Assembly (NCBI RefSeq): GCF_015265455.1
Contig: NZ_CP054492.1
Location: forward strand, 1,674,001 to 1,738,000
Direction of reading: 5' to 3'
From: Candidatus Sulfurimonas baltica
GTDB taxonomy: Bacteria > Campylobacterota > Campylobacteria > Campylobacterales > Sulfurimonadaceae
DNA: 64,000 nucleotides
Shown here: positions 1-64,000 of the stretch, in pieces
Numbering within the stretch: position 1 is the first letter of the stretch
Layout of the letters: each line of letters starts with the position of its first letter
The notes under the pieces: generated by a model
Seen by the model: the letters and a program-made list of their open reading frames with translations, nothing else
What the model was told of the DNA's origin: nothing
Databases searched by the model: none
Translations under genes and position numbers: made by a program

Positions 1-1359
1 CTTCGAGATTGATTCGAGTGCATCTACATCATTGGCGTCAACTTCACCAGTTAAAGCGTTTGCTATTACTGGAGAGAACTTTGTCCATTCTGCTGTCGAA
101 TATGCTATTGTCTTGATTTTTGGACTTGAGCAAGTCTCATAAGATTTCATACATGTAGCTGTATGTGGATCCATTAAGTAACCTTCTTGATTGAAAGTAT
201 CTTTAATGTACTTCTTACCCTCTTCTCCATTACAAAAGTCAGCATCGAAACTGTTTTGAAGCTTTACGAGTTCATCTTGTGTCAATTCATAAAAGTTTTT
301 TGTTTCCAAATCTTCCATAAGCTCTCTGGTTCTCTCAAACCCGAACATATCATACAAAATTCTTTCAACATTTGATGATTTTAAAATATCCATGGCAGGT
401 GAAGTTGTACCTACTACATGTAAATCTCTTAAATCATATTTTCCAGTTTTAATAAGTTTCGTTAAGACATTATTCTCATTAGAAGATATAATAATCTTCT
501 CAACAGGAACTCCCATCTTCCAAGCATAATATCCACCAAGTGCGTTACCAAAATTTCCACTTGGAACATTTAAATACACTTTTTCACCCATAACAGTAGC
601 ACCTTGACGAACTAACTCCAAATAACTATGAATATGATAAATAATCTGAAAAATTATTCTTCCAAAGTTTACAGAGTTTGCAGCTGAAAGAGAGATGTTT
701 TTTGCTTTTAGCTCTACTCTAAAATCATCAGAAGCTAAAAGTCTTTTTAGTGCATTTTGTGCATCATCAAAAACGCCATTAATTCCTATAACTTTCAAGT
801 TCGGTGCATCTTCTGTAACCATCTGAAGTCTTTGAACATCACTGGTTCCACCATCTGGATAGAGACATGCAACTTGAACATTTGCACGATTTTTGAATGT
901 CTCAAGAGCAGCAGGTCCGGTGTCACCACTTGTTGCAGCCAAGATAAGATAGTTTTCATTTCTTTTTTGCGCGATTGATGACAAAACAACGCCAAAAGGC
1001 TGAAGTGCCATATCTTTAAAGGCACGTGTAGGACCGTGATAAAGCTCACTTATATAAAGATTTTCTTTTACTTTTTTTACTGGAACAGGATTACTAGCGT
1101 CATCAAAATTATCATATAAGTCTAACGCTTCTTCTATAACACTTTTATCAATATCAATCTCAAAACGACTCAACATATCTGATGCTAACTCTTTGTATGA
1201 GGAATTAAGATGTTTATTTAAAAATTCTTCTCCAAGTTCAGGCAAGTTCTCTGGCACATAAAGACCGCCAAAAGAGGCAATAGGGCTTAAAATAGCTTGT
1301 GAAAATGTAACATATTGAGGTCTGTTTTTATCGTGTCCACGAGTTTGAATAAAGTTCAT
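1..1359 (-). CDS. thrC: Threonine synthase (3' end outside the window)
   Basis: PLP-dependent conversion of O-phosphohomoserine to threonine in the cytoplasm. Reading leftward from the ATG at 1357-1359, the protein opens MNFIQTRGHDKNRPQY and continues with the family's ISELYHGPTRAFKDMALQPFG segment around residues 100-120; the lysine there matches the PLP-binding lysine of threonine synthases. It is followed by AATSGDTGPAALE and a Ser/Asn-rich SAANSVNFGRI stretch, both typical of ThrC. About 453 residues are visible and the frame is open to base 1, so only the C-terminus is missing. A TATAAT-type -10 lies about 28 bp upstream. The next gene to the right is also leftward but is separated by 80 bp and looks unrelated. 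Confidence 0.95.
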   Translation of the reverse strand, partial: MNFIQTRGHDKNRPQYVTFSQAILSPIASFGGLYVPENLPELGEEFLNKHLNSSYKELASDMLSRFEIDIDKSVIEEALDLYDNFDDASNPVPVKKVKENLYISELYHGPTRAFKDMALQPFGVVLSSIAQKRNENYLILAATSGDTGPAALETFKNRANVQVACLYPDGGTSDVQRLQMVTEDAPNLKVIGINGVFDDAQNALKRLLASDDFRVELKAKNISLSAANSVNFGRIIFQIIYHIHSYLELVRQGATVMGEKVYLNVPSGNFGNALGGYYAWKMGVPVEKIIISSNENNVLTKLIKTGKYDLRDLHVVGTTSPAMDILKSSNVERILYDMFGFERTRELMEDLETKNFYELTQDELVKLQNSFDADFCNGEEGKKYIKDTFNQEGYLMDPHTATCMKSYETCSSPKIKTIAYSTAEWTKFSPVIANALTGEVDANDVDALESISK

Positions 1360-1387
1360 ATTTTTCTCTATTAATTAATTTTTTGAA

Positions 1388-1393
1388 ATTATA
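1388..1393 (-). promoter_or_regulatory. -10 box of the thrC promoter
   Basis: On the minus strand this hexamer reads TATAAT and stands about 28 nt before the thrC ATG, in a very AT-rich stretch. No convincing -35 is visible, as is common for Campylobacterota sigma70 promoters, which rely on periodic AT-rich upstream DNA. Confidence 0.55.
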
Positions 1394-1440
1394 TCAAAAA
1401 ATATATTTTTATACATGCGCATCTTTGAACTTACAGCTGC

Positions 1441-1848
1441 TTAAAAATTTCTTCTCTTATTTTGATTATCATCATACTTTAAAAAATTAACTAAAATACC
1501 AACAAGCAAAGCAGTCGCTACTATCTCATACCCTATCATCCAGACAATTAAAAATGCACTCATATCCAACTGCTGAAAAACTGAAAAATTTCCGCTTGCT
1601 ATAAATAAAAAAATGAATAATGCTCCAACAACATATGGTATAAAAAGAAAGTATAAAGGATACACAACCATCTCATACCCCTCTGGTGATGCCATATAAG
1701 AACTAAAATCAACTTTTTGTGAACTAAAAGAACTTGAGCCTTTTTTCTGTACGACTACATTCTCTTTTATAGTATGATTATTATCGAGCATCTGATTATA
1801 GTACAATAGATTATTATGATGAACTTCCATATCCTCTTTAGAATCCAT
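1441..1848 (-). CDS. Hypothetical inner-membrane protein, two TM segments
   Basis: I do not recognise this family. The 135-residue protein has a polar N-terminus (about residues 1-60, Asn/Ser-rich) and then two hydrophobic spans, about residues 62-85 (YPLYFLFIPYVVGALFIFLF) and 98-120 (FLIVWMIGYEIVATALLVGI), ending in a short basic tail. An AAAGGTG ribosome-binding site sits 5-6 nt before the ATG at 1846-1848, which supports this start. It is a single gene between thrC and the ftsEX/envC-like run, with about 107 bp to the latter. Two-helix membrane proteins this small may be complex accessories, but nothing here assigns a role. Confidence 0.7.
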   Translation of the reverse strand: MDSKEDMEVHHNNLLYYNQMLDNNHTIKENVVVQKKGSSSFSSQKVDFSSYMASPEGYEMVVYPLYFLFIPYVVGALFIFLFIASGNFSVFQQLDMSAFLIVWMIGYEIVATALLVGILVNFLKYDDNQNKRRNF

Positions 1849-1955
1849 AAATACACCTTTTTGATAAATTACTTATACAGGGTTATTATACATTTAAAAA
1901 TATTTTATTTTATATCCATTACTGGAAGTAAATAAATATATAAACTTATTTTAAT

Positions 1956-3179
1956 TTATTGAAAAAGTTTTGCAGGATTTATGTGGAATGATTTTTGTGT
2001 AGCCTCAAATATCAGCTCATCACTAACCCGTCCAATTGTATAGCCCTTTTTAATTTTTTTACCTTTTTTAATATTAGGTGAAATTTGAGAGAGATTTGCA
2101 TATATAGTATGTAGTCCGTTATCATGCTCTACGATTACAATATTATCAAGCACAGCCGTTTTATCAGCATAAATAACTTTACCATTGAACACCGTTTTAA
2201 CTTTTGTATTCTTTTGATTAGGCTTTAATGAAATAGATTCATTAAATACTTTTATTCCATAAATTGGGTCTGTATAGGTTCCATACTGTTTAGTGATCTT
2301 ATATGGTTCAAATGGTGCAATAGTTTTTTCTCCATTGTAGTTTTTAGTTTTTACAGCCTGATAACTGCTTCCGTGTTTTTTAACTTTAGGTAAATCTTTA
2401 TCAGAAATTATATCTACTCTATTAAAAGCTTTGGCTCTAGCTTCTTCCTCTTTAGCCTTTTTTATCTCATCAATTTTAATAATATTTAATTGTGCTAAAG
2501 TTTTCTTTAGCATATCTTGCTTATCTAAAATTTTCTTTAACTCATTTTTATATGACGATTTTGCCATTTCTAGCTTTTTTAGTGACTGCTTATTTTCTTC
2601 TTGAGTTTTTACTAATTCTATTCTTTTTGCATCAATATTTGCAATTGCCGCTTCCAAAGCATTTGTATGTTCACTTAAAATATTTATATTTTTAGCATTG
2701 TTATAAAAAATTTCATTTAGCTCTTTTATCTTTGTTTTAGAATTTTTCAACATTAGCTGAAGTACTTCATATTCAATAAGAGACTCTTCGCTTGCTGTGT
2801 ACTCTTCTTCTAAAATAATTGATAAAGAGACACTTTGAGCTATTGTAAATACTAGTTCTTCTTCTAATTCATTTCCATCTTTTATCAAAATATCTTGAGA
2901 ACTCTTCATCTCTTTTAAATGCTCAACATTTGATTGATAGCTACCCTCTTTTTCAGCGAGTTCATCTTGTAAATCTTTAAGATGTTTTTGTTGAATTTGA
3001 ATCTCTTTTTTTTGTTTTTTTATTGCGTCTGCAGTATCATCCATCTTTTTATTTATATCTTCATGGTTTTTACTGTAGTAAATTATTTTAGAACTTGCAG
3101 TTGCAATTTTACTGTCAACACTTGTTTTTGCCTCTAAATTCAGAGAAATCAAAAGAGACATAATTAATAAATGAATCAT
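1956..3179 (-). CDS. EnvC-like periplasmic factor: coiled coil plus degenerate LytM (M23) domain
   Basis: The 407-residue protein has an N-terminal signal-like segment (MIHLLIMSLLISLNLEA), a long charged coiled coil (about 25-260) and a C-terminal M23/LytM fold (about 290-407). In active M23 enzymes the Zn ligands lie in a G-x-D segment after His and in HxH. Here they read GIKVFNESI and LIFEATQKSFHI, so the expected Asp and the first His of HxH are absent, and the domain looks catalytically dead. That is the hallmark of EnvC-type amidase activators. The start overlaps the ftsX stop by 4 nt (ATGA), and EnvC is the known partner of FtsEX in proteobacteria. I infer that FtsEX drives this factor to activate a septal amidase. 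Confidence 0.8.
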   Translation of the reverse strand: MIHLLIMSLLISLNLEAKTSVDSKIATASSKIIYYSKNHEDINKKMDDTADAIKKQKKEIQIQQKHLKDLQDELAEKEGSYQSNVEHLKEMKSSQDILIKDGNELEEELVFTIAQSVSLSIILEEEYTASEESLIEYEVLQLMLKNSKTKIKELNEIFYNNAKNINILSEHTNALEAAIANIDAKRIELVKTQEENKQSLKKLEMAKSSYKNELKKILDKQDMLKKTLAQLNIIKIDEIKKAKEEEARAKAFNRVDIISDKDLPKVKKHGSSYQAVKTKNYNGEKTIAPFEPYKITKQYGTYTDPIYGIKVFNESISLKPNQKNTKVKTVFNGKVIYADKTAVLDNIVIVEHDNGLHTIYANLSQISPNIKKGKKIKKGYTIGRVSDELIFEATQKSFHINPAKLFQ

Positions 3180-3988
3180 ACCTCTTCTTTGTGCCCTATT
3201 ACTATTAAAGATGCCAAAAGTATTGAGATAGACATTGCTACGCCAAGTATTAATAAGTAGTCATCTACTGGGTTAAAAATAACTATACTTATTCCAATGT
3301 TATCAAGCTGTTGCAGAACCCAAGAGGATGAAGATACGTAAATAAACACTCCAAATGCTAAAAAGCTGGCAATAAGGGCATCTACAATTGCAAGTCTGAA
3401 TAATACTGCAGAACGTAGCCACATAGCTGCTCCAAAAAGTCCCATAATATTCATACGCTCATTATGCTTATACTGCCAAATTTTAAGTTCTTTAAAGATA
3501 AGAAGGAGTGTAACGACAAGAACTACTATGGCAAAAAGTGCAACAACATTTTTAAATAAAAGCAAAAGTTTGTACGTAGTATCATGATTATGGGAGAAAT
3601 CTTCTACTTTTGTAATTGAACTGTTTTTTAATAAATCTTTTGTTAGTTTTTTTACCTCTTGCGGTGTTGGATAGTATTCAAGACTTAATTTATAAAATTT
3701 TGGCAAAGTAATTTTTAAAAGCTCTAAATTACTACTTTTCATACCGTTGTTAAATCTTTTTATAACCGAATCAGGAGACAACTCTTCAGCATTTGATATT
3801 AATTTATTTATACACATTATTTCATCATTTGCCAGCTTTTTTTGACTAACTGCTATAACAGAATAATTATTTGCCAGATTCTTTTTATATGCATCAATTG
3901 ATCTGTCAACTATTTGAAAAACCTGCATTGAAAAAAGTATACTCAAGAGTGCGATTACAAGCGATAGGTGATTTCTAACAGACTTCAT
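3176..3988 (-). CDS. ftsX: FtsX-like permease subunit of the cell-division ABC complex
   Basis: Integral membrane partner of FtsE that transmits ATPase cycling to periplasmic murein hydrolase activators. With the start at 3986-3988 (MKSVRNHLS), chosen because GGAAG lies 5 nt upstream, it is about 270 residues. TM1 is about 6-25; a periplasmic domain of about 125 residues follows; TM2-TM4 lie in the C-terminal half (KNVVALFAIVVLVVTLLLIF, a span in RLAIVDALIASFLAFGVFIY, and LLILGVAMSISILLASLIVI). This is the FtsX topology. The sequence NIMGLFGAAMWLR between TM2 and TM3 fits the coupling region. It overlaps ftsE by 14 nt and the EnvC-like gene by 4 nt, suggesting coupled translation. Confidence 0.88.
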   Translation of the reverse strand: MKSVRNHLSLVIALLSILFSMQVFQIVDRSIDAYKKNLANNYSVIAVSQKKLANDEIMCINKLISNAEELSPDSVIKRFNNGMKSSNLELLKITLPKFYKLSLEYYPTPQEVKKLTKDLLKNSSITKVEDFSHNHDTTYKLLLLFKNVVALFAIVVLVVTLLLIFKELKIWQYKHNERMNIMGLFGAAMWLRSAVLFRLAIVDALIASFLAFGVFIYVSSSSWVLQQLDNIGISIVIFNPVDDYLLILGVAMSISILLASLIVIGHKEEV

Positions 3989-4646
3989 GAATACTTCCAT
4001 ACTCGATATGTAAATGCTTATAATCAACGTTTAAAGAACTTGGAATATGATGAGTAACAACAATAACCGTAGTGTTTAGCTGTTCATTAGCACCTTCGAG
4101 TAGCTTCCAAATAAGCTCAGATGAATATTCATCAAGATTACCTGTAGGCTCATCTGCCAAAATAATAATAGGATTATGGGCAAGTGCTCTAGCCATAGCA
4201 ACTCTCTGCTGCTCACCACCACTAAGTTCCAATGGATACTTTCCTGATTGATGGTTAAGTCTAACATGTTTTAAAAGCTTATCAACCTGATTTTGAGCAA
4301 CACCTTTCACATAACCGCTTATTAATAGGGGAAGCATTATATTTTTATCTATACTCCACTCTTTGACAAGCTTGTAATCTTGAAAAACTATTCCAATGTG
4401 TCTTCTTAAAAAATTTAACTTTGAGCGAGAAACATTACCTAGCTCTACGCCCCCAACAGTAAGACTGCCTTGCTTTAATTTCAACCCTCCATAAAGAGAC
4501 TTCAAGAGTGTAGATTTGCCACTGCCACTTGCTCCTGTTATAAAAACAAAGCTACCTGAACTAATTGAAAAGTTCGCTTTATTAATAATTGTCTCATTGT
4601 TGGAATATGATAGAGATAAGTCTTTGGCAATTATTACTTTATCCAT
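3975..4646 (-). CDS. ftsE: FtsE-like cell-division ABC ATPase
   Basis: Cytoplasmic ATPase that pairs with FtsX at the divisome. The 223 residues carry all ABC motifs in order: Walker [10 protein letters not shown] (about 40-48), Q-loop in [10 protein letters not shown], signature LSGGEQQR (about 142-149), Walker [13 protein letters not shown] and the H-loop VTHH. Length is usual for FtsE. Its ATG overlaps the trmB stop by 8 nt, so it is translated within the rluD-FN3-trmB-ftsE-ftsX-envC-like run. Similar lipoprotein-export ATPases (LolD, MacB) share these motifs; the adjacent FtsX-like permease and degenerate LytM gene make FtsE the better call. Confidence 0.9.
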
Positions 4647-5811
4647 GAAGTATTCCGTTTAAATATTCATGTGCAAGTAAATTACTTTTTGATTTAAGTG
4701 GAAGAGACGGAAAATATTTTGCCTCATTACCCTTAACAATAAGATATAGATGTTCAGGTCTATCAAAACTTCCAATTGAAATACGAAGCATAACACCGTC
4801 ATTTAATCTATAAGAGCGCTCAAAATGAATAAATCCACCATCAAATTTTGCTATATTTTTATCTAGTTTTAAAATATCATCACTTGAGAGTTTTACATCA
4901 AAAAAGCTGAAATCACCATCTAAAGATAGTAACTCAGACTCTTCTTCATTAATCATAGTAATATCATAGATATTTTTTTCCATTTTTTTCCATCTATCTT
5001 CATACTTTGAACTAATGGCAATATCTTTGTTTTTATTGATATGTAGTGTAGTTTTATTAAAGGAGATAAATGTCTCATAAGAGTATGCGTAATAATTTTC
5101 ACTATCAGTTCGAAGTTCTAACTTCCCACCAACCTTTAAAACTCTGTTAGCTTCTTTAATAAATGATGTTGATATAACTCTTCTGTGAGGTTTTTTATCC
5201 CATGGAACAGGGAAGTGTACATAAATCTTGCCAACTATATTTGAAGGTATCAGTTCCATAAAAAGTCTAGCATCATAATCAAGAACAAGCAAGTTATTAA
5301 GGTTTTGAATTGTTATCTGCTTTAGAACCTGCTCTATCGATGGTCTATGTATTTCAATACCTATGAACATAATATCAGGATTGTTTGCAGCTTGATGCAG
5401 AAGATGTCTTCCTGAACCAAAACCAACTTCAACTCTAATCTCTTTATCTATTTGAAAATTTGAAGCAAAATACTCAATTTTTTTCAAAGCACTAACTTCT
5501 TCAAGATGTACATTTTTTTGGTGTTCTGGAACATTTGAACTTATAATTTTCAACTCAGCTAGTTTTGCATAAGCCAACAATGCTTTGTGTACATTATATA
5601 TAGATGCGGGTCTTGTTAGTTTATCAGTCTTTAAAAGGCTTCTATTCTCTTCTTCTTTAACAAGCAGAAAAAACACATCATCCTCTACTGTGACTGAAAT
5701 TAATTTCTCTTCTTCGTGATTTATGTTATCTGCTATAAAGTTAAAAGAGACCCCACCTTCTTGTGCTGGAAATTTTATCTCTTTAAATTCTGATATATGT
5801 AAATGTGGCAT
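4639..5811 (-). CDS. trmB: tRNA (guanine-N7)-methyltransferase with N-terminal extension
   Basis: Makes m7G46 in the variable loop of tRNAs using SAM. The methyltransferase core shows the SAM-binding [11 protein letters not shown] (about 128-138) and the TrmB signature [14 protein letters not shown] (about 200-213), a variant of the usual FPDPWxKKRH. At 390 residues it is much longer than E. coli TrmB (about 240): there is about a 110-residue N-terminal extension and an extended C-terminus, a known feature of Campylobacterota TrmB. It lies 13 bp after the FN3 lipoprotein gene and overlaps ftsE, so division and tRNA-modification genes are co-transcribed here. Confidence 0.92.
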
Positions 5812-5824
5812 TATTCTCGTTCTT

Positions 5825-7177
5825 TTAGTTAAAATCTTGTAAAGGTGTAATTAAGTCTTTTTTAGAGTTTACTTGCTCTTTTTCTAATATCTTTGGAGAT
5901 TGTATAAATGCATCTATAACTAATAAATCTCCAACTTTAAGTTCAACTTCAATACTAGACTCAGATTTAATGCCATTGATATCTACACCAAACACTTTAT
6001 AGTAATAAATTTTATCTGATTCTATCTCTGAGTCTATAAACTCTAAGCCATTGATACCTTCGAAATCTGCAATTGATTCATCAAATAAACTTTTCTTATA
6101 CCTCTTTTGAACAATATAACTTTTAATCCTAGTGTCTTCTTTACTCCATGATATTTTGACTTTACCGTCAATTAATTTTGCCTCAACCAATGAAGGTGTT
6201 TTTGGTTTAACCAACGTTGTACCCATTACAGACTGTTTATCATTTTTACTCTCTAGACCATCTTTATCTACTACACTTACCCTGTAAAAGTACTGCTTGC
6301 CATCTTCTTCGATTGTATCAATATAAGAGTTATTAACTAAAATTGCTAGCAGTTTGTAACTTCCATCTATGTTTGAAGCCCTGTATAAGTTATATTTTAA
6401 AAAATCTTCAGCTTCACTTTTTTCCCATCTAATTTCAACTCTTCTTGAAAGGTCAGTTGTTGCGCTTATTTTACTTATATCTTGAGGCAATGCTTTTGTT
6501 GTAACTTTAACTTCTTCACTTGGCTTTGAAGTAATACCGTCATAAGTAAAAGCACGTATACGGTATATATAAGTATACTTATCTTTTAGCTTGGCATCTA
6601 TATACTCCGCACTAAGTCTTCCCTCAACCGTTGCAATATCTGTCCAGACATTTTCTTCCAAAGTTCTTCTTTGAATTATATATGCCTTTACTTTTTGGTT
6701 TGTATGCGGTCTCCAGATTATTTTTGCACTTCTTGGCATACCTGTTCCAGCGTAAAGCCATGTAACAGAGTCCATAACATCAAGAGAGGTTAATATGGTC
6801 GATTTACTTGGTGTTGATTCTGCATTGTCGCTATAAGTTTTAAAATAATACCTATATTTTGAGCTAGGTTTAATTTTCAAATCAAGATAATGAGTAGAAA
6901 AACGGTTGTTTACTGTATCATAATACTCATCTTTACCATTGAATTTTTCATCCAGTGGTACCTTGTAAATATAAACACCTTTAACTCTTTGATCTTCTAT
7001 TAATCCCCACTCAAGAGCTATAGCATTACTCTCAAGTATAGTTCCGCTTTGAGTAAGATTAACTAATGGCAGTGATTCATCAACAGTTGGCTCTTTTTTT
7101 GGTGTAGGTTTAGCACCACAACCACTAAGAATCAGTAGTGAAGCTGTGCAGAATGTAACTAGGGTCAATAACTTCAT
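5825..7177 (-). CDS. Lipoprotein with fibronectin type III repeats
   Basis: The protein starts with a lipoprotein signal, [20 protein letters not shown], with lipobox LSGC, so Cys20 is probably the lipidated residue. After a Pro/Lys-rich linker there are about four FN3-type beta-sandwich repeats of 90-100 residues, each with a recurring W-(S/K/R)-x pattern and Y-Y-(F/Y)-(R/K)-V endings such as [13 protein letters not shown] and [13 protein letters not shown]. It likely sits in the envelope as a binding scaffold. Its start overlaps the 3' end of rluD by 53 nt, unusually long but the only start that keeps the lipobox. It is placed among ftsEX and envelope genes. The specific ligand is unknown. 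Confidence 0.85.
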
Positions 7178-8099
7178 TTATTTGCTCCGGATTAAATTTT
7201 TTATCCATATACTCTCTCATATCTGCATCAAATGGTGCAATAAAAGATAGTTTTTCCTTGCTCGTTGGATGGATAAAGTATATTATATAAGCGTGGAGCA
7301 AAATTCGTTCCGATTTCTCTTGTTTTGGGCTTACAGCATAAATATGGTCACCAATTATATGACGATTTATACTTTCCAAATGAACACGGATTTGATGAGT
7401 TCTACCAGTAAATAGCTTACATGCAACAAGTTGATTTTTTTCATCACTTGAGAGAGTCAGAGCTTTAAACATTGTTGTAGCGTTTTTACCATTATTGTCC
7501 GAACATGCCATTTTAAGCCTGTTGCTAACACTTCTGGTTATATGTTTGTCTATGGTGGTTATATCATCTTTTAGCGGCGGATTAATTACCGCAATGTAAT
7601 ATCGTCCCATACTTTTATCTTGAAGTTGCGCAGATAAAAACTCATGAGCTTCATTATTTTTAGCAACGACCATTGTTCCACTTGTACCCTTATCGAGTCT
7701 ATGGACTATACCGTGTCGCTCTTCTCCGCTTATTGTAGAGAGTCTAATACCTTTATGTTTTAGCCAATCAACCAAGGTTGCTTCTTTAACACTAGGAGCT
7801 GGATGAACTGTAACACCAGTTGGTTTATTTATAACCAATACATCATCGTCTTCATAAAGTATTTCAACATCAAAGTCAATTGCCAGTGCTGGTTTTTTAT
7901 CAACATATGGAAATTCAACTCTTACATTCTGGTTTGCTTTTAGCTTAACACCGGCGCGAGCAACTATTTTATCATCAACATATACACACTCTTTTTTAAT
8001 TAACTGCGCTATTTGTGAACGACTCTGCCCTATTACAGACGCCAAAAATATATCTAAGCGTTGAGCCTCTTCGCAAACATAACTTTCTACTTCACCCAT
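7125..8099 (-). CDS. rluD: RluA/RluD-family 23S rRNA pseudouridine synthase
   Basis: Isomerises uridines in rRNA. The N-terminal S4 RNA-binding domain is visible (RLDIFLASVIGQSRSQIAQL, about 14-33). The catalytic domain holds the hallmark GIVHRLDKGTSG (about 129-140), with the catalytic Asp in HRLDKGTSG, followed by GRTHQIRVHL and GDHIY motifs. Its 324 residues match RluD. The exact target (RluD sites 1911/1915/1917 or RluC-type sites) cannot be read from the sequence. It is the first gene of the leftward run and is divergent from rodA, with about 90 bp between the coding regions serving as promoters for both. Confidence 0.88.
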   Translation of the reverse strand: MGEVESYVCEEAQRLDIFLASVIGQSRSQIAQLIKKECVYVDDKIVARAGVKLKANQNVRVEFPYVDKKPALAIDFDVEILYEDDDVLVINKPTGVTVHPAPSVKEATLVDWLKHKGIRLSTISGEERHGIVHRLDKGTSGTMVVAKNNEAHEFLSAQLQDKSMGRYYIAVINPPLKDDITTIDKHITRSVSNRLKMACSDNNGKNATTMFKALTLSSDEKNQLVACKLFTGRTHQIRVHLESINRHIIGDHIYAVSPKQEKSERILLHAYIIYFIHPTSKEKLSFIAPFDADMREYMDKKFNPEQINEVIDPSYILHSFTTDS

Positions 8100-8192
8100 T
8101 TTCTAGACCTTTTTTAAAGAAACTTTTTTATACATAAAACCGCTACTGCAAGTTTTGTGATACAATTTCATAATTTATTTTGGAGTTACAAC

Positions 8193-9305
8193 TTGTGGAG
8201 AATTGATAAACGTATTTTAGCACAATTTGATTTTTTTTCTATTATCTTAATTCTTCCGCTAATCATTACTTCAAATTGGTTGATTAATGAGGTTGTTCCT
8301 GCTCTCGCCCAAAAACAAACAGCCTATGTTGGTGTAGCTTTTTTAGCATTTATTGGCGTATTTTTGCTCCCTATTCGCAGAATGAGTTGGTTAATTCCCC
8401 TAATATACTGGATAAATATAGGTTTGCTACTAGCGGTTGAATTTTTTGGTCACGCCAGACTTGGTGCACAAAGGTGGATTGAGATACCTTTTATAAATGC
8501 AACCATACAACCATCTGAATTTGTTAAACCGGCGCTTATTTTAATGCTTGCATACCTTATTCATAAGTCCCCTCCTCCAAAACAAGGCTATAGAATAAAA
8601 GATTTTTTAAAAATTAGCTTTTATATACTTTTGCCTTTTATCCTTATAGCAAAAGAGCCAGATCTAGGTACCGCTCTTGTTCTTCTTCTAATTGGGTATG
8701 GAGTTCTTTTTTTCATAGGTGTCTACTGGAAAATATGGGCCGTTATTATAGGAACAATTCTTCTTTCTTCACCACTTGTATATCAATATTTACTTCATGA
8801 CTATCAAAAACTTAGAATAAAAGACTTTTTAAGTGAAAAACCTTCTTATCATGTTCAACAATCAATTATAGCCATAGGCTCAGGTGGATTAACAGGTAAA
8901 TCAAAAGATGAAGCAACACAAACGCAAATGAGATTTTTACCTATCGCTACAAGTGACTTTATTTTTGCCTTTCTTGTTGAGAGAAGTGGTTTTTTAGGTG
9001 CTTTAGGGATCATACTTATATATGTTATGCTTATCTTACATCTATTGAGTTTGAGTGTCTTTAACACTGATTACTATATAAAAGTTGTAACTATATCTAT
9101 ATCTTTTATGATATTTATTTATATGGGTGTTAATATTGCAATGACTATAGGATATGCACCTGTTGTTGGATTGCCACTGCCAATGTTTAGCTATGGAGGA
9201 AGTAGTTTTTTAAACTTTATAATTCTTTTTGCTATCATGCAAAACCTTATAACTTTTAGATATAAAGATATGTACGATGACAGAGGAACAAAAAGTTTTT
9301 TATAA
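8193..9305 (+). CDS. rodA: SEDS-family peptidoglycan glycosyltransferase RodA
   Basis: Polymerises lipid II during cell elongation with a class B PBP. It is a polytopic membrane protein with about ten spans and SEDS landmarks: LGAQRWIEIPF, QPSEFVKPALIL, KEPDLGTALVLL (with the conserved Asp of the family), SGGLTGKS, ATSDFIFAFL and LPLPMFSYGGSSFL. I place the start at TTG 8193 (MWRIDKRIL), because TGGAG lies 8 nt upstream and a GATACAAT -10 near 8157-8165 would put the transcript start after an upstream GTG (8157) in the same frame. That gives 370 residues, usual for RodA. FtsW is less likely given the RodA-like N-terminus. Confidence 0.9.
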   Translation: MWRIDKRILAQFDFFSIILILPLIITSNWLINEVVPALAQKQTAYVGVAFLAFIGVFLLPIRRMSWLIPLIYWINIGLLLAVEFFGHARLGAQRWIEIPFINATIQPSEFVKPALILMLAYLIHKSPPPKQGYRIKDFLKISFYILLPFILIAKEPDLGTALVLLLIGYGVLFFIGVYWKIWAVIIGTILLSSPLVYQYLLHDYQKLRIKDFLSEKPSYHVQQSIIAIGSGGLTGKSKDEATQTQMRFLPIATSDFIFAFLVERSGFLGALGIILIYVMLILHLLSLSVFNTDYYIKVVTISISFMIFIYMGVNIAMTIGYAPVVGLPLPMFSYGGSSFLNFIILFAIMQNLITFRYKDMYDDRGTKSFL

Positions 9306-9364
9306 AACGTTTTATATATATTTATTTAATTTTTTATACACTACAATAAAAACAAAGGATTAAT

Positions 9365-9784
9365 GTGCAAATAAATGATGAAATAAAATGGAATAATGTA
9401 TACAGCGTAGGGATAGAAAATATTGACACTCAACACAAAAAACTGTTTGAGATAGTAAATCGTTTGTTATCCTTAGAAATTAGTTCAAATGAAACAGAAG
9501 AGATTAAAATAATATTATATGAATTTAGTGATTATATGAGAACCCATTTTGATGATGAAGAGATATATATGTTGTCAATTGGATACCCTGACATTAAACA
9601 ACACAGAGAATTACATCAAAAGCTAGTTGAGAGCCTTGCTTTAATAATAAACACACCGGCAGATATAAATACTATAAAGACAGAGATGAACGTACTTGCA
9701 AAACAGATACTTGTTAATCATATCGTAACAGAAGATACTAAAATTTTTACATATAAACTATCTAAAGAGTATCCTAGAACATAA
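9365..9784 (+). CDS. Bacteriohemerythrin
   Basis: A four-helix O2- or iron-binding protein of 139 residues. The metal ligands are in place: His in DTQHKKLFE, HxxxE in HFDDEEIY, HxxxH in HRELHQKL, and HxxxxD in HIVTED. The start is GTG with AAAGGA 6 nt upstream. It stands alone between rodA and the tRNA operon. Stand-alone hemerythrins in microaerophilic Campylobacterota are thought to buffer oxygen or protect Fe-S enzymes; the role here is inferred from family only. Confidence 0.9.
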   Translation: MQINDEIKWNNVYSVGIENIDTQHKKLFEIVNRLLSLEISSNETEEIKIILYEFSDYMRTHFDDEEIYMLSIGYPDIKQHRELHQKLVESLALIINTPADINTIKTEMNVLAKQILVNHIVTEDTKIFTYKLSKEYPRT

Positions 9785-9827
9785 GTCTAAATAAATTAAT
9801 ATTGAAAATAAATGAGAAAAAAAGAGG

Positions 9828-9904
9828 TGGCGCGGTGGACGAGACTCGAACTCGCGACCCCCTGCGTGACAGGCAGGTATTCTAACCAACTGAACTACCA
9901 CCGC
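9828..9904 (-). tRNA. tRNA-Asp (GTC)
   Basis: Cloverleaf on the minus strand: acceptor GCGGTGG/CCACCGC, anticodon loop with GTC flanked by CCTGC/GCAGG, T-loop TTCGAGT, discriminator G and encoded CCA (plus-strand TGG at 9828-9830). It is the last gene of the operon and is identical to the copy at 10258-10334. Confidence 0.97.
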
Positions 9905-9953
9905 ACCTATAATTAAAAAGAGTGTTTTACAAAAAGTAAAACTTGTCACTAAA

Positions 9954-10029
9954 TGGTGGGCACTACTGGACTCGAACCAGTGACATCTACCTTGTAAGGG
10001 TAGCGCTCTACCAACTGAGCTAAGCGCCC
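9954..10029 (-). tRNA. tRNA-Val (TAC)
   Basis: Minus-strand cloverleaf with acceptor GGGCGCT/AGTGCCC, anticodon stem CTACC/GGTAG around loop CTTACAA (anticodon TAC), TTCGAGT T-loop, discriminator A and encoded CCA. Identical to the copy at 10162-10237. Confidence 0.97.
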
Positions 10030-10056
10030 ATTTATTAACTTTTCTACACCAATTTG

Positions 10057-10132
10057 TGGCGACCCCTAAAGGATTTGAACCTCTGTCCCTACCATGAAGT
10101 GATAGTGTCCTTGGCCACTAGACGAAAGGGTC
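10057..10132 (-). tRNA. tRNA-Glu (TTC)
   Basis: Minus-strand cloverleaf with acceptor GACCCTT/AGGGGTC, anticodon stem CTATC/GGTAG around loop ACTTCAT (anticodon TTC), T-loop TTCAAAT, discriminator G and encoded CCA. It is the only glutamate tRNA in this window. Confidence 0.96.
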
Positions 10133-10161
10133 ACTTTCATAAACAATAAGGTTTACAACTA

Positions 10162-10237
10162 TGGTGGGCACTACTGGACTCGAACCAGTGACATCTACCT
10201 TGTAAGGGTAGCGCTCTACCAACTGAGCTAAGCGCCC
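10162..10237 (-). tRNA. tRNA-Val (TAC), second copy
   Basis: Same sequence and structure as the Val gene at 9954-10029 (anticodon TAC, encoded CCA). Together with the adjacent tRNA-Asp it forms a duplicated Asp-Val unit around tRNA-Glu. Confidence 0.97.
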
Positions 10238-10257
10238 AAATTAAACAGAAAAACTAA

Positions 10258-10334
10258 TGGCGCGGTGGACGAGACTCGAACTCGCGACCCCCTGCGTGAC
10301 AGGCAGGTATTCTAACCAACTGAACTACCACCGC
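10258..10334 (-). tRNA. tRNA-Asp (GTC), second copy
   Basis: Identical to the Asp gene at 9828-9904, including the encoded CCA. It is the second gene of the leftward operon, after tRNA-Lys. Confidence 0.97.
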
Positions 10335-10357
10335 ATATATTATTTTTAAGTTTAAAA

Positions 10358-10433
10358 TGGTGTCCTGTGATGGATTCGAACCATCGGCCACATCATTAAA
10401 AGTGACGTGCTCTACCAGCTGAGCTAACAAGAC
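10358..10433 (-). tRNA. tRNA-Lys (TTT)
   Basis: Minus-strand cloverleaf with acceptor GTCTTGT/ACAGGAC, anticodon loop CTTTTAA (anticodon TTT), TTCGAAT T-loop, discriminator A and encoded CCA. First gene of the operon; its 5' end lies about 29 nt after the -10 box. Confidence 0.97.
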
Positions 10434-10461
10434 GTTTTCCTCTATTTGTTAAGAGGTCGAA

Positions 10462-10490
10462 ATTATAGGCAAATAGATTTCAATTGTCAA
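10462..10490 (-). promoter_or_regulatory. Consensus sigma70 promoter of the tRNA operon
   Basis: Read leftward: -35 TTGACA (10485-10490), exactly 17 nt spacer, -10 TATAAT (10462-10467). Both hexamers match consensus. It points at the six tRNA genes and ends 18 bp from the 3' end of the cinA-type gene, so it lies in a true intergenic gap. Confidence 0.9.
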
Positions 10491-10507
10491 GACAAAAAGA
10501 GCTAAAT

Positions 10508-11596
10508 TTAAAAAAACATATCTTTATCAACTAATAGCAACATTTTAATGCCAAAAAGTACGCTCTGATGCTGAATATAGTTTCTATCTCCACTTAAATT
10601 TAGATGCTCTTCTGCGTGCTGTTTTTTACTTCTTACACCTATATATATTGTACCTACTGGTTTATGTTCTGTTCCTCCACCCTCACCTGCAATACCACTT
10701 ATTGATATTGAGTAGTCAGAACTACTGACATTCATGGCACCATCACTCATCTCTGAGACAACTTCTTTACTTACTGCACCACTCTTTTCAAGTATTGCGT
10801 TTTCAACACCAAGCCAGTTCTCTTTTAAAGTATTTGAATAAGTAATCAAAGAACCATCGAACATTTTTGATGCTCCATTGTTTTTTGTAAAGTAGTAAGC
10901 TAAAAGACCTCCCGTACAACTCTCGGCAAAACTCAGCTTCTTTTTATTGGCAGACAACTTATCAATTATATAACCTACCACACAAGATGCTGGTATAAGT
11001 TTTTTTGGCAATAGCTGCTTTGCTGAGTTTATAAACTTAGATATATCACCATATTTTTTACTTCTAACATCAATGCGAAGCCATCCATCAATTATATTTA
11101 CTATATCTATATTTACGTCATATGTTTGTGCAATTGGGCTAAGTAATGCTACAGCGCTCTCCTTATCCTCTTCAAAAAGATGCAGTGTGGCTTTAGAGTC
11201 ATGAAAGTAAAGCAGTATCTCTGGAAGTTTTTGCATCTCGTCTACATGTAGAACATTTATTTGAGAGCTATTATGTTCTAAGAGATAACTTCTATCCTCG
11301 AAAACTGAGCACTTAGAGGGTATAAGCATGTTTTCTTTTAGAATCTGATTGTCACCGGTTGCTGTGCAAATAACCTTCCCGATTGTTGAGAAATGCTGTT
11401 TTGTTGTTACTACTATAAGTTGGTTTAATGAGTTTAGTTCTTCTTCTAAATATAAGAAAAGAGAATTATCACTCTCTTTAAAAAATGTTATAGAATCAAT
11501 AAAATCTGTTTTTTGTTCAATTTTTCTTATTACATACTCTCTTAATGGAGTGTTATATATAAATTTATTTCCAATGAATATAAGATGTAGTTTCAT
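10508..11596 (-). CDS. cinA: CinA-family protein (C-terminal nicotinamide-nucleotide amidohydrolase domain)
   Basis: The C-terminal half (about the last 165 residues) is the CinA amidohydrolase, which deamidates NMN: KLSFAESCTGGLLAYYFT, DGSLITYSN, GAVSKEVVSEM, SISGIAGEGGG and KPVGTIYIGV are all recognisable. The N-terminal about 200 residues keep little of the molybdopterin-binding-like domain of full CinA, so this is a divergent version. I prefer the ATG at 11594-11596 (MKLHLIFIGNKF) because the fold appears to start there; a longer frame begins at 11677 but lacks a ribosome-binding site and runs into the ileS promoter. Divergent from ileS. Confidence 0.8.
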   Translation of the reverse strand: MKLHLIFIGNKFIYNTPLREYVIRKIEQKTDFIDSITFFKESDNSLFLYLEEELNSLNQLIVVTTKQHFSTIGKVICTATGDNQILKENMLIPSKCSVFEDRSYLLEHNSSQINVLHVDEMQKLPEILLYFHDSKATLHLFEEDKESAVALLSPIAQTYDVNIDIVNIIDGWLRIDVRSKKYGDISKFINSAKQLLPKKLIPASCVVGYIIDKLSANKKKLSFAESCTGGLLAYYFTKNNGASKMFDGSLITYSNTLKENWLGVENAILEKSGAVSKEVVSEMSDGAMNVSSSDYSISISGIAGEGGGTEHKPVGTIYIGVRSKKQHAEEHLNLSGDRNYIQHQSVLFGIKMLLLVDKDMFF

Positions 11597-11693
11597 ATAG
11601 TAAAAAGCCCTCTTCAGCAAATTTTGTTCGCTTATTATAGCACTGTTTTTACTATTTAAAGTGGTATTTAAAGACATAAAAGATATAATCCAA

Positions 11694-11699
11694 AAATTT
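11694..11699 (+). promoter_or_regulatory. -10 box upstream of ileS
   Basis: TATAAT in the context AAGATATAATCC, 22 nt before the ileS ATG. The same AATCC-type context recurs before guaB and valS. Confidence 0.6.
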
Positions 11700-11720
11700 T
11701 AATACACTTTTGAGGTACAG

Positions 11721-14483
11721 ATGGACTATAAAGACACACTACTATTACCTACTACAGACTTTGCCATGAGAGGCAATTTGATAAACAATGAACCAAAAAG
11801 ATATGCTGCTTGGGATGAAAATAAAATATATGAGAAAATGAAGAGTAATCGTAAAGATGCTCCAAGCTTTACTCTTCACGATGGACCTCCATATGCGAAT
11901 GGAAATATACATATCGGTCATGCCTTAAATAAGATTCTAAAAGACATCATTATAAAACACAACTATTTCAATGGCAAATCTGTCCGCTTTACTCCGGGCT
12001 GGGATTGTCATGGTCTTCCAATTGAGCAGCAGGTTGAGAAAAAGCTTGGTGGCAAACAGAAAAAAGAGCTTCTAGAGACAGCAAAAGTCAGAGAGCTTTG
12101 TCGTGAGCATGCTGCTAAATTTGTTGATATTCAAAAAGAAGAGTTCAAGCAACTTGGCATCTTGGCTGACTGGAACAATCCATATGTAACTATGGACTAT
12201 AAATTTGAGGCAAATATTTATAGAACACTTTGTAGTGTTGCTAAAAAAGGTCTTTTAATTGAACGCAGTAAACCTGTTTTTTGGTCTTGGGCAGAGAGAA
12301 CAGCACTTGCAGAGGCTGAAGTTGAGTATGAAGATAAAGAGGATTATTCAATGTTCGTTGCTTTTGAACTCAGTGATGAAGCAAAAGCAAAACTTGGCAT
12401 AGAAGGAAAAGCTGCTCCAGTTATTTGGACAACAACACCTTGGACTATTCCGGCAAACACAGGTATTTCTTTAAACCCACATGAAGAGTATGTTCTAACT
12501 GATTCTGGATACATCGTTGCTAAAAAACTACTTAACTTGCTAAATGAAACTGCTGTTTTAAGTGGACAGGCTGTTAAAACTTTTAAAGCTGTAGAGTTTG
12601 AAAATCTACTTGCTATAAACCCACTAAATGGAAGAAATTCTCGTATAGTTTTAGGAGAGCATGTTTTAGTTGAAAATGGAACCGGCTGTGTTCATACAGC
12701 TCCTGGTCACGGTGAAGATGACTACCGTGTAGGACTTGTTTATGGTTTAGAAGTTGTTATGCCTGTTGATGAGACTGGATGTTATGACAATACAGTTGTT
12801 CGTGATGGATTAATTCCAAACGCTGAAGAGTTTGTCGGAAAGCATATTTTTAAATGTAATGAAGCAATCCTTGAACTTATGGGAGAGAGTGTTCTACATG
12901 TATCCAAATTTATGCACTCGTACCCACACTGCTGGAGAAGTCACACTCCATTAATCTTCCGTGCAACAAAACAGTGGTTTATCTCTGTTGATGAGAAGCC
13001 TGAAGGTGAGTACAACACTCTTAGAAATATTGCTCTTAGTGAAGTGGAGAGAACTCTTTTCTACCCTCAAAGCGGAAGAAACAGACTAAAATCAATGGTT
13101 GAAAACAGACCCGACTGGTGTATATCACGCCAAAGAGACTGGGGAGTTCCAATCGCATTTTTTAGAGTAAAAGCTACCGGAGAGGTTTTACTTGAAGAGA
13201 AAGTTCTAAACTTTACTGCGATGATTTTCGAGATGCAAGGGAGTGATGCTTGGTACTCAATGCCAACAGAACAGCTTCTTTATCCAGGTTCAGGATACAA
13301 GGCGGATGAGCTTGAAAAAGTGACTGATATTTTGGATGTGTGGTTTGACAGTGGTTCAACTTGGAACTCTGTTTTAAAATCTCGCAATTACGATGCAGGA
13401 GAGTATCAAGCAGATTTATATGTTGAGGGTTCTGATCAACATCGTGGCTGGTTCCAATCATCAATGTTTTTAAGTTGTGCTGTTGAGCACAAAGCACCTT
13501 ACAAAGCAGTTCTTACTCACGGCTTTACAGTAGATGAAAAAGGTGAGAAGATGTCTAAGTCTAAGGGTAATGTAGTTGCTCCTGACGCTGTTTTAAAAGA
13601 GTACGGCAGTGAAATTCTTCGTCTTTGGGTTGCTTCAAGTGATTATCAAAGTGATTTAAAAATCTCTCAAGGGATCTTAAAACAGACTTCTGAAAACTAT
13701 AGAAAACTTAGAAATACTTTTAGAATAATGTTGGCAAACATTAACGATTTAGAGACTCTGACTCCATATTCTGAGATGGGAGAGTTAGACAAATGGATTT
13801 TAACTCACGCTAAAAATGTATTTAATTCTGTTCATAAATCATTTAGTGAGTATAACTTTGTTCACGGTATGAGCCTTTTAAACAACTTTATTGTAAATGA
13901 GTTAAGTGGAATCTACATAGATATAACAAAAGACTCTCTCTATTGTGACGGTTTAAAAGATGCTAAAAGAAACTCTAGTCAAAGTGCAATGGCAATTATG
14001 ACAAAATCTCTTTTAGTTTTAATAGCGCCAATATTGACTTACACTGCAGATGAGATTATAGATAATGCTCCGGCAATCATTAAAGGTAATGCAGTTGATA
14101 TTTTTGATTTTGTTTATGAAGAGATTCAAACTAGTGAGTCTAATTTTAATGCAGTTTACATGACTAAAGCCAGAGAAGCCTTTGGAACAATTGTTGATGC
14201 ACTAAAAAAAGAAAAAACAATCAAAAACACTTTAGAGTTGGTTATTTCAACGGACTCACATGTAGCTCTTAAAATGGATAAAACTGAAGCTGAGGATTGG
14301 TTTGTAGTTTCAGGAATAATTGAAGAAAATGCAGAGCAAAATATACTTGGAACTTTTAAAGTTGATAACGATACTTTTGTTATATCAAAATCAACTGAGC
14401 ACAAATGTCCAAGATGTTGGAAATACCAATCGGCTGACGAGGTCTCTACATGTAAGAGATGTTCTAAGGTCTTAAATGACTAA
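11721..14483 (+). CDS. ileS: Isoleucyl-tRNA synthetase
   Basis: Charges tRNA-Ile and edits misactivated valine. The 920-residue protein shows the HIGH motif in PYANGNIHIGHAL (about 53-65), the CP1 editing domain with TTTPWTIPANTG (about 237-248) and GHGEDDYRVG, the KMSKS loop GEKMSKSKGN (about 610), an anticodon-binding domain, and a C-terminal zinc finger with CPRCW and CKRC. This is the bacterial type with the Zn ribbon. An ATG for a 36-codon membrane ORF overlaps the last codons. It is divergent from the cinA-type gene. Confidence 0.98.
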   Translation: MDYKDTLLLPTTDFAMRGNLINNEPKRYAAWDENKIYEKMKSNRKDAPSFTLHDGPPYANGNIHIGHALNKILKDIIIKHNYFNGKSVRFTPGWDCHGLPIEQQVEKKLGGKQKKELLETAKVRELCREHAAKFVDIQKEEFKQLGILADWNNPYVTMDYKFEANIYRTLCSVAKKGLLIERSKPVFWSWAERTALAEAEVEYEDKEDYSMFVAFELSDEAKAKLGIEGKAAPVIWTTTPWTIPANTGISLNPHEEYVLTDSGYIVAKKLLNLLNETAVLSGQAVKTFKAVEFENLLAINPLNGRNSRIVLGEHVLVENGTGCVHTAPGHGEDDYRVGLVYGLEVVMPVDETGCYDNTVVRDGLIPNAEEFVGKHIFKCNEAILELMGESVLHVSKFMHSYPHCWRSHTPLIFRATKQWFISVDEKPEGEYNTLRNIALSEVERTLFYPQSGRNRLKSMVENRPDWCISRQRDWGVPIAFFRVKATGEVLLEEKVLNFTAMIFEMQGSDAWYSMPTEQLLYPGSGYKADELEKVTDILDVWFDSGSTWNSVLKSRNYDAGEYQADLYVEGSDQHRGWFQSSMFLSCAVEHKAPYKAVLTHGFTVDEKGEKMSKSKGNVVAPDAVLKEYGSEILRLWVASSDYQSDLKISQGILKQTSENYRKLRNTFRIMLANINDLETLTPYSEMGELDKWILTHAKNVFNSVHKSFSEYNFVHGMSLLNNFIVNELSGIYIDITKDSLYCDGLKDAKRNSSQSAMAIMTKSLLVLIAPILTYTADEIIDNAPAIIKGNAVDIFDFVYEEIQTSESNFNAVYMTKAREAFGTIVDALKKEKTIKNTLELVISTDSHVALKMDKTEAEDWFVVSGIIEENAEQNILGTFKVDNDTFVISKSTEHKCPRCWKYQSADEVSTCKRCSKVLND

Positions 14484-14586
14484 TTTTACCCAGCCTGTAG
14501 AGAGTTCATTTATTATAACTACTATAGTAATAATATTTGTTCTTATTGGCATTGGTATATTTGCAGTGAAACAATTCAAGAGATAA
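14476..14586 (+). CDS. Small single-span membrane protein (36 aa)
   Basis: A 36-codon ORF that begins inside the ileS stop region (ATGACTAA, 8-nt overlap). It encodes a short polar N-terminus (MTNFTQPVESS) followed by one strong hydrophobic helix (about residues 12-30, Ile/Val-rich) and a basic end (KQFKR), a positive-inside arrangement. Translational coupling to ileS would explain the lack of a separate ribosome-binding site. I do not recognise the family; being this short, it could be chance, but the clean TM-plus-basic-tail design argues for a real gene. Confidence 0.5.
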   Translation: MTNFTQPVESSFIITTIVIIFVLIGIGIFAVKQFKR

Positions 14587-14589
14587 AAT

Positions 14590-14605
14590 CTGTCGCTTTG
14601 GCGAC
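14590..14605 (+). other. Stem-loop between the small membrane ORF and gatA
   Basis: TGTCGC and GCGACA pair around a 4-nt loop. No U-run follows, so it is not a standard terminator; it may shape the mRNA between ileS and gatA. Confidence 0.35.
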
Positions 14606-14685
14606 AAGCTTTAGTGCCATAGCGGCTAGCGTAGAAAATGGGACTTATTCCATTTTTGCACAAAAATACAGACAAAGGAAGTTTA

Positions 14686-16029
14686 GTGATAACATTAAAA
14701 GAAGCCCTAAAATTATCTAAAGATGAATTAAAAAAATTTAAAGAAGATTTAAAATCTAAGATTGAAGCAAAACCTGAACTCAATGCATATCTTGACGTAA
14801 TCAATGCTGGTGATGGTGTTCCAATAGCTGTTAAAGATAATATTCAAGTACAAGACTGGTCTGTAACATCTGGATCAAATATTCTTCAAGGTTACATTGC
14901 ACCATATAACGCGACTGTAATCAATAAAATGGCAAAAGCTGGACTAACCCCTTTTGGTAGAACAAATATGGATGAGTTTGCTATGGGTTCAACTACAGAG
15001 TCTAGTTTTTACGGTAAAACTCTAAATCCCCACAATAGTGACTATGTACCGGGAGGAAGTTCTGGCGGTTCTGCTGCTGCTGTTGCTGCTGGTTTAGCTA
15101 TAGCAGCTCTTGGCAGTGACACTGGCGGAAGTATCCGTCAACCTGCTTCATTTTGTGGAATTGTTGGGATGAAACCAACTTACGGAAGAGTAAGCCGTTA
15201 TGGCTTAGGTGCTTACGCTTCTTCTCTTGACCAGATTGGGCCTATGACGCAAAATGTTGAAGATGCGGCGATTTTATATGACATAATAAGCGGTCATGAC
15301 GAAAAAGATTCAACTTCTGCAAATATGAACGATAAAGTTTCAGATAAATTAGACGCTTCGAGAAAGCTCAAGATTGCTGTTCTTCCTAAACATATTGAAA
15401 ATGCAAGCGAAGATGTCAAAAAAGCTTACGAACTGGCAATAACTGAACTTAAAAATGCAGGTCATGAGATAGTTGAAAAAGAGTTGATGGATGCTAAGTT
15501 TGATATCTCTGCTTACTATATAACTGCAACTGCGGAAGCTACTACAAATCTGGCTCGTTATGACGGTATCCGTTACGGAAACCGCGTAACAGGAAAAAAC
15601 CTTGAAGACACTTTCATTCAGACTCGTAGCAATGGCTTCGGCGATGAAGTTAAACGTCGTATATTACTAGGAAACTTTGTACTTTCAAGCGGATACTATG
15701 AAGCGTACTATGTAAAAGCACAAAAAGTACGTCATATTATCAAAGATGAGTATGCTAAGATTTTCGAAGATGTAGATTTGATACTTTCTCCAATCGCACC
15801 TGGTACTGCACCAAAATTCGGAGAGCTTAAAAACCCTATGGACATGTATCTGAGTGATCTCTATTCTATCAGTGTAAACTTGGCAGGCCTTCCGGCAATT
15901 TGTCTTCCTATAAACAAAGGTGCAAACGGTATGCCTGTCGGGCTTCAACTAATCGCTAAAGCCTATGATGAACAGACACTTTTTGATGGTGCTCTTGGCT
16001 TAGAAAAACAGATAAACTACGCTAAGTAA
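14686..16029 (+). CDS. gatA: Asp/Glu-tRNA(Asn/Gln) amidotransferase subunit A
   Basis: Amidase subunit of GatCAB, which turns Glu-tRNA-Gln and Asp-tRNA-Asn into the correctly amidated forms. The amidase signature [14 protein letters not shown] and the Ser-Ser-Lys triad elements are visible: the Lys in PIAVKDNI, then [10 protein letters not shown] and [12 protein letters not shown] with the catalytic Ser. I start at GTG 14686 ([11 protein letters not shown]), which has AAAGGAAG 5 nt upstream; an in-frame ATG at 14638 would add 16 residues lying in a hairpin-rich leader. The result is 447 residues, usual for GatA. The gatB and gatC genes are not in the window. Confidence 0.96.
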
Positions 16030-16051
16030 AACTCTATATAAGAGGCAAAAA

Positions 16052-16306
16052 ATGGCTACATATATTAGTAACGGAAAAGAACTACTTGATGTTGAGTATG
16101 ACGATATAGTAGAGATTAACGATATTGTTGATGGCATGAGAGTAATATCAAAAGATGTGCGTGATGACGAGTATGCTGTCTTTATGTTAGAGCTAAACGG
16201 CAATATATGCTGTTATGTTTTTGACGAGGTTTTTATCATAGGAAGAGTTAGTGGTTTTGAAACTCTTCAAGATGCAATCTACGCTTGGAACAACAATGAA
16301 ATATAG
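16052..16306 (+). CDS. Conserved-looking small acidic protein, function unknown
   Basis: An 84-residue acidic protein (MATYISNGKELLDVEYDD...) between gatA and guaB, with GAGGC a few bases before the ATG. It has no membrane segment or signal peptide and alternates short hydrophobic beta-like stretches with acidic turns (VEINDIVDGMRVI, YAVFMLELNG). I do not recognise the family. It lies 22 bp after gatA and before the guaB promoter, so it is likely co-transcribed with gatA. Confidence 0.65.
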   Translation: MATYISNGKELLDVEYDDIVEINDIVDGMRVISKDVRDDEYAVFMLELNGNICCYVFDEVFIIGRVSGFETLQDAIYAWNNNEI

Positions 16307-16359
16307 CTGTATTTAGATAGTACAAAAACTGATTTACCTTTTTTTAACCACAAAAAAGC

Positions 16360-16365
16360 TATAAT
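16360..16365 (+). promoter_or_regulatory. -10 box of the guaB promoter
   Basis: TATAAT in AAAAGCTATAATCC, about 54 nt before the guaB ATG, leaving a leader of roughly 45 nt. A T-rich tract precedes it instead of a clear -35. Confidence 0.65.
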
Positions 16366-16403
16366 CCAAAAATTATAAAGAAATAAGCATATTATATTCT
16401 TAG

Positions 16404-17864
<1,461 letters not shown>

Positions 17865-17899
17865 CCACCTGTTTTGCTATCAACCCTCCCCTTCTAACT

Positions 17900-17920
17900 T
17901 TAGAGCATTTTTTGCTCTAA
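17900..17920 (+). terminator. Weak stem-loop after guaB
   Basis: TTAGAGC and GCTCTAA form a 7-bp stem with a 7-nt T-rich loop, 36 nt after the guaB stop. A poly-U tail is poor, so it is at best a weak or 3'-end-protecting terminator. Confidence 0.45.
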
Positions 17921-18029
17921 GTAAGTGTTTAAAACAATTAATCGTATATAAAGAAATATTATATATAATTGCTGCTACTATGATATTAAAATACTAATTT
18001 TGCAAAATATTATGTCGGAGAAACACTAA

Positions 18030-20576
18030 ATGAATATTTCAAAACATACTGCAAAATTAAAACTTTTATATGTTGAGTGCGATGAAGAGACAGTGGCCTC
18101 TACACTCCACATAATTAAAGATTTGTTTCTAGAGGTAGTTGTTGCAAAAAGTACTATCGAAGCTATAGAGCTATATAAAAAATATTTCTCCGACACTCAC
18201 CATTATTATGACATTATCCTTTCTAATGTTGATATGCCAAATATGAACGGTCTAAAAATGTGTAAGGAGATTAAGGAATTTAACAAAAATCAGGTTATTG
18301 CTGTTACAACTACAAGCAGTGATTCAAAATATTATTTAGATGCTATTGGTATAGGTGTTGACAACTTTATACTAAAGCCAATCCTCAGCCTTGAAAGTAT
18401 AAAACATACGTTAATAGATTTAGCAAAAAAAACAATACTGCAAAATAAACTTAACAATAAAGAGTTTTTACTTAGACAAAAAAAGAAAATTATTGATAAA
18501 CATGTATATTTCACATCCTCAGACATAAATGGAAAAATCACAGATATATCAAAAGCTTATTTAGATTTCACAGGCTATAAAATGGAAGAAGTGATTGGAA
18601 AAAATCACAGTATTTTCAGGAATCAAGATTTAGATAATAATATTGTTCAAAACTTATGGGATACTATCTTAAAAGACAGAATATGGGTAGGTGAATTAAA
18701 AAACAATAAGAGCAGCGGTGAAGAGTACTGGATTAACACTACTATTACCCCTTTGTACAATGAAGAAAATGTAAAAATAGGCTATACCTCAATAAAAGAA
18801 GATATTACCAATCAAAAAAGATTAGAAGAACTATCCATTAAAGACCCGCTTACAATGCTCTACAACAAAAGAAATTTTGATTATTTTATAAAAAAAGAAC
18901 TCAAGAACTCAATCTGGAAGAAAGAAAATTTTGCACTGTTACTAATTGAGATAGATTACTATACAGAGTTTAAAAACACTTATGGAAATGCTAAAGCAGA
19001 TAATGCACTTATCAAAATATCCAGTATATTAAATAAATATACTGATTCAAAAACATACAATATATTTAAAATCAGCGAAGAAGAGTTTGCGGTTATAATT
19101 TTAAATAAAGATGACGCTTTTATAGAAAATTTCTCCTATGACTTGCTTAATTCTATTGAGGCTCTAAAAATAGATAATTGCCAAAGTAATGTGTCAAAAT
19201 ATTTGACTGCCACAATTGGGGGAGTCAATCTTGATACCATACTCTATAATATAAGCAACAACAATTTATATAATATAGCTGATGCTAATCTTAATCAAGC
19301 AAAACTTAATGGAAGAAATAACATACTCCTTAAAATTGACCACTCCTATGTTGAAAAATTAAAAAATATAGATAGAGTAACAAAACTTCCAAACAGGATT
19401 GCTTTACTACAAGATATTTCAGTGTTGCAAGAAGAAGCAATGCTAGTACTACTACATATTAATCAACTTAACTCACTAAAAGATATTTATGGAGATAAGT
19501 ATGCAACAGATCTAGTAATACAAAAATCAAAAGAATTACTATATGTACTAAAAGAAGAAGAAGCTTCACTTTATAGTCTCAACTTAAATGAATTTGCTAT
19601 CTTAGTAACAAATAAAAAATTATTTGAGAAGTATTTTTCACTTTTAATACACTCTATCTTAATGCCTAATGATGAAGATGAAAATAGCATAAGCACAAAT
19701 ATTCTTGCTGATTTTACAGCTGGAGTTTCATACGGTATTTTAAATGTATTTAATCATGCTGATATTGTACTTCAAGATGCAATAATTTCTAAAGAAAATT
19801 ATAAAATCTACAGCAGTAATCAAACAGCAAAACAACTGCAAAAAGACAATCTTGACAGATTAAGCATCTATAAAAATGCCCTTCACAAAGGAAAAATAAT
19901 CCCTTATTTTCAGCCAATTATAGATACTTTAGATAACTCAATAATTAAATATGAAGCACTAGCCAGACTAGAAACAGATGATGGGGAGATAATATCTCCA
20001 TATTACTTTTTGGATTCTGCAAAAGAAGATAAGACTTTTGAATTTTTCACAAGACAGATGATGCAAAAAGTATTTAATGTATTTGAAAAAAATGATGTAA
20101 ATATGTCAATAAACCTTACCTATGAAAACATTACGTCTAAAACTATGCTTGAATACATCAAAAACAGGCTAAATAAGTATGGAGGAGATGGTATCACTTT
20201 TGAAATTGTAGAATCTGAAGATATACTCGACTATAAAAGAATAAAAGAATTTATCTCAATGGTTAAAGAGTTTGGATGCAAAATCTCTATTGATGATTTT
20301 GGTTCTGGATATTCAAACTTTACAAACATAACACAACTAGATATTGACTATATTAAACTTGATGGCTCATTGATAGAAAAGATAAATATTGATCTAAATA
20401 TTAAGCATATGATTAAGGGGATTATTTCATATTCAAAAAATGCAAATATTAAAACTATAGCAGAATATGTCAGCACGAAAGAGTTAGACGACAGTGTTAG
20501 AGAGCTTGGTATTGATTATATTCAAGGTTACTATTATGGCGAGCCTAAAAGTGCTGATAGTTATGGACTGCTGTAA
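18030..20576 (+). CDS. REC-PAS-(degenerate GGDEF)x2-EAL signalling protein
   Basis: An 848-residue cytoplasmic sensor/regulator. Order: a response-regulator-like receiver (about 10-130, with DIILSNVDMP, where Asp may be replaced at the usual phosphosite), a PAS domain (about 155-260, ending GYTSIKEDITNQKR), a GGDEF-like domain starting DPLTMLYNKRNF whose signature reads ISEEEF, a second GGDEF-like unit starting DRVTKLPNRIAL whose signature reads LNLNEF, and an EAL domain (about 620-840) with YEALARL, ESEDI, IDDFGSGYSNF and IDYIKLDG. The EAL residues are intact and both GGDEF signatures are lost, so I infer a c-di-GMP phosphodiesterase. It is followed with 1-nt overlap by an RDD protein. Confidence 0.88.
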   Translation: MNISKHTAKLKLLYVECDEETVASTLHIIKDLFLEVVVAKSTIEAIELYKKYFSDTHHYYDIILSNVDMPNMNGLKMCKEIKEFNKNQVIAVTTTSSDSKYYLDAIGIGVDNFILKPILSLESIKHTLIDLAKKTILQNKLNNKEFLLRQKKKIIDKHVYFTSSDINGKITDISKAYLDFTGYKMEEVIGKNHSIFRNQDLDNNIVQNLWDTILKDRIWVGELKNNKSSGEEYWINTTITPLYNEENVKIGYTSIKEDITNQKRLEELSIKDPLTMLYNKRNFDYFIKKELKNSIWKKENFALLLIEIDYYTEFKNTYGNAKADNALIKISSILNKYTDSKTYNIFKISEEEFAVIILNKDDAFIENFSYDLLNSIEALKIDNCQSNVSKYLTATIGGVNLDTILYNISNNNLYNIADANLNQAKLNGRNNILLKIDHSYVEKLKNIDRVTKLPNRIALLQDISVLQEEAMLVLLHINQLNSLKDIYGDKYATDLVIQKSKELLYVLKEEEASLYSLNLNEFAILVTNKKLFEKYFSLLIHSILMPNDEDENSISTNILADFTAGVSYGILNVFNHADIVLQDAIISKENYKIYSSNQTAKQLQKDNLDRLSIYKNALHKGKIIPYFQPIIDTLDNSIIKYEALARLETDDGEIISPYYFLDSAKEDKTFEFFTRQMMQKVFNVFEKNDVNMSINLTYENITSKTMLEYIKNRLNKYGGDGITFEIVESEDILDYKRIKEFISMVKEFGCKISIDDFGSGYSNFTNITQLDIDYIKLDGSLIEKINIDLNIKHMIKGIISYSKNANIKTIAEYVSTKELDDSVRELGIDYIQGYYYGEPKSADSYGLL

Positions 20577-21073
20577 TGAGTGAAATAAGATATGCTGGAT
20601 TTTGGATTCGTTTTTTTGCATCTCTACTTGATACTATTCTTTTAGCTCTTCCAGTAGCTATAATTATCTATTTTTTAAGTGATGGAAACTGGTTTGACTT
20701 TGCACAATATCAAAAAAACATGGCTTATGCGATGAGTGGAAATGCAAGCAAAGCTCTATCGTCACAACCACAAATGTCAATGAAGTGGGAACTTCTTTTT
20801 GAAGTTTCAGTCTTAATAGTGACTATGATTTTTTGGAGAAGATGGAGAGGAGCAACTCCTGGTAAAAAATATCTACATGTAAAGATTGTAGATGCTAAAA
20901 CTTTTCAAGACATTGACAATAAACAGGCAATAACCCGCTCATTTGGCTATATAGTCTCTACTTTAGCTTTTCTCATCGGTTTTTTAATGGTTGCATTTAG
21001 AAAAGATAAAAGAGGACTTCATGACCTTTTAGCTGGAACTGTAGTCATTTATGACTACACAGAAGATATCTAG
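20576..21073 (+). CDS. RDD-family membrane protein
   Basis: 165 residues with the RDD pattern: the Arg in GFWIRFFASLLDTILL in the first span, Asp residues in that span, a second span (about 78-92) and a third near the C-terminus (FGYIVSTLAFLIGFLMVAF), ending with KRGLHDLLAGT, a highly typical RDD C-terminal motif. RDD proteins are often ion antiporters or membrane-associated accessories of unknown role. The start codon overlaps the preceding stop (TAATG), implying coupled translation with the EAL protein. Confidence 0.88.
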   Translation: MSEIRYAGFWIRFFASLLDTILLALPVAIIIYFLSDGNWFDFAQYQKNMAYAMSGNASKALSSQPQMSMKWELLFEVSVLIVTMIFWRRWRGATPGKKYLHVKIVDAKTFQDIDNKQAITRSFGYIVSTLAFLIGFLMVAFRKDKRGLHDLLAGTVVIYDYTEDI

Positions 21074-21159
21074 CGCTGTTTTTACTTAAAATCAAAATGT
21101 CCAAATATTAAGTCATTTTTGATAAAATAACAATATTTTTTTAACACTAGGAAAACACA

Positions 21160-22425
21160 ATGGATTTACAAACAAAAGCGCTACATGCAGGTTATGAAAA
21201 AGATTCTCAGGGGACTATGGCAGTTCCTATTTATATGACTACTGCTTATGAGTTTCGTGACGTAGAACATGCTGCAAATTTGTTTGCTTTAAAAGAGTTG
21301 GGAAACATCTATACTCGCCTTAACAATCCTACTACTGATGTGTTTGAAAAAAGATTTGCCCAGCTTGAGGGTGGGGAAGCTGCTATTGCAACATCAAGCG
21401 GAATGAGCGCAATTTTTTATGCTATTGCTAACGCTGCTGAGGCTGGTGATAACATAGTGTGCGCAAAACAGCTTTATGGTGGAAGTCTAACTTTAAATAC
21501 TCACACTCTTAAAAGGTTCGGTATTGAGGCTAGGTTTTTTGATGTTCATAAACCAGAGCAGATAGAGACTCTTATAGATGACAAAACAAAGGTTATATTT
21601 TTTGAGTCTTTAACAAACCCAAGTATTGATGTTGCGGATATTGAAGCTATTACAAAAGTTGCGAATAAGCATGGAATTTTAACCGTCGTGGATAATACTG
21701 TTGCAACACCTGTTTTGTGTCGTCCTTTTGAATTTGGAGCAGATATTACAGTTCACAGTGCAAGCAAATATACAACCGGTCAAGGATTGGCTATCGGTGG
21801 TATTTTAGTTGAGAGAAAAGAGTTGGTAAATAAGTTAAAAAACAACCCTCGCTATGCCCACTTTAATGAGCCGGATGCCTCTTACCACGGTTTAGTATAC
21901 ACAGAAGTAGGTCTGCCTCCTTTTACGCTACGTGCACGTCTTTCTCTGCTTCGTGATTTAGGTGCTGTTGTATCTCCGTTTAACTCTTGGCTATTTATTC
22001 AGGGTATAGAAACACTATCTCTTCGCATGAGAGAACACTCTAAAAATGCTCTTGCTTTAGCTGAGTTTTTAGAGTCACATGTAGATGTGAAAAAAGTTAA
22101 TTACCCAGGTCTAAAAAGTAACTCAAACTATAAAAATGCTCAAAAGTATTTTGAAGATGGAGCATGTAGCGGACTTTTAAGTTTTGAGGTAGATAGCTTA
22201 GAGCGTGCAACAAAAATAGTAAACGCTACAAAACTCTATTCACTGGTTGTAAATATCGGTGATTCAAAATCAATTATAACTCACCCTGCTTCTACAACTC
22301 ATCAACAGCTCTCAAATGAAGAGTTAATTGCATGTGGAGTACCTCAGGGACTTATTAGAATATCTTGCGGTTTAGAGAGTTCTGCTGATTTAATAGCAGA
22401 TATGAAACAAGCATTGGAGGCTTAG
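21160..22425 (+). CDS. metY: O-acetylhomoserine sulfhydrylase
   Basis: PLP enzyme that makes homocysteine from O-acetylhomoserine and sulfide, the direct-sulfhydrylation route to methionine. The 421-residue sequence has the Cys/Met-metabolism fold: KALHAGYEKD at the N-terminus, YTRLNNPT, the PLP-lysine motif VHSASKYTTGQG and a C-terminal ISCGLES. The neighbouring metX supplies its substrate, so the pair is one pathway unit. A GATAAAATAAC -10-like element lies about 30 nt upstream. Confidence 0.95.
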   Translation: MDLQTKALHAGYEKDSQGTMAVPIYMTTAYEFRDVEHAANLFALKELGNIYTRLNNPTTDVFEKRFAQLEGGEAAIATSSGMSAIFYAIANAAEAGDNIVCAKQLYGGSLTLNTHTLKRFGIEARFFDVHKPEQIETLIDDKTKVIFFESLTNPSIDVADIEAITKVANKHGILTVVDNTVATPVLCRPFEFGADITVHSASKYTTGQGLAIGGILVERKELVNKLKNNPRYAHFNEPDASYHGLVYTEVGLPPFTLRARLSLLRDLGAVVSPFNSWLFIQGIETLSLRMREHSKNALALAEFLESHVDVKKVNYPGLKSNSNYKNAQKYFEDGACSGLLSFEVDSLERATKIVNATKLYSLVVNIGDSKSIITHPASTTHQQLSNEELIACGVPQGLIRISCGLESSADLIADMKQALEA

Positions 22426-22497
22426 GCTATAACCTATATATTAGCATTAAGTCGTTTTCGCTAGAATAACACTATTATTTTATGGAGAGTTAAGAAC

Positions 22498-23601
22498 TTG
22501 TCACTGAATTTAAAAACACATACGGAACACTTTACTAACCCGCTCTATCTGGAGAGTGGACGTATTTTAGAGCCTTATGACATAACTTATGAGACATACG
22601 GTGAACTCAATGATGACAAAAGCAATGTTATTGTGATTTGTCATGCACTTACAGGTTCTCACCATTGTGCCGGCATTTATGAGAATGAAAACAAAGCTGG
22701 ATGGTGGGATGGTCTTATCGGTTCAGGAAAAGCTATAGACACAGATAAATATTTTGTAATATGCACGAATGTCATTGGGAGCTGTTTTGGTTCATCTGGC
22801 CCTATGAGTCCTAAAGTTCCACATCACGAACCTTATCGCTATAAGTTTCCGGTTGTCACAATTAAAGACATGGTAAAAGCTCAAAGAATTCTTTTTGACA
22901 GACTAGATATTCACAGGGTACATGCAATTATTGGGGGGTCAATGGGTGGAATGCAGGCCTTACAATTTGCTATACATTATCCTAATTTTGCAACAAAAAT
23001 CATCTCTATGGCGGCAACACATGCGACTCAGCCATGGGCCATAGCTTTTAATAAAGTTGCTCAAGAATCTATACTTAAAGACCCCGACTTCAAGCAGGGT
23101 TATTATGACCCTGAAGTTATAAAAGAACAAGGGCTGTCAGGTATGGCAGTTGGTCGCATGGCAGGTCATATTAGTTTTTTATCACACGAATCAATGAGAA
23201 AAAAATTTGGCAGAGAGTATAAAAGAGATGATGGTCTTTATGAGTTGTTTGGTAAGTTCCAAGTTGAATCGTACCTAGAGTATAACGGATATAATTTCAC
23301 AAAATGGTTTGACCCTTTAGCATATCTATACATTACAAAAGCTATTAATCTTTTTGATTTATCTCGTGGATTTGACTCACTTAGTGAAGCCATGACAAAA
23401 GTTACTGCAGAGCTGCACCTTATCAGTTTTAGAAATGACCAGCTTTTTAAAAACTTTGAAATGAAAGAACTAAGTGATACACTTACAGAAGTTGGAAATA
23501 AAAACCACCACTATATTGATGTAGATAGTGATTATGGACACGATGCTTTCTTAGTTGAGCTTGATAAATTTCAAGATTATGTATCGGATGTACTAAAATA
23601 A
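22498..23601 (+). CDS. metX: Homoserine O-acetyltransferase
   Basis: Acetylates homoserine for MetY. This alpha/beta-hydrolase has 367 residues, with ICHALTGSHH near the oxyanion region, the nucleophile elbow GGSMGGMQALQF (Ser about 150) and the C-terminal catalytic DSDYGHDAFLVE (His). The start is TTG at 22498 with GGAGAG about 10 nt upstream. It lies 72 bp after metY. Some MetX-like enzymes use succinyl-CoA; the sequence alone does not settle acyl specificity, though the MetY partner suggests acetyl. Confidence 0.95.
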   Translation: MSLNLKTHTEHFTNPLYLESGRILEPYDITYETYGELNDDKSNVIVICHALTGSHHCAGIYENENKAGWWDGLIGSGKAIDTDKYFVICTNVIGSCFGSSGPMSPKVPHHEPYRYKFPVVTIKDMVKAQRILFDRLDIHRVHAIIGGSMGGMQALQFAIHYPNFATKIISMAATHATQPWAIAFNKVAQESILKDPDFKQGYYDPEVIKEQGLSGMAVGRMAGHISFLSHESMRKKFGREYKRDDGLYELFGKFQVESYLEYNGYNFTKWFDPLAYLYITKAINLFDLSRGFDSLSEAMTKVTAELHLISFRNDQLFKNFEMKELSDTLTEVGNKNHHYIDVDSDYGHDAFLVELDKFQDYVSDVLK

Positions 23602-23614
23602 ACAAGGAGCTAGT

Positions 23615-24049
23615 ATGAAAATTTTCATAATAACACTTTTATTTATCACTTCTCTTCTTGGAGCTCGCATTGATGAATTTGCTAAAGAGGCTGGATACAT
23701 GAGAGAATATGTTTCCGCTCTAAAAATAGCAAAAAAAGAGAACAAAATGGTTATGCTTCTTTTGGTGGCCGATTATTGCCCGTGGTGCAAAAAATTTCAG
23801 AGAAAAACCCTGCAAAGTTCACCTCTTTCAACTAAAATAAAACAAGATTTTATCCCTGTAATTGTAGACAAATACAGAGAAAAAGAGCATTATCCGAGCA
23901 TATATAGCAATTCATCGATTCCTGCTGTATTTTTTATTGACCCCAAAAGTGAAAACAGCTTATTTAAATCTATCTCTTATGTCAATAAAAAAGATTTTTT
24001 ATCAAATATAAATGAAGCAATAGCCATTTATAAGGAGAAATCAAAATGA
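23615..24049 (+). CDS. Periplasmic thioredoxin-fold protein with CPWC
   Basis: 144 residues: a signal peptide (MKIFIITLLFITSLLGA) followed by a thioredoxin-7/DUF255-like domain with VADYCPWCKKFQRKT, a CxxC redox pair, and the cis-Pro region SSIPAVFFIDPK. Likely a periplasmic thiol-disulfide protein. AAGGAG lies before the ATG, and it is 13 bp from metX. The stop overlaps the next start by 4 nt, so it works or is at least made together with the following secreted protein. Confidence 0.85.
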   Translation: MKIFIITLLFITSLLGARIDEFAKEAGYMREYVSALKIAKKENKMVMLLLVADYCPWCKKFQRKTLQSSPLSTKIKQDFIPVIVDKYREKEHYPSIYSNSSIPAVFFIDPKSENSLFKSISYVNKKDFLSNINEAIAIYKEKSK

Positions 24050-24489
24050 TTAAAAAACTACTCATTATCCTGTTTACATGTAGCTCACTCTTCTCCTCTT
24101 CAATGTTTACACTAGACAACGTTAAAAAACTAAAATTTCATTTCACAAACTATACAACTTTTATGAAAAAAGAAGAGAATGAGAGTATTAAAAAGCTTAT
24201 TGTAAATAAACTTCAAAAAGAGGGATTTACTTTTGGAGAAGTTGATCCAATTTCATTTGTTGTAAAAATAAAAGCGAGAGAAGTGGCTGAAGAAGAGTAC
24301 ATTATAAGTATTTTCATTGGCTTAGCTGAAGAAGTAACCACAAATCGAGAGAACAACATAAAAACACACGCTTTTACTTATTTGCAAGACACTCTTATTG
24401 AATCAGAAAACCCGTATGAGGATACTTTTGAAGCAATAGATTATTTGACATGTCAATTTTTAACAGCATACAGAGAAGATAATCAATAA
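24046..24489 (+). CDS. Secreted protein of unknown function
   Basis: 147 residues, beginning with a signal peptide (MIKKLLIILFTCSSLFSSS) and continuing as a mixed alpha/beta, charged protein (KLIVNKLQKEGFTFGEVDPISFVVKI). No catalytic motif is visible. ATGA overlap with the thioredoxin-fold gene argues for a shared periplasmic role. I do not recognise the family. Confidence 0.75.
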   Translation: MIKKLLIILFTCSSLFSSSMFTLDNVKKLKFHFTNYTTFMKKEENESIKKLIVNKLQKEGFTFGEVDPISFVVKIKAREVAEEEYIISIFIGLAEEVTTNRENNIKTHAFTYLQDTLIESENPYEDTFEAIDYLTCQFLTAYREDNQ

Positions 24490-24509
24490 ACATATCAATA
24501 GGATAAAAA

Positions 24510-24737
24510 ATGGCTAAAGAAAAACTTACTAAAGAAACCGAAGGTTTTACTAAAGAAACCGAAGGTTTTGAATCAAAACTAGAGAGTGCTAAACAAATTT
24601 TAGAAACACTTATGAACCCAGATATAACTTTGCAAGAGAGTGTAGAGGCTTATGAAAAAGGGATGAGTGAGCTAAATAAGGCACAGAAAATTCTCGAAGA
24701 TGCAGTCATTAAGATTACAGAGATAAAAGAGAAATAG
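24510..24737 (+). CDS. xseB: Exodeoxyribonuclease VII small subunit
   Basis: A 75-residue helical protein with the XseB pattern FESKLESAKQILETLMNPDITLQESVEAYEKGM, a two-helix hairpin that packs against XseA. The N-terminus carries an extra TKETEGF heptad because of a 21-bp tandem duplication (24528-24569). The large subunit gene xseA is not in the window. The stop overlaps the GTG of the next gene (TAGTG). Confidence 0.9.
   Translation: MAKEKLTKETEGFTKETEGFESKLESAKQILETLMNPDITLQESVEAYEKGMSELNKAQKILEDAVIKITEIKEK
24528..24569 (+). repeat. 21-bp perfect tandem duplication within xseB
   Basis: Two identical 21-bp units, 24528-24548 and 24549-24569, in phase with the reading frame, so TKETEGF is repeated in the disordered N-terminus. 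Its perfect identity suggests a recent slippage event. Confidence 0.9.
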
Positions 24738-25534
24738 TGAAAGCGGCTGTTTTACAACTTAGTGCTCAGGGGATGAGCTCCACAAAGCTATATAACTACA
24801 TTAGAATTGCACATAAAAAAGGGGTTCAAATTTTACTTCTTGGTGAGTATATACTAAACCCATTTTTTAAAGAGCTACAAACTCTGACTATAAGTATGAT
24901 AAAAGAGCAAGGGCTTCATCAAAGCAAGATTTTAAGAGAGTTGGCTGTAAAGTACAATATGACAATTATTGCACCTTTGGTAGTTGTAAAAAAACAAAAA
25001 GTTTATAAAACAATAGCAAAATTCTCTCCATCATCAACCTCTTATTATCAGCAGCAGATTCTGATTAATTATACCCATTGGAATGAAGAGAAATTTTTCA
25101 GTAATGATATAAAACCGATTGCAGCACCTCTTGTTTTTAAAATTGATGGTTTCAAATTTGCCGTTATGAGTGGATTTGAACTTCATTTTGATAAAATGTT
25201 TGAGCAAATATCTTCCAAAAATATAGACTGTATTTTACTTCCAAGCGTTTCTACTTTTGATTCATTTCAGAGGTGGAAATCACTTATTCTTTCCCGTGCT
25301 TTTACACAAAACTGCTACATATTAAGAGCAAACCGTATTGGTGAGTACATAGATAAAGAGTTCAGTTGGAAATTTTATGGAGATTCACTCCTAGCATCGC
25401 CAGATGGTGAACTTCTTGAGCATTTAGGGAACAAAGAAGAGTTGATGATAGTAGATATGAGTCATGCAGAGGTTGTTTATGCAAGGCGCTCTTGGGGATT
25501 TAAAGAGGCAATAAATAAAAGGAACTCACTATGA
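24737..25534 (+). CDS. Nitrilase-superfamily protein lacking the catalytic cysteine
   Basis: 265 residues with the carbon-nitrogen hydrolase fold: MKAAVLQLSAQG, the Glu in ILLLGEYIL, the LINYTHWNEEKFF segment where the Lys is expected, and RAFTQNCYILRANRIG. At the place of the ICYD nucleophile the sequence reads VMSGFELHF, so the Cys is replaced and the usual Glu-Lys-Cys triad is broken. It may be a pseudoenzyme or use another residue. The gene overlaps xseB by 1 nt and the ThiF-like gene by 4 nt, so it is part of a tight operon. Confidence 0.82.
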   Translation: MKAAVLQLSAQGMSSTKLYNYIRIAHKKGVQILLLGEYILNPFFKELQTLTISMIKEQGLHQSKILRELAVKYNMTIIAPLVVVKKQKVYKTIAKFSPSSTSYYQQQILINYTHWNEEKFFSNDIKPIAAPLVFKIDGFKFAVMSGFELHFDKMFEQISSKNIDCILLPSVSTFDSFQRWKSLILSRAFTQNCYILRANRIGEYIDKEFSWKFYGDSLLASPDGELLEHLGNKEELMIVDMSHAEVVYARRSWGFKEAINKRNSL

Positions 25535-26202
25535 TTAAATACTTCAACCGTCAAATACAACTTTGGGGAGAAGAGACTCAAGAGTTGCTTCAAACCAAAA
25601 AAATTGTTATAGTTGGTGCAGGCGGGCTTGGAAGTTCTTTGGCTTTTGCTCTTGGTGCCAGTGGCATCGGTGAGATTCATATTGTTGATTTTGACGAAGT
25701 GAGCCTACATAATATACACCGTCAGATAGCCTTTAAAATGGGTGATGAGGGGAAGAATAAAGCACTTATTAATGCAGAAATTATTGAGCAAAGATGTCCC
25801 TATGTAAAATCTATTGCTCATGAGTGTAACTTTGATGAGTTTAGTAAAAAAAATATTGAAGTCGATTTAATCATAGATGCAACAGACAATCTTCAAACCA
25901 GAGCAGAAATTGACAATTACGCAAAAAGTAAAAACAGACCTTGGGTTTACGGGAGCGTAGAGGCTTTTCATGGACAGGTGTGCTTTTTTGAGAGCTCTCT
26001 TTTTACTGATGCCTTTAAAATAACTTCTCAAACTCCAGCTGGAATTGCTGCACCTATTGTTATGCATATTGCTTCACTTCAGGCGAACTTGGCACTTAGA
26101 TATCTCGCCGGTTTGAGTGTGCAAAAAGACAAGCTTTATTATCTGTTTTTTAATAATGAGGGAGAACTTGTTACTCAAAAGTTTGGACTTCCAAAGTGCT
26201 AA
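25531..26202 (+). CDS. ThiF/MoeB-family adenylyltransferase (E1-like)
   Basis: 223 residues of an E1-like adenylating fold: FNRQIQLWG at the start, the nucleotide loop GAGGLGSSLAFAL, DFDEVSLHNIHRQ, Arg/Lys in GDEGKNKALINAE, and DATDNLQTRAEID. It adenylates the C-terminus of a ubiquitin-like sulfur carrier (ThiS/MoaD type) in the family. No C-terminal rhodanese domain is present and the Zn-binding CxxC pairs of MoeB are not evident. Without ThiS or MoaD nearby I cannot choose between thiamine and molybdopterin roles. Confidence 0.85.
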   Translation: MIKYFNRQIQLWGEETQELLQTKKIVIVGAGGLGSSLAFALGASGIGEIHIVDFDEVSLHNIHRQIAFKMGDEGKNKALINAEIIEQRCPYVKSIAHECNFDEFSKKNIEVDLIIDATDNLQTRAEIDNYAKSKNRPWVYGSVEAFHGQVCFFESSLFTDAFKITSQTPAGIAAPIVMHIASLQANLALRYLAGLSVQKDKLYYLFFNNEGELVTQKFGLPKC

Positions 26203-26735
26203 AAGTGAAACTTTTTTATATAGTATTACTCTGTTTTAATCTATTTGCGAACGAGCATAAGGCAGATGAAAAAACTTCTTTAAGCTTTTTAGATTCCATC
26301 TCTAAATATGAAATAAACATTGGCAGCGGTTCAGACAGCGATATTTATGTTTTTGTTGACCCGCTATGTTCACTCTCACAGAAATACATAACTAAAATTT
26401 ATGAAGATAAATCACTTCAGTTACAAAATACTTATCATATTTTTCTACTTGAGCTTACAAGATTTGAATCCATTGAGTTTATCCAATATATTTATCAATC
26501 TGAGAATCCTAAGTCCACACTTTTAGAGATAATGCTTAACAATAACACATTTATAGATTTTGACGAGTTTGAAGCAAATGAAAAAACATTGCAAATTATT
26601 GATGACATTTCAAAATTTGCCAAGAGCCTTAATATTAAACTCAGACCATATTTGATTTTTTTCGACAGAGATGCAAAGTTTTGCAGAGATTCAGAAGGGG
26701 TTGCCCCATGTCTGGCAAATGAATTTAATGAGTAG
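26196..26735 (+). CDS. Secreted thioredoxin-like protein with a degenerate redox site
   Basis: 179 residues. A signal-like segment (LFYIVLLCFNLFA) precedes a fold resembling DsbC/DsbG or thiol-oxidoreductases: YVFVDPLCSLSQKYITKIYED has a single Cys where CxxC would be expected. The C-terminal LRPYLIFFDRDAKFC adds another Cys. It starts at GTG 26196 and overlaps the ThiF-like gene by 7 nt. A second possible GTG start lies at 26205. I treat it as an envelope redox or chaperone-type protein, with low certainty about function. Confidence 0.65.
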   Translation: MLKVKLFYIVLLCFNLFANEHKADEKTSLSFLDSISKYEINIGSGSDSDIYVFVDPLCSLSQKYITKIYEDKSLQLQNTYHIFLLELTRFESIEFIQYIYQSENPKSTLLEIMLNNNTFIDFDEFEANEKTLQIIDDISKFAKSLNIKLRPYLIFFDRDAKFCRDSEGVAPCLANEFNE

Positions 26736-26750
26736 TTTATACATTTAAGC

Positions 26751-26756
26751 TATAAT
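26751..26756 (+). promoter_or_regulatory. -10 box before the DapC-like gene
   Basis: TATAAT in AAGCTATAATACCG, 28 nt before the ATG. The match is perfect and is followed by a typical short leader with AAGGCG. Confidence 0.65.
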
Positions 26757-26783
26757 ACCGCGATTATATAAAGGCGATAAAAT

Positions 26784-27920
26784 ATGAATTTTGAACCATA
26801 TCCATTTGAAAAACTAAACAATTTACTTCAAGAGATAACACCAAACAAAAACTATTCTCCATCTGCTTTGACCATAGGTGAGCCGCAGTTTGAAACTCCG
26901 GAATTTATACAAAAAGCTCTTTGTCAAAGCTCTAATCTGCTGAAAAAATACCCCCTTACGACAGGCGAAGCAAAACTAAGAGAAGCTCAGCGTGGATTTG
27001 TATTGAAAAGATTTTGCGTAGAGCTTAGTGATGCCCAGATAATACCGACTTTTGGAACACGCGAAGTGCTATTTAACTTTCCCCAATTTTTTCTATTTGA
27101 CAAAGAAGAGCCCACTATTGCATTTACAAACCCTTTTTATCAGATTTACGAGGGTGCAGCCATAGCATCGAGAGCTAAAACAATTCACCTGGACCTAAAT
27201 GAAGAGAACAATTTTAAGCCGGAGATAGATGAAGAGAAGTTATCTACATGTGATCTTGTTATTTTAAACTTTCCAAACAATCCCACAACTTCTACTCTAA
27301 CCATTGATGAGCTTGGAGCGTGGGTTTTACTAGCTTTAAAACATAATTTTGTGCTTATAAATGATGAGTGCTACAGTGAAATATATACAGAAAAACCTAT
27401 CCCTTCACTCCTTGAGGCATCCCTACATGTAGGGAATAATACCTTTAAAAATATTTTAGTAATCAACTCCATATCCAAGCGTTCATCTGCGCCCGGACTT
27501 CGCTCGGGATTTATTGCCGGCGATGAAAATATCTTAAAAGAGTATATGAAATACAGAACATATATTGGTTGTGCTTCCCCTCTTCCCCTTCAATATGCGG
27601 CTACAGCAGCCTGGATGGATGAAGAACATGTAGAAGCGGCGAGAGAAATCTACAAAGAAAATTTTAAACTGGCAAAAGAGATTTTAGGGGTAGCTACTCC
27701 AGATGCAACTTTTTACATATGGCTCAAAGTTCCAAACGCAATAGATTTTACAAAAAAACTCTACAGAGAGTACAACGTAAAAGTGCTCCCGGGTGAGTAT
27801 CTCGGCAGAGAAAACAGAAGTGGCGTAAACCCTGGAGAAGGCTTTATTAGAATTGCTTTAGTAGAAAATGTAGAAAAAACCAAAGATGCATTGTTAAGAA
27901 TCAAGGAGTGCCTATCATGA
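26784..27920 (+). CDS. dapC: PLP aminotransferase, probably N-succinyldiaminopimelate transaminase
   Basis: A class I/II aminotransferase of 378 residues: PSALTIGEPQFETPEF near the N-terminus, LNFPNNPTTS, NDECYSEIYT, and the PLP-lysine motif SISKRSSAPGLRSGF. The Campylobacterota member with this IGEPQF/NFPNNPT pattern is generally assigned to lysine/diaminopimelate synthesis, feeding peptidoglycan, which fits murC two genes on. Substrate is not proven by the sequence; an aspartate or kynurenine aminotransferase is possible. It is the first gene behind a clear promoter and overlaps the next gene by 4 nt. Confidence 0.8.
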   Translation: MNFEPYPFEKLNNLLQEITPNKNYSPSALTIGEPQFETPEFIQKALCQSSNLLKKYPLTTGEAKLREAQRGFVLKRFCVELSDAQIIPTFGTREVLFNFPQFFLFDKEEPTIAFTNPFYQIYEGAAIASRAKTIHLDLNEENNFKPEIDEEKLSTCDLVILNFPNNPTTSTLTIDELGAWVLLALKHNFVLINDECYSEIYTEKPIPSLLEASLHVGNNTFKNILVINSISKRSSAPGLRSGFIAGDENILKEYMKYRTYIGCASPLPLQYAATAAWMDEEHVEAAREIYKENFKLAKEILGVATPDATFYIWLKVPNAIDFTKKLYREYNVKVLPGEYLGRENRSGVNPGEGFIRIALVENVEKTKDALLRIKECLS

Positions 27921-28420
27921 GTAAAATAGAAAAATTAAAAGCAGAGGTTCTTAAAGCCCAACAAAGTGCCGACATAGCTTCACTGTATATTTTAGAACAG
28001 CGTGCACATGAGACTTTTGATGAAGATACACTAAATGGATTTTATGCAAATATACTTGATTTGGCGCTTGAAAAGCTGACGGACACATTAGAAGCTCATA
28101 GAGTTATGGACATGAATGAAGTTCAGGATTTTGCTACCATCAGAGCACTCTATGAGTATGCGATAGAGCATTACAGTGCTGGCGCTGTAGCAGATGCAAG
28201 TGCATTGTTTGAAGTGCTTAGCGGACTTACAGGTGACACAAAATTTTCAAATGCATTAAAGTTCCACTGGGTAGCCTCTAAAGAGAACTTATCTTTGGAC
28301 GATTTTCTGGCAAACATAGCAGATATTGATGCTACTCAAGCAGCTGGAACTTTTTATATTAGCTGCTTTACAAAAGAGGCACAAAAATTGCTGGACAAAT
28401 CCCAAATAGATGGGGAGTAA
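27917..28420 (+). CDS. Hypothetical helical protein between dapC-like gene and murC
   Basis: 167 residues from ATG 27917 (AAGGAG 8 nt upstream). It is soluble and almost all alpha-helical, with segments such as KIEKLKAEVLKAQQSADIAS and AVADASALFEVLSGL. No catalytic motif is seen, and I do not recognise the family. Overlap by 4 nt with the upstream stop (ATGA) and a gap of only a few bases to murC show that it is transcribed in the same unit as the cell-wall genes. Confidence 0.7.
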   Translation: MSKIEKLKAEVLKAQQSADIASLYILEQRAHETFDEDTLNGFYANILDLALEKLTDTLEAHRVMDMNEVQDFATIRALYEYAIEHYSAGAVADASALFEVLSGLTGDTKFSNALKFHWVASKENLSLDDFLANIADIDATQAAGTFYISCFTKEAQKLLDKSQIDGE

Positions 28421-28424
28421 GCGC

Positions 28425-29738
28425 ATGAAAATACATTTTATTGGAATCGGTGGGATCGGCATATCAGGTCTTGCACAGTACATGCATTTCAAAGGGCACG
28501 AGGTCAGTGGCTCTGACATCTCTGAGAGTGTAATTACAAAAAAACTTAGCTCACTCGGCATAGCAGTTACAGTTCCTCACTCTGCTAGTGCAATAAATAA
28601 CCAGGATTTGGTTATTCACTCTGCAATTATAAGTCCTGACAATCCAGAAATTGTAGAGGCAAAAGCAAAAGGGATTGAAGTTCTTGCTCGTCGTGAAGCT
28701 TTACTTAAAATTCTTGACACATCAAAAGTATACTCCGTTGCAGGTGCTCATGGAAAGAGCACAACGACAGCAATACTAGCAGCTATAATGTGCGGTTCTG
28801 CAATTATCGGTGCAGAATCAAAAGCTTTTGGCTCAAATGTCAGATATAACGCAGATACAGATATCATGCTTTTTGAAGCTGATGAGAGTGATGGAAGTTT
28901 TATAAATTCAAATCCACACTGCGCAATTGTAATCAATGCTGAACCTGAACATATGGAGTATTATGACTACAACTACAAGCGTTTTTATGAGTCATATAAG
29001 ACTTTTATAGAATCTGCTCCCTGTCGTGTACTCAACGCTGAAGACCCATTTTTGGCTACATTACAAGATGAGATAGATGCAAGCTGGCTCTACCCGACAA
29101 AAGATATTACAAATATAGAGTTTATACTTATTAATGATGAGCCGCATACAAGGTTTACACTTAAAGATTTAGGTAACTTTGATGTTTGGGGATTTGGAAA
29201 GCATATCGCTCTAGATGCGGCTTTGGCAATTCTTGCTGCAAATGAATCTATGGATATTGAAGAGATTAGAGAAAATCTACTCTCATTCAAGGGGATAAAA
29301 AAACGTTTTGATATAGTCGGAGCGGAACAAGGAAGCGTAATAATAGATGATTATGGGCACCATCCAACAGAGATAAAAGCAACCTTTGAGTCAGTTAAAG
29401 AGTATGCACTTTTAAAAGGTTTCGACAAAATAACTGCTATTTGGCAACCGCATAAATACTCTCGCACAATAGATAATCTTGAAGAGTTTATAAAGTGTTT
29501 TGAAGGGGCTGCGGAGCTTATAATTCTGCCTGTCTGGCCTGCCGGTGAAGCAACTAGAGAGATTGACTTTAAAGAGAAGTTTAAAAGATACAACCTCACT
29601 ATGGCAGACAACATCACAAGAGCCAACAACACCATTACTGTCATGAAAGACAAAGAGGCGCTTAAGACTTTAGATAAAGGCCTTATTATCGGTTTTGGTG
29701 CCGGAGATATAACTTATCAAATAAGAGGTGCTATCTAG
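28425..29738 (+). CDS. murC: UDP-N-acetylmuramate--L-alanine ligase
   Basis: Adds the first amino acid of the peptidoglycan stem peptide. 437 residues with MKIHFIGIGGIGISGLA (nucleotide-binding N-terminus), the ATP loop AGAHGKSTTTA, EADESDGSF and the C-terminal FGAGDITYQI. The start is ATG 28425, preceded by GGGGAG at 28412-28417; an in-frame ATG at 28410 would add five residues before the conserved MKIHF. It lies in a tight run with the DapC-like gene, a small membrane gene and mutS2. Confidence 0.96.
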   Translation: MKIHFIGIGGIGISGLAQYMHFKGHEVSGSDISESVITKKLSSLGIAVTVPHSASAINNQDLVIHSAIISPDNPEIVEAKAKGIEVLARREALLKILDTSKVYSVAGAHGKSTTTAILAAIMCGSAIIGAESKAFGSNVRYNADTDIMLFEADESDGSFINSNPHCAIVINAEPEHMEYYDYNYKRFYESYKTFIESAPCRVLNAEDPFLATLQDEIDASWLYPTKDITNIEFILINDEPHTRFTLKDLGNFDVWGFGKHIALDAALAILAANESMDIEEIRENLLSFKGIKKRFDIVGAEQGSVIIDDYGHHPTEIKATFESVKEYALLKGFDKITAIWQPHKYSRTIDNLEEFIKCFEGAAELIILPVWPAGEATREIDFKEKFKRYNLTMADNITRANNTITVMKDKEALKTLDKGLIIGFGAGDITYQIRGAI

Positions 29739-30067
29739 TGGCATATATTGCAGGACTTGTAATTGTAGGGTTTTTCTTTTTAACCTTACACTACTTTACG
29801 GAATTAACAAAACATCAAAAAACTTTAGTAACATTAAGTGTATTGGTTGTTGTACTCTCAGCAATCGGGTTTAATAAATACAGCAATCATCAAACACAAA
29901 GCATGCTAAATGCTGTTATGAAATTTAACCAAGAAAAAACAATTAAATGCGATGGCATTGATGTAAACAGCAGTAACTATACACTGAGCATTGGAACATA
30001 CACTTTCATAGGCAAAGAGAAAACTCCAAACTACGGCCAGATGATTAGCGCATCTACATGCGAGTAG
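29738..30067 (+). CDS. Small membrane-anchored protein of unknown function
   Basis: 109 residues from GTG 29738, sharing its first base with the murC stop. Two adjacent hydrophobic spans (about 2-19, YIAGLVIVGFFFLTL, and 28-43, TLVTLSVLVVVLSAI) are followed by a soluble domain (about 50-109) with two Cys residues (IKCDGIDVN and the C-terminal STCE) that could form a disulfide outside the membrane. Family not recognised. It overlaps the start of mutS2 by 10 nt. Confidence 0.7.
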   Translation: MAYIAGLVIVGFFFLTLHYFTELTKHQKTLVTLSVLVVVLSAIGFNKYSNHQTQSMLNAVMKFNQEKTIKCDGIDVNSSNYTLSIGTYTFIGKEKTPNYGQMISASTCE

Positions 30068-32277
30068 AAAAAACTTCAAAGATTGATCACCTAATCAATC
30101 AGCTCGACTTAAATGAACATATAAACTCATTTAAGCAGTTTTTCTCAAGAGAGAGCTCTCTGTACATTGAGGGTGACCAAGAACTTCACTACAAATACAT
30201 AAAATCACTTGACACCATAGAGTTTAAAGCACCGCCTAAAGTAGCCGACTTTTTTACTATTAAAGGGCATCTGAAAAAACATGGTGTTTTGAATTTTGAA
30301 CAGATTTTTGAGATTGTAAAAGTTGTCAGATATTTTCGTTACTTTAAAAGCCGTGAATTAGACGGTATCATCGGTGAGTGGATGAGTAAGTTTATAATTG
30401 ATGAGAAGTTCAATGAAGTAGAGAAGTACTTCACTCATGATGGAAAATTTGAAGAGAACCTTGATGAAGTGCTATTTGGTTTGGGTGCGAGGATAAGAGA
30501 GCATAAGGCCAATATGAGTGGCTCTTTAAAGAGGCTACTGCTTAGTTCAAAACTATCTTCATATCTAATAGACTCACAAGTACATTTAATAAACGATGAG
30601 GAGTGTGTTTTAGTTCGTGGCGGATTTAATCATGTGCTTAAAGGTGCAGTAATTAGCAGAAGCAGTAGCGGAGGCTTTTTTGTCTCACCTGATTCTATTT
30701 TGAAATCTAAAGAGCAGATACGATATATCAACCAAGAGAGAGAAGCGATATTTTACAGATATGCAAAAGAGTTTTCCGGCAAACTTTCTGAACTTCAGCT
30801 TTTCATAGCTTTTATAGACAAAGAGTTTACAAAATTTGACAACTATCAGGCTAGAGTTTTGTTTGCCCGCTCTTCAAACCTGCAGATTATCAAGTCAAAA
30901 AAAGATTCTAAAATAATTTTAGATGCCTTTTACCACCCTGCTATCCACAATGCAAAACCCATACATGTAGACTTCTCTAAAAATATACTTATGATTACCG
31001 GCGTGAATGCCGGAGGTAAGACTATGCTTTTAAAGTCTATATTGGCGGCTGCTTTTATGGCGAAATATATAATACCGATGAGGCTCAATGAAAACAGGTC
31101 ACATGTAGGAAGTTTTAAAAGTATTTTAGCAATTATAGATGACCCGCAAAATGTTAAAAATGATATCTCAACTTTTGCAGGGCGAATGCAAGAGTTTTCA
31201 AAAATATTTGAGCACAAAGAGGCTCTTGTCGGTGTAGATGAGATAGAACTCGGAACTGACAGCGACGAAGCTGCTGCCCTGTTTAAAGTAATTCTGGATG
31301 ATTTGATTAAAAGGGGTCAAAAAGTTGTAGTTACTACCCATCATAAACGTTTAGCTGCTCTTATGGCTGACCGTGACGATGTAGAACTTATGGCTGCAAT
31401 ATATGATGAGGCTAACAGAGTTCCAACATATGAGTTTATGCATGGGATTATAGGTAAAAGTTACGCTTTTGAAACGGCGAGCAGATACGGGATCTCAAAC
31501 AACATAGTCAATGAAGCAAAGATTGTTTACGGTGACAACAGCGAAAAGCTGAGCCTGCTCATTGAGAGAGGCTCACAGTTAGAGCGTGAACTAAAACAAA
31601 AGCACAAAAAAGTTGACGAGAAACTAGAAGAGTTAAAAGCAAAAGAGTTAGATATAAAAGCTCAAAGAGAAAAGCTTTTTTCTGAACTTCAAGAGCAGAG
31701 AGATGCGCTGAAAAAAAGCTACGATGTTGCAATAAATGAAGCCAAAACAGCTGCACGCGCCGGTGATACAAAGGCTATTCACAGAGCTATGGATAAGGCG
31801 AACAAGAAGCTCCCTAAAGAGAAAAAAGAACAAGACATCATTCAACAAGAGTTCAAAGTTGGAGAGAGTGTTAAATACCACAGCAAAAAAGGTGTTATAG
31901 TCTCTATAAGCAGTAATAAAGATGCCATTTTAGAGATTGAAGGGATGAGAGTTCGTGTAAAAACTTCACAACTTCGTCATACTCAAATCGTAAAACAAAA
32001 ACCGCGTACAGACGTAAATGTAAACGTTGAAAAAAGAGCCGGACTAAAGTGTGACCTTCACGGAATGAGGGCAGATGAAGCAATAGAGGTTTTAGACAAA
32101 TTTATTTCAGATGCACTTATAAACGGTTGGGATGAAGTTATAATCTATCACGGTATAGGTACAGGGAAACTCTCATATGCTGTTAAAAACTTTCTAAAAG
32201 CTCATCCGAAAGTTAAAAAGTTTGAAGACGCACCACAATATGCCGGCGGTTTTGGCGCCAAGATTGTTACACTTTAA
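30058..32277 (+). CDS. mutS2: MutS2-family endonuclease/ATPase
   Basis: Recombination- and ribosome-rescue-type MutS homologue that lacks the mismatch domains. 739 residues: a helical core, the ATPase with MITGVNAGGKTMLL (about 310-323), VGVDEIELGTDSDEAAALF (Walker B and D-loop) and VVTTHHKRLAAL, then a coiled coil rich in Glu/Lys (about 480-610) and a C-terminal Smr nuclease domain starting KCDLHGMRADEAIEVL and including HGIGTGKL. Length and order match MutS2. Confidence 0.95.
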   Translation: MRVEKTSKIDHLINQLDLNEHINSFKQFFSRESSLYIEGDQELHYKYIKSLDTIEFKAPPKVADFFTIKGHLKKHGVLNFEQIFEIVKVVRYFRYFKSRELDGIIGEWMSKFIIDEKFNEVEKYFTHDGKFEENLDEVLFGLGARIREHKANMSGSLKRLLLSSKLSSYLIDSQVHLINDEECVLVRGGFNHVLKGAVISRSSSGGFFVSPDSILKSKEQIRYINQEREAIFYRYAKEFSGKLSELQLFIAFIDKEFTKFDNYQARVLFARSSNLQIIKSKKDSKIILDAFYHPAIHNAKPIHVDFSKNILMITGVNAGGKTMLLKSILAAAFMAKYIIPMRLNENRSHVGSFKSILAIIDDPQNVKNDISTFAGRMQEFSKIFEHKEALVGVDEIELGTDSDEAAALFKVILDDLIKRGQKVVVTTHHKRLAALMADRDDVELMAAIYDEANRVPTYEFMHGIIGKSYAFETASRYGISNNIVNEAKIVYGDNSEKLSLLIERGSQLERELKQKHKKVDEKLEELKAKELDIKAQREKLFSELQEQRDALKKSYDVAINEAKTAARAGDTKAIHRAMDKANKKLPKEKKEQDIIQQEFKVGESVKYHSKKGVIVSISSNKDAILEIEGMRVRVKTSQLRHTQIVKQKPRTDVNVNVEKRAGLKCDLHGMRADEAIEVLDKFISDALINGWDEVIIYHGIGTGKLSYAVKNFLKAHPKVKKFEDAPQYAGGFGAKIVTL

Positions 32278-32306
32278 ATTATATATAATTATCTAACGAG
32301 GGAAAA

Positions 32307-33953
32307 ATGAACGATATTTTTAAACCAAAATTCTTCACTCTGCTAAAAGAAGGCATTACTAAAGAACAGGTTATATCAGATATTTTTGCCGGAATTATTG
32401 TAGGTATTGTAGCGTTGCCTCTTGCAATAGCATTTGCAGTTGCCTCTGGTGTCTCACCTGAAAAAGGTATAATAACAGCAATTGTCGCCGGATTTATAAT
32501 ATCACTTTTAGGCGGAAGTAGAGTTCAGATTGGCGGACCTACTGGAGCTTTTATTATAATTTTACTTGGTATTGTCCATCAGTACGGGATAGAAGGTCTT
32601 CTTATCTCTACTATGATGGCTGGTGTTATTCTAGTCTTGTTTGGTCTACTCAGACTTGGTACACTCCTTAAATATTTTCCACATCCTCTGATTGTTGGCT
32701 TTACAAGCGGGATTGCCGTAGTTATAGTTTCAACACAGATGAAAGATGCTTTTGGACTAAACATAGAAAAACTTCCCTCTGAATTTTTGCAAAAGTGGGA
32801 ACTCTATTTTACTCATCTCAGCGACATGAATCTATATGCGTTAGCCATAACGCTCGTGACAATGATGATAATTATCTACTCTAAACATATAACTGCAAAA
32901 ATACCTGGCTCTTTTATAGCAATTATTTTTATTACGGCAACGGTTAATATATTTAATATTCCAGTTACGACAATAGAGACTTTTTTTGGAACAATTTCAA
33001 ATGAGATAACTTTCTCCCTGCCCCATTTTGATTTAAATAATTTCACTATGTATCTTGCACCCGCTTTGATTATAGCACTTTTAGGGGGTATAGAGTCCCT
33101 TCTCTCTGCTGTTGTAGCTGATGGTATGATAGGCTCAAACCACAGATCAAACACTGAACTAATAGCCCAAGGCATTGCAAATATTGCAACTCCTCTTTTT
33201 GGAGGGATACCGGCAACAGGAGCAATTGCCAGAACCGCGACGAATGTGCAAAATGGAGGGAGAACACCAATCGCCGGGATGGTTCACGCTTTAACTTTAC
33301 TCTTAATAATGTTGTTTTTTATAGATTTTGCAAAACTGATTCCTATGTCATGTCTGGCAGGTATTTTACTGGTTGTAGCCTACAATATGAGTGAATGGCG
33401 CTCTTTTGTCTCTATCTTAAAAGGTTCACCATTTGATTCCATTGTTTTACTCACAACCTTTTTACTGACTGTTTTGGTTGATTTAACAGTCGCAATACAA
33501 GTCGGTGTGGTTTTATCTTCACTGATATTTATGAAACGGATGTCAGATATAAATACTAATATACCGATAGAGGATGATAGTGATACCGTAGAAAACTACT
33601 CCGATTTGTCCGAAGGCATCTCTGTATACGAGATAGGCGGTCCACTGTTTTTTGCATCTGCTAGACAATATGCCCAAACCATAAAAACAGTAGGTTTTTC
33701 TTCCAAGGTTTTAATAATCCGCATGAGACATGTTCCCTTTATTGACACTACAGCTTTGCATAATCTCAAAGAGACCATAAAGGCTCTAAGAGACACAGGT
33801 ATTATTGTAATTATGTCAGGGACAAACAACACTGTTTTTAAAGACTTGATGCAACACCATATAATAGCCATGATTGGCGAAGAGAATGTGTTTAAAAAAT
33901 TCTCTGCGGCAGTTAAATACGTAGATCAACTTATCCTAGAAAATAAAGTTTAA
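32307..33953 (+). CDS. SulP-family anion transporter with STAS domain
   Basis: 548 residues. The membrane part (about 25-420) has the SulP landmarks GIIVGIVALPLAIAFAVASG, QIGGPTGAFII, GFTSGIAVVI and GGIPATGAIARTATN; the C-terminal about 125 residues are a STAS domain (ISVYEIGGPLFFASA, IIRMRHVPFIDTTALHNL). SulP proteins carry sulfate, bicarbonate or other anions; for a chemolithoautotrophic Campylobacterota either sulfate or bicarbonate is plausible. It is separated by 2 bp from the BaiN-like gene. Confidence 0.9.
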   Translation: MNDIFKPKFFTLLKEGITKEQVISDIFAGIIVGIVALPLAIAFAVASGVSPEKGIITAIVAGFIISLLGGSRVQIGGPTGAFIIILLGIVHQYGIEGLLISTMMAGVILVLFGLLRLGTLLKYFPHPLIVGFTSGIAVVIVSTQMKDAFGLNIEKLPSEFLQKWELYFTHLSDMNLYALAITLVTMMIIIYSKHITAKIPGSFIAIIFITATVNIFNIPVTTIETFFGTISNEITFSLPHFDLNNFTMYLAPALIIALLGGIESLLSAVVADGMIGSNHRSNTELIAQGIANIATPLFGGIPATGAIARTATNVQNGGRTPIAGMVHALTLLLIMLFFIDFAKLIPMSCLAGILLVVAYNMSEWRSFVSILKGSPFDSIVLLTTFLLTVLVDLTVAIQVGVVLSSLIFMKRMSDINTNIPIEDDSDTVENYSDLSEGISVYEIGGPLFFASARQYAQTIKTVGFSSKVLIIRMRHVPFIDTTALHNLKETIKALRDTGIIVIMSGTNNTVFKDLMQHHIIAMIGEENVFKKFSAAVKYVDQLILENKV

Positions 33954-33955
33954 TA

Positions 33956-35185
33956 ATGAAAACAAAAAGAGTAGCAATAATCGGAGGTGGAGCATCTGGA
34001 CTTTTGTGTGCAATTTTTTGTGCTAAAAAAAATCTATATGTAGATATATTCGAGCAAAATTCAAAGTGTGCTAAAAAGATTTTAGTCTCTGGAAATGGGC
34101 GATGTAATATTACAAATAGAGACTTAAGTTCAAATGATTTTTTCAGTGACAACCCGTCATTTACAGAGTTTGCACTAAAAGAGTTTGGATTTAAAGAGTT
34201 TGAAAAATTCTGTGAAAGCATCGGTCTTTTACTTGAAGTAAAAGATGACGGACGTGCATATCCCCTTAGTAACGAAGCAAAAAGCGTTGCTTCGTTACTT
34301 TTAAGCCACGCCACAAACCTTGGGGTAAACATACATGTAGATTCAAAAATCACAGACATAAAAAAACTCCTAAATGATTATGACTCTGTCGTTATTGCTA
34401 CCGGTTCTGAAGCTGCTTCTCATCTTGGCGGAAACCGTGACGGACTCGATTTTGCACAAGAGTTTGGACACAACATCGTTGCGACCTATCCATCTTTGGT
34501 TCAGCTTCATCTAAACTCACATGTAGCTCAAAAGATGAGCGGAGCAAAGCTAAATGGGGAAGTCACACTTTTTGTTAACAACAAAAAAGAGTCTACATGT
34601 AGCGGTGATATTCTCTTTACAAACTATGGAGTTTCAGGCTTTGCTATACTCGATATTTCCCAACGTGCTAGTGTTGCTCTGATGGAGTATGCAAAAGTTG
34701 ATATAGCGATAAATCTGCTTCCAAACTTCAATGCGCAAAAACTATCTGCTCATATAAGCAAAGTGGCTTTAAGCGTGCCTGAGTTTACAATAGCTGATAT
34801 ATTGTCCGGTCTAATTCCTGTTAAAATAGTTCACGGTCTTTTAGAGGATTTAAAGATTCCAACCTCTACATGCGCTGTGAGGAACGAGGAAGTGCACTTG
34901 GGGCGCAGTCATGATATCGGGACAAAACTAAGCAAAAAAATAGCCAACCAGATGTTAAACTGGCGCTTTGAAGTAAGTGATACACACGGTTTTCGTCACG
35001 CAGAGGTTTGCGGCGGCGGAGTAGACACAACTGAAGTAAACCCTAAAACTATGGAGTCGCTAAAACAAAAAAACCTATACTTCTGCGGAGAGGTTTTGGA
35101 TGTCGTTGGCAGACGTGGCGGTTATAACTTTGCCTTTGCCTGGGCAAGTGGGCACTTGGCTGCAAAAGAGATAACAAAATCTTAG
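33956..35185 (+). CDS. HI0933/BaiN-family flavoprotein
   Basis: 409 residues. The N-terminal FAD-binding VAIIGGGASGLLCAIF (about 6-21) and SGNGRCNITNRD are characteristic of the HI0933 family, and the C-terminus ends with LYFCGEVLDVVGRRGGYNFAFAWASGHLA, its signature. The family's physiological substrate is largely unknown outside bile-acid reductases, so I give no specific reaction. Two base pairs separate it from the SulP gene. Confidence 0.92.
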   Translation: MKTKRVAIIGGGASGLLCAIFCAKKNLYVDIFEQNSKCAKKILVSGNGRCNITNRDLSSNDFFSDNPSFTEFALKEFGFKEFEKFCESIGLLLEVKDDGRAYPLSNEAKSVASLLLSHATNLGVNIHVDSKITDIKKLLNDYDSVVIATGSEAASHLGGNRDGLDFAQEFGHNIVATYPSLVQLHLNSHVAQKMSGAKLNGEVTLFVNNKKESTCSGDILFTNYGVSGFAILDISQRASVALMEYAKVDIAINLLPNFNAQKLSAHISKVALSVPEFTIADILSGLIPVKIVHGLLEDLKIPTSTCAVRNEEVHLGRSHDIGTKLSKKIANQMLNWRFEVSDTHGFRHAEVCGGGVDTTEVNPKTMESLKQKNLYFCGEVLDVVGRRGGYNFAFAWASGHLAAKEITKS

Positions 35186-35231
35186 ATTTTTTTAGATAAA
35201 CTACACACTATATTAATAACAGGAATTTCAC

Positions 35232-35786
35232 ATGTCGACATCACTTATTGTTCTTATCGTCGTTATACTAGTTTTAGTTTTGATGTACAACTCTTTAGTT
35301 GCAAAGAAAAATCAGGTAGAAAATATCTTCGCAAGCGTAGATACGGTTCTTAAAAAAAGATATGACCTAATCCCAAATCTTGTTGCATCTGTGGGCAAAT
35401 ATATGGAGCATGAAAAATCTCTTTTTGAGGAGGTTACAAAACTTCGCGCTGAGGCAAATAAGCCAAATATCAGCGATGAGCATAAAATAGCTCTTGATGC
35501 GAAAGTAAGCTCTGCTCTTGGCTCTATAATGATTGCCGTTGAGAACTACCCAGAACTTAAAGCAAATGAAAATGTGATGCATCTTCAGCATACGCTTCAT
35601 GAGGTAGAAGAGCAGATATCAGCCGCAAGACGTGCCTACAACCAAAGTGTAACCGACTACAACAACGCTATAGAGATGGTTCCAACAAACTTTATGGCAA
35701 ATGCTATGAACTACAAAAGAAAACAGGTATTTGAGATAGTTGAAGCAGAGCGTAAAAATGTAGATGTTAAAGAGCTTTTCAACTAA
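35232..35786 (+). CDS. lemA: LemA-family protein
   Basis: 184 residues: one N-terminal membrane helix (LIVLIVVILVLVLMY, about 5-19) then the LemA helical bundle with DTVLKKRYDLIPNLVASV and ENYPELKANENVM, ending in MNYKRKQVFEIVEAE. LemA proteins are envelope proteins of uncertain role, often next to DUF3137 or TPM-domain genes, as here. The next gene starts 13 bp downstream. Confidence 0.95.
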   Translation: MSTSLIVLIVVILVLVLMYNSLVAKKNQVENIFASVDTVLKKRYDLIPNLVASVGKYMEHEKSLFEEVTKLRAEANKPNISDEHKIALDAKVSSALGSIMIAVENYPELKANENVMHLQHTLHEVEEQISAARRAYNQSVTDYNNAIEMVPTNFMANAMNYKRKQVFEIVEAERKNVDVKELFN

Positions 35787-35799
35787 AGGCTACATGTAG

Positions 35800-36741
35800 A
35801 TGAAAAGTGTAAGTGAATTAACGGACTTTTATTATAAAAATCTTTTTCCAACACTTCAAAAGCTTGAAGATGATAGAAAAAAACTTAGATATAAAATCAT
35901 TATAGTTGGAGTTATATATACTATTATTTCTGCTATTTTAGCCAGTTTTTTTATTAACAATATAGATATAATTATTTTTATATATATTGCTTTGGGTGTT
36001 ATTATATACAAATTTCTTGTCAAAGATTATACTCACGAATTTAAAATGAGTATTATAAAACCGCTTATTCACGCTATAGATAACACTCTTCTTTACTCCT
36101 CCACAACTCATGTTTCAGAATATATTTTCAACCGTTCTAAGCTTTTCTCTGAGCCTGAGAGAATGAGTGGAAATGACTTTGTTAAAGGAAAGGTTAATGA
36201 TATAAATATTGAGTTTTCAGATATTCTTGCTGAGAAAAGAAATCGAAACTCAAAGGGAAAAGATAGCTGGAGCACAATATTTAAAGGTCTGTTTATAGTT
36301 GCGGAGTTTAACAAACACTTTGCCGGTGAGACGGTAATTTTGCCTGATTCTGCACAGAGTACTTTTGGGGAACTTATAGGAAGCTGGCTACAATCAAACA
36401 ACATGACTAGAGACGAACTCGTCAAGATGGATGACCCTGAGTTTGAAAAAGAGTTTGTGGTATATTCTACCAATCAAATAGAAGCTAGATATATACTCTC
36501 CCATTCGCTTATGAAAAAACTGCTTGCTTTTAAGCACAAATCTAAGCACCCTCTACATGTATCGTTTATAGGTTCTCATATTCATATGGCAGTTGAATAT
36601 AATAAAGACCTGTTTGAACCTGCTATATTCAGTTCTCTGCTGGATTACAAAGTTGCAATGGAGTATGTCCAAACGCTCCATCTTGCGATAGGAATTGTAC
36701 AAGAGTTAAAATTAAACCAAAAATTATGGAGCAAAAGATGA
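35800..36741 (+). CDS. DUF3137-family membrane protein
   Basis: 313 residues with two adjacent TM segments (about 31-50, IIIVGVIYTIISAILASFF, and 53-70, IIIFIYIALGVIIYKF), then a large cytoplasmic domain containing GLFIVAEFNKHFAGETVI and SLMKKLLAFKHKSKHPLHVSFI. This order and the LemA neighbour match DUF3137 proteins. Function unknown. The last codons overlap the start of the EI24-like gene by 4 nt. Confidence 0.85.
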   Translation: MKSVSELTDFYYKNLFPTLQKLEDDRKKLRYKIIIVGVIYTIISAILASFFINNIDIIIFIYIALGVIIYKFLVKDYTHEFKMSIIKPLIHAIDNTLLYSSTTHVSEYIFNRSKLFSEPERMSGNDFVKGKVNDINIEFSDILAEKRNRNSKGKDSWSTIFKGLFIVAEFNKHFAGETVILPDSAQSTFGELIGSWLQSNNMTRDELVKMDDPEFEKEFVVYSTNQIEARYILSHSLMKKLLAFKHKSKHPLHVSFIGSHIHMAVEYNKDLFEPAIFSSLLDYKVAMEYVQTLHLAIGIVQELKLNQKLWSKR

Positions 36742-37520
36742 GTGAACAAAACCTACTTATACAAAGTACAAAAGATTTTTTTACACCCAAGATGCTCAAG
36801 TATGCGATACTACCTTTTATTGTTACACTAGTTGTAATGTATATTCTCTTTTTTGTCATAGCGGGGATAGGTGTAGACCAACTAGGCACATTAAACGTTC
36901 AAAGCACTCAAACAACTATACAAAATGGCATTCCCCATACCGAGAGTATATCTACTCAGTTAGAGGGGAGTGCAATAATTAAGTTTTTGATGAGTTCTGC
37001 CATAACCTCATGGATAGCGACTTTTTTTGTCTACGCGATTGGAGGTTTTTTAACTCTATATGCTTCTATATTTGTAGCAGTTATTATAATTGGTTTTTTA
37101 ACTCCGCTGGTTATGAGAGAGCTTCAAAAAAGACACTACAGCGATGTAGAGATGATCGGTCATTCAAATATTTTTACTACTCTTTTTTTAGCTATAAAAT
37201 GGACACTAACAATGCTGCTTATGTTTATACTGCTTATCCCATTTTACTTTATACCGTTGGTAAACATAGTAGCTTTAAACCTTCCGTTATACTACTTCTT
37301 CCACAAAATGATTACATTTGACATATCATCCAACTTGTGTACAAAAGAGGAAGATAAACAAATAAAATACTTTAGTAAAAATAGCTTGAGAATGAAGACT
37401 TTAGCACTTTACGTTGTCTCACTAATACCGTTTGCCATATTTTTTGGAGCAGTGTTTTATGTGATTTACTTGGGACATACTTACTTTTTAGAGGTTAGGA
37501 AGTTGAGAGAGCAAGAGTAG
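36738..37520 (+). CDS. EI24-domain (CysZ-like) membrane protein
   Basis: 260 residues with several TM segments and the EI24 pattern: MLKYAILPFIVTLVVMYILFF, FLTPLVMRELQKRHY, LLIPFYFIPLVNIVALNLPLYYF and a C-terminal span. The EI24/CysZ group includes a sulfate permease but most members are uncharacterised. I prefer the ATG at 36738 (GGAG 6 nt upstream) to one 12 nt earlier. It is the last core gene before the integron, convergent with intI. Confidence 0.8.
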   Translation: MSEQNLLIQSTKDFFTPKMLKYAILPFIVTLVVMYILFFVIAGIGVDQLGTLNVQSTQTTIQNGIPHTESISTQLEGSAIIKFLMSSAITSWIATFFVYAIGGFLTLYASIFVAVIIIGFLTPLVMRELQKRHYSDVEMIGHSNIFTTLFLAIKWTLTMLLMFILLIPFYFIPLVNIVALNLPLYYFFHKMITFDISSNLCTKEEDKQIKYFSKNSLRMKTLALYVVSLIPFAIFFGAVFYVIYLGHTYFLEVRKLREQE

Positions 37521-37575
37521 CTCTATCATGTGAGCTCTATACTCTCTTATCGTGTGCAATTATACTTTTTTATAG

Positions 37576-38544
37576 TTAGAAATCTAAAGGGCTGATGACT
37601 TTACCCTTGTTCATCTCAGAGACTACATGAGTGTATACCATCGTAGTTTCAACGCTTTTATGGCCTAAGAGTTCTTGTATGCTTCGTAAATCAATTCCGG
37701 CTTGCAGTAGATGTGTAGCGTAAGAATGCCTAAAAATATGTGAAGTTACTCGCTTAAAAATATTTGCTTTTTGAGAAGCTACCTTAATATTTCTTCCCAA
37801 TGTTTTAGGATGGATATGATGTCGTCTAAGCGTTTCGCTCCTCGGATCTTTTGAAACGTTTGTCATAGGAAATAAAAATTGCCATTTAGTTTCACTTTTT
37901 GACTGTGGATATTTTTTCTCTAAAGCGTAAGGCATAAAAACAGTTCCATAACCATCAGCTAAGTCTTTCTTATGAATTTCACAAACAGTTTCGATTTGTG
38001 AAAGTAGCCTCTGTTTTAATTTTAATGGCAAAGGAACAGTTCTATCTTTAAGTGATTTACTGTCCCAAATATATACTTTATCAAAGCCTATATCTATATC
38101 TTTAATTCTTAGACTTAAAACTTCACTCATGCGAAGCCCACAACCATACATTAGAGAAACGACAAGATTGTATATACCACCAATATTTTCAACCACTTTC
38201 AATACCTCTTCTTTCGTCAAAACAACAGGAATATGCTTTCTCTCTTGTGCTCTCAATGCTTGGATGTTTTCATGGCTTAAATCAACACCCAAAACTTCTT
38301 TATACAAAAATAAAATAGCAGAAAATGCCTGATTTTGAGTTGTTGGAGAGACTTTTTTTTCAACTGCCAAAGAAGTAAGAAATTGCTCTATTTCTAACTT
38401 TCCCATTTCAATTGGATGCTTTTTATTATGAAAAAATATATAATGTTTTATCCAATGAACATAAGTTCTCTCAGTAGAAATACTGTAATGTTTAAACCTG
38501 ATTTTATCACGGACAATATCTAATAATTTTTTCTTAATCTCCAT
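37576..38544 (-). CDS. intI: Integron integrase IntI
   Basis: Tyrosine recombinase that joins attI and folded single-stranded attC sites. From ATG 38544 (GAGAGG 8 nt upstream; longer starts to 38574 are possible) it has 322 residues. N-terminal SAM-like core-binding domain (about 1-90), then catalytic Arg in CGLRMSEVLSL, Lys-containing beta hairpin, HIFRHSYATHLL (H-x-x-R), LGHKSVETTMVYTHV (His and nucleophilic Tyr). The IntI-only insert is present: ALEKKYPQ, WQFLFP, DPRSETLRRHHIHPKTL. These separate it from XerC/XerD and phage integrases. It is divergent from the cassette array. Confidence 0.95.
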   Translation of the reverse strand: MEIKKKLLDIVRDKIRFKHYSISTERTYVHWIKHYIFFHNKKHPIEMGKLEIEQFLTSLAVEKKVSPTTQNQAFSAILFLYKEVLGVDLSHENIQALRAQERKHIPVVLTKEEVLKVVENIGGIYNLVVSLMYGCGLRMSEVLSLRIKDIDIGFDKVYIWDSKSLKDRTVPLPLKLKQRLLSQIETVCEIHKKDLADGYGTVFMPYALEKKYPQSKSETKWQFLFPMTNVSKDPRSETLRRHHIHPKTLGRNIKVASQKANIFKRVTSHIFRHSYATHLLQAGIDLRSIQELLGHKSVETTMVYTHVVSEMNKGKVISPLDF

Positions 38545-38882
38545 AATTAATACCTCTCGCTTAAGGGACATCATGTCCTTTTAATGGGTTATATGACAAA
38601 TAACGGAACACTTTGTCCAAATAACGGATAATTTCGTGCTAAGTGGACACTCTTTTCATTAAGGATAATAATATAAAAGATAAAAAGATATCAAAAATAT
38701 GACAGTTTGTCATATAATTACTTGAATTTATATTTTGAAGAGGACATTTTTCATGTTCCTTTAATAATTACTATTCAGTGTCTTTGTGTTATAGTGTTCC
38801 TTGAATAAATAGTTGTGTGTACAAATAAACTTTAAATCTAGTTTTGGATAAAATAACAAGATAAATAAACAGAGGTTATTAA
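38545..38882. promoter_or_regulatory. Putative attI and array/intI promoter region
   Basis: A 338-bp gap between divergent intI and the first cassette gene. It holds: a 13-bp palindrome GGACATCATGTCC (38566-38578) beside the intI start; a CAAATAACGGA direct repeat at 38597-38607 and 38618-38628, spaced 21 bp (two helical turns), as IntI-binding direct repeats are in attI1; and ATATGACA-GTT-TGTCATAT (38697-38715) overlapping a TATAAT (38713-38718). GTTAT core-like triplets occur at 38588 and 38876, the latter just before the first ATG. The exact crossover point cannot be read. Confidence 0.6.
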
Positions 38883-41771
38883 ATGTTCCAAAAATCATTA
38901 CTTAAAAATTTTATAAAATCTTTTAATACTCCAAATTATAATGATATTATCAATCTAATTACAAAAGATAAATTTATTGCAGAAGATGCAAATGGTGCTG
39001 AATTTATATCATTATTATCAAAAATGCTAAATTGGACTAACTGTACAAGAGAAGTTAAAAACCTTACAGATATGAAAAAAGCTGATGCTGTAATTTACGA
39101 TAAGAACAACGACCCCATAGCGATAATTGAGCTTAAATCAAGTGATAAGAAAATATCAAATCGCGATATTATCGCTCAAGCTTTCAGATATAAAAATGAA
39201 AAGCCAACTTGTAAATATGTGATAGTTTCAAACTTTGTAAGCTTAGATATTTACAGTGAGAGCAGTGATGTATGTTTTAGTTTAGACATGACTTCCTCAC
39301 AAAGCTATACAATTCTTTATGCCCTACTTTGTCAATCTTCACTAGAAACAAACGAAATAGCAAGACTCAAAAAATATTCAAAGTCACAAGAAGAGATAAC
39401 AAAAGAAGTCTATAAAGAGTATAGTAGTTTTAGACTAAAACTTTTAAATAATCTTATAGAAAACAACAAAGAATTATCACGTGAAAGTATATTTGAATGT
39501 GCAAATAAACTACTTGACAGATTTATGTTTATATTATTTGCCGAAGATAGAGGGCTGATACCTCCAAATAGTATAGATGCTATTATAAACAAATATAAAA
39601 ATGATAAAAAATGGGGCGATAATAAGCCACTATATGAGTATTATAAAAGATATTTTCATTATATAGATATTGGAAATTATGATATAAATATCCCTAAATA
39701 TAATGGTAATCTATTTAAACCGGACGAGCGATTAGAAAATCTAATCATTGATGACCACATAATCAAAGAAGACTTATCAGCACTTAGTGCTAAAGACTTT
39801 AGTGATGATGTTGATGTAGAGGTTTTAGGGCATATTTTTGAGCAGTCTTTAAATGACTTGGAGAAGATAAAAGAGTCACTTTTTGAAGAACATAAAATCG
39901 TTGATACTAGAAAAAAAGATGGTGTTTTTTATACTCCTAAATTTATTACTGAATATATCATTAACAATACAGTGGCAAAACTTTGTAATGACAAAAAAGA
40001 GGTTTTAAAACTTTTTGATGAAGTAAAAGATACAACAAAAGCAAAAGAGAAAAGAAGAGATACTTTACACCTGTACAGAGAATATTTAGAAAGTTTAAAG
40101 ATAGTTGACCCGGCATGTGGAAGTGGAGCTTTTTTAACTGCTTGTTTTAGATTTTTATTAGATGAGCATAAATGGATACAAAATGAACTTTTCAAATATG
40201 AAGCTGGACTTTTTGATTATCACGACATAGACAAGCAAATCATAGAAAATAATCTTTTTGGTGTAGATATAAATAACGCTAGTGTTGGAATAGCTAAACT
40301 TAGCCTTTGGCTTCAAACCGCTAAAAGAGATAGACCACTTTCTAATCTTATGAACAATATTAAAAGTGCAAATTCACTTACAACAGATTGGAACGAGTTA
40401 TTTCCTGATATTATGGCAAATGGTGGATTTGATTGTGTTATTGGTAATCCTCCGTATTTTAATATTCAAACATTGGGAGCGAAATCAGAAGTAGCAAAAG
40501 AGATACAAAAAACCTATCCACATATTTGGCAAGATAAAAGCGACATACTTTTTTATTTTATAGCTAAAGCCATTGAAATAACAAAAAGTAAAGTTGGATT
40601 TATAACGTCAAACGCTTTTTTACATTCTGCTAAAGCTGTAAAATTACGAAATTATATTTTAGAAAATGCACCAATTTCAAAAATTGTAAATTTTGAAAAA
40701 TATATGGTTTTTGAAGATGCTTCCATCACTTCTGCTATTATTGAATTTAATAAAAATAAAAAAGATAGTGAATGTTTAGCATATAATTTTAAAGATAAAG
40801 ATTATGATGTAAATGATATCAATAATACAATTTCTGATATAAAAAACTATTTTGAGGTAACTTTAAAAAAAGATGATGTTTTTGCCTTGGTAGATAAAAA
40901 GATAAGTGCCATGAATGATAAAATAGATAGTATACATCCAAAATTAGACACTTTGTTTAAAATTGGTAAAGGCATGGAAACAGCGGCTGATAAAGTTTTT
41001 TTGTTTAAAGAATATCCCAGCCAATTTCCAAAAGAATTTATAAAGCCTAGAGTAACAGGTAAAAATATAGAAAGATACAGTATTAGCAATAATGAAACAT
41101 ATATTTTATATTTTGAAGATATTGAAAATTTTGAAGATTTGCCTAATTCAATACAAAATCATTTAATTGAAAATAAAGATTTTTTAAAAAATAGAGCTCA
41201 AATAAAACGAAGTAAACATTCTAAATGGTGGAGATTTACGTTTCCTATTCATAAAGAACTCTATCATCATAATAAAATATTTTGTAGCAGAAGAGCATTT
41301 GAAAATACATTTGTGATAGATTGTAATAATGAATATTTAGCATTTTCAAATATGACAACTATTTTTGATACAAATGATAATTTTGATTTAAAATATTTAT
41401 TAGCTCTTTTAAACTCTAAAGTTTTAAATTTTAGATATAAAAGTATTGGCAAGCAAACAGGTGGTGGAAGTTTTGAATATTTTCCCAATGGAGTTGGAAA
41501 ACTACCAATTCCAGATATATCAAAAGAAGAACAAGAACCATTTATAAACTTAGTAAATACCATCATAGAATCAAAAGAAAAAATAACAAAATATAAAAAA
41601 CACTTTGATAGTTTAAATGCTGTTGATAAAATAGAGATACAAGAAGAGATAGAGAAGTTAGAAACCTTGGTTTTAAATAGTGTTAATGAGATTGATAGTT
41701 TGGTTTATGAGCTTTATGGGTTGAGTGGTGATGAAATTGGAATAATAGAGGATAATATAAATGTCAAGTGA
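38883..41771 (+). CDS. Type IIG restriction-modification enzyme (Eco57I/TaqI-like fusion)
   Basis: One 962-residue polypeptide with nuclease, methylase and target recognition. The N-terminal PD-(D/E)xK-type nuclease shows Asp68 (ADAVIYD) and ELK at 83-85. The gamma-class N6-adenine methyltransferase has motif I DPACGSGAF (from Asp409) and motif IV NPPYF (from Asn522). The C-terminal about 350 residues form a TaqI-type specificity domain, with NSKVLNFRYKSIGKQTGGG and VGKLPIP. AGAGG lies 8 nt before the ATG. It overlaps the Shedu-like gene by 11 nt. Both activities appear intact. This is the first gene of the array. Confidence 0.92.
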   Translation: MFQKSLLKNFIKSFNTPNYNDIINLITKDKFIAEDANGAEFISLLSKMLNWTNCTREVKNLTDMKKADAVIYDKNNDPIAIIELKSSDKKISNRDIIAQAFRYKNEKPTCKYVIVSNFVSLDIYSESSDVCFSLDMTSSQSYTILYALLCQSSLETNEIARLKKYSKSQEEITKEVYKEYSSFRLKLLNNLIENNKELSRESIFECANKLLDRFMFILFAEDRGLIPPNSIDAIINKYKNDKKWGDNKPLYEYYKRYFHYIDIGNYDINIPKYNGNLFKPDERLENLIIDDHIIKEDLSALSAKDFSDDVDVEVLGHIFEQSLNDLEKIKESLFEEHKIVDTRKKDGVFYTPKFITEYIINNTVAKLCNDKKEVLKLFDEVKDTTKAKEKRRDTLHLYREYLESLKIVDPACGSGAFLTACFRFLLDEHKWIQNELFKYEAGLFDYHDIDKQIIENNLFGVDINNASVGIAKLSLWLQTAKRDRPLSNLMNNIKSANSLTTDWNELFPDIMANGGFDCVIGNPPYFNIQTLGAKSEVAKEIQKTYPHIWQDKSDILFYFIAKAIEITKSKVGFITSNAFLHSAKAVKLRNYILENAPISKIVNFEKYMVFEDASITSAIIEFNKNKKDSECLAYNFKDKDYDVNDINNTISDIKNYFEVTLKKDDVFALVDKKISAMNDKIDSIHPKLDTLFKIGKGMETAADKVFLFKEYPSQFPKEFIKPRVTGKNIERYSISNNETYILYFEDIENFEDLPNSIQNHLIENKDFLKNRAQIKRSKHSKWWRFTFPIHKELYHHNKIFCSRRAFENTFVIDCNNEYLAFSNMTTIFDTNDNFDLKYLLALLNSKVLNFRYKSIGKQTGGGSFEYFPNGVGKLPIPDISKEEQEPFINLVNTIIESKEKITKYKKHFDSLNAVDKIEIQEEIEKLETLVLNSVNEIDSLVYELYGLSGDEIGIIEDNINVK

Positions 41772-42960
41772 TGATAAAGAATACTATTATTATAGTAAAT
41801 TAGAAGAAAACACATTAAGTGTAAGTCCACAAATCCCATCCAAAGATATAGTTGATGGAAAAGAAATAGAAAACCCTGTGAGAGCTGTTTCTATGAAGTT
41901 TGGAGATAGCGCTGACCATAAAATTCATAAAAAAATTGAAACTAAAGATGGTTTAGAAATCCATTTAAAAACTACGGATACTGGACATCAAGAGATAAAA
42001 GCTTACTTTTATGAGGATACAAGAAATATCCAAACATTAACAATTCAAAGGTGGATGACCAAAACAGGTAATCCACATAAAGAATATATGGTTCTTTATG
42101 GTAAGCAATTAAAGCTGATTTTAGATTTTGTAAACTCATTAAAAGGAATACCCTTAAATGGAAAGAATCGAGTCACACTACCTATTGATTTTGCATTACA
42201 ACAAGTTGATAAGAGTATTAATATTGATAAAGAAACAGTTATTAACTTTTTAAAAGATAATCCATCATTAATAAAAAGTATTGTTGAAAATGAAATTGAT
42301 GAAAGTGATATAACATCTTTAGGATATAGAAAAAAACAACTTAAATTATTTAAAGAGATGCTACTAAATAATAATTTAAATGAATCTAATTGGCAACAAT
42401 TTTTTGAAAAAAATAATTGGATATTTGGATATGGACTTTCTTATATCTTTCATAATGGTTTAGATGAAAAGAAACTAGAACAAGTTGTTAGTGGCTTTGA
42501 CTTTAATAGTTCAGGAAAACGAGTAGATGCGATACTTAAAACAGCAGGATTGATAAACTCTCTTTGTTTTGTTGAAATAAAAACGCATAAGACAGAATTA
42601 TTACAAAGTAAACCTTATAGAGCTGGGTGTTGGGCTGTTTCTAATGAGTTAATAGGTGGAGTTACTCAAATTCAAAATACTGTATCTTTAAATTTAAAAA
42701 AAATATATGGTAAAACTCAAATAAAAGATAAAGATACTGGTGATTTAACAGGTGAAGAATTTTTTAATTTCCAACCAAAATCATTTTTAATAATAGGTTC
42801 TCTATCTCAATTAATAGGTAATAATGCTCCAAATGAGGATAAATTTAGGTCATTTGAATTATTTAGAAAAAATACATTAAATCCTGAGATAATAACATTT
42901 GATGAACTTTATGAAAGAGCTAAATTTATTATATATAGTAAAGATTCTAATCATGCTTAA
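41761..42960 (+). CDS. Shedu-like nuclease (DUF4263)
   Basis: A 399-residue protein. The N-terminal about 190 residues are unrecognised beta-rich sequence; the C-terminal half matches the Shedu SduA nuclease: NNWIFGYGLSYIF, the PD-(D/E)xK pair Asp256 (RVDAIL) and Glu272/Lys274 (FVEIKTHKT), then YRAGCWAVSNELIGGVTQIQ, the most characteristic stretch of DUF4263. SduA proteins are anti-phage nucleases. It overlaps the RM gene by 11 nt and the RhuM gene by 8 nt, so the three are co-translated and may act as one defence unit. Confidence 0.82.
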   Translation: MSSDDKEYYYYSKLEENTLSVSPQIPSKDIVDGKEIENPVRAVSMKFGDSADHKIHKKIETKDGLEIHLKTTDTGHQEIKAYFYEDTRNIQTLTIQRWMTKTGNPHKEYMVLYGKQLKLILDFVNSLKGIPLNGKNRVTLPIDFALQQVDKSINIDKETVINFLKDNPSLIKSIVENEIDESDITSLGYRKKQLKLFKEMLLNNNLNESNWQQFFEKNNWIFGYGLSYIFHNGLDEKKLEQVVSGFDFNSSGKRVDAILKTAGLINSLCFVEIKTHKTELLQSKPYRAGCWAVSNELIGGVTQIQNTVSLNLKKIYGKTQIKDKDTGDLTGEEFFNFQPKSFLIIGSLSQLIGNNAPNEDKFRSFELFRKNTLNPEIITFDELYERAKFIIYSKDSNHA

Positions 42961-43969
42961 AAACCTAACTATAAGTAACTCAACAGCAGAGTTCCTAATC
43001 TACAAATCAGATAATCAAGATGTAAAAGTAGATGTGCTTTTACATGATGAAAATATTTGGCTTACACAAGAACAGATGGCACAGTTGTTTGGTAAAGCAA
43101 AATCAACAATAAATGAACATATTAAAAATATTTTTAAAGATGAAGAGCTTATAGAATTTGATGTTATGCAGAAATTCGGAAATTCCGAATTTCAGCAAAA
43201 AGCACCAAACTATTATAATCTAGATACAATTATTTCTGTTGGATATAGAGTAAAATCAATCCAAGGTGTAAGATTTAGACAATGGGCTACTAAAAGGCTG
43301 CAAGAGTATATCATCAAAGGTTTTACTATGGATGATGAAAGACTTAAAAATCCTGAACAACCATTTGGAAAAGATTATTTTAAAGAGCAATTAGAACGTA
43401 TAAAAGATATTCGTTCAAGTGAGAGAAGATTTTATCAACAAATTACAGATATTTATTCAGAATGCAGTATTGATTATGACAAAAACTCAAAAGCTACAAA
43501 AGATTTTTTTGCCACAGTTCAAAATAAATTGCATTGGGCTATTACAAAACAAACAGCATCTGAAATAATATATTCAAGAGCAAATCATGAAAAAGAAAAC
43601 ATGGGATTAAGCACTTGGAAAAATGCCCCAAGTGGAAGAATAAGAAAAACTGATGTTGTTGTAGCCAAAAATTACCTAGAAGAAAAAGAATTGAAAACAT
43701 TAAATAGAATTGTAACTATGTATCTTGATTATGCAGAACATCAAGCAGAACGTCAAATACCTATGACCATGAACGATTGGAGTAAAAAACTAAATACTTT
43801 TTTAGTGTTCAATGAACATGATATCTTACAAGATGCTGGAAAAGTTACAGCACAAATTGCAAAAGAGTTTGCTATAAGCGAATTTGAAAAATATAAAGTT
43901 ATACAAAATAAATCATATCAGAGTGATTTTGATATATTGCTTGAACAAATAGACAAAGATACAAGGTAA
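42953..43969 (+). CDS. RhuM-family protein
   Basis: 338 residues from ATG 42953 (an in-frame earlier start is unlikely since the RhuM motif begins here). The N-terminal half carries the RhuM pattern: VKVDVLLHDENIWLTQEQMAQLF, a helix-turn-helix-like KSTINEHIKNIFKDEEL, then YYNLDTIISVGYRVKSIQGVRFRQWATKRLQEYI. The C-terminal half contains EKENMGLSTWKNAPSGRIRKTDV, a conserved block. RhuM genes are widespread in genomic islands and beside restriction systems; activity is unsettled. Overlap with the Shedu-like gene suggests function in the same system. Confidence 0.88.
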   Translation: MLKNLTISNSTAEFLIYKSDNQDVKVDVLLHDENIWLTQEQMAQLFGKAKSTINEHIKNIFKDEELIEFDVMQKFGNSEFQQKAPNYYNLDTIISVGYRVKSIQGVRFRQWATKRLQEYIIKGFTMDDERLKNPEQPFGKDYFKEQLERIKDIRSSERRFYQQITDIYSECSIDYDKNSKATKDFFATVQNKLHWAITKQTASEIIYSRANHEKENMGLSTWKNAPSGRIRKTDVVVAKNYLEEKELKTLNRIVTMYLDYAEHQAERQIPMTMNDWSKKLNTFLVFNEHDILQDAGKVTAQIAKEFAISEFEKYKVIQNKSYQSDFDILLEQIDKDTR

Positions 43970-43975
43970 GCAAAA

Positions 43976-44031
43976 CACACAACAAGTACTAGCAGTGAAC
44001 GCATAGCGTCACTGAAGATGAACGTTAGCAG
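43976..44031 (+). repeat. attC site A (after the RM-Shedu-RhuM block)
   Basis: ACAACAAGTACTAGCAGTGAACGC then GCGTCACTG ... GAACGTTAGC: a 9-10 bp stem (CAGTGAACGC against GCGTCACTG with one unpaired base) flanked by ACAAC and GTTAGC boxes. Its stem differs from the two main families below. Confidence 0.65.
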
Positions 44032-44051
44032 TGAAAATAAAGGTATCTAAA

Positions 44052-44702
44052 ATGAGAAATTTTCCTATAGATCAATACGCAGACATTGTAAAAGAAATTA
44101 GAGAAAGAATATTATCAGCAGAGATGCTATCTGAAGAAAATAAAAATCTTGTGTTTATTGAATCAACATCATTACAAATTAGAAAAATATTAGAATTAAT
44201 TGCATACTTATCGGTATTAGTTAATAATGAAAAATTAAATCATAAGAGCAGAAAAGAATATCATGCTGAAAAAATAATTAAAACCCTTACTGAAATGACT
44301 ACTATTTTTTATCCTTTTCCAAGTCATATATTTCCACCAAGTAATAATAATGAACAACCTGTTCTAATTCCAATTGGTTATAAACATGCCCTTTCTCAAG
44401 ATGACTTTATTAAAGCATATAGCAATTGTGGTAAAATTTTACATGCACAACATCCATTAAAAAATAAAGTAAATATTGAAGAATATGTAAGAGAAAATAA
44501 AAACACATTAAATAAATTAAAAGAGCTATTAGCAAGACATACTATAGGTATAAGACATGATACTAATAAATACACATTCTTACATGTAGAAATAGATTTT
44601 ACAAATAACAACAACACTCAACCAAGCACCATACGAGAATACAAGACACATATCTTTGATGAAAATCAATTAAAAATGATTTTTAGTGAAAATAATATTT
44701 AA
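44052..44702 (+). CDS. Hypothetical cassette protein (216 aa)
   Basis: From ATG 44052 (AAAGG 8-9 nt upstream; the frame opens at GTG 44031). A soluble, helix-rich N-terminus (about 1-75) includes QIRKILELIAYLSVLV, resembling a HEPN-like helical packing, though no R-x4-6-H motif is clear. The middle carries FPSHIFPPSN and the C-terminus alternates strands (YTFLHVEIDFTNN). Unrecognised. Occupies one cassette alone. Confidence 0.6.
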   Translation: MRNFPIDQYADIVKEIRERILSAEMLSEENKNLVFIESTSLQIRKILELIAYLSVLVNNEKLNHKSRKEYHAEKIIKTLTEMTTIFYPFPSHIFPPSNNNEQPVLIPIGYKHALSQDDFIKAYSNCGKILHAQHPLKNKVNIEEYVRENKNTLNKLKELLARHTIGIRHDTNKYTFLHVEIDFTNNNNTQPSTIREYKTHIFDENQLKMIFSENNI

Positions 44703-44720
44703 CTAATAAAATAAATGAAC

Positions 44721-44790
44721 TGCTAACAAAGCTTTGGAGAGAAATAAGTGACCCTAGCGGGTCACTTATTTCTCAAGTCAACCGTTGGCT
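44721..44790 (+). repeat. attC site B
   Basis: GCTAACAAAG box, then AGAAATAAGTGACCC and GGGTCACTTATTTCT as a perfect 15-bp stem with loop TAGC, and CAACCGTTGGCT. GAGAGAAAT family. Confidence 0.88.
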
Positions 44791-44816
44791 TACTCATATA
44801 AATAATTGGAGAAAAA

Positions 44817-46100
44817 ATGAATTACATTGAAAAAGTAACTATCGAAGGCTTTTGGGGAGAACGAACCTTAATATTTGATTTTAATGATGATGTTAATTTT
44901 ATTATTGGGATAAATGGATCAGGTAAAACTACAGCTGTCAATATTATTGTTGCAGCATTAACTGCAGATTTTTCTGAATTAGATAGTTTGGAATTTTCCA
45001 AAATAGAGATTAAACTCAAGTCTAAAAATAGTAGAAAAAAGCCATCTGTTACAATTACAAAAAACGATGTAAAAGAACAACCTTTTGCGTCTATTGAATA
45101 TGAAATCAAAGAATCAGCTAGCGATAAACCACACACACTTTCTTTAGATGATTTTGAAGAGCAAATGATGCTTAGGCGTTATCCTAAACATCTTTTAGAG
45201 AGAGAACTATATAGACGTCATGGAAGTAATATAGCTTCTATTTTAAATAAACTAGTTAATGTTAGCTGGCTCTCAGTACAAAGAGCTAGTGCATCGCGCA
45301 ATGAAGATGAAAGATATGAGTCTACAGTTGATCGCAAACTTAAAGAACTATCTAACCGCCTTGTAAGATATTTCTCATCCTTAAATAAGGATGGTTCCGA
45401 ACTAGTTGAAAATTTTCAAAAGACAGTATTTTTGTCTATGTTGTACAGAAAAAACAACAAGCCACTTTTTGCTGAAGTAAAAGGCATTAAGCTTGAAGAA
45501 GAAAAAAGAGCGCTCGAAGGTATTTTTAGTCAATTTAAAGTTCCATCAAAAGATTTTCAAAGTAAGTTAGATAATCATTTCAATGCACTTAAAACAGCTA
45601 AAAATAAACTTTTAGGATTAGAAGAAAATAAAGAAGGTTTATCTACACAAGATATTTCTGTTTTAATGTCTACCGAACGAATTGACTATATTGTTGATGA
45701 GTGGAATAGACTTTTAGAAGAAAGAAAAGCTATTTTAGAACCAAAAGACACCTTCCTTTCCATTATTAATGAAATGATGCAAAGAAAGGAATTTTCTATT
45801 AACTCACAAAATGAGCTTCAAGTGACCACCCAATCTGGTAAAAATTTACCAATTCATCGACTTTCTTCTGGAGAAAAACAGTTAATCATTGTATTAGGGG
45901 AAGCTTTACTTCAAGAAAAAAGAACTTGGGTTTATATTGCAGATGAGCCTGAATTATCTTTACATGTACGTTGGCAAGAAAATTTGGTTGAAAATCTTCG
46001 AGCAATCAATCCAAACTCACAAATAATATTTGCAACACACTCCCCTGATGTCGTTAGTATTTTTGACAATAAAGTATTTGATATGGAGAATATGTTCTAA
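44817..46100 (+). CDS. AAA/ABC-type ATPase of a PARIS-like defence pair (AriA-like)
   Basis: 427 residues with a SMC/ABC-type ATPase: Walker A GINGSGKT (31-38), signature LSSGEKQ (349-355), Walker B IADEPELSL (Asp376, Glu377) and ATHSPD with His408, with a coiled-coil-like middle. All catalytic residues are kept. It overlaps the DUF4435 gene by one base (TAATG), the PARIS layout: AriA is the phage-protein sensor ATPase and AriB its effector. Other AAA-plus-nuclease systems (OLD-, Septu-like) are possible, but the DUF4435 partner favours PARIS. Confidence 0.75.
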   Translation: MNYIEKVTIEGFWGERTLIFDFNDDVNFIIGINGSGKTTAVNIIVAALTADFSELDSLEFSKIEIKLKSKNSRKKPSVTITKNDVKEQPFASIEYEIKESASDKPHTLSLDDFEEQMMLRRYPKHLLERELYRRHGSNIASILNKLVNVSWLSVQRASASRNEDERYESTVDRKLKELSNRLVRYFSSLNKDGSELVENFQKTVFLSMLYRKNNKPLFAEVKGIKLEEEKRALEGIFSQFKVPSKDFQSKLDNHFNALKTAKNKLLGLEENKEGLSTQDISVLMSTERIDYIVDEWNRLLEERKAILEPKDTFLSIINEMMQRKEFSINSQNELQVTTQSGKNLPIHRLSSGEKQLIIVLGEALLQEKRTWVYIADEPELSLHVRWQENLVENLRAINPNSQIIFATHSPDVVSIFDNKVFDMENMF

Positions 46101-46981
46101 TGTCATTTACAAGAACCAGATCCGGATTATCAAATTTACACCTTTTTTATGACTCAGATTTAATTGTTTTCACAGAAGGTGGTACTCAAACATTCACTTT
46201 GCAAGAAATTGAAGAAGGCAAGCACAATACATACTCAGTTGATATTAAATTCTGGAAAAATATCTTTGACATAAATGGGTTAGAAAAAAAAGTAAGTTTT
46301 AGAGCGATTGGCTCAAAAACTGCTTCAAAATCATTTTGTGAAAAAATTGTAAATGGTGAAATTCACAATATTGTTGTTGCAAAAGATCGTGATCTTGATG
46401 AATATGTAGATACTATCTATACTTCACCATTTATTCTCTATACCAAAGGGTATAGTTGGGAAAATGATGTATTTATTAAAGATTTAACACACGAGCAGAT
46501 AGAAAATATGCTTTTAACTGCAGAAACTCCAGAGGAAGTAAACTCCATTATTGATAAAGCATTTAATGACTTTAAAAGAATTGGAAAAAACTTGGCAAAA
46601 CTAGAAATTATGTTTAGAAAAAATGGTGTCAAGTTTATTTCTAATATGAATGGTGAACGCTTTTTTAATGCTAAAACACATGCCGTGATAAATAAAGAGC
46701 AGTTTTTTCAAGTTTTAAAAGAAAAAAAAGTTCTATTAGATAAACCAAGAATGACAACTTTTTCTGGGCCAAATATCTGTCCGTTTATGACCAACTATGG
46801 AAAACTTTTAGAAGCCCTTTCTATGACTGTAATAAGTTATATATGTAAACGATTTTGCAATATTAAATCGATACCCAAAGATATTATTATAACTTCCATG
46901 ATTGAAAGATTTGCAAATAAGATAAAGCGTGTTAGAGATGAATATTATTTCAATTTAGTAACTAACCTGCAAAATGCTTAA
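46100..46981 (+). CDS. DUF4435 (TOPRIM-like) effector, AriB-like
   Basis: 293 residues with the DUF4435 pattern: IVFTEGGTQ with Glu26 as the expected TOPRIM acidic residue, DIKFWKNIF, GSKTASKSF, and VAKDRDLDEY with Asp96, Asp98 and Asp100 as the metal-binding cluster, then TKGYSWENDVF, matching the family's tyrosine-Glu-Asn motif. In PARIS, AriB is released on sensing phage anti-restriction proteins and cuts tRNA, shutting down the cell; whether this homologue does so is inferred. Confidence 0.75.
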   Translation: MSFTRTRSGLSNLHLFYDSDLIVFTEGGTQTFTLQEIEEGKHNTYSVDIKFWKNIFDINGLEKKVSFRAIGSKTASKSFCEKIVNGEIHNIVVAKDRDLDEYVDTIYTSPFILYTKGYSWENDVFIKDLTHEQIENMLLTAETPEEVNSIIDKAFNDFKRIGKNLAKLEIMFRKNGVKFISNMNGERFFNAKTHAVINKEQFFQVLKEKKVLLDKPRMTTFSGPNICPFMTNYGKLLEALSMTVISYICKRFCNIKSIPKDIIITSMIERFANKIKRVRDEYYFNLVTNLQNA

Positions 46982-47049
46982 GCCAACAAATCAGAGGAGC
47001 TAATAAATTACCCTACGGGCAATTTATTAGCTCACTTCAAACGTTATAT
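46979..47049 (+). repeat. attC site C
   Basis: GCCAACAAAT box, GAGCTAATAAATT with AATTTATTAGCTC as stem, loop ACCCTACGGGC, and CGTTATAT. GAGC(C/T)AATAA family. Its first base is the stop codon of the DUF4435 gene. Confidence 0.88.
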
Positions 47050-47064
47050 TAATAAGGAATACTA

Positions 47065-47544
47065 ATGGCACATATGATAGATCCCACAGACGGGTTAATA
47101 AGTTTGCAAGATGCATTAAATAAAAAACTAGTTGAATTCACTAATTGTGAGTTATCTCAAGACATTGTTATGCATGTTGATCAGCCAGAAGGAATAGTGC
47201 GTTTTAGTTATGCAAAAATTCTAAACGGTGAGATTCAATCTTACACCGTATTTGTTATGGCAGAGCCAATAGATGGGACAGTTTGTTTAAACCTAGGATA
47301 TGCTGTACCAAAAAAATACCGCAACCAAGGGTTTGCACAAGATATATTGAAAAAAAGTATTATCGAATTAAAAAATGGCTTAGGAAGAAATAATATAAAA
47401 GAATTTTACTTAGAAGCAATTATTGGAACAGATAATGAAGTTTCTCAAAAAATTGCATCAAACATAATTTCAAATTCACCAAAGAAATGTAAAGATGCAT
47501 ATTCTGGACAAGATGCATTAGCTTATACGAAACTAATAAAGTAA
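47065..47544 (+). CDS. GNAT-like acetyltransferase
   Basis: 159 residues. The acetyl-CoA site of GNAT enzymes is visible in LGYAVPKKYRNQGFAQDILKKSI (about 84-106), with the Q/R-x-x-G-x-(G/A) loop as RNQGFA. The N-terminus holds the preceding beta strands. Substrate unknown. AAGGAA precedes the ATG. It forms a cassette by itself; GNATs are among the commonest integron-cassette genes. Confidence 0.75.
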   Translation: MAHMIDPTDGLISLQDALNKKLVEFTNCELSQDIVMHVDQPEGIVRFSYAKILNGEIQSYTVFVMAEPIDGTVCLNLGYAVPKKYRNQGFAQDILKKSIIELKNGLGRNNIKEFYLEAIIGTDNEVSQKIASNIISNSPKKCKDAYSGQDALAYTKLIK

Positions 47545-47546
47545 CG

Positions 47547-47613
47547 ATATAACAAGTACTTGGAGAGAAATAAGTAGCCTGCGGCGACTTATTTCTCAAG
47601 ACAGCCGTTATAC
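47547..47613 (+). repeat. attC site D
   Basis: ATATAACAAG box, GAGAAATAAGT paired with ACTTATTTCTC, loop AGCCTGCGGCG, then GCCGTTATAC. GAGAGAAAT family. Confidence 0.9.
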
Positions 47614-47657
47614 TAAAGTTCATCAGAATTTTAATATGAACCAAAAAGGATAAGAAT

Positions 47658-47894
47658 ATGGTAGATACAAAAGATGTTGCACAGTTTATGTTTGATAAAT
47701 TAGAAGAAAGCAATTCATTATATCAATATGATATTGTACACGATATTGAAACCACTTATGGAAATGAGTTTGTGTATCAAAATGAAAATGGAAATATGGC
47801 AATAGAAAAAAAAGTTTTAACTGCATTTAATAAGTTTAAAAAAGAAAATAATATTGAGTGGGATAAAAGCGAAAAAGCTTGGTTTCTAAACTAA
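47658..47894 (+). CDS. DUF6953-like small protein
   Basis: 78 residues, soluble and acidic: MVDTKDVAQFMFDKLEE, then FDYDIVHDIETTYGNEFVY-like text (here YQYDIVHDIETTYGNEFVY) and FKKENNIEWDKSEKAWF. This pattern matches small DUF6953 proteins; function unknown. A second gene lies 30 nt downstream without a full attC between them. Confidence 0.65.
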   Translation: MVDTKDVAQFMFDKLEESNSLYQYDIVHDIETTYGNEFVYQNENGNMAIEKKVLTAFNKFKKENNIEWDKSEKAWFLN

Positions 47895-47924
47895 GATAGT
47901 ATAACAAATTGTAGGAGTTTCATA

Positions 47925-48200
47925 TTGAGTGAAGATAAAATGTCAAAAGCAGAAGTTATTTCCAAGTCAGTAGAAAAAATATCAGACAGTAAGGGCTTAG
48001 TTGCAATAGGAGATGGTATAGGTGGTGGACTATTCATGTTTGGAATGGCATTAATGATGGCAGCAGTATTCTTTGGTTCAAAATGGGATGGTCACTTAAA
48101 TCCTCAAACAAAATGTTTTGAAATTAAAGAGATTAATGGAAAAACATATCAATTAAATACCTGTACAGGTGAAGCAAAAGAATTAAAGTTCGATAAATAA
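47925..48200 (+). CDS. Small membrane protein of a two-gene cassette
   Basis: 91 residues from TTG 47925 (TAGGAG 8 nt upstream; ATG 47940 is an alternative). A polar N-terminus (about 1-28) is followed by one glycine-rich span (IGDGIGGGLFMFGMALMMAAVFF, about 27-50) and a short C-terminal domain with two Cys. Unrecognised. The gap before it contains TATAACAAA, which resembles the left half of an attC. Confidence 0.6.
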   Translation: MSEDKMSKAEVISKSVEKISDSKGLVAIGDGIGGGLFMFGMALMMAAVFFGSKWDGHLNPQTKCFEIKEINGKTYQLNTCTGEAKELKFDK

Positions 48201-48203
48201 AAT

Positions 48204-48274
48204 GTATAACAAAATCTTGGAGAGAAATATGAAGCCAATGCATGGCTTCATATTTCTCAAGTCTAACGTTATAA
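48204..48274 (+). repeat. attC site E
   Basis: TATAACAAAATCTTGG box, GAGAAATATGAAGCC pairing with GGCTTCATATTTCTC (perfect, 15 bp) around AATGCAT, then TAACGTTATA. GAGAGAAAT family. Confidence 0.92.
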
Positions 48275-48302
48275 ATACAATCCATCAAAAAAAGGATAAA
48301 CA

Positions 48303-49097
48303 ATATTTCAACCTTACTATAAAAAACTAAATATTGAAGAAAAGCAACCATCACTTCAATTAGTTAAAGATATACAAAAAAAGCACCTTGAAAGTTTTAG
48401 TTTTAATAATATTTCAGTATTGCTCAAGCAACCAATATCATTAGAGATAGAAGATATTATAAATAAAATTGTCATCAATAACTTTGGTGGATATTGTTTT
48501 GAGCACAATAAATTGATTCACGATGTACTCCAATCATTAGGATTTAATGTGCGTATTTTAGTAGCAAGAGTAGTTAACAATCAAGATATAGACACACCAA
48601 GAACTCATCGTATTACATTGTTGGAACAAGATGGTGATAAATATATTGTTGATGTCGGTTTTGGTGCAATGTGTCCTAAAACACCTATTAAAATAGATAT
48701 ATTAAACGATTCTAATCAAGGATATAGAATCATCAAAAATAATGGCAATGAATTTCAGCTAGAGCTATCAACCCAAAAAGGATACTTTACTTTGTATAAG
48801 TTCAATTTAGAAAACTATACGCAAGCAGACTGTATCATGGGAAATTTTTATTCTTCAAATCATCCAAATGCAGTCTTTGTAAATAATTTTGTAATCGCCT
48901 TAAAACTTGAAGATATAACACTTTCATTGAGAAATAATAGTTATCACAAAATAAGTGAAAATCATACTGAAATCATAAATGTAACTAATCCTATGCAATT
49001 GTATTCAATAATCAATGATGATTTTAGTATATCAATCACAGAGGAACAAAGTAGTAAATTATTTGGAATAACAAAGAAGTTATTAGAAAATTTATAA
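48303..49097 (+). CDS. nat: Arylamine N-acetyltransferase, apparently starting at ATA
   Basis: Transfers acetyl from acetyl-CoA to arylamines and hydrazines. From codon 48303 the reading gives 264 residues, the family length, with the conserved N-terminus (FQPYYKKLNIEEKQPSLQLV), GGYCFEHN with Cys65, HRITL (His) and VDVGFGA (Asp): the Cys-His-Asp triad. The only in-frame start nearer to usual codons is TTG 48420, which would drop 39 conserved residues. AAAGG lies 7-8 nt before 48303, whose codon is ATA, and a stop precedes at 48297. Likely an ATG-to-ATA change, or a rare non-ATG start. Confidence 0.75.
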   Translation: MFQPYYKKLNIEEKQPSLQLVKDIQKKHLESFSFNNISVLLKQPISLEIEDIINKIVINNFGGYCFEHNKLIHDVLQSLGFNVRILVARVVNNQDIDTPRTHRITLLEQDGDKYIVDVGFGAMCPKTPIKIDILNDSNQGYRIIKNNGNEFQLELSTQKGYFTLYKFNLENYTQADCIMGNFYSSNHPNAVFVNNFVIALKLEDITLSLRNNSYHKISENHTEIINVTNPMQLYSIINDDFSISITEEQSSKLFGITKKLLENL

Positions 49098-49158
49098 CAA
49101 AACATAGGAGCTAATAAGTTACCTGCGGCAACTTATTAGCTCTATTAAACCGTTAGTC
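49092..49158 (+). repeat. attC site F
   Basis: TTATAACAAAAC box, GAGCTAATAAGTT with AACTTATTAGCTC, loop ACCTGCGGC, then CCGTTAGTC. GAGC(C/T)AATAA family. It overlaps the stop codon of the nat gene. Confidence 0.9.
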
Positions 49159-49188
49159 TCCAAACATAAATATATTAAAAGGGTGTCC

Positions 49189-50142
49189 ATGAAAAAACAA
49201 GATATTGAGAGTATAGAAGAATTATTAAAAACTTATCTTGAAAATGATATATCAGCTGAAGAAATAGTAAGAAATATAAATTTTAAAATTTTATATGAAG
49301 ATCCTATATTAAAAGGTGAATTAACAACACCATATATAGAAATGCTTTCTGAATATCAAGAGAGTGTTTTTTACGCTTATTTAGCTATTACAGGTAGAGA
49401 AGAAAACTTAGTTTTTTTAACCGATGAAGAGAAAGCAGCATTAAGCCTAAAATTTAAAATTGATGATGGAAGTGATATTATCCAAACAGCTTTTGAAAAG
49501 GTTGACATCTTTAATAATTTATTAAAAGAAGGAGTACAAAAGATGAATGGCACACAAGTAGTACTAGTAGCTCTTATCATCGCTGGTTATCTTTCAGTCG
49601 ATAAACTAGCTGACACATTTGAGAAAATTGAAACAAAAAAAATTGAAGTAACAGTACCTATAGCAAATATAGAAAGAGAAAAAGAACTTTATAGTACTTT
49701 CAAAGATATGCAAAAAAATCTACTTAATAATAAGTTTGATAGAAAAAAACAAGAAGCATTACATAAACCTCTTTATGCATACCCTGACAATACATTGAAA
49801 ACTCAAGAAGAAGTTATCACATCTGAACAAGCAAAAGAACTAAAAATAAAACCTCTAATAGAAACAGAAAACTTAAAGGGACTATATACTGTTGATGGGG
49901 TAAAAGGTGCTAGTGAAAGCCGTGCTTTAACTACGTTTTGGTTAATTAATAAAGCAGGTAAAGATTTTTCAATTCAATTGAAAAATAATGATTTAGACAC
50001 TATGAGAAAGAATTTATTATTTGAAAATATGGGTAAAACAATATATCTTGACTTAGAAATAAAGAGAAAAGATGGAGTAATTAAAAATAAGACAATTAAT
50101 GCAATCTATGATAAAGATTCTAATCCAGAACTATTTATATAA
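49189..50142 (+). CDS. Hypothetical cassette protein with one membrane span (317 aa)
   Basis: From ATG 49189 (a GTG start at 49183 is also possible). A helical, acidic N-terminal domain (about 1-110), one hydrophobic segment (TQVVLVALIIAGYLSV, about 122-137), then a long charged C-terminal domain (about 140-317) with LKGLYTVDGVKGASESRALTTFW. No catalytic motif is evident. The arrangement, a soluble domain on each side of a single span, resembles unknown membrane-effector designs seen in defence islands, but I do not recognise the family. Confidence 0.6.
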   Translation: MKKQDIESIEELLKTYLENDISAEEIVRNINFKILYEDPILKGELTTPYIEMLSEYQESVFYAYLAITGREENLVFLTDEEKAALSLKFKIDDGSDIIQTAFEKVDIFNNLLKEGVQKMNGTQVVLVALIIAGYLSVDKLADTFEKIETKKIEVTVPIANIEREKELYSTFKDMQKNLLNNKFDRKKQEALHKPLYAYPDNTLKTQEEVITSEQAKELKIKPLIETENLKGLYTVDGVKGASESRALTTFWLINKAGKDFSIQLKNNDLDTMRKNLLFENMGKTIYLDLEIKRKDGVIKNKTINAIYDKDSNPELFI

Positions 50143-50150
50143 CTGCACAA

Positions 50151-50219
50151 GACTAACAAAACAGAGTAGCCAATAAATTACCTAGCGGCAATTTATTGGC
50201 TATCTTCAAACGTTGTCTG
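50151..50219 (+). repeat. attC site G
   Basis: GACTAACAAAAC box, GTAGCCAATAAATT paired with AATTTATTGGCTAT, loop ACCTAGCGGC, then AAACGTTGTCT. GAGC(C/T)AATAA family. Its right box merges into the palindrome block that follows. Confidence 0.85.
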
Positions 50220-50371
50220 AACGCTTCGCATTCAGACAACGGGCGCGCGGGTTGAACACCCACTAGTCGCCTGATGCTAAAGCATCAGACAACAAGCGGG
50301 AGGAGCGAGCAACGACATCAGAAAATAAATTTTCAGATGTCGTCGTCACTCACCCGCGCGCCCGTTATATG
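50212..50371. repeat. GC-rich multiply palindromic block, possible ORF-less cassette with an unusual attC
   Basis: Four nested or adjacent arms: GTTGTCTGAA/TTCAGACAAC (50212-50221/50231-50240); a 12-bp long-range pair GGGCGCGCGGGT/ACCCGCGCGCCC (50241-50252/50352-50363); inside it CTGATGC/GCATCAG (50271-50277/50282-50288) and a 15-bp arm 50312-50326/50329-50343 with one mismatch. It ends CCCGTTATATG, like the attC right boxes. No ORF above a few codons. Its GC is far above that of its neighbours. Confidence 0.75.
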
Positions 50372-50382
50372 AAAGGTGAATA

Positions 50383-50730
50383 ATGAATTTTTATTATGTA
50401 TTTACTCCTAAAGGTATTTCAATTGAGCATAGCTGGAGTAAAGTAAAATCAATGATAAATGGAGTTTCTGACTCTGGTTGTCAAAGATTTGATAATAAGC
50501 CAGATATGGAAAGATGGCTAAAATATGTAGAAAAATATTCTACTGAAAGTACAATTAGTATTTTTAAGAGTATGATTAAAGAACAAAAAATAATTGAAGA
50601 AGAAGATAAGAAGAAGCAACTTATTAGTAGAAATGAAATTGAGATTTTTAAAAATCTAATTGAAGAAGAAAAGAAAAAATCTACTTCCAAGAAAGGTTTG
50701 AGAATCGTAAAGAAAATATCAAAAAAGTAA
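50383..50730 (+). CDS. Cassette protein with a viroplasmin-like N-terminus
   Basis: 115 residues. The first about 45 (FYYVFTPKGISIEHSWSKVK, then MINGVSDSGCQRF) loosely match the caulimovirus viroplasmin/RNase H1 N-terminal dsRNA- or RNA:DNA-binding domain (pattern G-I-x-x-S-W-x-x-V-K...N-G). The rest is a highly charged Lys/Glu-rich helix (about 60-115). No RNase H domain follows. The domain call is tentative. AAGGTG precedes the ATG. Confidence 0.45.
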   Translation: MNFYYVFTPKGISIEHSWSKVKSMINGVSDSGCQRFDNKPDMERWLKYVEKYSTESTISIFKSMIKEQKIIEEEDKKKQLISRNEIEIFKNLIEEEKKKSTSKKGLRIVKKISKK

Positions 50731-50751
50731 TACATATAACAAAGAGAGAAA

Positions 50752-50997
50752 ATGAAAAAAGAATATAAAATAATTTTTGATATGCCAAAAGCATACAAAT
50801 CACGTGAAGTTTTAAATAAACTACCATCACCAATTAGTAGTCAAATGACAGAAATATATAACTATGCAGTGAAAGATTATGGCTTTTATTTATTGGATAA
50901 TCTAGTTGACCAAAAGACTGTTGGAGAAGTAATGAAAATCTTTATTGATGAAGCATTAAAGTATTCAAAAAGTATCAAAGTTGTAGAACTAACATAA
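50752..50997 (+). CDS. Hypothetical 81-aa cassette protein
   Basis: An 81-residue soluble protein (MKKEYKIIFDMPKAYKSREV...) with GAGAG before the ATG. It shares its cassette with the 115-residue gene; the 21-nt gap contains TATAACAAAGAGAG, again similar to an attC left half. Unrecognised. Confidence 0.6.
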   Translation: MKKEYKIIFDMPKAYKSREVLNKLPSPISSQMTEIYNYAVKDYGFYLLDNLVDQKTVGEVMKIFIDEALKYSKSIKVVELT

Positions 50998-50998
50998 A

Positions 50999-51070
50999 CA
51001 TATAACAAGTACGAGGAGACCAATAATTTACCCTAGCGGGAAAATTATTGCTCACGATAGTCGTTATAAG
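50999..51070 (+). repeat. attC site I
   Basis: CATATAACAAG box, GAG(A)CCAATAATTT with AAATTATTG(C)TC, loop ACCCTAGCGGGA, then GTCGTTATAAG. GAGC(C/T)AATAA family, with one stem bulge. Confidence 0.85.
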
Positions 51071-51084
51071 ATAAAAGGATTGTA

Positions 51085-51759
51085 ATGTCAACAAAGAAAG
51101 AATATCGAGAAATAATCAACTTAGAACCAATAGTTTTATATAAAAAAGATTTACTTGAATTGGAAAATATTATAGTTCAAGATAAAGAAGCTGATAAACT
51201 AACTATAGATATTAAACATGACAATACAACTTATTCCGCGAATACTATTGATGAATTATTTTTAGAAGAGGACTTGCCTCTTACATGTAACAGATTTTCT
51301 TTAAGTATGCATAAATGGGCAGATAAAAATATAATCAGTGGAGTTTATATATCATTAAATTTTAACCATGCAGATTTTCAACTAAATTCATCTGATAGTA
51401 CTTGGTACTATGGAAAGAAACATCAAATTAAAGATTTTTTTCAGAAAAGAAAGCCATGGTATTCTTTTCTGATAAGAATATATACTTGGTTTGGTGGATT
51501 CAGTATGCTTTTTTTATTTTATGCTGCATACTTATTTTCTGAAGACAAATATATATCGATGATTTTACCTATTTTAATGTTTATAATTTTAACCATTGCT
51601 TTTCCATTGATGCAAAAGCAATTAATATTTCCATATATTAAAATAAATACATATGATAAAAAGAAAACAACTATAGGTCTAAATGAAGTTAGCTTAGTTA
51701 TTGCAAGTATTGCAGGGCTACTAACAATAATCCAAATAGCTAGTAATATATTTAAATGA
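51085..51759 (+). CDS. Hypothetical cassette membrane protein (224 aa)
   Basis: N-terminal soluble domain (about 1-130) with beta-strand pattern, then three hydrophobic segments (about 137-150 FGGFSMLFLFYAAYLF, 154-172 ISMILPILMFIILTIAF, 203-222 LVIASIAGLLTIIQIA). AAAAGGA precedes the ATG. No known motif. It is a soluble domain fused to a membrane anchor, seen in many uncharacterised defence effectors, but this is only an analogy. Confidence 0.6.
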   Translation: MSTKKEYREIINLEPIVLYKKDLLELENIIVQDKEADKLTIDIKHDNTTYSANTIDELFLEEDLPLTCNRFSLSMHKWADKNIISGVYISLNFNHADFQLNSSDSTWYYGKKHQIKDFFQKRKPWYSFLIRIYTWFGGFSMLFLFYAAYLFSEDKYISMILPILMFIILTIAFPLMQKQLIFPYIKINTYDKKKTTIGLNEVSLVIASIAGLLTIIQIASNIFK

Positions 51760-51761
51760 AA

Positions 51762-51833
51762 CTTATAACAAAACCTTGGAGAGAAATAGTTTACCCTGCG
51801 GGCAAAACTATTTCTCAAGTCAACCGTTATATC
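51762..51833 (+). repeat. attC site J
   Basis: CTTATAACAAAACCTTGG box, GAGAAATAGTTT with AAACTATTTCTC, loop ACCCTGCGGGC, then TCAACCGTTATATC. GAGAGAAAT family. Confidence 0.92.
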
Positions 51834-51912
51834 CAAGTAGCCACATTATTTGGAAGTTTGAATATGCCTATTTATGAAAGTAAATTGGTAAATTTAAATT
51901 AAGGTCTAAATA

Positions 51913-52071
51913 ATGAGTTTTAATGCTGGAGATACAGTACAATTAAAATCGGGTGGCGAGATAATGACAATTGAAGAAATTGATGATGATTCGGCAACTT
52001 GTATTTGGTTTGATAATAAGAAAGTTGAACGACATACTTTTTTATTAATAACACTTACGATTGTTGAATAG
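51913..52071 (+). CDS. DUF2158-family small protein
   Basis: 52 residues: MSFNAGDTVQLKSGG, then IMTIEEIDDDSATCIWF, ending TLTIVE. The G-D-x-V-x-L-K-S-G-G and C-x-W-F patterns define DUF2158 (YodC-like), a small SH3-like barrel of unknown function, often found in mobile elements. A weak AAGGTC lies about 10 nt upstream. It is followed by a TA module in the same cassette. Confidence 0.78.
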   Translation: MSFNAGDTVQLKSGGEIMTIEEIDDDSATCIWFDNKKVERHTFLLITLTIVE

Positions 52072-52085
52072 TTTTATTTAATGAT

Positions 52086-52122
52086 AAAATATACATCATT
52101 TTGGTAAAATGGTGCATATTTT
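52086..52122. promoter_or_regulatory. 17-bp inverted repeat, probable TA operator
   Basis: Arms 52086-52102 and 52106-52122 match at 15 of 17 positions across a 3-nt centre, 17 bp before the antitoxin ATG. Type II TA antitoxins usually repress their own promoter at such palindromes. Confidence 0.65.
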
Positions 52123-52139
52123 AAATATTGGAGTTTATT

Positions 52140-52373
52140 ATGTTAGCTTTAAAACAAGAACAACTTTTTGACGAGATAGATATTTTACCAATAGATTTGA
52201 AAACTAAAATTGTTGATAAGATATTAGCTAGTATCACGCCTTTAAACAGTGAAATAGATAAACTATGGATAAAAGAAGCCAACAAAAGAAAACAAGAGAT
52301 TGAGTCAAAGTCCATTACATTAGTTGATGGAGATGAAGTTTTCAAAAAAATATCTCAAAGACTCAATTCATAA
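52140..52373 (+). CDS. Antitoxin of a RelE/ParE module (addiction-module component family)
   Basis: 77 residues from ATG 52140 (TTGGAG 7 nt upstream; an in-frame TTG at 52128 would overlap that site). Mostly helical: LFDEIDILPIDLKTKIVDKILASI followed by DKLWIKEANKRKQEIES, a pattern of the PF09720-type antitoxins. It neutralises the next gene's product and probably binds the adjacent palindrome. The stop is immediately followed by the toxin ATG. Confidence 0.8.
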   Translation: MLALKQEQLFDEIDILPIDLKTKIVDKILASITPLNSEIDKLWIKEANKRKQEIESKSITLVDGDEVFKKISQRLNS

Positions 52374-52664
52374 ATGACATACTCTTTCCACCCAGATGCT
52401 GAACTTGAATTAAATGCTTCTGTTGATTATTATCAAGAGTGTAAAGATGGGCTTGGTTCAGAGTTTGCATATGAAGTTCAAAAAACAATCCAAAGAATTT
52501 TAGAATATCCAACCGCTTGGCAAAAGCTAGATAAAGACATAAGAAGATGTTTAACAAATAGATTCCCATTTGGGATAATTTATTTTCAAAAAGATGATGA
52601 AATAATTATTTTAGCTGTGATGCAACTAAACAGAAAACCAAACTACTGGAAAGACAGAAGTTAA
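52374..52664 (+). CDS. RelE/ParE-family toxin
   Basis: 96 residues with the ParE/RelE toxin fold: YSFHPDAELELNASVDYY, LGSEFAYEVQKTIQRILEYP, then RRCLTNRFPFGIIYF and a C-terminal IIILAVMQLNRKPNYW. The C-terminal Arg-rich strand and F-P-x-x-I-I-Y are typical. ParE members inhibit gyrase, RelE members cleave mRNA; the sequence does not decide. Reading frame is intact, so the module looks functional. Confidence 0.85.
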   Translation: MTYSFHPDAELELNASVDYYQECKDGLGSEFAYEVQKTIQRILEYPTAWQKLDKDIRRCLTNRFPFGIIYFQKDDEIIILAVMQLNRKPNYWKDRS

Positions 52665-52668
52665 CAGA

Positions 52669-52739
52669 AGATATAACAAAACATAGGAGCCAATAAGTTA
52701 CCTAGTGGTCACTTATTGGCTCTATTCAAACGTTATCCC
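52669..52739 (+). repeat. attC site K
   Basis: GATATAACAAAAC box, GGAGCCAATAAGT paired with ACTTATTGGCTCT, loop TACCTAGTGGTC, then AAACGTTATCC. GAGC(C/T)AATAA family. Confidence 0.9.
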
Positions 52740-52755
52740 ATAGTGAGGAATATTT

Positions 52756-53025
52756 ATGATAACAAGAGCTGAACATGAAGATATTCAAGCTATGATAGAA
52801 AAAATGCCTAAAGAAGATTTGCAAGATTTATACGTTGATACGTCAGTAAAACTTTCTACAATGAGTGAGATCCTTGACTATCGTTCATTCACTCCAGACG
52901 AAAGTAAAGCAACAGAAATATTCGTAGAAATTCTATTGAGAATTGAAGCATTTCAACAAAATAAGGGCTGGTGGTTTCGAACAAAAAGGCGCATGTCTTT
53001 AATAAAAGAATACTTGTCAAAATGA
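52756..53025 (+). CDS. Hypothetical 89-aa cassette protein
   Basis: 89 residues, soluble and helical: MITRAEHEDIQAMIEKMPKE, with FQQNKGWWFRTKRRMSL near the basic C-terminus. GTGAGGA precedes the ATG. I do not recognise it. No attC follows it, so it shares an interval with the large gene downstream. Confidence 0.6.
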   Translation: MITRAEHEDIQAMIEKMPKEDLQDLYVDTSVKLSTMSEILDYRSFTPDESKATEIFVEILLRIEAFQQNKGWWFRTKRRMSLIKEYLSK

Positions 53026-53079
53026 TTTTAAATTGATGGATTGTAGATATCGTGGCTGGAATATTTAGTAGGATATCTG

Positions 53080-53090
53080 TATAATGTGCA
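53080..53090 (+). promoter_or_regulatory. -10 box before the 467-aa gene
   Basis: TGTATAATG within 53079-53090, about 40 nt before the ATG, in the extended-10 form TGnTATAAT-like. It suggests this gene does not depend on a distant array promoter. Confidence 0.5.
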
Positions 53091-53128
53091 TAGTATACAG
53101 ATTAAAAAATAAAAATATAGGCATATAA

Positions 53129-54532
53129 ATGTATTTAGAGAGCTTAAAGAATTTAAAAAAAATAGGCATAAAGTTAAATGACGAGTTTTTTAATTTAGAA
53201 AAGTTTGAAGCACCTTTACTCAAAGGTATAAATGTATTACTCCAAAGTATTGATTTAAAAGGTTTAACACTCACAAAAAATGGATTTTTGCCCACAAAAG
53301 TAGTAAAAAGTATTGTAGAAGTAGCAGCTACAGAATCAGACAAACGATATTTAAGCGTTCAGACAAGATTTTATGAAGAAGAAAATCTCAGTGCCAATAT
53401 GGCACGAGTTGTATCAGAAACTCTAAAACTGATTAAAGTGCAAAAAGGAAAATTATTGCTCACTAAAAAAGGGAATGAATTTCTCTCTTTGACTCCTCAT
53501 GAGCAGTATATAATCCTCTTTAATATTATGCTAGGCATAAATATCGGCTACTTTGACAGGCATCAAGAAGCGCTTTCTGTCCACAACTCTTCACTAATTA
53601 TGCTACATCTTTTAAGAGATAAAGATAAGAACTTTCGCACAGTAGAAGTATATACGGCTTTATTGCTTGATGCTTACCCAATACTAGATGATGGTATTGA
53701 AGCACTTGAGCTCTTGGATTATGGAGAAAAAGATAAGCTGAATATTTTTGCATCTATAGCAGAAACTCGACTATTTGAGAGACTTTTTTTACCTCTTGGA
53801 CTTATTGATATGCAAACTGCTAAATATCCGCAAAAAGATACATTTGCAAAAAGTGCCTTACTAGATAATTTTATAAGTGAAAAACATGCAATAAATAAAA
53901 ATTTAGTGCTCTCCAAAAAACTTCTCAAAACATTTCAAGATGAGATAAGACAAAATAAATTAGATATAAATCTCTTTGAAGTCACTATGTACCTATTTGC
54001 ACAATACGCACACATTCCATTAGCTCCAAAAAGTAGTGTTGTAGATGCTCTGATGCAAAAACACCCCTTGCTTGGTACACTTAGAACAAGCTATACGCAA
54101 TTATATGAAAAGCTAATCGATAGCGTTTTAACAACATATGAAGAATTCACACAACTTGATACAGTCGGTGCTTCAAGAGACAATCTTGCTGATGAATATA
54201 TGCATATGATAGACTCACTATTTGCTTTAGCAAACACTCCCAAACCGTTTAATACCGTACAAAAATTACATATTCTTCCGGCGTTTATATTTGATATATT
54301 GAAACTCCACCATAATTTAAATCAATTTAGTCAAGATTTTATATTGGAATGTTCTAAAATATTTGGAGAAGAGTTTGCGATGGATATTGCACAACTTATG
54401 CTACTTCTTGAAAGGCTTGAAAAAGATGCTAAAAAACTTAAAAAGAATAAAGCAAATTTTGAGCAAGGCGTTAAAGAATTTTTACAAACATATCTTATGA
54501 TTGTTTTAGAATTACGAAGTAGGGAACTTTAA
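53129..54532 (+). CDS. Large helical protein of unknown function (467 aa)
   Basis: A soluble, alpha-helical protein. The N-terminus (GLTLTKNGFLPTKVV, about 50-64, and LLLTKKGNEFLSLTP, about 110-124) and a middle stretch (LFNIMLGINIGYFDRHQE) resemble the region found downstream of the pRiA4b ORF-3-like domain in some proteins, but that domain itself is absent here. No catalytic site is seen. Two helices with heptad-like Leu/Lys patterns lie near 420-450. No attC is evident before or directly after, so it may have entered by a non-cassette route. Confidence 0.6.
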   Translation: MYLESLKNLKKIGIKLNDEFFNLEKFEAPLLKGINVLLQSIDLKGLTLTKNGFLPTKVVKSIVEVAATESDKRYLSVQTRFYEEENLSANMARVVSETLKLIKVQKGKLLLTKKGNEFLSLTPHEQYIILFNIMLGINIGYFDRHQEALSVHNSSLIMLHLLRDKDKNFRTVEVYTALLLDAYPILDDGIEALELLDYGEKDKLNIFASIAETRLFERLFLPLGLIDMQTAKYPQKDTFAKSALLDNFISEKHAINKNLVLSKKLLKTFQDEIRQNKLDINLFEVTMYLFAQYAHIPLAPKSSVVDALMQKHPLLGTLRTSYTQLYEKLIDSVLTTYEEFTQLDTVGASRDNLADEYMHMIDSLFALANTPKPFNTVQKLHILPAFIFDILKLHHNLNQFSQDFILECSKIFGEEFAMDIAQLMLLLERLEKDAKKLKKNKANFEQGVKEFLQTYLMIVLELRSREL

Positions 54533-54539
54533 AATAAAT

Positions 54540-54567
54540 TTGACAAACACTTTTTTATGTTTATAAT
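54540..54567 (+). promoter_or_regulatory. Promoter of the methyltransferase remnant
   Basis: -35 TTGACA (54540-54545), 16-nt spacer, -10 TATAAT (54562-54567), 30 nt before the ATG of the stub. A near-consensus promoter kept in front of a dead gene. Confidence 0.75.
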
Positions 54568-54597
54568 ATAGTCACTTTATATTTTAACTATTAGATT

Positions 54598-54753
54598 ATG
54601 AATAAAAATATTGTACAAAAAACCGCTACATTAAAAAGTCCAATTGGTCGGGTTGGTGGTAAATCTAAATTGTCAAACTACACCCCAGTGAAGAATGGCA
54701 CTAACTTAAGCAGTAAATTCCCTAATACAAGATATTTAAAGCATATACTATAG
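54598..54753 (+). pseudogene. 5' stub of a Dam/D12-class adenine methyltransferase
   Basis: The first about 28 codons give MNKNIVQKTATLKSPIGRVG then GKSKLSNY, the conserved N-terminal motif of D12-class DNA adenine methylases (SPIGRVGGKSKL, part of the SAM site). The frame then runs into an inverted-repeat element at about 54681 and stops at 54751-54753 after 51 codons. No sign of the DPPY motif or the rest of the gene remains on the far side, so it is a remnant. Confidence 0.75.
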
Positions 54754-54895
54754 GTGTTAGTAATATACATCTTCTTCATCTATTACCCAAAAGTATGGAG
54801 CAAAACTAAAAATCTGACTGTTGTATAATTGATATTAAAATAGTTTATAGCCCTATTTTGTGAGATAAATAGCTTAAGTTAGTGCCATTCTTCAC
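54688..54895. mobile_element. MITE-like or deleted-IS element with 23-bp perfect inverted repeats
   Basis: GTGAAGAATGGCACTAACTTAAG at 54688-54710 is repeated in inverse at 54873-54895. The repeats extend outward with near-matches (CACC-C / GGTGT), giving about 30-bp ends. The 162 bp between hold no ORF and no transposase, so it depends on an IS elsewhere (the ends recall IS4-type elements, not proven). It interrupts the methyltransferase stub. No clear target duplication was found. Confidence 0.75.
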
Positions 54896-54908
54896 AGAGG
54901 TGTAATTC

Positions 54909-54938
54909 AAGTGAAGTTCACTTAAGTTTTGCTATAAT
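54909..54938 (+). promoter_or_regulatory. TA promoter with overlapping operator palindrome
   Basis: AAGTGAA-G-TTCACTT (54909-54923) sits 10 bp before TATAAT (54933-54938), where the -35 would lie, and about 30 nt before the antitoxin ATG. It fits autoregulation by the antitoxin. Confidence 0.6.
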
Positions 54939-54966
54939 ATGTACTATTTAACTATAGGAATATATT

Positions 54967-55209
54967 ATGCAAACCATGGCAATACAAATCCAAGATGACT
55001 ATGTTAATGACTTTATAAACTATGTAAATAATCATAGTGATGGCATAACTATCACAAAAGATAAAAATCTAGAATATGACCCTTACTTTTATGAAAGACA
55101 AAAACAGTTACAACTAGATTTAGAAGAAGTTGAAAGCGAAAAGGCTGAAATGATTTCACACAATGATTTATGGAATAATATAAACAACCATCTAAAATCT
55201 GTAAAATAA
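54967..55209 (+). CDS. Antitoxin of the second RelE/ParE module
   Basis: 80 residues: MQTMAIQIQDDYVNDFINYV (ribbon-helix-helix-like N-terminus for DNA binding), then an acidic helical tail rich in Glu and Asn (LDLEEVESEKAEMISHNDLW) that would wrap the toxin. It precedes the broken toxin by 3 bp, the normal order for this family. The antitoxin frame is intact although its partner is not. Confidence 0.72.
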   Translation: MQTMAIQIQDDYVNDFINYVNNHSDGITITKDKNLEYDPYFYERQKQLQLDLEEVESEKAEMISHNDLWNNINNHLKSVK

Positions 55210-55212
55210 TTA

Positions 55213-55497
55213 ATGCAAATAATTTACAAAAAAACTTTTGAAAAGCAATTACTACATATTATAAATTATATAGCTCAAGATAAACCTAGTGCAATTATAA
55301 AGTTTGCAAATGAACTTGAAAAATTGATATTTTTAATTCCTGACAACCCATTAAAATACAAATCTTCAATCTACTTCAATAATTAAAATGTAAGAGATAT
55401 GACCTATAAAGGTTATACGATAACTTATAAAGTTAGCTTTCAAAAAAATACGATTGAAGTGCTACGCATATTTAACCAAAACAAGCCAACTAATTAG
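55213..55497 (+). pseudogene. RelE/ParE toxin gene with an internal stop codon
   Basis: Frame 55213-55383 encodes MQIIYKKTFEKQLLHIIN and PDNPLKYKSSIYFNN; TAA at 55384-55386 then interrupts it, and the same frame continues NVRDMTYKGYTITYKVS...VLRIFNQNKP to TAG 55495-55497. The second part is the C-terminal half of the toxin (Y-K-G-Y-T-I-x-Y, I-F-x-Q-N-K-P), which carries the active residues, so the toxin should be inactive. One base change would restore 94 residues. Confidence 0.82.
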
Positions 55498-55499
55498 AA

Positions 55500-55557
55500 G
55501 ATATAACAAGACCTTGCAACGAACGCAAAGAAAGCATCGCTGAAGTTAACCGATATC
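55500..55557 (+). repeat. Degenerate terminal attC-like site M
   Basis: ATATAACAAGACCTTGC box at left, then CGAACGCAAAGAAAGCATCGCTGAAG and GTTAACCGATATC. The right core reads CGATAT where others have CGTTAT, so the crossover triplet is lost. Stem pairing is weak. It matches the pattern of sites A and J. Confidence 0.55.
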
Positions 55558-55605
55558 TCGGACGCTGTGCTTCTGTTGTATGAAAAAATAAAATTGGAGT
55601 TTAAA

Positions 55606-55855
55606 ATGAAAAAAATATTCTTTATACTACTTATGAGCTTGGAAATATATGCTGGTTCACAAATGTGCGATTCTGGAGATGTTATCAGAGTACTTAGTGA
55701 TGACAATACAGGTAGCCGTCATCAAAGGTTTATAATAAGATTGTCATCTGGACAAACTCTATTAATAGCTCACAATATTGATTTGGCACCAAAAGAGTCA
55801 TGTTGGTGGTTGGTTGGAATATAATGGTAACAAATATGAGTAATATATTATGAAA
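55606..55855 (+). pseudogene. DUF3465-family secreted protein gene with internal frameshift deletion
   Basis: From ATG 55606: a signal peptide (MKKIFFILLMSLEIYAGS), then CDSGDVIRVLSDDNTGSRHQ, RFIIRLSSGQTL and LIAHNIDLAP, all conserved in DUF3465. The intact-frame stop is at 55822-55824. In the +1 frame the family's C-terminal motif continues as SHVGGWLEYNGNKYE to TAA at 55853-55855. About 30-35 residues between the two are missing, so the gene carries an out-of-frame deletion. Confidence 0.75.
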
Positions 55856-55871
55856 TTCGGGGACTGAATAT

Positions 55872-57956
55872 CTATTTCTCTTCCTCTTTCTCCATCTCTT
55901 TTTCAATTAAAGCTCTATAAGCCTCATCTTTTGGAACTAGTCCTGCTTCATATAAAAACTGGGATGGGACAAAGTTTGTCTTTTTTATTTTGTCAAATTT
56001 TGCATAGCTCAGATATAGTATGTCCTTTGCCCTTGTGACTGCAACATAAAAGAGACGTCTCTCTTCATCTAGTGAGCCGCCTCTTTGCATAAGTTTTCTG
56101 TTAGGAAATCTTCCGTCCATCAAATCAATTACATACACCTCTTTATATTCCAACCCTTTAGAAGCATGAACACTTAGTAGGTTTACACCCTCTCCTTGTG
56201 TTAAATCTGATGAACCCAAAATCATTGCATTTAAAAATCTCTCATGCTCAGAGTACGGTTTTGATAATTCCTCTAAAAGAACCATCTTTCTGCTTATCTT
56301 AGAAAGAGATTCCGTTTTTTGCTTTTCGTCAATAGTTCCATCTTTGAGCTGTGCTCTTTTGCTGGACAAAATTTCAGATATATATTTATAAACTGAAGAA
56401 GCAGCTATCTTTTTCACTATAGTTCTGGGTTGTTTTACACCTTTTAAATCACGATACAAAAGATAAAAATCATGCAAGAATGTTGCCGAGTCCTTTGTAA
56501 GTTTTGGATGTTTTAAAATTGGATTTTTCATAAACTTTGCTTCAAACCCAAGCTTTGCAAATTTCCCAACAGCTCCTAGTTCTATAAAGTCATCAAAAAG
56601 ACCTAGTTGATGATTTAACTTTCGTTTTTCAAAAGGATTTTTCATTGATTCATCAGGTGCATATAAACCATAAAATATACTTCCGTGACCTAAAGTCTTT
56701 AGTGCAATATAAATCTCTTTTGCCATTGCACTTCCTATACCGCGGGCAAATTCAAATATATGTATAAAGGACATCATATCTGACTCATTTACAAGCAGAG
56801 TGTAAAAATCAAGAACAGCTTTAACCTCACGTGAGTCAAAAAAACTTGTCCCCCCTTTTCTCTTACAAGGAATTCCAAGCTCCCTTAGACCAACTTCAAT
56901 CCCATCTGCAGAGGAGTTATTTCTAAATATAACCGCTATCTCCTCTCTTGGAGTCTGGCTGTCTCTTATTTGTGCCGCCATTGCGTGGTACTGGTCAAAA
57001 AGCTCATCATAAGCCAAAAGCCTTGGAGCCTGCGACTCTTTCACTCTCGTTACCTCTAGTTTTTTTTCATAGATTCTTTCGTTATGATTAATAACTTTTG
57101 TTGCAAGTGAAAGAATCGGCATTGTAGAGCGATAATTTTTTGTAAGTGTGTGGACTATGGCATTTGGAAATTTTGTAGCAAATGAGCCGATTATTGATAT
57201 ATCGGCGCCGTTAAAAGCATAAATACTTTGGTCATAGTCCCCGACGCAAAAAAGAGATGGCGGTTTTATTGCCTCTATAAGCGTCCCCTGAAGTGCATTT
57301 GTATCCTGATATTCATCTACGAGAACCTCTTTATACCCTAAATCTTTAGTTTTACATATTTTTCTAAAGTTCAAAAGCAAGTCGTTAAAGTTTACAAAGC
57401 CATACTCTTTTTTCAACTTTTCAAACTCATCAACTATATCTGCATATATCATAGCAAACAGCTCATGTTCGGGATATTTATTTATAACCCAATTATCAAA
57501 ACTGTTCTCTAACTCCGTATTTTGATAAAAAGAGTATAAATCATAAAGATAGTTTCCTCCATAAGGGGTAATCTCAGCGCCTATATGATCAAATGAACGC
57601 TTTTCAAATACGCTTCTAAAAAGTGTTTTCAACTCTCTTTGTTGCTTTAAAACAACCTTTTTATCCTGCTTTTTTAGCCATCTGTAGCTAACTGCATGAA
57701 AAGTTCCCGCATCTATTTTAGAGGCTACGTCTTTGCCGAAATACTCTGCTACACGAGAAACCATCTCAGCAGCAGCTTTGTTTGTAAAGGTTAGAAGCAA
57801 AATCTCTTGTGGCTTAACACCTGTGCCGAGAAGGTATCCAATTCTTCCTACAATTGTGGATGTTTTACCTGTTCCTGCGGATGCAATAATTAGGTTTTGT
57901 GATTCTGTGGAAGTTGCTGCAGCATACTGCTCTTGATTCAGACGAGATAGTGGCAA
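55872..57956 (-). CDS. UvrD/Rep-family ATP-dependent DNA helicase
   Basis: SF1A 3'-5' helicase, 694 residues. Motifs in order: Q-motif RLNQEQYAA, I ASAGTGKTS, Ia LLLTFTNKAAAEM, II VDEYQDTN, III VGDYDQSIYAFNGA, IV KNYRSTM, V VNLLSVHASKGLEY, VI VAVTRAKDILYL. The start is TTG 57956 with AGGAG 6 nt upstream. It is the first core gene after the integron, convergent with the DUF3465 remnant. Whether it acts as UvrD, PcrA or Rep cannot be told. Confidence 0.9.
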   Translation of the reverse strand: MPLSRLNQEQYAAATSTESQNLIIASAGTGKTSTIVGRIGYLLGTGVKPQEILLLTFTNKAAAEMVSRVAEYFGKDVASKIDAGTFHAVSYRWLKKQDKKVVLKQQRELKTLFRSVFEKRSFDHIGAEITPYGGNYLYDLYSFYQNTELENSFDNWVINKYPEHELFAMIYADIVDEFEKLKKEYGFVNFNDLLLNFRKICKTKDLGYKEVLVDEYQDTNALQGTLIEAIKPPSLFCVGDYDQSIYAFNGADISIIGSFATKFPNAIVHTLTKNYRSTMPILSLATKVINHNERIYEKKLEVTRVKESQAPRLLAYDELFDQYHAMAAQIRDSQTPREEIAVIFRNNSSADGIEVGLRELGIPCKRKGGTSFFDSREVKAVLDFYTLLVNESDMMSFIHIFEFARGIGSAMAKEIYIALKTLGHGSIFYGLYAPDESMKNPFEKRKLNHQLGLFDDFIELGAVGKFAKLGFEAKFMKNPILKHPKLTKDSATFLHDFYLLYRDLKGVKQPRTIVKKIAASSVYKYISEILSSKRAQLKDGTIDEKQKTESLSKISRKMVLLEELSKPYSEHERFLNAMILGSSDLTQGEGVNLLSVHASKGLEYKEVYVIDLMDGRFPNRKLMQRGGSLDEERRLFYVAVTRAKDILYLSYAKFDKIKKTNFVPSQFLYEAGLVPKDEAYRALIEKEMEKEEEK

Positions 57957-58110
57957 ATATTAGCTCCTGCAAATTTTTAAGAGTGTGATTATACAATGTC
58001 AAACTTACAGGATTAGACCGCTTTTACATTTTAAACAATTAAGTAATAAGTATTTAGATACAATAAGCATACATTTTTATTGTATTTTATTATATAAGGT
58101 GATTCAAAAT

Positions 58111-58548
58111 ATGATTGTTGATGATGGTAATTTTTTAAAAACTGGTTTATCACAAATATCTACTACAAATATTCTAATTGGTCAATTAAAAACTCCAATT
58201 GAATTCTTCACTTACAACATCAAGCGTTATAAGGTGCCTGTAACTTTAGTATTATTTTATACTGAACAAGATATATCTTTGGAGATAAAAAAAAACATAA
58301 GGCTCAGTGATGGTCTAAAAGTTATAAAAATAGGTGAATCCTACTTTAACTTTATATTTTTGCCATTTACGGAGATAAAAGACAGTTACTCTTTTATAAA
58401 AGATATTGAACATGATATCTTAAACAATATTGAGTATCTTTTTTATCTTGAAGAGTTAGAACATGAGATTAACAGGTGCTATAATTTTATTAACTCTTTT
58501 CTTTTTAAAATCCTTGAAAGAAAAAAAGATATGAGCATTACATACTGA
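58111..58548 (+). CDS. Small GGDEF-like domain protein, degenerate
   Basis: From ATG 58111 (AAGGTG upstream; the frame opens at 57985 but that leader is unconvincing). 145 residues. TPIEFFTYNIKRYKVPVTLVLFY, then LKVIKIGESYFNFIFLPFTEIKDSYSF look like the core strands of a GGDEF fold in which the signature is absent (GESYF). No EAL domain. Perhaps a c-di-GMP-pathway relic or regulator. It precedes another GGDEF-type gene by 119 bp. Confidence 0.55.
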   Translation: MIVDDGNFLKTGLSQISTTNILIGQLKTPIEFFTYNIKRYKVPVTLVLFYTEQDISLEIKKNIRLSDGLKVIKIGESYFNFIFLPFTEIKDSYSFIKDIEHDILNNIEYLFYLEELEHEINRCYNFINSFLFKILERKKDMSITY

Positions 58549-58667
58549 ATTAGTGTAATTCATAACTGAACTATTGATTACTGAACTAATATTTAGAACA
58601 TAAAGTAATAATAATAATTTTATGTGCTAAACTACATTTAAAATTAATACTCAAAAGGTTATGATAT

Positions 58668-59489
58668 ATGTTGACACATGAAGAAAAACTTCAAATAATC
58701 TCCAATCAAACTAAAAATGTCATTAGTGAGATTAAAATTGTAACTCCGACTATCTATTCAAATATTTTTTCAAAATATGCCTCCCCATATAAAATAAAAC
58801 TAAACAATGAAGAAGTAATGACGGATGAGTTACTTAATGAAAGAATAACTTTATATACAAACCTTCAAAAACAAGCAACTAAAAATGCCCATATTCTGAG
58901 CGCTAATGCAGAAAAATCAATATCAGCCATACTTGATAAAGATGAAAAGACTCTAGAAAAAATTTTAAAAGATACAAAAAAATTAAGAAAAGAATTAAAA
59001 AAACTCAAAGTATCTATTTACGTAGACCAGCTCACTAATATATATAGCAAAAAATGGCTGTATGATAAATTTTTAAAAGAAGATAACAAAAATTTTAAAG
59101 AAGCCGGCACACTGGCTATAGTTGATGTAAACTATTTTAAAACTATCAATGACACTTACGGACATATCATAGGAGATAAAGTCTTAAAATTTATTGCCAA
59201 TAAATTAAAAAAACTAAATGAACCGGTACTCAGGTATGAAAGAGATGTTTTTATTGTTATTTTTTCTGCCTCAACTTCAAAACTCAGTGCAGTGAAACAA
59301 CTTAATGCAATTAGGGAAAATATTATAAAAAAACAAATAAAAGCCGACGATGCCTCTTTTAAGGTGAGTTTTTCCTTTGGAGTTATTGATTTTAAAGAAG
59401 ATGATGCCATCGATAAAGTAATAGAAAAAGCGGATAAAAATATGAAACAAGACAAAACAGAGATTAAAAAAAGAGTCCCCTCCATCTAA
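58668..59489 (+). CDS. GGDEF-domain protein with altered signature
   Basis: 273 residues. A helical N-terminal half (about 1-115) and coiled linker lead to a C-terminal GGDEF fold: DQLTNIYSKKWLYDKF, AIVDVNYFKTINDTYGHIIGDKVL, then RYERDVFIVI where RYGGDEFxxI is expected. GG and E are replaced, so diguanylate-cyclase activity is doubtful. The Asp in VDVNYFK remains. The gene is followed by a strong inverted repeat. Confidence 0.82.
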   Translation: MLTHEEKLQIISNQTKNVISEIKIVTPTIYSNIFSKYASPYKIKLNNEEVMTDELLNERITLYTNLQKQATKNAHILSANAEKSISAILDKDEKTLEKILKDTKKLRKELKKLKVSIYVDQLTNIYSKKWLYDKFLKEDNKNFKEAGTLAIVDVNYFKTINDTYGHIIGDKVLKFIANKLKKLNEPVLRYERDVFIVIFSASTSKLSAVKQLNAIRENIIKKQIKADDASFKVSFSFGVIDFKEDDAIDKVIEKADKNMKQDKTEIKKRVPSI

Positions 59490-59492
59490 GAG

Positions 59493-59526
59493 AACTGACT
59501 AAAATTTATTTCATATTTAATCAGTT
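59493..59526 (+). terminator. Stem-loop with T-rich tail after the GGDEF-type gene
   Basis: AACTGACTAAA (59493-59503) pairs with TTTAATCAGTT (59516-59526), one mismatch, 12-nt loop, followed by TTGTGTTTTTATTTT. It terminates rightward transcripts and lies just inside the 3' side of the leftward gene. Confidence 0.7.
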
Positions 59527-59534
59527 TTGTGTTT

Positions 59535-59966
59535 TTATTTTACAAAGTGTTCCAGTAACCTGCTGTTTGGAATTTTTGTCAAATCAGAAGGAAGATTTAT
59601 TTTCATATTTTTTTTCTCGTTTGCATCAAGCACATCCAAAATCTGGTGATTTATAGCCTTTGGTGCCGCAAAATACCATGAATCATGGTTGTGTTTGTGC
59701 AATACGTTAGAAATCTGCTCCCCTATCTCCTTAACCCTGCGGCGCTCCCATTCGGTTTTTAAGTTATGGTCTTCACCGGCACCGCTAGCACCAACCCCCT
59801 TGAAATTCCCATGCTGATCAGAAACTTTTTCACTCAGCTTTTGATGGGCATCAAAACTATCACCGCTTTCAAGAAGTTCAACTGACTCCCTACCCATCGG
59901 ATCCTTTTTGCTTGTAAACAGTTTAAAACGCTGCAAATCAGCGACGATAATAAGTTTTTGTGACAT
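59535..59966 (-). CDS. Host-attachment-protein family (PF10116-like)
   Basis: From ATG 59964-59966 (GGAG 5-6 nt upstream), 143 residues: KLIIVADLQRFKLFTSKK, then KTEWERRRVKEIGEQISNVL and WYFAAPKAINHQILDVL, with an eRF1/Pelota-like core. Members were first linked to attachment to host cells, but many occur in free-living bacteria with unknown function. Convergent with the GGDEF-type gene. Confidence 0.8.
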   Translation of the reverse strand: MSQKLIIVADLQRFKLFTSKKDPMGRESVELLESGDSFDAHQKLSEKVSDQHGNFKGVGASGAGEDHNLKTEWERRRVKEIGEQISNVLHKHNHDSWYFAAPKAINHQILDVLDANEKKNMKINLPSDLTKIPNSRLLEHFVK

Positions 59967-60115
59967 TGTAACTCCTTTAAATTTATTCTCAAACAAATTA
60001 TATCATAAATAAACATAAATAATTACTTAACTTTTTGAACAATAATTTAAACAATCTTTTATAACAATTAATAATATAAGTATCTCACATAAGCATACCC
60101 TCACCACTTTTTAGA

Positions 60116-60121
60116 TATAAT
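60116..60121 (+). promoter_or_regulatory. -10 box of the valS promoter
   Basis: TATAAT in TTAGATATAATCGC, 36 nt before the valS ATG. Confidence 0.65.
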
Positions 60122-60157
60122 CGCGAAAATACTAGAAAATGTTTATAAGGTTAAGAA

Positions 60158-62785
60158 ATGTCAGCAAATAACTACGAACCACAAGAAGTAGAAAACAAAT
60201 TTTACCAAATTTGCGAAGATAGAAAATACTTCGAGATTGACGGTAATAAAGCTATTCAAAAAGAGGGAAAAAACTTCTCTATAATGATGCCGCCTCCAAA
60301 TGTTACAGGCAGATTACACATCGGTCATGCGCTAACATTTACACTTCAAGACATAATAACTAGATACAAAAGAATGGATGGTTACAAAACTCTTTGGCAG
60401 CCAGGAACAGACCACGCCGGAATCGCTACTCAGAATGTTGTAGAGAAACAACTTCTTGCAGAGGGGATAACCAAAGAAGAGCTGGGACGCGAGAAATTTT
60501 TAGAGAGAGTTTGGGCATGGAAAGAGGAATCTGCCGGAATCATGACGGAGCAACTTAGACATATGGGTGTCTCTCCCGCTTGGGAGCGTGAGCGTTTTAC
60601 CATGGACGCAGGGCTTCAAAAATCAGTAAAAGAGGCTTTTGTTCATCTTTATAATGAAGGTCTTATTATTCGTGGAAACTATATGGTTAACTGGTGTACA
60701 CACGATGGCGCGCTTAGCGATATCGAAGTTGAGCACGAAGACCATGATGGTAAGTTTTACCACATTAAATACCCTTTTGCCGATGGAAGCGGTTTTGTAG
60801 AAGTTGCAACTACAAGACCAGAAACATATTTTGGCGATACGGCTGTTATGGTTCACCCTGATGATGAGAGATATAAAGACTTAATCGGCAAAAAAATAAA
60901 ACTGCCACTTATAGATAGGGAAGTAGCAATCATTGCTGACTCACATGTAGATATGGATTTTGGAACCGGTGTCGTTAAAGTTACTCCCGCACATGACCAA
61001 AATGACTATGAAGTTGGTAAACGCCATGACTTAGAGTTTATTACAGTATTTGATGAAAAAGGGATACTAAACGACTACGCAGAAGAGTTCAAAGGTTTAG
61101 AGAGACTAGAGGCTCGTGACATAATTGTAAAAAGACTTGAAGAAGAAGGCTTCATTGTTAAAGTAGAAGAGCATAAGCATCAGGTAGGACACTGCTACAG
61201 ATGTAAAAATATTGTAGAGCCTTATATTTCCAAGCAATGGTTTGTAAGAAAAGAGGTGGCTGCAAAGTCTATAGAAAAAACAAATGCCGGTGAGGCTCAG
61301 TTTTTCCCTCCTCACTGGATTAACTCCTACAACTCTTGGATGGGTGACCTAAGAGACTGGTGTATCTCACGTCAACTTTGGTGGGGACATCAGATTCCAG
61401 TATTTTACTGCGGAGATTGTGACCATGAATTTGCTTCTCAAGAGGAGAGACCGGACGCTTGTCCAAAATGTGCTTCTAAAAACTTTACTCAAGACCCGGA
61501 TGTTTTAGATACTTGGTTCAGCTCTGCTTTATGGCCTTTTTCAACTTTAGGCTGGGGAAATGGTGATGCTGAAATGGATAAACTATTTCAATCAAATGAT
61601 ATGAAAGACTTCTATCCAAACACTCTACTTATCACAGGTTTTGACATCCTTTTCTTCTGGGTAGCTAGAATGATGATGATGGGTGAACACTTTAACGGCA
61701 AACTTCCATTTAACCACATCTATCTTCACGCACTTGTTCGTGATGAAAAAGGTGAAAAGATGAGTAAGTCTAAAGGGAATGTAATCGACCCTTTAGATAT
61801 GGTTAATAAATACAGTGCCGACATACTTAGATTTACACTTGCTATCTCTGCCGCTCAAGGTCGTGACATACGTATGAGCACAGAGAAACTAGAGCAAAAC
61901 CGTAACTTTACAAACAAACTTTACAATGCAACGAAATACTTGCAAATGAATGTAGATACTTTCCCTGACATGGCAGGTTTTTGTGTTGAGACTGACTTGG
62001 GCAGATACATGATGAGCCGTCTAAACTATGCAACTAAAGAGGTTCGTGCCAATCTTGATGAGTACAAGTTTAATGATGCAGCCTTAGTTATGTACCGTTT
62101 TCTTTGGAATGAGTTTTGTGACTGGGGTATTGAACTAAGTAAGGCTGATAAAGGCTCTATTGTTGATCTTGGTGCTATATTTAAAGAGGCTATGAAGCTT
62201 CTTCACCCTTTTATGCCATTTATTACAGAGTATCTTTACCATGAGCTTTCAGGAACAACTCTTGAAGAGTCAGATTCTATCATGATTAAAAAATACCCTT
62301 TTAAAATCAAACAACGCAAAGAAGAGAAAAAATTTGAAATCATCATGGATGCGATTGTATCAATAAGACGTGCAAAAGTTTTAGTTGATTTAGCTAACCA
62401 AAAAGTGGAAAAAGCATTTGTTAAAATAGACGGCATCTCCGATGCTGACAAGGAAATGATGCTCCCTTTTATTGCAAGACTGGCAAAAGTTGAAGTGGTA
62501 GAGTTTACTGATAAAAAAATTGATAATGCTGTAAGTGATATTGCAGATACATGTGAGACATTTATACCTACTGATTCTATTGATTTATCATCAATCATAT
62601 CTAAACTTGAAAAACAGGATGAGAAACTTCAAAAAGAGATAGACAAGCTAAATGGTATGCTTAATAATGAGCGCTTCGTAGCAAATGCGCCAGAAGATGT
62701 TTTAGTTAAAAATAGAAGTGCATTAGAAGATGCAAGAACGAAGCAAGAAAAAGTTTTAGAGCAACTAAGCTCGCTCAAGGGTTAG
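60158..62785 (+). CDS. valS: Valyl-tRNA synthetase
   Basis: Charges tRNA-Val with valine and edits threonine; the tRNA-Val (TAC) genes are in this window. 875 residues: PPNVTGRLHIGHAL (HIGH, about 46-59), the editing domain with ATTRPETYFGDTAV, CISRQLWWGHQIP, an insert of four Cys (CGDCDHEF and CPKCASKN), KMSKS as GEKMSKSKGN, an anticodon domain, and the ValRS-specific C-terminal coiled coil (about 810-875). It ends 4 bp before the SulP-type gene, suggesting one transcript. Confidence 0.98.
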   Translation: MSANNYEPQEVENKFYQICEDRKYFEIDGNKAIQKEGKNFSIMMPPPNVTGRLHIGHALTFTLQDIITRYKRMDGYKTLWQPGTDHAGIATQNVVEKQLLAEGITKEELGREKFLERVWAWKEESAGIMTEQLRHMGVSPAWERERFTMDAGLQKSVKEAFVHLYNEGLIIRGNYMVNWCTHDGALSDIEVEHEDHDGKFYHIKYPFADGSGFVEVATTRPETYFGDTAVMVHPDDERYKDLIGKKIKLPLIDREVAIIADSHVDMDFGTGVVKVTPAHDQNDYEVGKRHDLEFITVFDEKGILNDYAEEFKGLERLEARDIIVKRLEEEGFIVKVEEHKHQVGHCYRCKNIVEPYISKQWFVRKEVAAKSIEKTNAGEAQFFPPHWINSYNSWMGDLRDWCISRQLWWGHQIPVFYCGDCDHEFASQEERPDACPKCASKNFTQDPDVLDTWFSSALWPFSTLGWGNGDAEMDKLFQSNDMKDFYPNTLLITGFDILFFWVARMMMMGEHFNGKLPFNHIYLHALVRDEKGEKMSKSKGNVIDPLDMVNKYSADILRFTLAISAAQGRDIRMSTEKLEQNRNFTNKLYNATKYLQMNVDTFPDMAGFCVETDLGRYMMSRLNYATKEVRANLDEYKFNDAALVMYRFLWNEFCDWGIELSKADKGSIVDLGAIFKEAMKLLHPFMPFITEYLYHELSGTTLEESDSIMIKKYPFKIKQRKEEKKFEIIMDAIVSIRRAKVLVDLANQKVEKAFVKIDGISDADKEMMLPFIARLAKVEVVEFTDKKIDNAVSDIADTCETFIPTDSIDLSSIISKLEKQDEKLQKEIDKLNGMLNNERFVANAPEDVLVKNRSALEDARTKQEKVLEQLSSLKG

Positions 62786-62789
62786 TCTA

Positions 62790-64000
62790 TTGAAAGCCAA
62801 CGAATTATTTGATTTAAAAAAATACTCATCAGCCAATATAAAAAATGATGTTTTATCTGGTTTGGTTGTAGCAGTTGCTCTTGTCCCTGAAGCGATTGCG
62901 TTTAGTTTTATTGCTAATGTCAGTCCTATTGTCGGTCTGTATACTGCTTTTATATTGGGTTTAATCACTGCACTTATCGGTGGTAAACCAGGTATGATTT
63001 CAGGTGCTACCGGCGCTGTTGCCATTGTTTTAGTCGGTCTCAGTATAGAAGCAAATGTTCTTTTATCCAACCAAGGTCTAGCTGGTGAAGCTCTTGCTAT
63101 GGGAGTCCTTCACTATATTTTACTAGCAACGGTTATTGCCGGGCTAATTCAAATAAGCATAGGAGCATTAAAGCTTGGTAAATTTATACGTCTTGTTCCA
63201 ACACCTGCTATTCACGGTTTTGTAAACGGTCTTGCCATAGTTATTGGAACTGCTCAATTTAAGTTCTTTGATGGTCAAGGGGCAATGATGTATATTTTAG
63301 TAGCTGTTACTATGGCTATTATGTACCTCCTTCCAAAGCTTACAAAAGCAATACCGGCCGGACTTGTTGCAATTATTGTAATTACATTGGGTGTTTATTT
63401 TACAAAAACTGAGACACTTCTTTTAAGTGGTTTGGATGATATGAGTAAATATGCCGGTCAACTTCCTACTTTTGGAATTCCCCAATATCTTTTTAGTTTA
63501 GATGCTATTTTTATAGTTCTTCCATATGCAGTTATAGTAGCAATGGTTGGTATTATAGAATCACTACTTACCCTTTCTGTTTTAGATGAGCTTAGCAACA
63601 CCCGTGGTTCTGCAAACAAAGAGTGTATTGCTCAAGGAACTGGAAATATTACATGTGGTTTCTTTGGCGGTATGGCTGGTTGTGCCATGATTGGTCAATC
63701 TATCATCAACTACACATCAGGCGGCATTGGAAGGCTTTCATCTTTTGTGGCTGCTGTTGGTCTTATAATCCTGGTTGTTTCCATGAGTGGTGTTTTAAAT
63801 GCTATTCCTGTTGCTGTTTTGGTTGGAATTATGTTTATGGTTAGTATTGGAACATTTGAGTGGTCAAGCTTCTCAAGACTTAGTCATATGCCAAGAACAG
63901 ATGCTTTTGTTATGGTTGCTGTTACCATTATTACAGTTGTTGAAGATCTGGCTATCGCAGTTATTGCAGGTGTAATAATATCTGCTTTAGCTTTTGCTTG
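62790..64000 (+). CDS. SulP-family anion transporter (3' end outside the window)
   Basis: Starts at TTG 62790, 4 bp after the valS stop, and stays open to the edge (about 403 residues seen). Landmarks: LVVAVALVPEAIAFSFIAN, MISGATGAVAIVLVG, HGFVNGLAIVIG, GIIESLLTLSVLDEL and GGMAGCAMIGQSIINYTSGG. The region corresponds to the SulP membrane domain; a STAS domain would come later. A BicA-like bicarbonate role or a sulfate role are both possible. It differs clearly from the other SulP gene. Confidence 0.9.
   Translation, partial: MKANELFDLKKYSSANIKNDVLSGLVVAVALVPEAIAFSFIANVSPIVGLYTAFILGLITALIGGKPGMISGATGAVAIVLVGLSIEANVLLSNQGLAGEALAMGVLHYILLATVIAGLIQISIGALKLGKFIRLVPTPAIHGFVNGLAIVIGTAQFKFFDGQGAMMYILVAVTMAIMYLLPKLTKAIPAGLVAIIVITLGVYFTKTETLLLSGLDDMSKYAGQLPTFGIPQYLFSLDAIFIVLPYAVIVAMVGIIESLLTLSVLDELSNTRGSANKECIAQGTGNITCGFFGGMAGCAMIGQSIINYTSGGIGRLSSFVAAVGLIILVVSMSGVLNAIPVAVLVGIMFMVSIGTFEWSSFSRLSHMPRTDAFVMVAVTIITVVEDLAIAVIAGVIISALAFA

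Follow-up and report, generated by a model that had tools for sequence, protein, structure and literature searches.

How an integron integrase gene can be controlled without LexA is a question that matters in Sulfurimonas, a LexA-free genus in which intI is common. An intI match was found in 42 of 100 Sulfurimonas genomes and in 73 of 398 genomes of the order, with an intact frame in most of the best matches listed. The window analyzed here, a stretch of 64,000 nucleotides from the single-contig genome (2,737,757 bases) of Candidatus Sulfurimonas baltica, contains one such gene. An earlier sequence-only reading of the window noted direct repeats beside intI that resemble the IntI-binding repeats of attI1, together with palindromes that could belong to another regulator. 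The neighboring gene is indeed intI, as that reading said; its product scores 411 bits against the integron integrase family profile TIGR02249, for which the cut-off is 265 bits. The closest named relatives of the integrase are Sulfurimonas records; among solved structures, its best relative is 2A3V, from V. cholerae. The gene most likely starts at the ATG at 38544-38542, which is shared with relatives. The open frame extends to 38574, and the longer frame would overlap GGACATCATGTCC.

Comparison of relatives, together with the first attC, places the joining of cassettes at G38812^T38813. Homology among relatives stops at this point, and to the right of the core they carry unrelated cassettes. 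The left end of attC1, CACACAAC at 43976-43983, exactly complements the junction GTTGTGTG at 38812-38819, so that the R'' of attC1 is complementary to the start of its own cassette. Given this complementarity and the position of the crossover, the first cassette therefore spans the interval listed in Table 1; more attC repeats lie to the right of attC1. The locus thus has an intI, attC sites and an attI crossover, as expected of an integron. This comparison identifies the region as the attI site belonging to a chromosomal Sulfurimonas integron, in agreement with the attI-type arrangement that had been suggested. The first cassette is a 5.2-kb multi-gene defense cassette located right behind the probable cassette promoter. 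A later cassette (44817-46981) encodes an ATPase, with AriA as the best PADLOC match (1.8e-42), followed by an unmatched 293-aa gene, and the two may be a PARIS-like pair.

Related loci were used to identify what is conserved to the left of the crossover. Enough upstream sequence was available for 75 distinct loci, 63 of which have the core AATAAATAG^TT or a close variant, and removal of one duplicate left 62 loci for alignment. The core pattern served to select the loci, so its conservation among the 62 is partly by choice; it was found in 26 of the 38 held-out loci with at least 270 nt, which were chosen without the pattern. The 12 loci left out include three with a slightly different core (L009, L038 and L062), and the rest are truncated, rearranged or distant. 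The 11-mer AATAAATAGTT by itself is not diagnostic of attI: counting both strands, the genome has 19 copies, and only four of these belong to attI sites or remnants.

The 62-locus alignment reveals eight conserved half-sites of the form TG-NNN-(G)TTA, distributed over 245 bp from the intI leader through the intI promoter (PintI) to the cassette promoter (Pc) (Table 1). The half-sites, or boxes, are read outward from TG, and the number H6 is not used. H1/H2 and H3/H4 form CA-N3-TG dyads and H7/H8 forms a CA-N7-TG dyad; the two CA-N3-TG dyads and the single H5 are located in the intI leader. The aligned TG is kept in 39 to 60 of the 62 loci, depending on the box, and at least six boxes are kept in 50 loci. 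The outer part of H4 is inconstant in orientation (inverted and GTTA-like in 29 loci, direct in 28, other in 5), and H9 is oriented contrary to what is expected of a core L site. The half-sites of a recombining pair are separated by a spacer of 6-8 bp, which the CA-N3-TG dyads lack.

Table 1. Features of the attI region and its surroundings, in window positions.
Feature	Position	Strand	Remarks
intI, integron integrase, 322 aa	37576-38544	minus	TIGR02249; ATG conserved in relatives
Half-site H1	38561-38570	minus	62-locus alignment; intI leader
Half-site H2	38574-38583	plus	62-locus alignment; intI leader
Half-site H3	38601-38610	minus	62-locus alignment
Half-site H4	38614-38624	plus	62-locus alignment
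Half-site H5, single	38640-38649	minus	just downstream of probable intI transcription start
Probable PintI: TTGATA (38694-38689), 18 bp, TATTAT (38670-38665)	38665-38694	minus	consensus scan; -10 region conserved
Dyad P, ATATGACA-GTT-TGTCATAT, core CA-N3-TG	38697-38715		not one of the boxes
Half-site H7	38737-38746	minus	62-locus alignment
Half-site H8	38754-38763	plus	62-locus alignment
Probable Pc -10, TATAGT here	38790-38795	plus	conserved columns
Half-site H9	38795-38805	plus	overlaps end of probable Pc -10, adjoins core
attI core AATAAATAG^TT	38804-38814	plus	homology of relatives stops here
First cassette: type IIG restriction-methylation gene, Shedu (SduA) gene, RhuM gene	38813-44024	plus	
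attC1	43976-44030	plus	left end complementary to cassette start

The direct repeats and the first of the two palindromes that had drawn attention to the region are parts of this larger array. CAAATAACGGA is present twice, at 38597-38607 and 38618-38628, with the 21-bp spacing reported, and its copies overlap H3 and H4. Both palindromes are also present, and the first, GGACATCATGTCC (38566-38578), is the center of the H1/H2 half-sites rather than the site of another regulator. One explanation of the region takes the two direct repeats, two helical turns apart and homologous to DR1/DR2 of attI1, as the accessory sites. In the window the two 11-bp copies do match exactly, as this explanation supposes, but among the 62 loci this is the only one with an exact repeat (9 nt or longer, spaced 20-22 bp), and the other 61 have nothing comparable. 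The second copy has its outer half inverted and GTTA-like in 29 of the 62. The pair of direct repeats left of the core that characterizes attI1 is therefore refuted as a conserved feature and ruled out as the unit, which leaves this explanation scarcely credible. The sequence-only reading had named a lack of conservation in related strains, and cassettes joining elsewhere, as evidence that would count against it; besides the lack of conservation, the crossover lies ~180 bp to the right of the repeats. What survives of the proposal is that accessory sites for IntI are present, which covariation makes very likely, with a unit other than the 21-bp-spaced repeat.

The NNN bases of the boxes vary among loci, with TCC, TTC, TGT and ATT among the versions seen, whereas the boxes of any one locus tend to share them. 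Within-locus agreement is 0.608, compared to 0.480 after shuffling, and none of 300 shuffles reached as high a value. Agreement between individual boxes spans z 1.2 (H5-H8) to z 7.8 (H2-H5). In 31 independent pairs from the IntI tree, which control for relatedness, 40 of 163 joint box changes are identical, while 1000 shuffles averaged 11.7 and never exceeded 23. For example, L019 and L107, whose integrases are alike at 264 of 322 residues, differ as TCC versus TGT in H2, H4, H5 and H7 together. L022 and L028, which derive from one MAG, have boxes that are partly different and integrases alike at 313 of 321 residues.

In the training loci, every variable IntI column was compared with the bases of the boxes. 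The column most strongly associated with the middle base, out of 237, is residue 257 (numbered on the 332-aa frame), with an excess of 0.61 bits, followed by residue 188 with 0.40 bits. The top column for the first box base is 255, and for the third base the order is 68, 73 and then 257. Lys or Arg at 257 accompanies a middle C, and Gln, Val or Ala accompanies T, G or A; in the window IntI the residue is Lys (codon 37806-37804). Among training loci without ties (53 of 62 scored), Lys/Arg occurs with C in 18 of 21 and other residues occur without C in 31 of 32. Over all scored loci, the rule is broken by Lys with T in three cases and by Asn and Ala with C in one case each.

In the form first obtained from the training loci, the rule pairs Lys with C, and Gln or Ala with either T or G. 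It was next tried on loci that had not entered the scan. Of 102 candidates, 45 were dropped as duplicates or because their IntI shared 98% or more of its residues with one in the set, which left 57. The box class could be scored in 35 of these; the remainder had too few boxes (under three), showed a tie or lacked the residue. Lys/Arg is paired with C in 12 of 12 of these loci, other residues are found without C in 22 of 23, and Val is paired with A in 5 of 5. Residue 257 again ranks first, now of 216 columns (0.96 bits), with the neighboring residue 256 second. It could be argued that the link is a by-product of shared ancestry: intI and attI, being linked, would pass down as a unit, and column 257 would be just one lineage marker among many. 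Residues 188, 132 and 68 do carry some association as well. However, this explanation does not account for the first rank of residue 257 in both sets, nor for 13 independent pairs differing in Lys/Arg versus another residue, taken from an 88-tip tree built without column 257, of which 10 are concordant, none discordant and three without a box change. The chemistry is also against it, since Lys and Arg fit opposite G. Shared ancestry is thus a distinctly improbable source of the link. Because the link held in held-out loci and in independent pairs, IntI itself is the likely reader of the boxes.

The position of residue 257 in the protein is consistent with such a role. In a phmmer alignment it corresponds to Q221 of XerD, four residues before a histidine; an hhalign alignment of IntI with Cre was too weak in the relevant helix, and the XerD alignment was used instead. 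Q221 may itself be a specificity residue; the texts consulted contain no statement to that effect. The aligned histidine we take, from its place in the motif, to be the H225 discussed in PMC5241119. Passages of that paper give XerD H225 and XerC K222 as the counterparts of XerH K290, which is modeled in base contact, and describe the XerH helix 285-299 as inserted into the major groove. For Cre, R259 of helix J is described in part of PMC7438526 as a specificity determinant. The alignment of residue 257 near XerD H225, the XerH groove helix and Cre R259 therefore puts the link where a tyrosine recombinase would read DNA. Within a locus the sites have concordant NNN bases, and the middle one varies with a residue in this DNA-reading helix; we therefore strongly infer that each half-site is bound by a cognate IntI monomer.

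The boxes are also largely a property of attI sites. Allowing up to two mismatches, TAANNGGACANNNTGTYCNNTTA occurs at seven forward places in the 2.74 Mb genome, more than chance would give (one for the reversed control); four of the seven fall in two attI sites, and elsewhere in the genome the boxes are almost missing. A further attI lies beside a broken intI copy on the same chromosome (L089, ~1289.4-1290.4 kb). An attI remnant with only the start of intI is found at ~934.9 kb (L121), and another without intI at ~1461.7 kb (L124). These two remnants, which may be decayed, carry boxes of another class (TGTGTGTTA-like). Different box classes likewise occur side by side in a second genome, between its two integrons L107 and L161. 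In L009, L034, L057 and L116 a near-identical start of the first cassette (GTTGCCTCGGACGCTTCGCTTACCGAGGCAACGGGG) is found behind attI sites of different box classes, and cassette compatibility therefore seems independent of class.

The location of the array suggests a connection with transcription. Boxes H5 to H1 occupy the stretch that separates the probable PintI from the start of intI. H9 runs into the probable -10 of Pc, a position that reads TATAAT in most loci, just before the core. LexA is not available to control these promoters, as had been supposed for Campylobacterota: its DNA-binding domain (PF01726) was found in none of 60 Sulfurimonas genomes, compared with 10 of 14 named genomes in a control search. 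Even with one mismatch allowed, CTGT-N8-ACAG does not occur between 31884 and 40062 of the window, so that both a LexA protein and a LexA box in PintI, the marks of SOS-controlled intI, were lacking in these searches. The absence of LexA, and the placement of boxes at PintI, the intI leader and Pc in positions suited to a repressor, could indicate that the boxes are operators of a host-encoded LexA substitute and that IntI does not read them. Such a regulator would not be expected to track an IntI residue, yet the middle base does so, held-out loci included. Half-sites that occur as singles and as dyads of two spacings are unlike the sites of a dimeric repressor, and box dyads are nearly absent outside attI. 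Two box classes within one genome, one of them known here from possibly decayed remnants, are not easily explained by a host regulator, and the same holds for the second genome. A host regulator is accordingly an unlikely reader of the boxes.

Another conceivable role for the dyads is at the RNA level, as hairpins of the intI leader. A short hairpin at 38560-38585 does fold (-5.1 kcal/mol, z -2.0), but the whole 116-nt leader folds like its shuffles (z -0.53), and H7, H8 and H9 change with the other boxes yet lie outside the predicted intI transcript. There is very little likelihood that RNA structure explains the array.

The explanation that we regard as probable is an attI platform with the crossover at G38812^T38813 and eight half-sites, each bound by a cognate IntI monomer, in which the array would both aid recombination and make intI and Pc self-limiting. 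Several observations speak against it: the inconstant orientation of H4, the spacing of the CA-N3-TG dyads, the direction of H9, the loci that break the residue rule, and the partly different boxes of L022 and L028 despite their near-identical integrases. Judging from position, the array would gather integrase at attI and help attI x attC recombination. Abundant IntI on H1-H5 would, by the same reasoning, block intI transcription, and IntI on H9, given where that box lies, would compete with RNA polymerase at Pc. The result would be a self-limiting circuit in a genus without LexA, the autoregulation being predicted from where the boxes stand.

The second palindrome, dyad P, does not belong to this array. 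Its CA-N3-TG core is present in 98-100% of the 62 loci, and its bases do not covary with those of the boxes; on this evidence it is a separate element. Dyad P would be used by something other than IntI. The TATAAT said to overlap it is not conserved, the consensus there being TATTTTT (62 loci). With up to one mismatch, TATGACANNNTGTCATA occurs at ten places in the genome, again more than chance would give (none for the reversed control), four of which are attI sites or remnants, and without mismatch it occurs in 58 of 100 Sulfurimonas genomes; dyad P is therefore not specific to intI. A role as an SOS-like regulon operator was considered and rejected, as the other genomic places, with genes read by eye, point to no DNA-repair gene set. 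Of 29 distinct TATGACANNNTGTCATA places not recognized as attI among the loci retrieved, 17 lie at most 30 nt behind a stop codon, a hint of a terminator. Several TATGACANNNTGTCATA places stand behind a gene of 173-175 aa that resembles peptide deformylase. A terminator is nevertheless not supported: the halves are often not complementary, with the two variable positions alike in 31 and 35 of 59 loci, and a terminator scan found none. In L015, an insertion of ~34 nt splits dyad P upstream of its intI.

The array invites comparison with characterized sites. Passages of PMC8946536 and PMC8191803 describe two accessory direct repeats in attI1 that favor attI1 x attC recombination. Like attI1, with its L, R, DR1 and DR2, the Sulfurimonas site is a double-stranded attI with a core and additional sites on the left, for which integrase binding is here predicted from covariation. 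Unlike attI1, as far as it is described there, it has eight direct and inverted half-sites over 245 bp that reach the intI leader, and the array is chromosomal and conserved through the order. Like V. cholerae attIA, it is the primary insertion site of a chromosomal integron and adjoins Pc. However, attIA has no direct repeats (PMC8191803) and intIA is controlled by LexA and CRP (PMC8946536), whereas here an array is present and LexA was not found in the 60 genomes searched of the genus. With dif/XerH and loxP/Cre it shares a tyrosine recombinase whose arm specificity involves residues of a major-groove helix (parts of PMC5241119 and PMC7438526). Those sites have one arm pair around a spacer, whereas most half-sites here are not in recombining geometry. 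The larger accessory array beside chromosomal intI genes would be a variant of the known attI accessory sites. No such array was described in the literature searched on Campylobacterota, epsilonproteobacterial or Sulfurimonas integrons, attI or integrase specificity, a search that had most subscription journals outside its coverage.

Finally, boxes that change in step with one IntI residue suggest that the integrase reads them, and it may use them to control its own gene. A broader proposal, which we advance tentatively and think somewhat doubtful as a whole, is that integrons of this LexA-free order self-regulate, with the IntI-read eight-box array combining three roles: landing platform, operator for both intI and Pc and, through residue 257 and the middle base, an identity code that separates integrons in one genome. 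According to the portion of PMC8946536 consulted, the few known cases of SOS-independent intI accompany loss of integron function. Accessory repeats are stated in a passage of PMC8191803 to be absent from most attI sites, including attIA, and are suggested to have arisen on mobilization. Contrary to that supposition, as worded in the passage, the array argues that accessory attI sites are not special to mobile integrons. It also yields a residue-to-base rule for the specificity of integron integrases. A conserved array read by the integrase would offer a direct answer to how intI can be controlled without LexA.

Follow-up and report, generated by a model that had tools for sequence, protein, structure and literature searches.

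We found that a GC-rich block in a 64,000-nucleotide stretch of the Candidatus Sulfurimonas baltica genome (the window) lies between two crossover points of an integron array and carries no gene. We consider it likely that the block is a gene-less integron cassette, moved in trans by the integron integrase IntI and most probably selfish, whose bottom strand would switch between two folds. The element would combine an attC spanning R''2 to R' (50286-50370) with a preceding body (50212-50285), the latter being a hairpin that repeats the R box together with antisense copies of both attC arms. The host IntI, acting on the folded bottom strand, would excise the cassette and insert it at attI or at other attCs, and the cassette, being without a gene, would most likely persist as a minimal hitch-hiker.

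Boundaries and fold of the cassette

The block begins at the R' box of an ordinary attC, site G, which the first bases of the element complete, and it terminates in CCCG^TTATATG, so that both the start at a right box and the right-box-like end described in the original prediction were recovered. Since it runs from the R' box of one attC to the next G^TT, the sequence places the cassette between two G^TT crossover points, 152 bp apart; the block is thus real over its predicted extent of 50212-50371, whereas the cassette proper is narrower (Table 1). Its GC content is 55%, compared with 29% in the flanks, and no open reading frame of at least 60 aa was found within 50212-50371, in agreement with the predicted GC richness and lack of coding sequence. 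No reading frame is conserved either, as the homologues range from 149 to 158 bp in one-base steps and most frames of most copies contain stops. In its own genome the element is single copy, with no second copy found.

When folded as DNA, the block is far from chance on both strands, with -58.7 kcal/mol (z -13.9) for the minus strand and -45.8 kcal/mol (z -8.8) for the plus strand; on neither strand did any of 200 dinucleotide shuffles fold as well. The minus (bottom) strand, which folds well, forms a 5' hairpin, P0, followed by a three-way junction of P1, P3 and P2 with a short unpaired junction. All the predicted arms are present, namely the perfect 12-bp long-range pair, the near-perfect 15-bp hairpin and the two further hairpins that we term P0 and P3; folding of the single strand was borne out by calculation, while the multi-branched structure proposed for it was corrected to the three-way junction plus one 5' hairpin. 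The fold is conserved in sequence comparisons, with compensatory changes at 23 of the 52 pairs of the consensus. Shuffling gives p <= 0.00005 for the covariation of R''2 with the R' box of the same cassette, the three R boxes R', R''1 and R''2 co-vary, and R' and R''1 are identical at 7-8 of 8 bases in every element compared. Separately, clustered substitutions (AACAAGC to GACCAGT) at two loci, L131 near 15642 and L027 at 2609-2738, convert an imperfect P3 into a near-perfect palindrome. The cluster looks like a template-switch (quasipalindrome) correction, and such a palindrome-making footprint would be expected if P3 formed during replication.

Table 1. Features of the element and of its host integron, in window coordinates
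Feature	Position	Strand	Basis or remark
Integron integrase IntI, 332 aa, presumed trans-acting recombinase	37576-38574	-	TIGR02249 integrase_gron, 411 bits, cut-off 265
Pc -10-like sequence and attI (TATAGTGTTCCTTGAATAAATA followed by GTT), array start	38790-38814	+	pattern match, 1 mismatch
Ordinary attC of the preceding cassette (site G)	50151-50218	-	host attC covariance model, 77.5 bits
Gene-less cassette	50213-50364		sequence; homologues share both end points behind many different attI/attC
5' hairpin P0	50212-50240	-	fold; first cassette bases (R', GTTGTCTG) pair with R''1
R''1 box (CAGACAAC)	50233-50240	-	pairing partner of R' inside P0
Outer stem P1, left arm	50241-50252	-	perfect antisense of the attC R'-side arm; 12-bp perfect pair with the right arm
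Unpaired junction TGAAC (bottom GTTCA)	50253-50257	-	near-invariant in the element alignment
Inner hairpin P3	50258-50301	-	fold; 5' arm antisense to the attC R''2/L'' arm
R''2 box (CAGACAAC), further R-box copy	50286-50293	-	within the P3 3' arm
Extrahelical base (top G, bottom C) beside the L box	50302	-	as in the ordinary attCs of the array
Inner hairpin P2, attC terminal stem-loop	50303-50351	-	fold; L box GAG/CTC at base
Near-perfect 15-bp hairpin	50312-50326/50329-50343
Outer stem P1, right arm, attC spacer and L' side	50352-50363	-	fold
R' box GTTATATG	50364-50371	-	first T onward belongs to the next cassette (ORF 50383-50730)

The integron that hosts the element has a complete and intact IntI. 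The attI pattern matched at C1:1712790-1712814 of the genome, and a control pattern was found almost nowhere. Ordinary attCs extend from 44.7 to 52.7 kb of the window, with nine strong matches to the covariance model. Among the cassettes are one with an arylamine N-acetyltransferase-like gene (PF00797; 48420-49097) and one with a ParE-like toxin and a likely antitoxin in front (52128-52664). A close relative of the gene cassette directly upstream of the element (49150-50150, ORF 49183-50142) occurs in genome G161, immediately after an attI-borne deletion form of the element (L101, 1522-1650). Elsewhere in the window's own genome, we observe a second integron integrase, split and stop-containing (G000:C1:1289399-1290142), and a second attI-like motif (G000:C1:934816-934840), which are probable remains of other integrons. 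On its minus strand the window also holds six clustered tRNA genes (9828-10433), among which the Val and Asp genes are repeated.

Spread of the family and further types of the same anatomy

Homologues of the element were detected in 10 of 60 relatives, and when about 85,000 species genomes were scanned by pattern, 35 stretches matched, nearly all of them in Campylobacterota. A covariance model of 29 elements found matches in 26 of the 299 genomes of the order, spanning 11 genera, and when it was applied to a phylum-wide sample every match fell within the same order. The family is native to the Campylobacterota order of its host, and the origin in another lineage that had been suggested finds no support. 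Copies in metagenome-assembled genomes (MAGs) named Gracilibacteria and Peptostreptococcaceae probably stem from misbinned contigs and were left out of the cross-phylum spread. BLAST searches of plasmid and phage collections and a pattern scan of viral contigs gave no match.

Across the fetched loci, the element occupies 111 distinct places, spread over Sulfurimonas, Sulfurovum and further Campylobacterota. These comprise 57 places behind attC, 31 behind attI, six scored as 'other' (at least four of them attI variants by eye), 12 without the 5' hairpin (some gene-bearing, with the core as attC) and five at contig ends. Of the 94 copies that have the 5' hairpin and are preceded by sufficient sequence, 92 sit behind attI or attC at G^TT, a count that includes four attI variants scored as 'other' by the script. 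Furthermore, one MAG has identical copies at attI and attC (L029 twice, L039), one Sulfurimonas and one Sulfurovum MAG share an identical 158 bp, and a complete genome carries 12 copies, nine of them identical, that are distributed over two arrays separated by 1.5 Mb and all differ in their flanks. Identical copies behind different junctions mark a mobile cassette rather than an intergenic repeat, and they strongly suggest that the cassette has moved in the past. The prediction of an empty cassette is well supported, with both boundaries at IntI crossover points and the element recurring behind many attI and attC sites, and the copies did not turn out to be a common intergenic repeat outside integrons. 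Deletion forms are also observed (L017 9297, L025 452, L044 5208, L101 1522), in which one or both inner hairpins are lost and the 5' hairpin and outer stem are kept.

The same anatomy, with a 5' hairpin, a long outer stem and two inner hairpins, recurs in at least three further types that are unrelated in sequence to the window's element (type I). By BLAST, type II (L081; P1 GGTCGCGCTGAGCAC) was found in 8 of 150 genomes of the order, type III (L045; P1 GGCGAAGCTGAGC) in 31 of 135 genomes of the genus, in some via the 5' hairpin only, and type IV (L105/L113) in 3 of 135 genomes of the genus. A scan of 1.5 Mb on both strands by structure only, requiring a 5' hairpin, a 9-bp outer stem and a GT end, returned 95 places with 72 sequences, compared with none in the reversed control. 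A tentative, and in our view rather doubtful, idea is that of a new class of integron parasite, comprising several unrelated types, in which a recombination site would carry the antisense of its own arms and ssDNA folding would act as a mobility switch.

Competing folds and alternative explanations

The bottom-strand pattern of the arrays' ordinary attCs is AACG-N8-GAG ... CTC-C-N6-TTGTT, and the element reads alike from R' to R''2. On the R' side, 9 nt separate the R box from the L box in ordinary attCs and likewise in types II and IV, against 12 nt in type I, with the same extrahelical C, and the motif XYZ-C-N6-TTGTT around this base is common to ordinary attCs and the other element types. 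The right half of the element (R''2 to R') has the layout of an attC and the left half is antisense to both attC arms. The predicted oversized attC is consequently apt for the right half, and for a few gene-bearing cassettes that use the whole junction, but not for the left half, which is an antisense copy. The ordinary-attC covariance model gave 6.0 bits (E 0.16, not significant) for the window's type I element and 22.7-27.1 bits for types II and IV, the latter not reproduced with filters off. Because the host attC model misses it, the block is not filed as an ordinary attC, and elements of this kind may escape attC finders.

Taken with its own R' box, as in a circular cassette, the R''2-R' segment folds into an attC hairpin of -28.2 kcal/mol that shows an 8-bp R box, an unpaired spacer, the L box and the extrahelical base. 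In this first fold R''2 would pair with R' to give a normal attC hairpin fit for IntI, whereas in the second the perfect antisense copies (P1, P3) would capture both attC arms and produce the three-way junction without an unpaired spacer. The attC hairpin and the folded body have about -28.2 and -19.1 kcal/mol, against -58.7 for the three-way junction. The R''2-R' register has the unpaired spacer and the extrahelical base, which the more stable R''1-R' fold lacks. Pairing of the spacer in the Vibrio VCR site cuts recombination 27-fold (Bouvier 2009, PMC2727003), and since the spacer of the three-way junction is fully paired, IntI should use the junction poorly. The body might hence act as a lock, as a cassette held in the locked fold after insertion would limit its own loss.

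It may instead be that the whole three-way junction, from R''1 to R', is a very large attC with a branched end, belonging to an empty cassette with no switch or lock. We regard this as a serious but somewhat improbable explanation. Branched-end large attCs do exist, VCR among them (PMC2727003), and the gene-bearing cassettes L023 and L027 end in the three-way junction, with a left arm that is normal and unpaired. The 5' end of cassette L023 itself matches R''1 (7/7) and not R''2, so that IntI may act on the junction directly, which speaks against a lock, and in L027 R''2 has lost its AAC. In the gene-less elements, however, the outer stem is fully paired, with neither spacer nor extrahelical base, which costs at least 27-fold in VCR (PMC2727003). 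R''2 also retains its AAC and shows covariation with R', and measured from R''2 the geometry of types II and IV is exactly that of an attC.

The position of the copies bears on a regulatory role, in which the cassette would tune read-through from Pc, or its 5' hairpin would occlude the upstream R' and so stabilise the neighbouring cassette. Of the copies whose junction could be classified, about 38% follow attI directly, and a gene-less structured cassette or its deletion form is the first cassette at 7 of the 30 genus attI loci inspected (L101, L104, L105, L113, L120, L122 and L129; the script gave 8 of 31, from which L128, a chance hairpin, and the window's own row were left out). Recent insertion also predicts the first position, though, and over half of the copies sit further inside the arrays, so we consider regulation unlikely as the main explanation, while selection for another function, for example expression control near Pc, may still act.

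The strand bias and the first position bear on a third explanation, that the structure serves an RNA, transcribed from the minus strand, which folds best, or from the plus strand behind Pc. In all 29 full-length elements it is the bottom strand that folds better, with 149 G-T pairs on the bottom strand against 9 on the top. Strong covariation, G-U-type pairs, the frequent first position behind Pc and the known ORF-less cassettes with small RNAs or promoters (PMC8876359, PMC11014356) would all suit an RNA. However, the attC-like sites of the same loci, 80 regex picks that include a few R''2-R' arms of the element, are biased as well (76 of 80 fold better on the bottom strand; 169 G-T pairs against 52), and attC recombination uses the bottom strand only (PMC2727003). 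As ordinary attCs share the bias, selection on bottom-strand ssDNA suffices and no RNA is needed, for which reason a minus-strand RNA was dropped as the first choice. Additionally, an Rfam scan of the element at gathering and permissive thresholds returned no match, no promoter-like site was found inside the element, and the strand that Pc would transcribe is the weaker-folding one in every copy. The RNA role that had been proposed is accordingly quite improbable. Least credible of all is a MITE-like transposable element whose transposase, and not IntI, targets the R boxes of attI and attC, since the inverted repeats, the small size and the multiple identical copies that would fit it stand against insertion at the IntI crossover with no target duplication seen, a left end that pairs, as it would in a circular cassette, with the right end of the attC, and the use of the same core as attC by gene cassettes.

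Relation to known systems

We infer from the junctions that IntI is the moving agent of the preferred gene-less cassette. ORF-less cassettes with promoters or small RNAs have been reported (PMC6557892, PMC11014356, PMC8876359). Those of Treponema (PMC6557892) and Vibrio (PMC11014356) likewise lie between IntI crossover points, lack a gene and can follow attI; they are described with an ordinary attC and promoter-active sequence, whereas the present element is nearly all attC and attC antisense, has no promoter match and belongs to a family that is diverse in sequence and conserved in structure. The Vibrio VCR shares the bottom-strand fold, the R and L boxes and the branched end, but the element differs in the fully paired outer stem of its long-range fold, the further R''/L'' arm and the antisense of both arms. 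Similarly to MITEs and other non-autonomous hitch-hikers, the element is small, non-coding, palindromic, multi-copy and presumably moved in trans, and unlike MITEs its recombinase would be the integron integrase, with the examined copies at attI/attC crossover points. In the open-access literature, whose silence is weak as evidence of absence, we found neither gene-less cassettes of attC plus antisense nor Campylobacterota integron cassettes of this kind described.

Gene-less cassettes are already known and poorly explained. The existence of a widespread, multi-copy family that contains nothing beyond a recombination site and the antisense of that site suggests that integrons have selfish cassettes among their own, and also that competition between ssDNA folds can regulate the mobility of cassettes.
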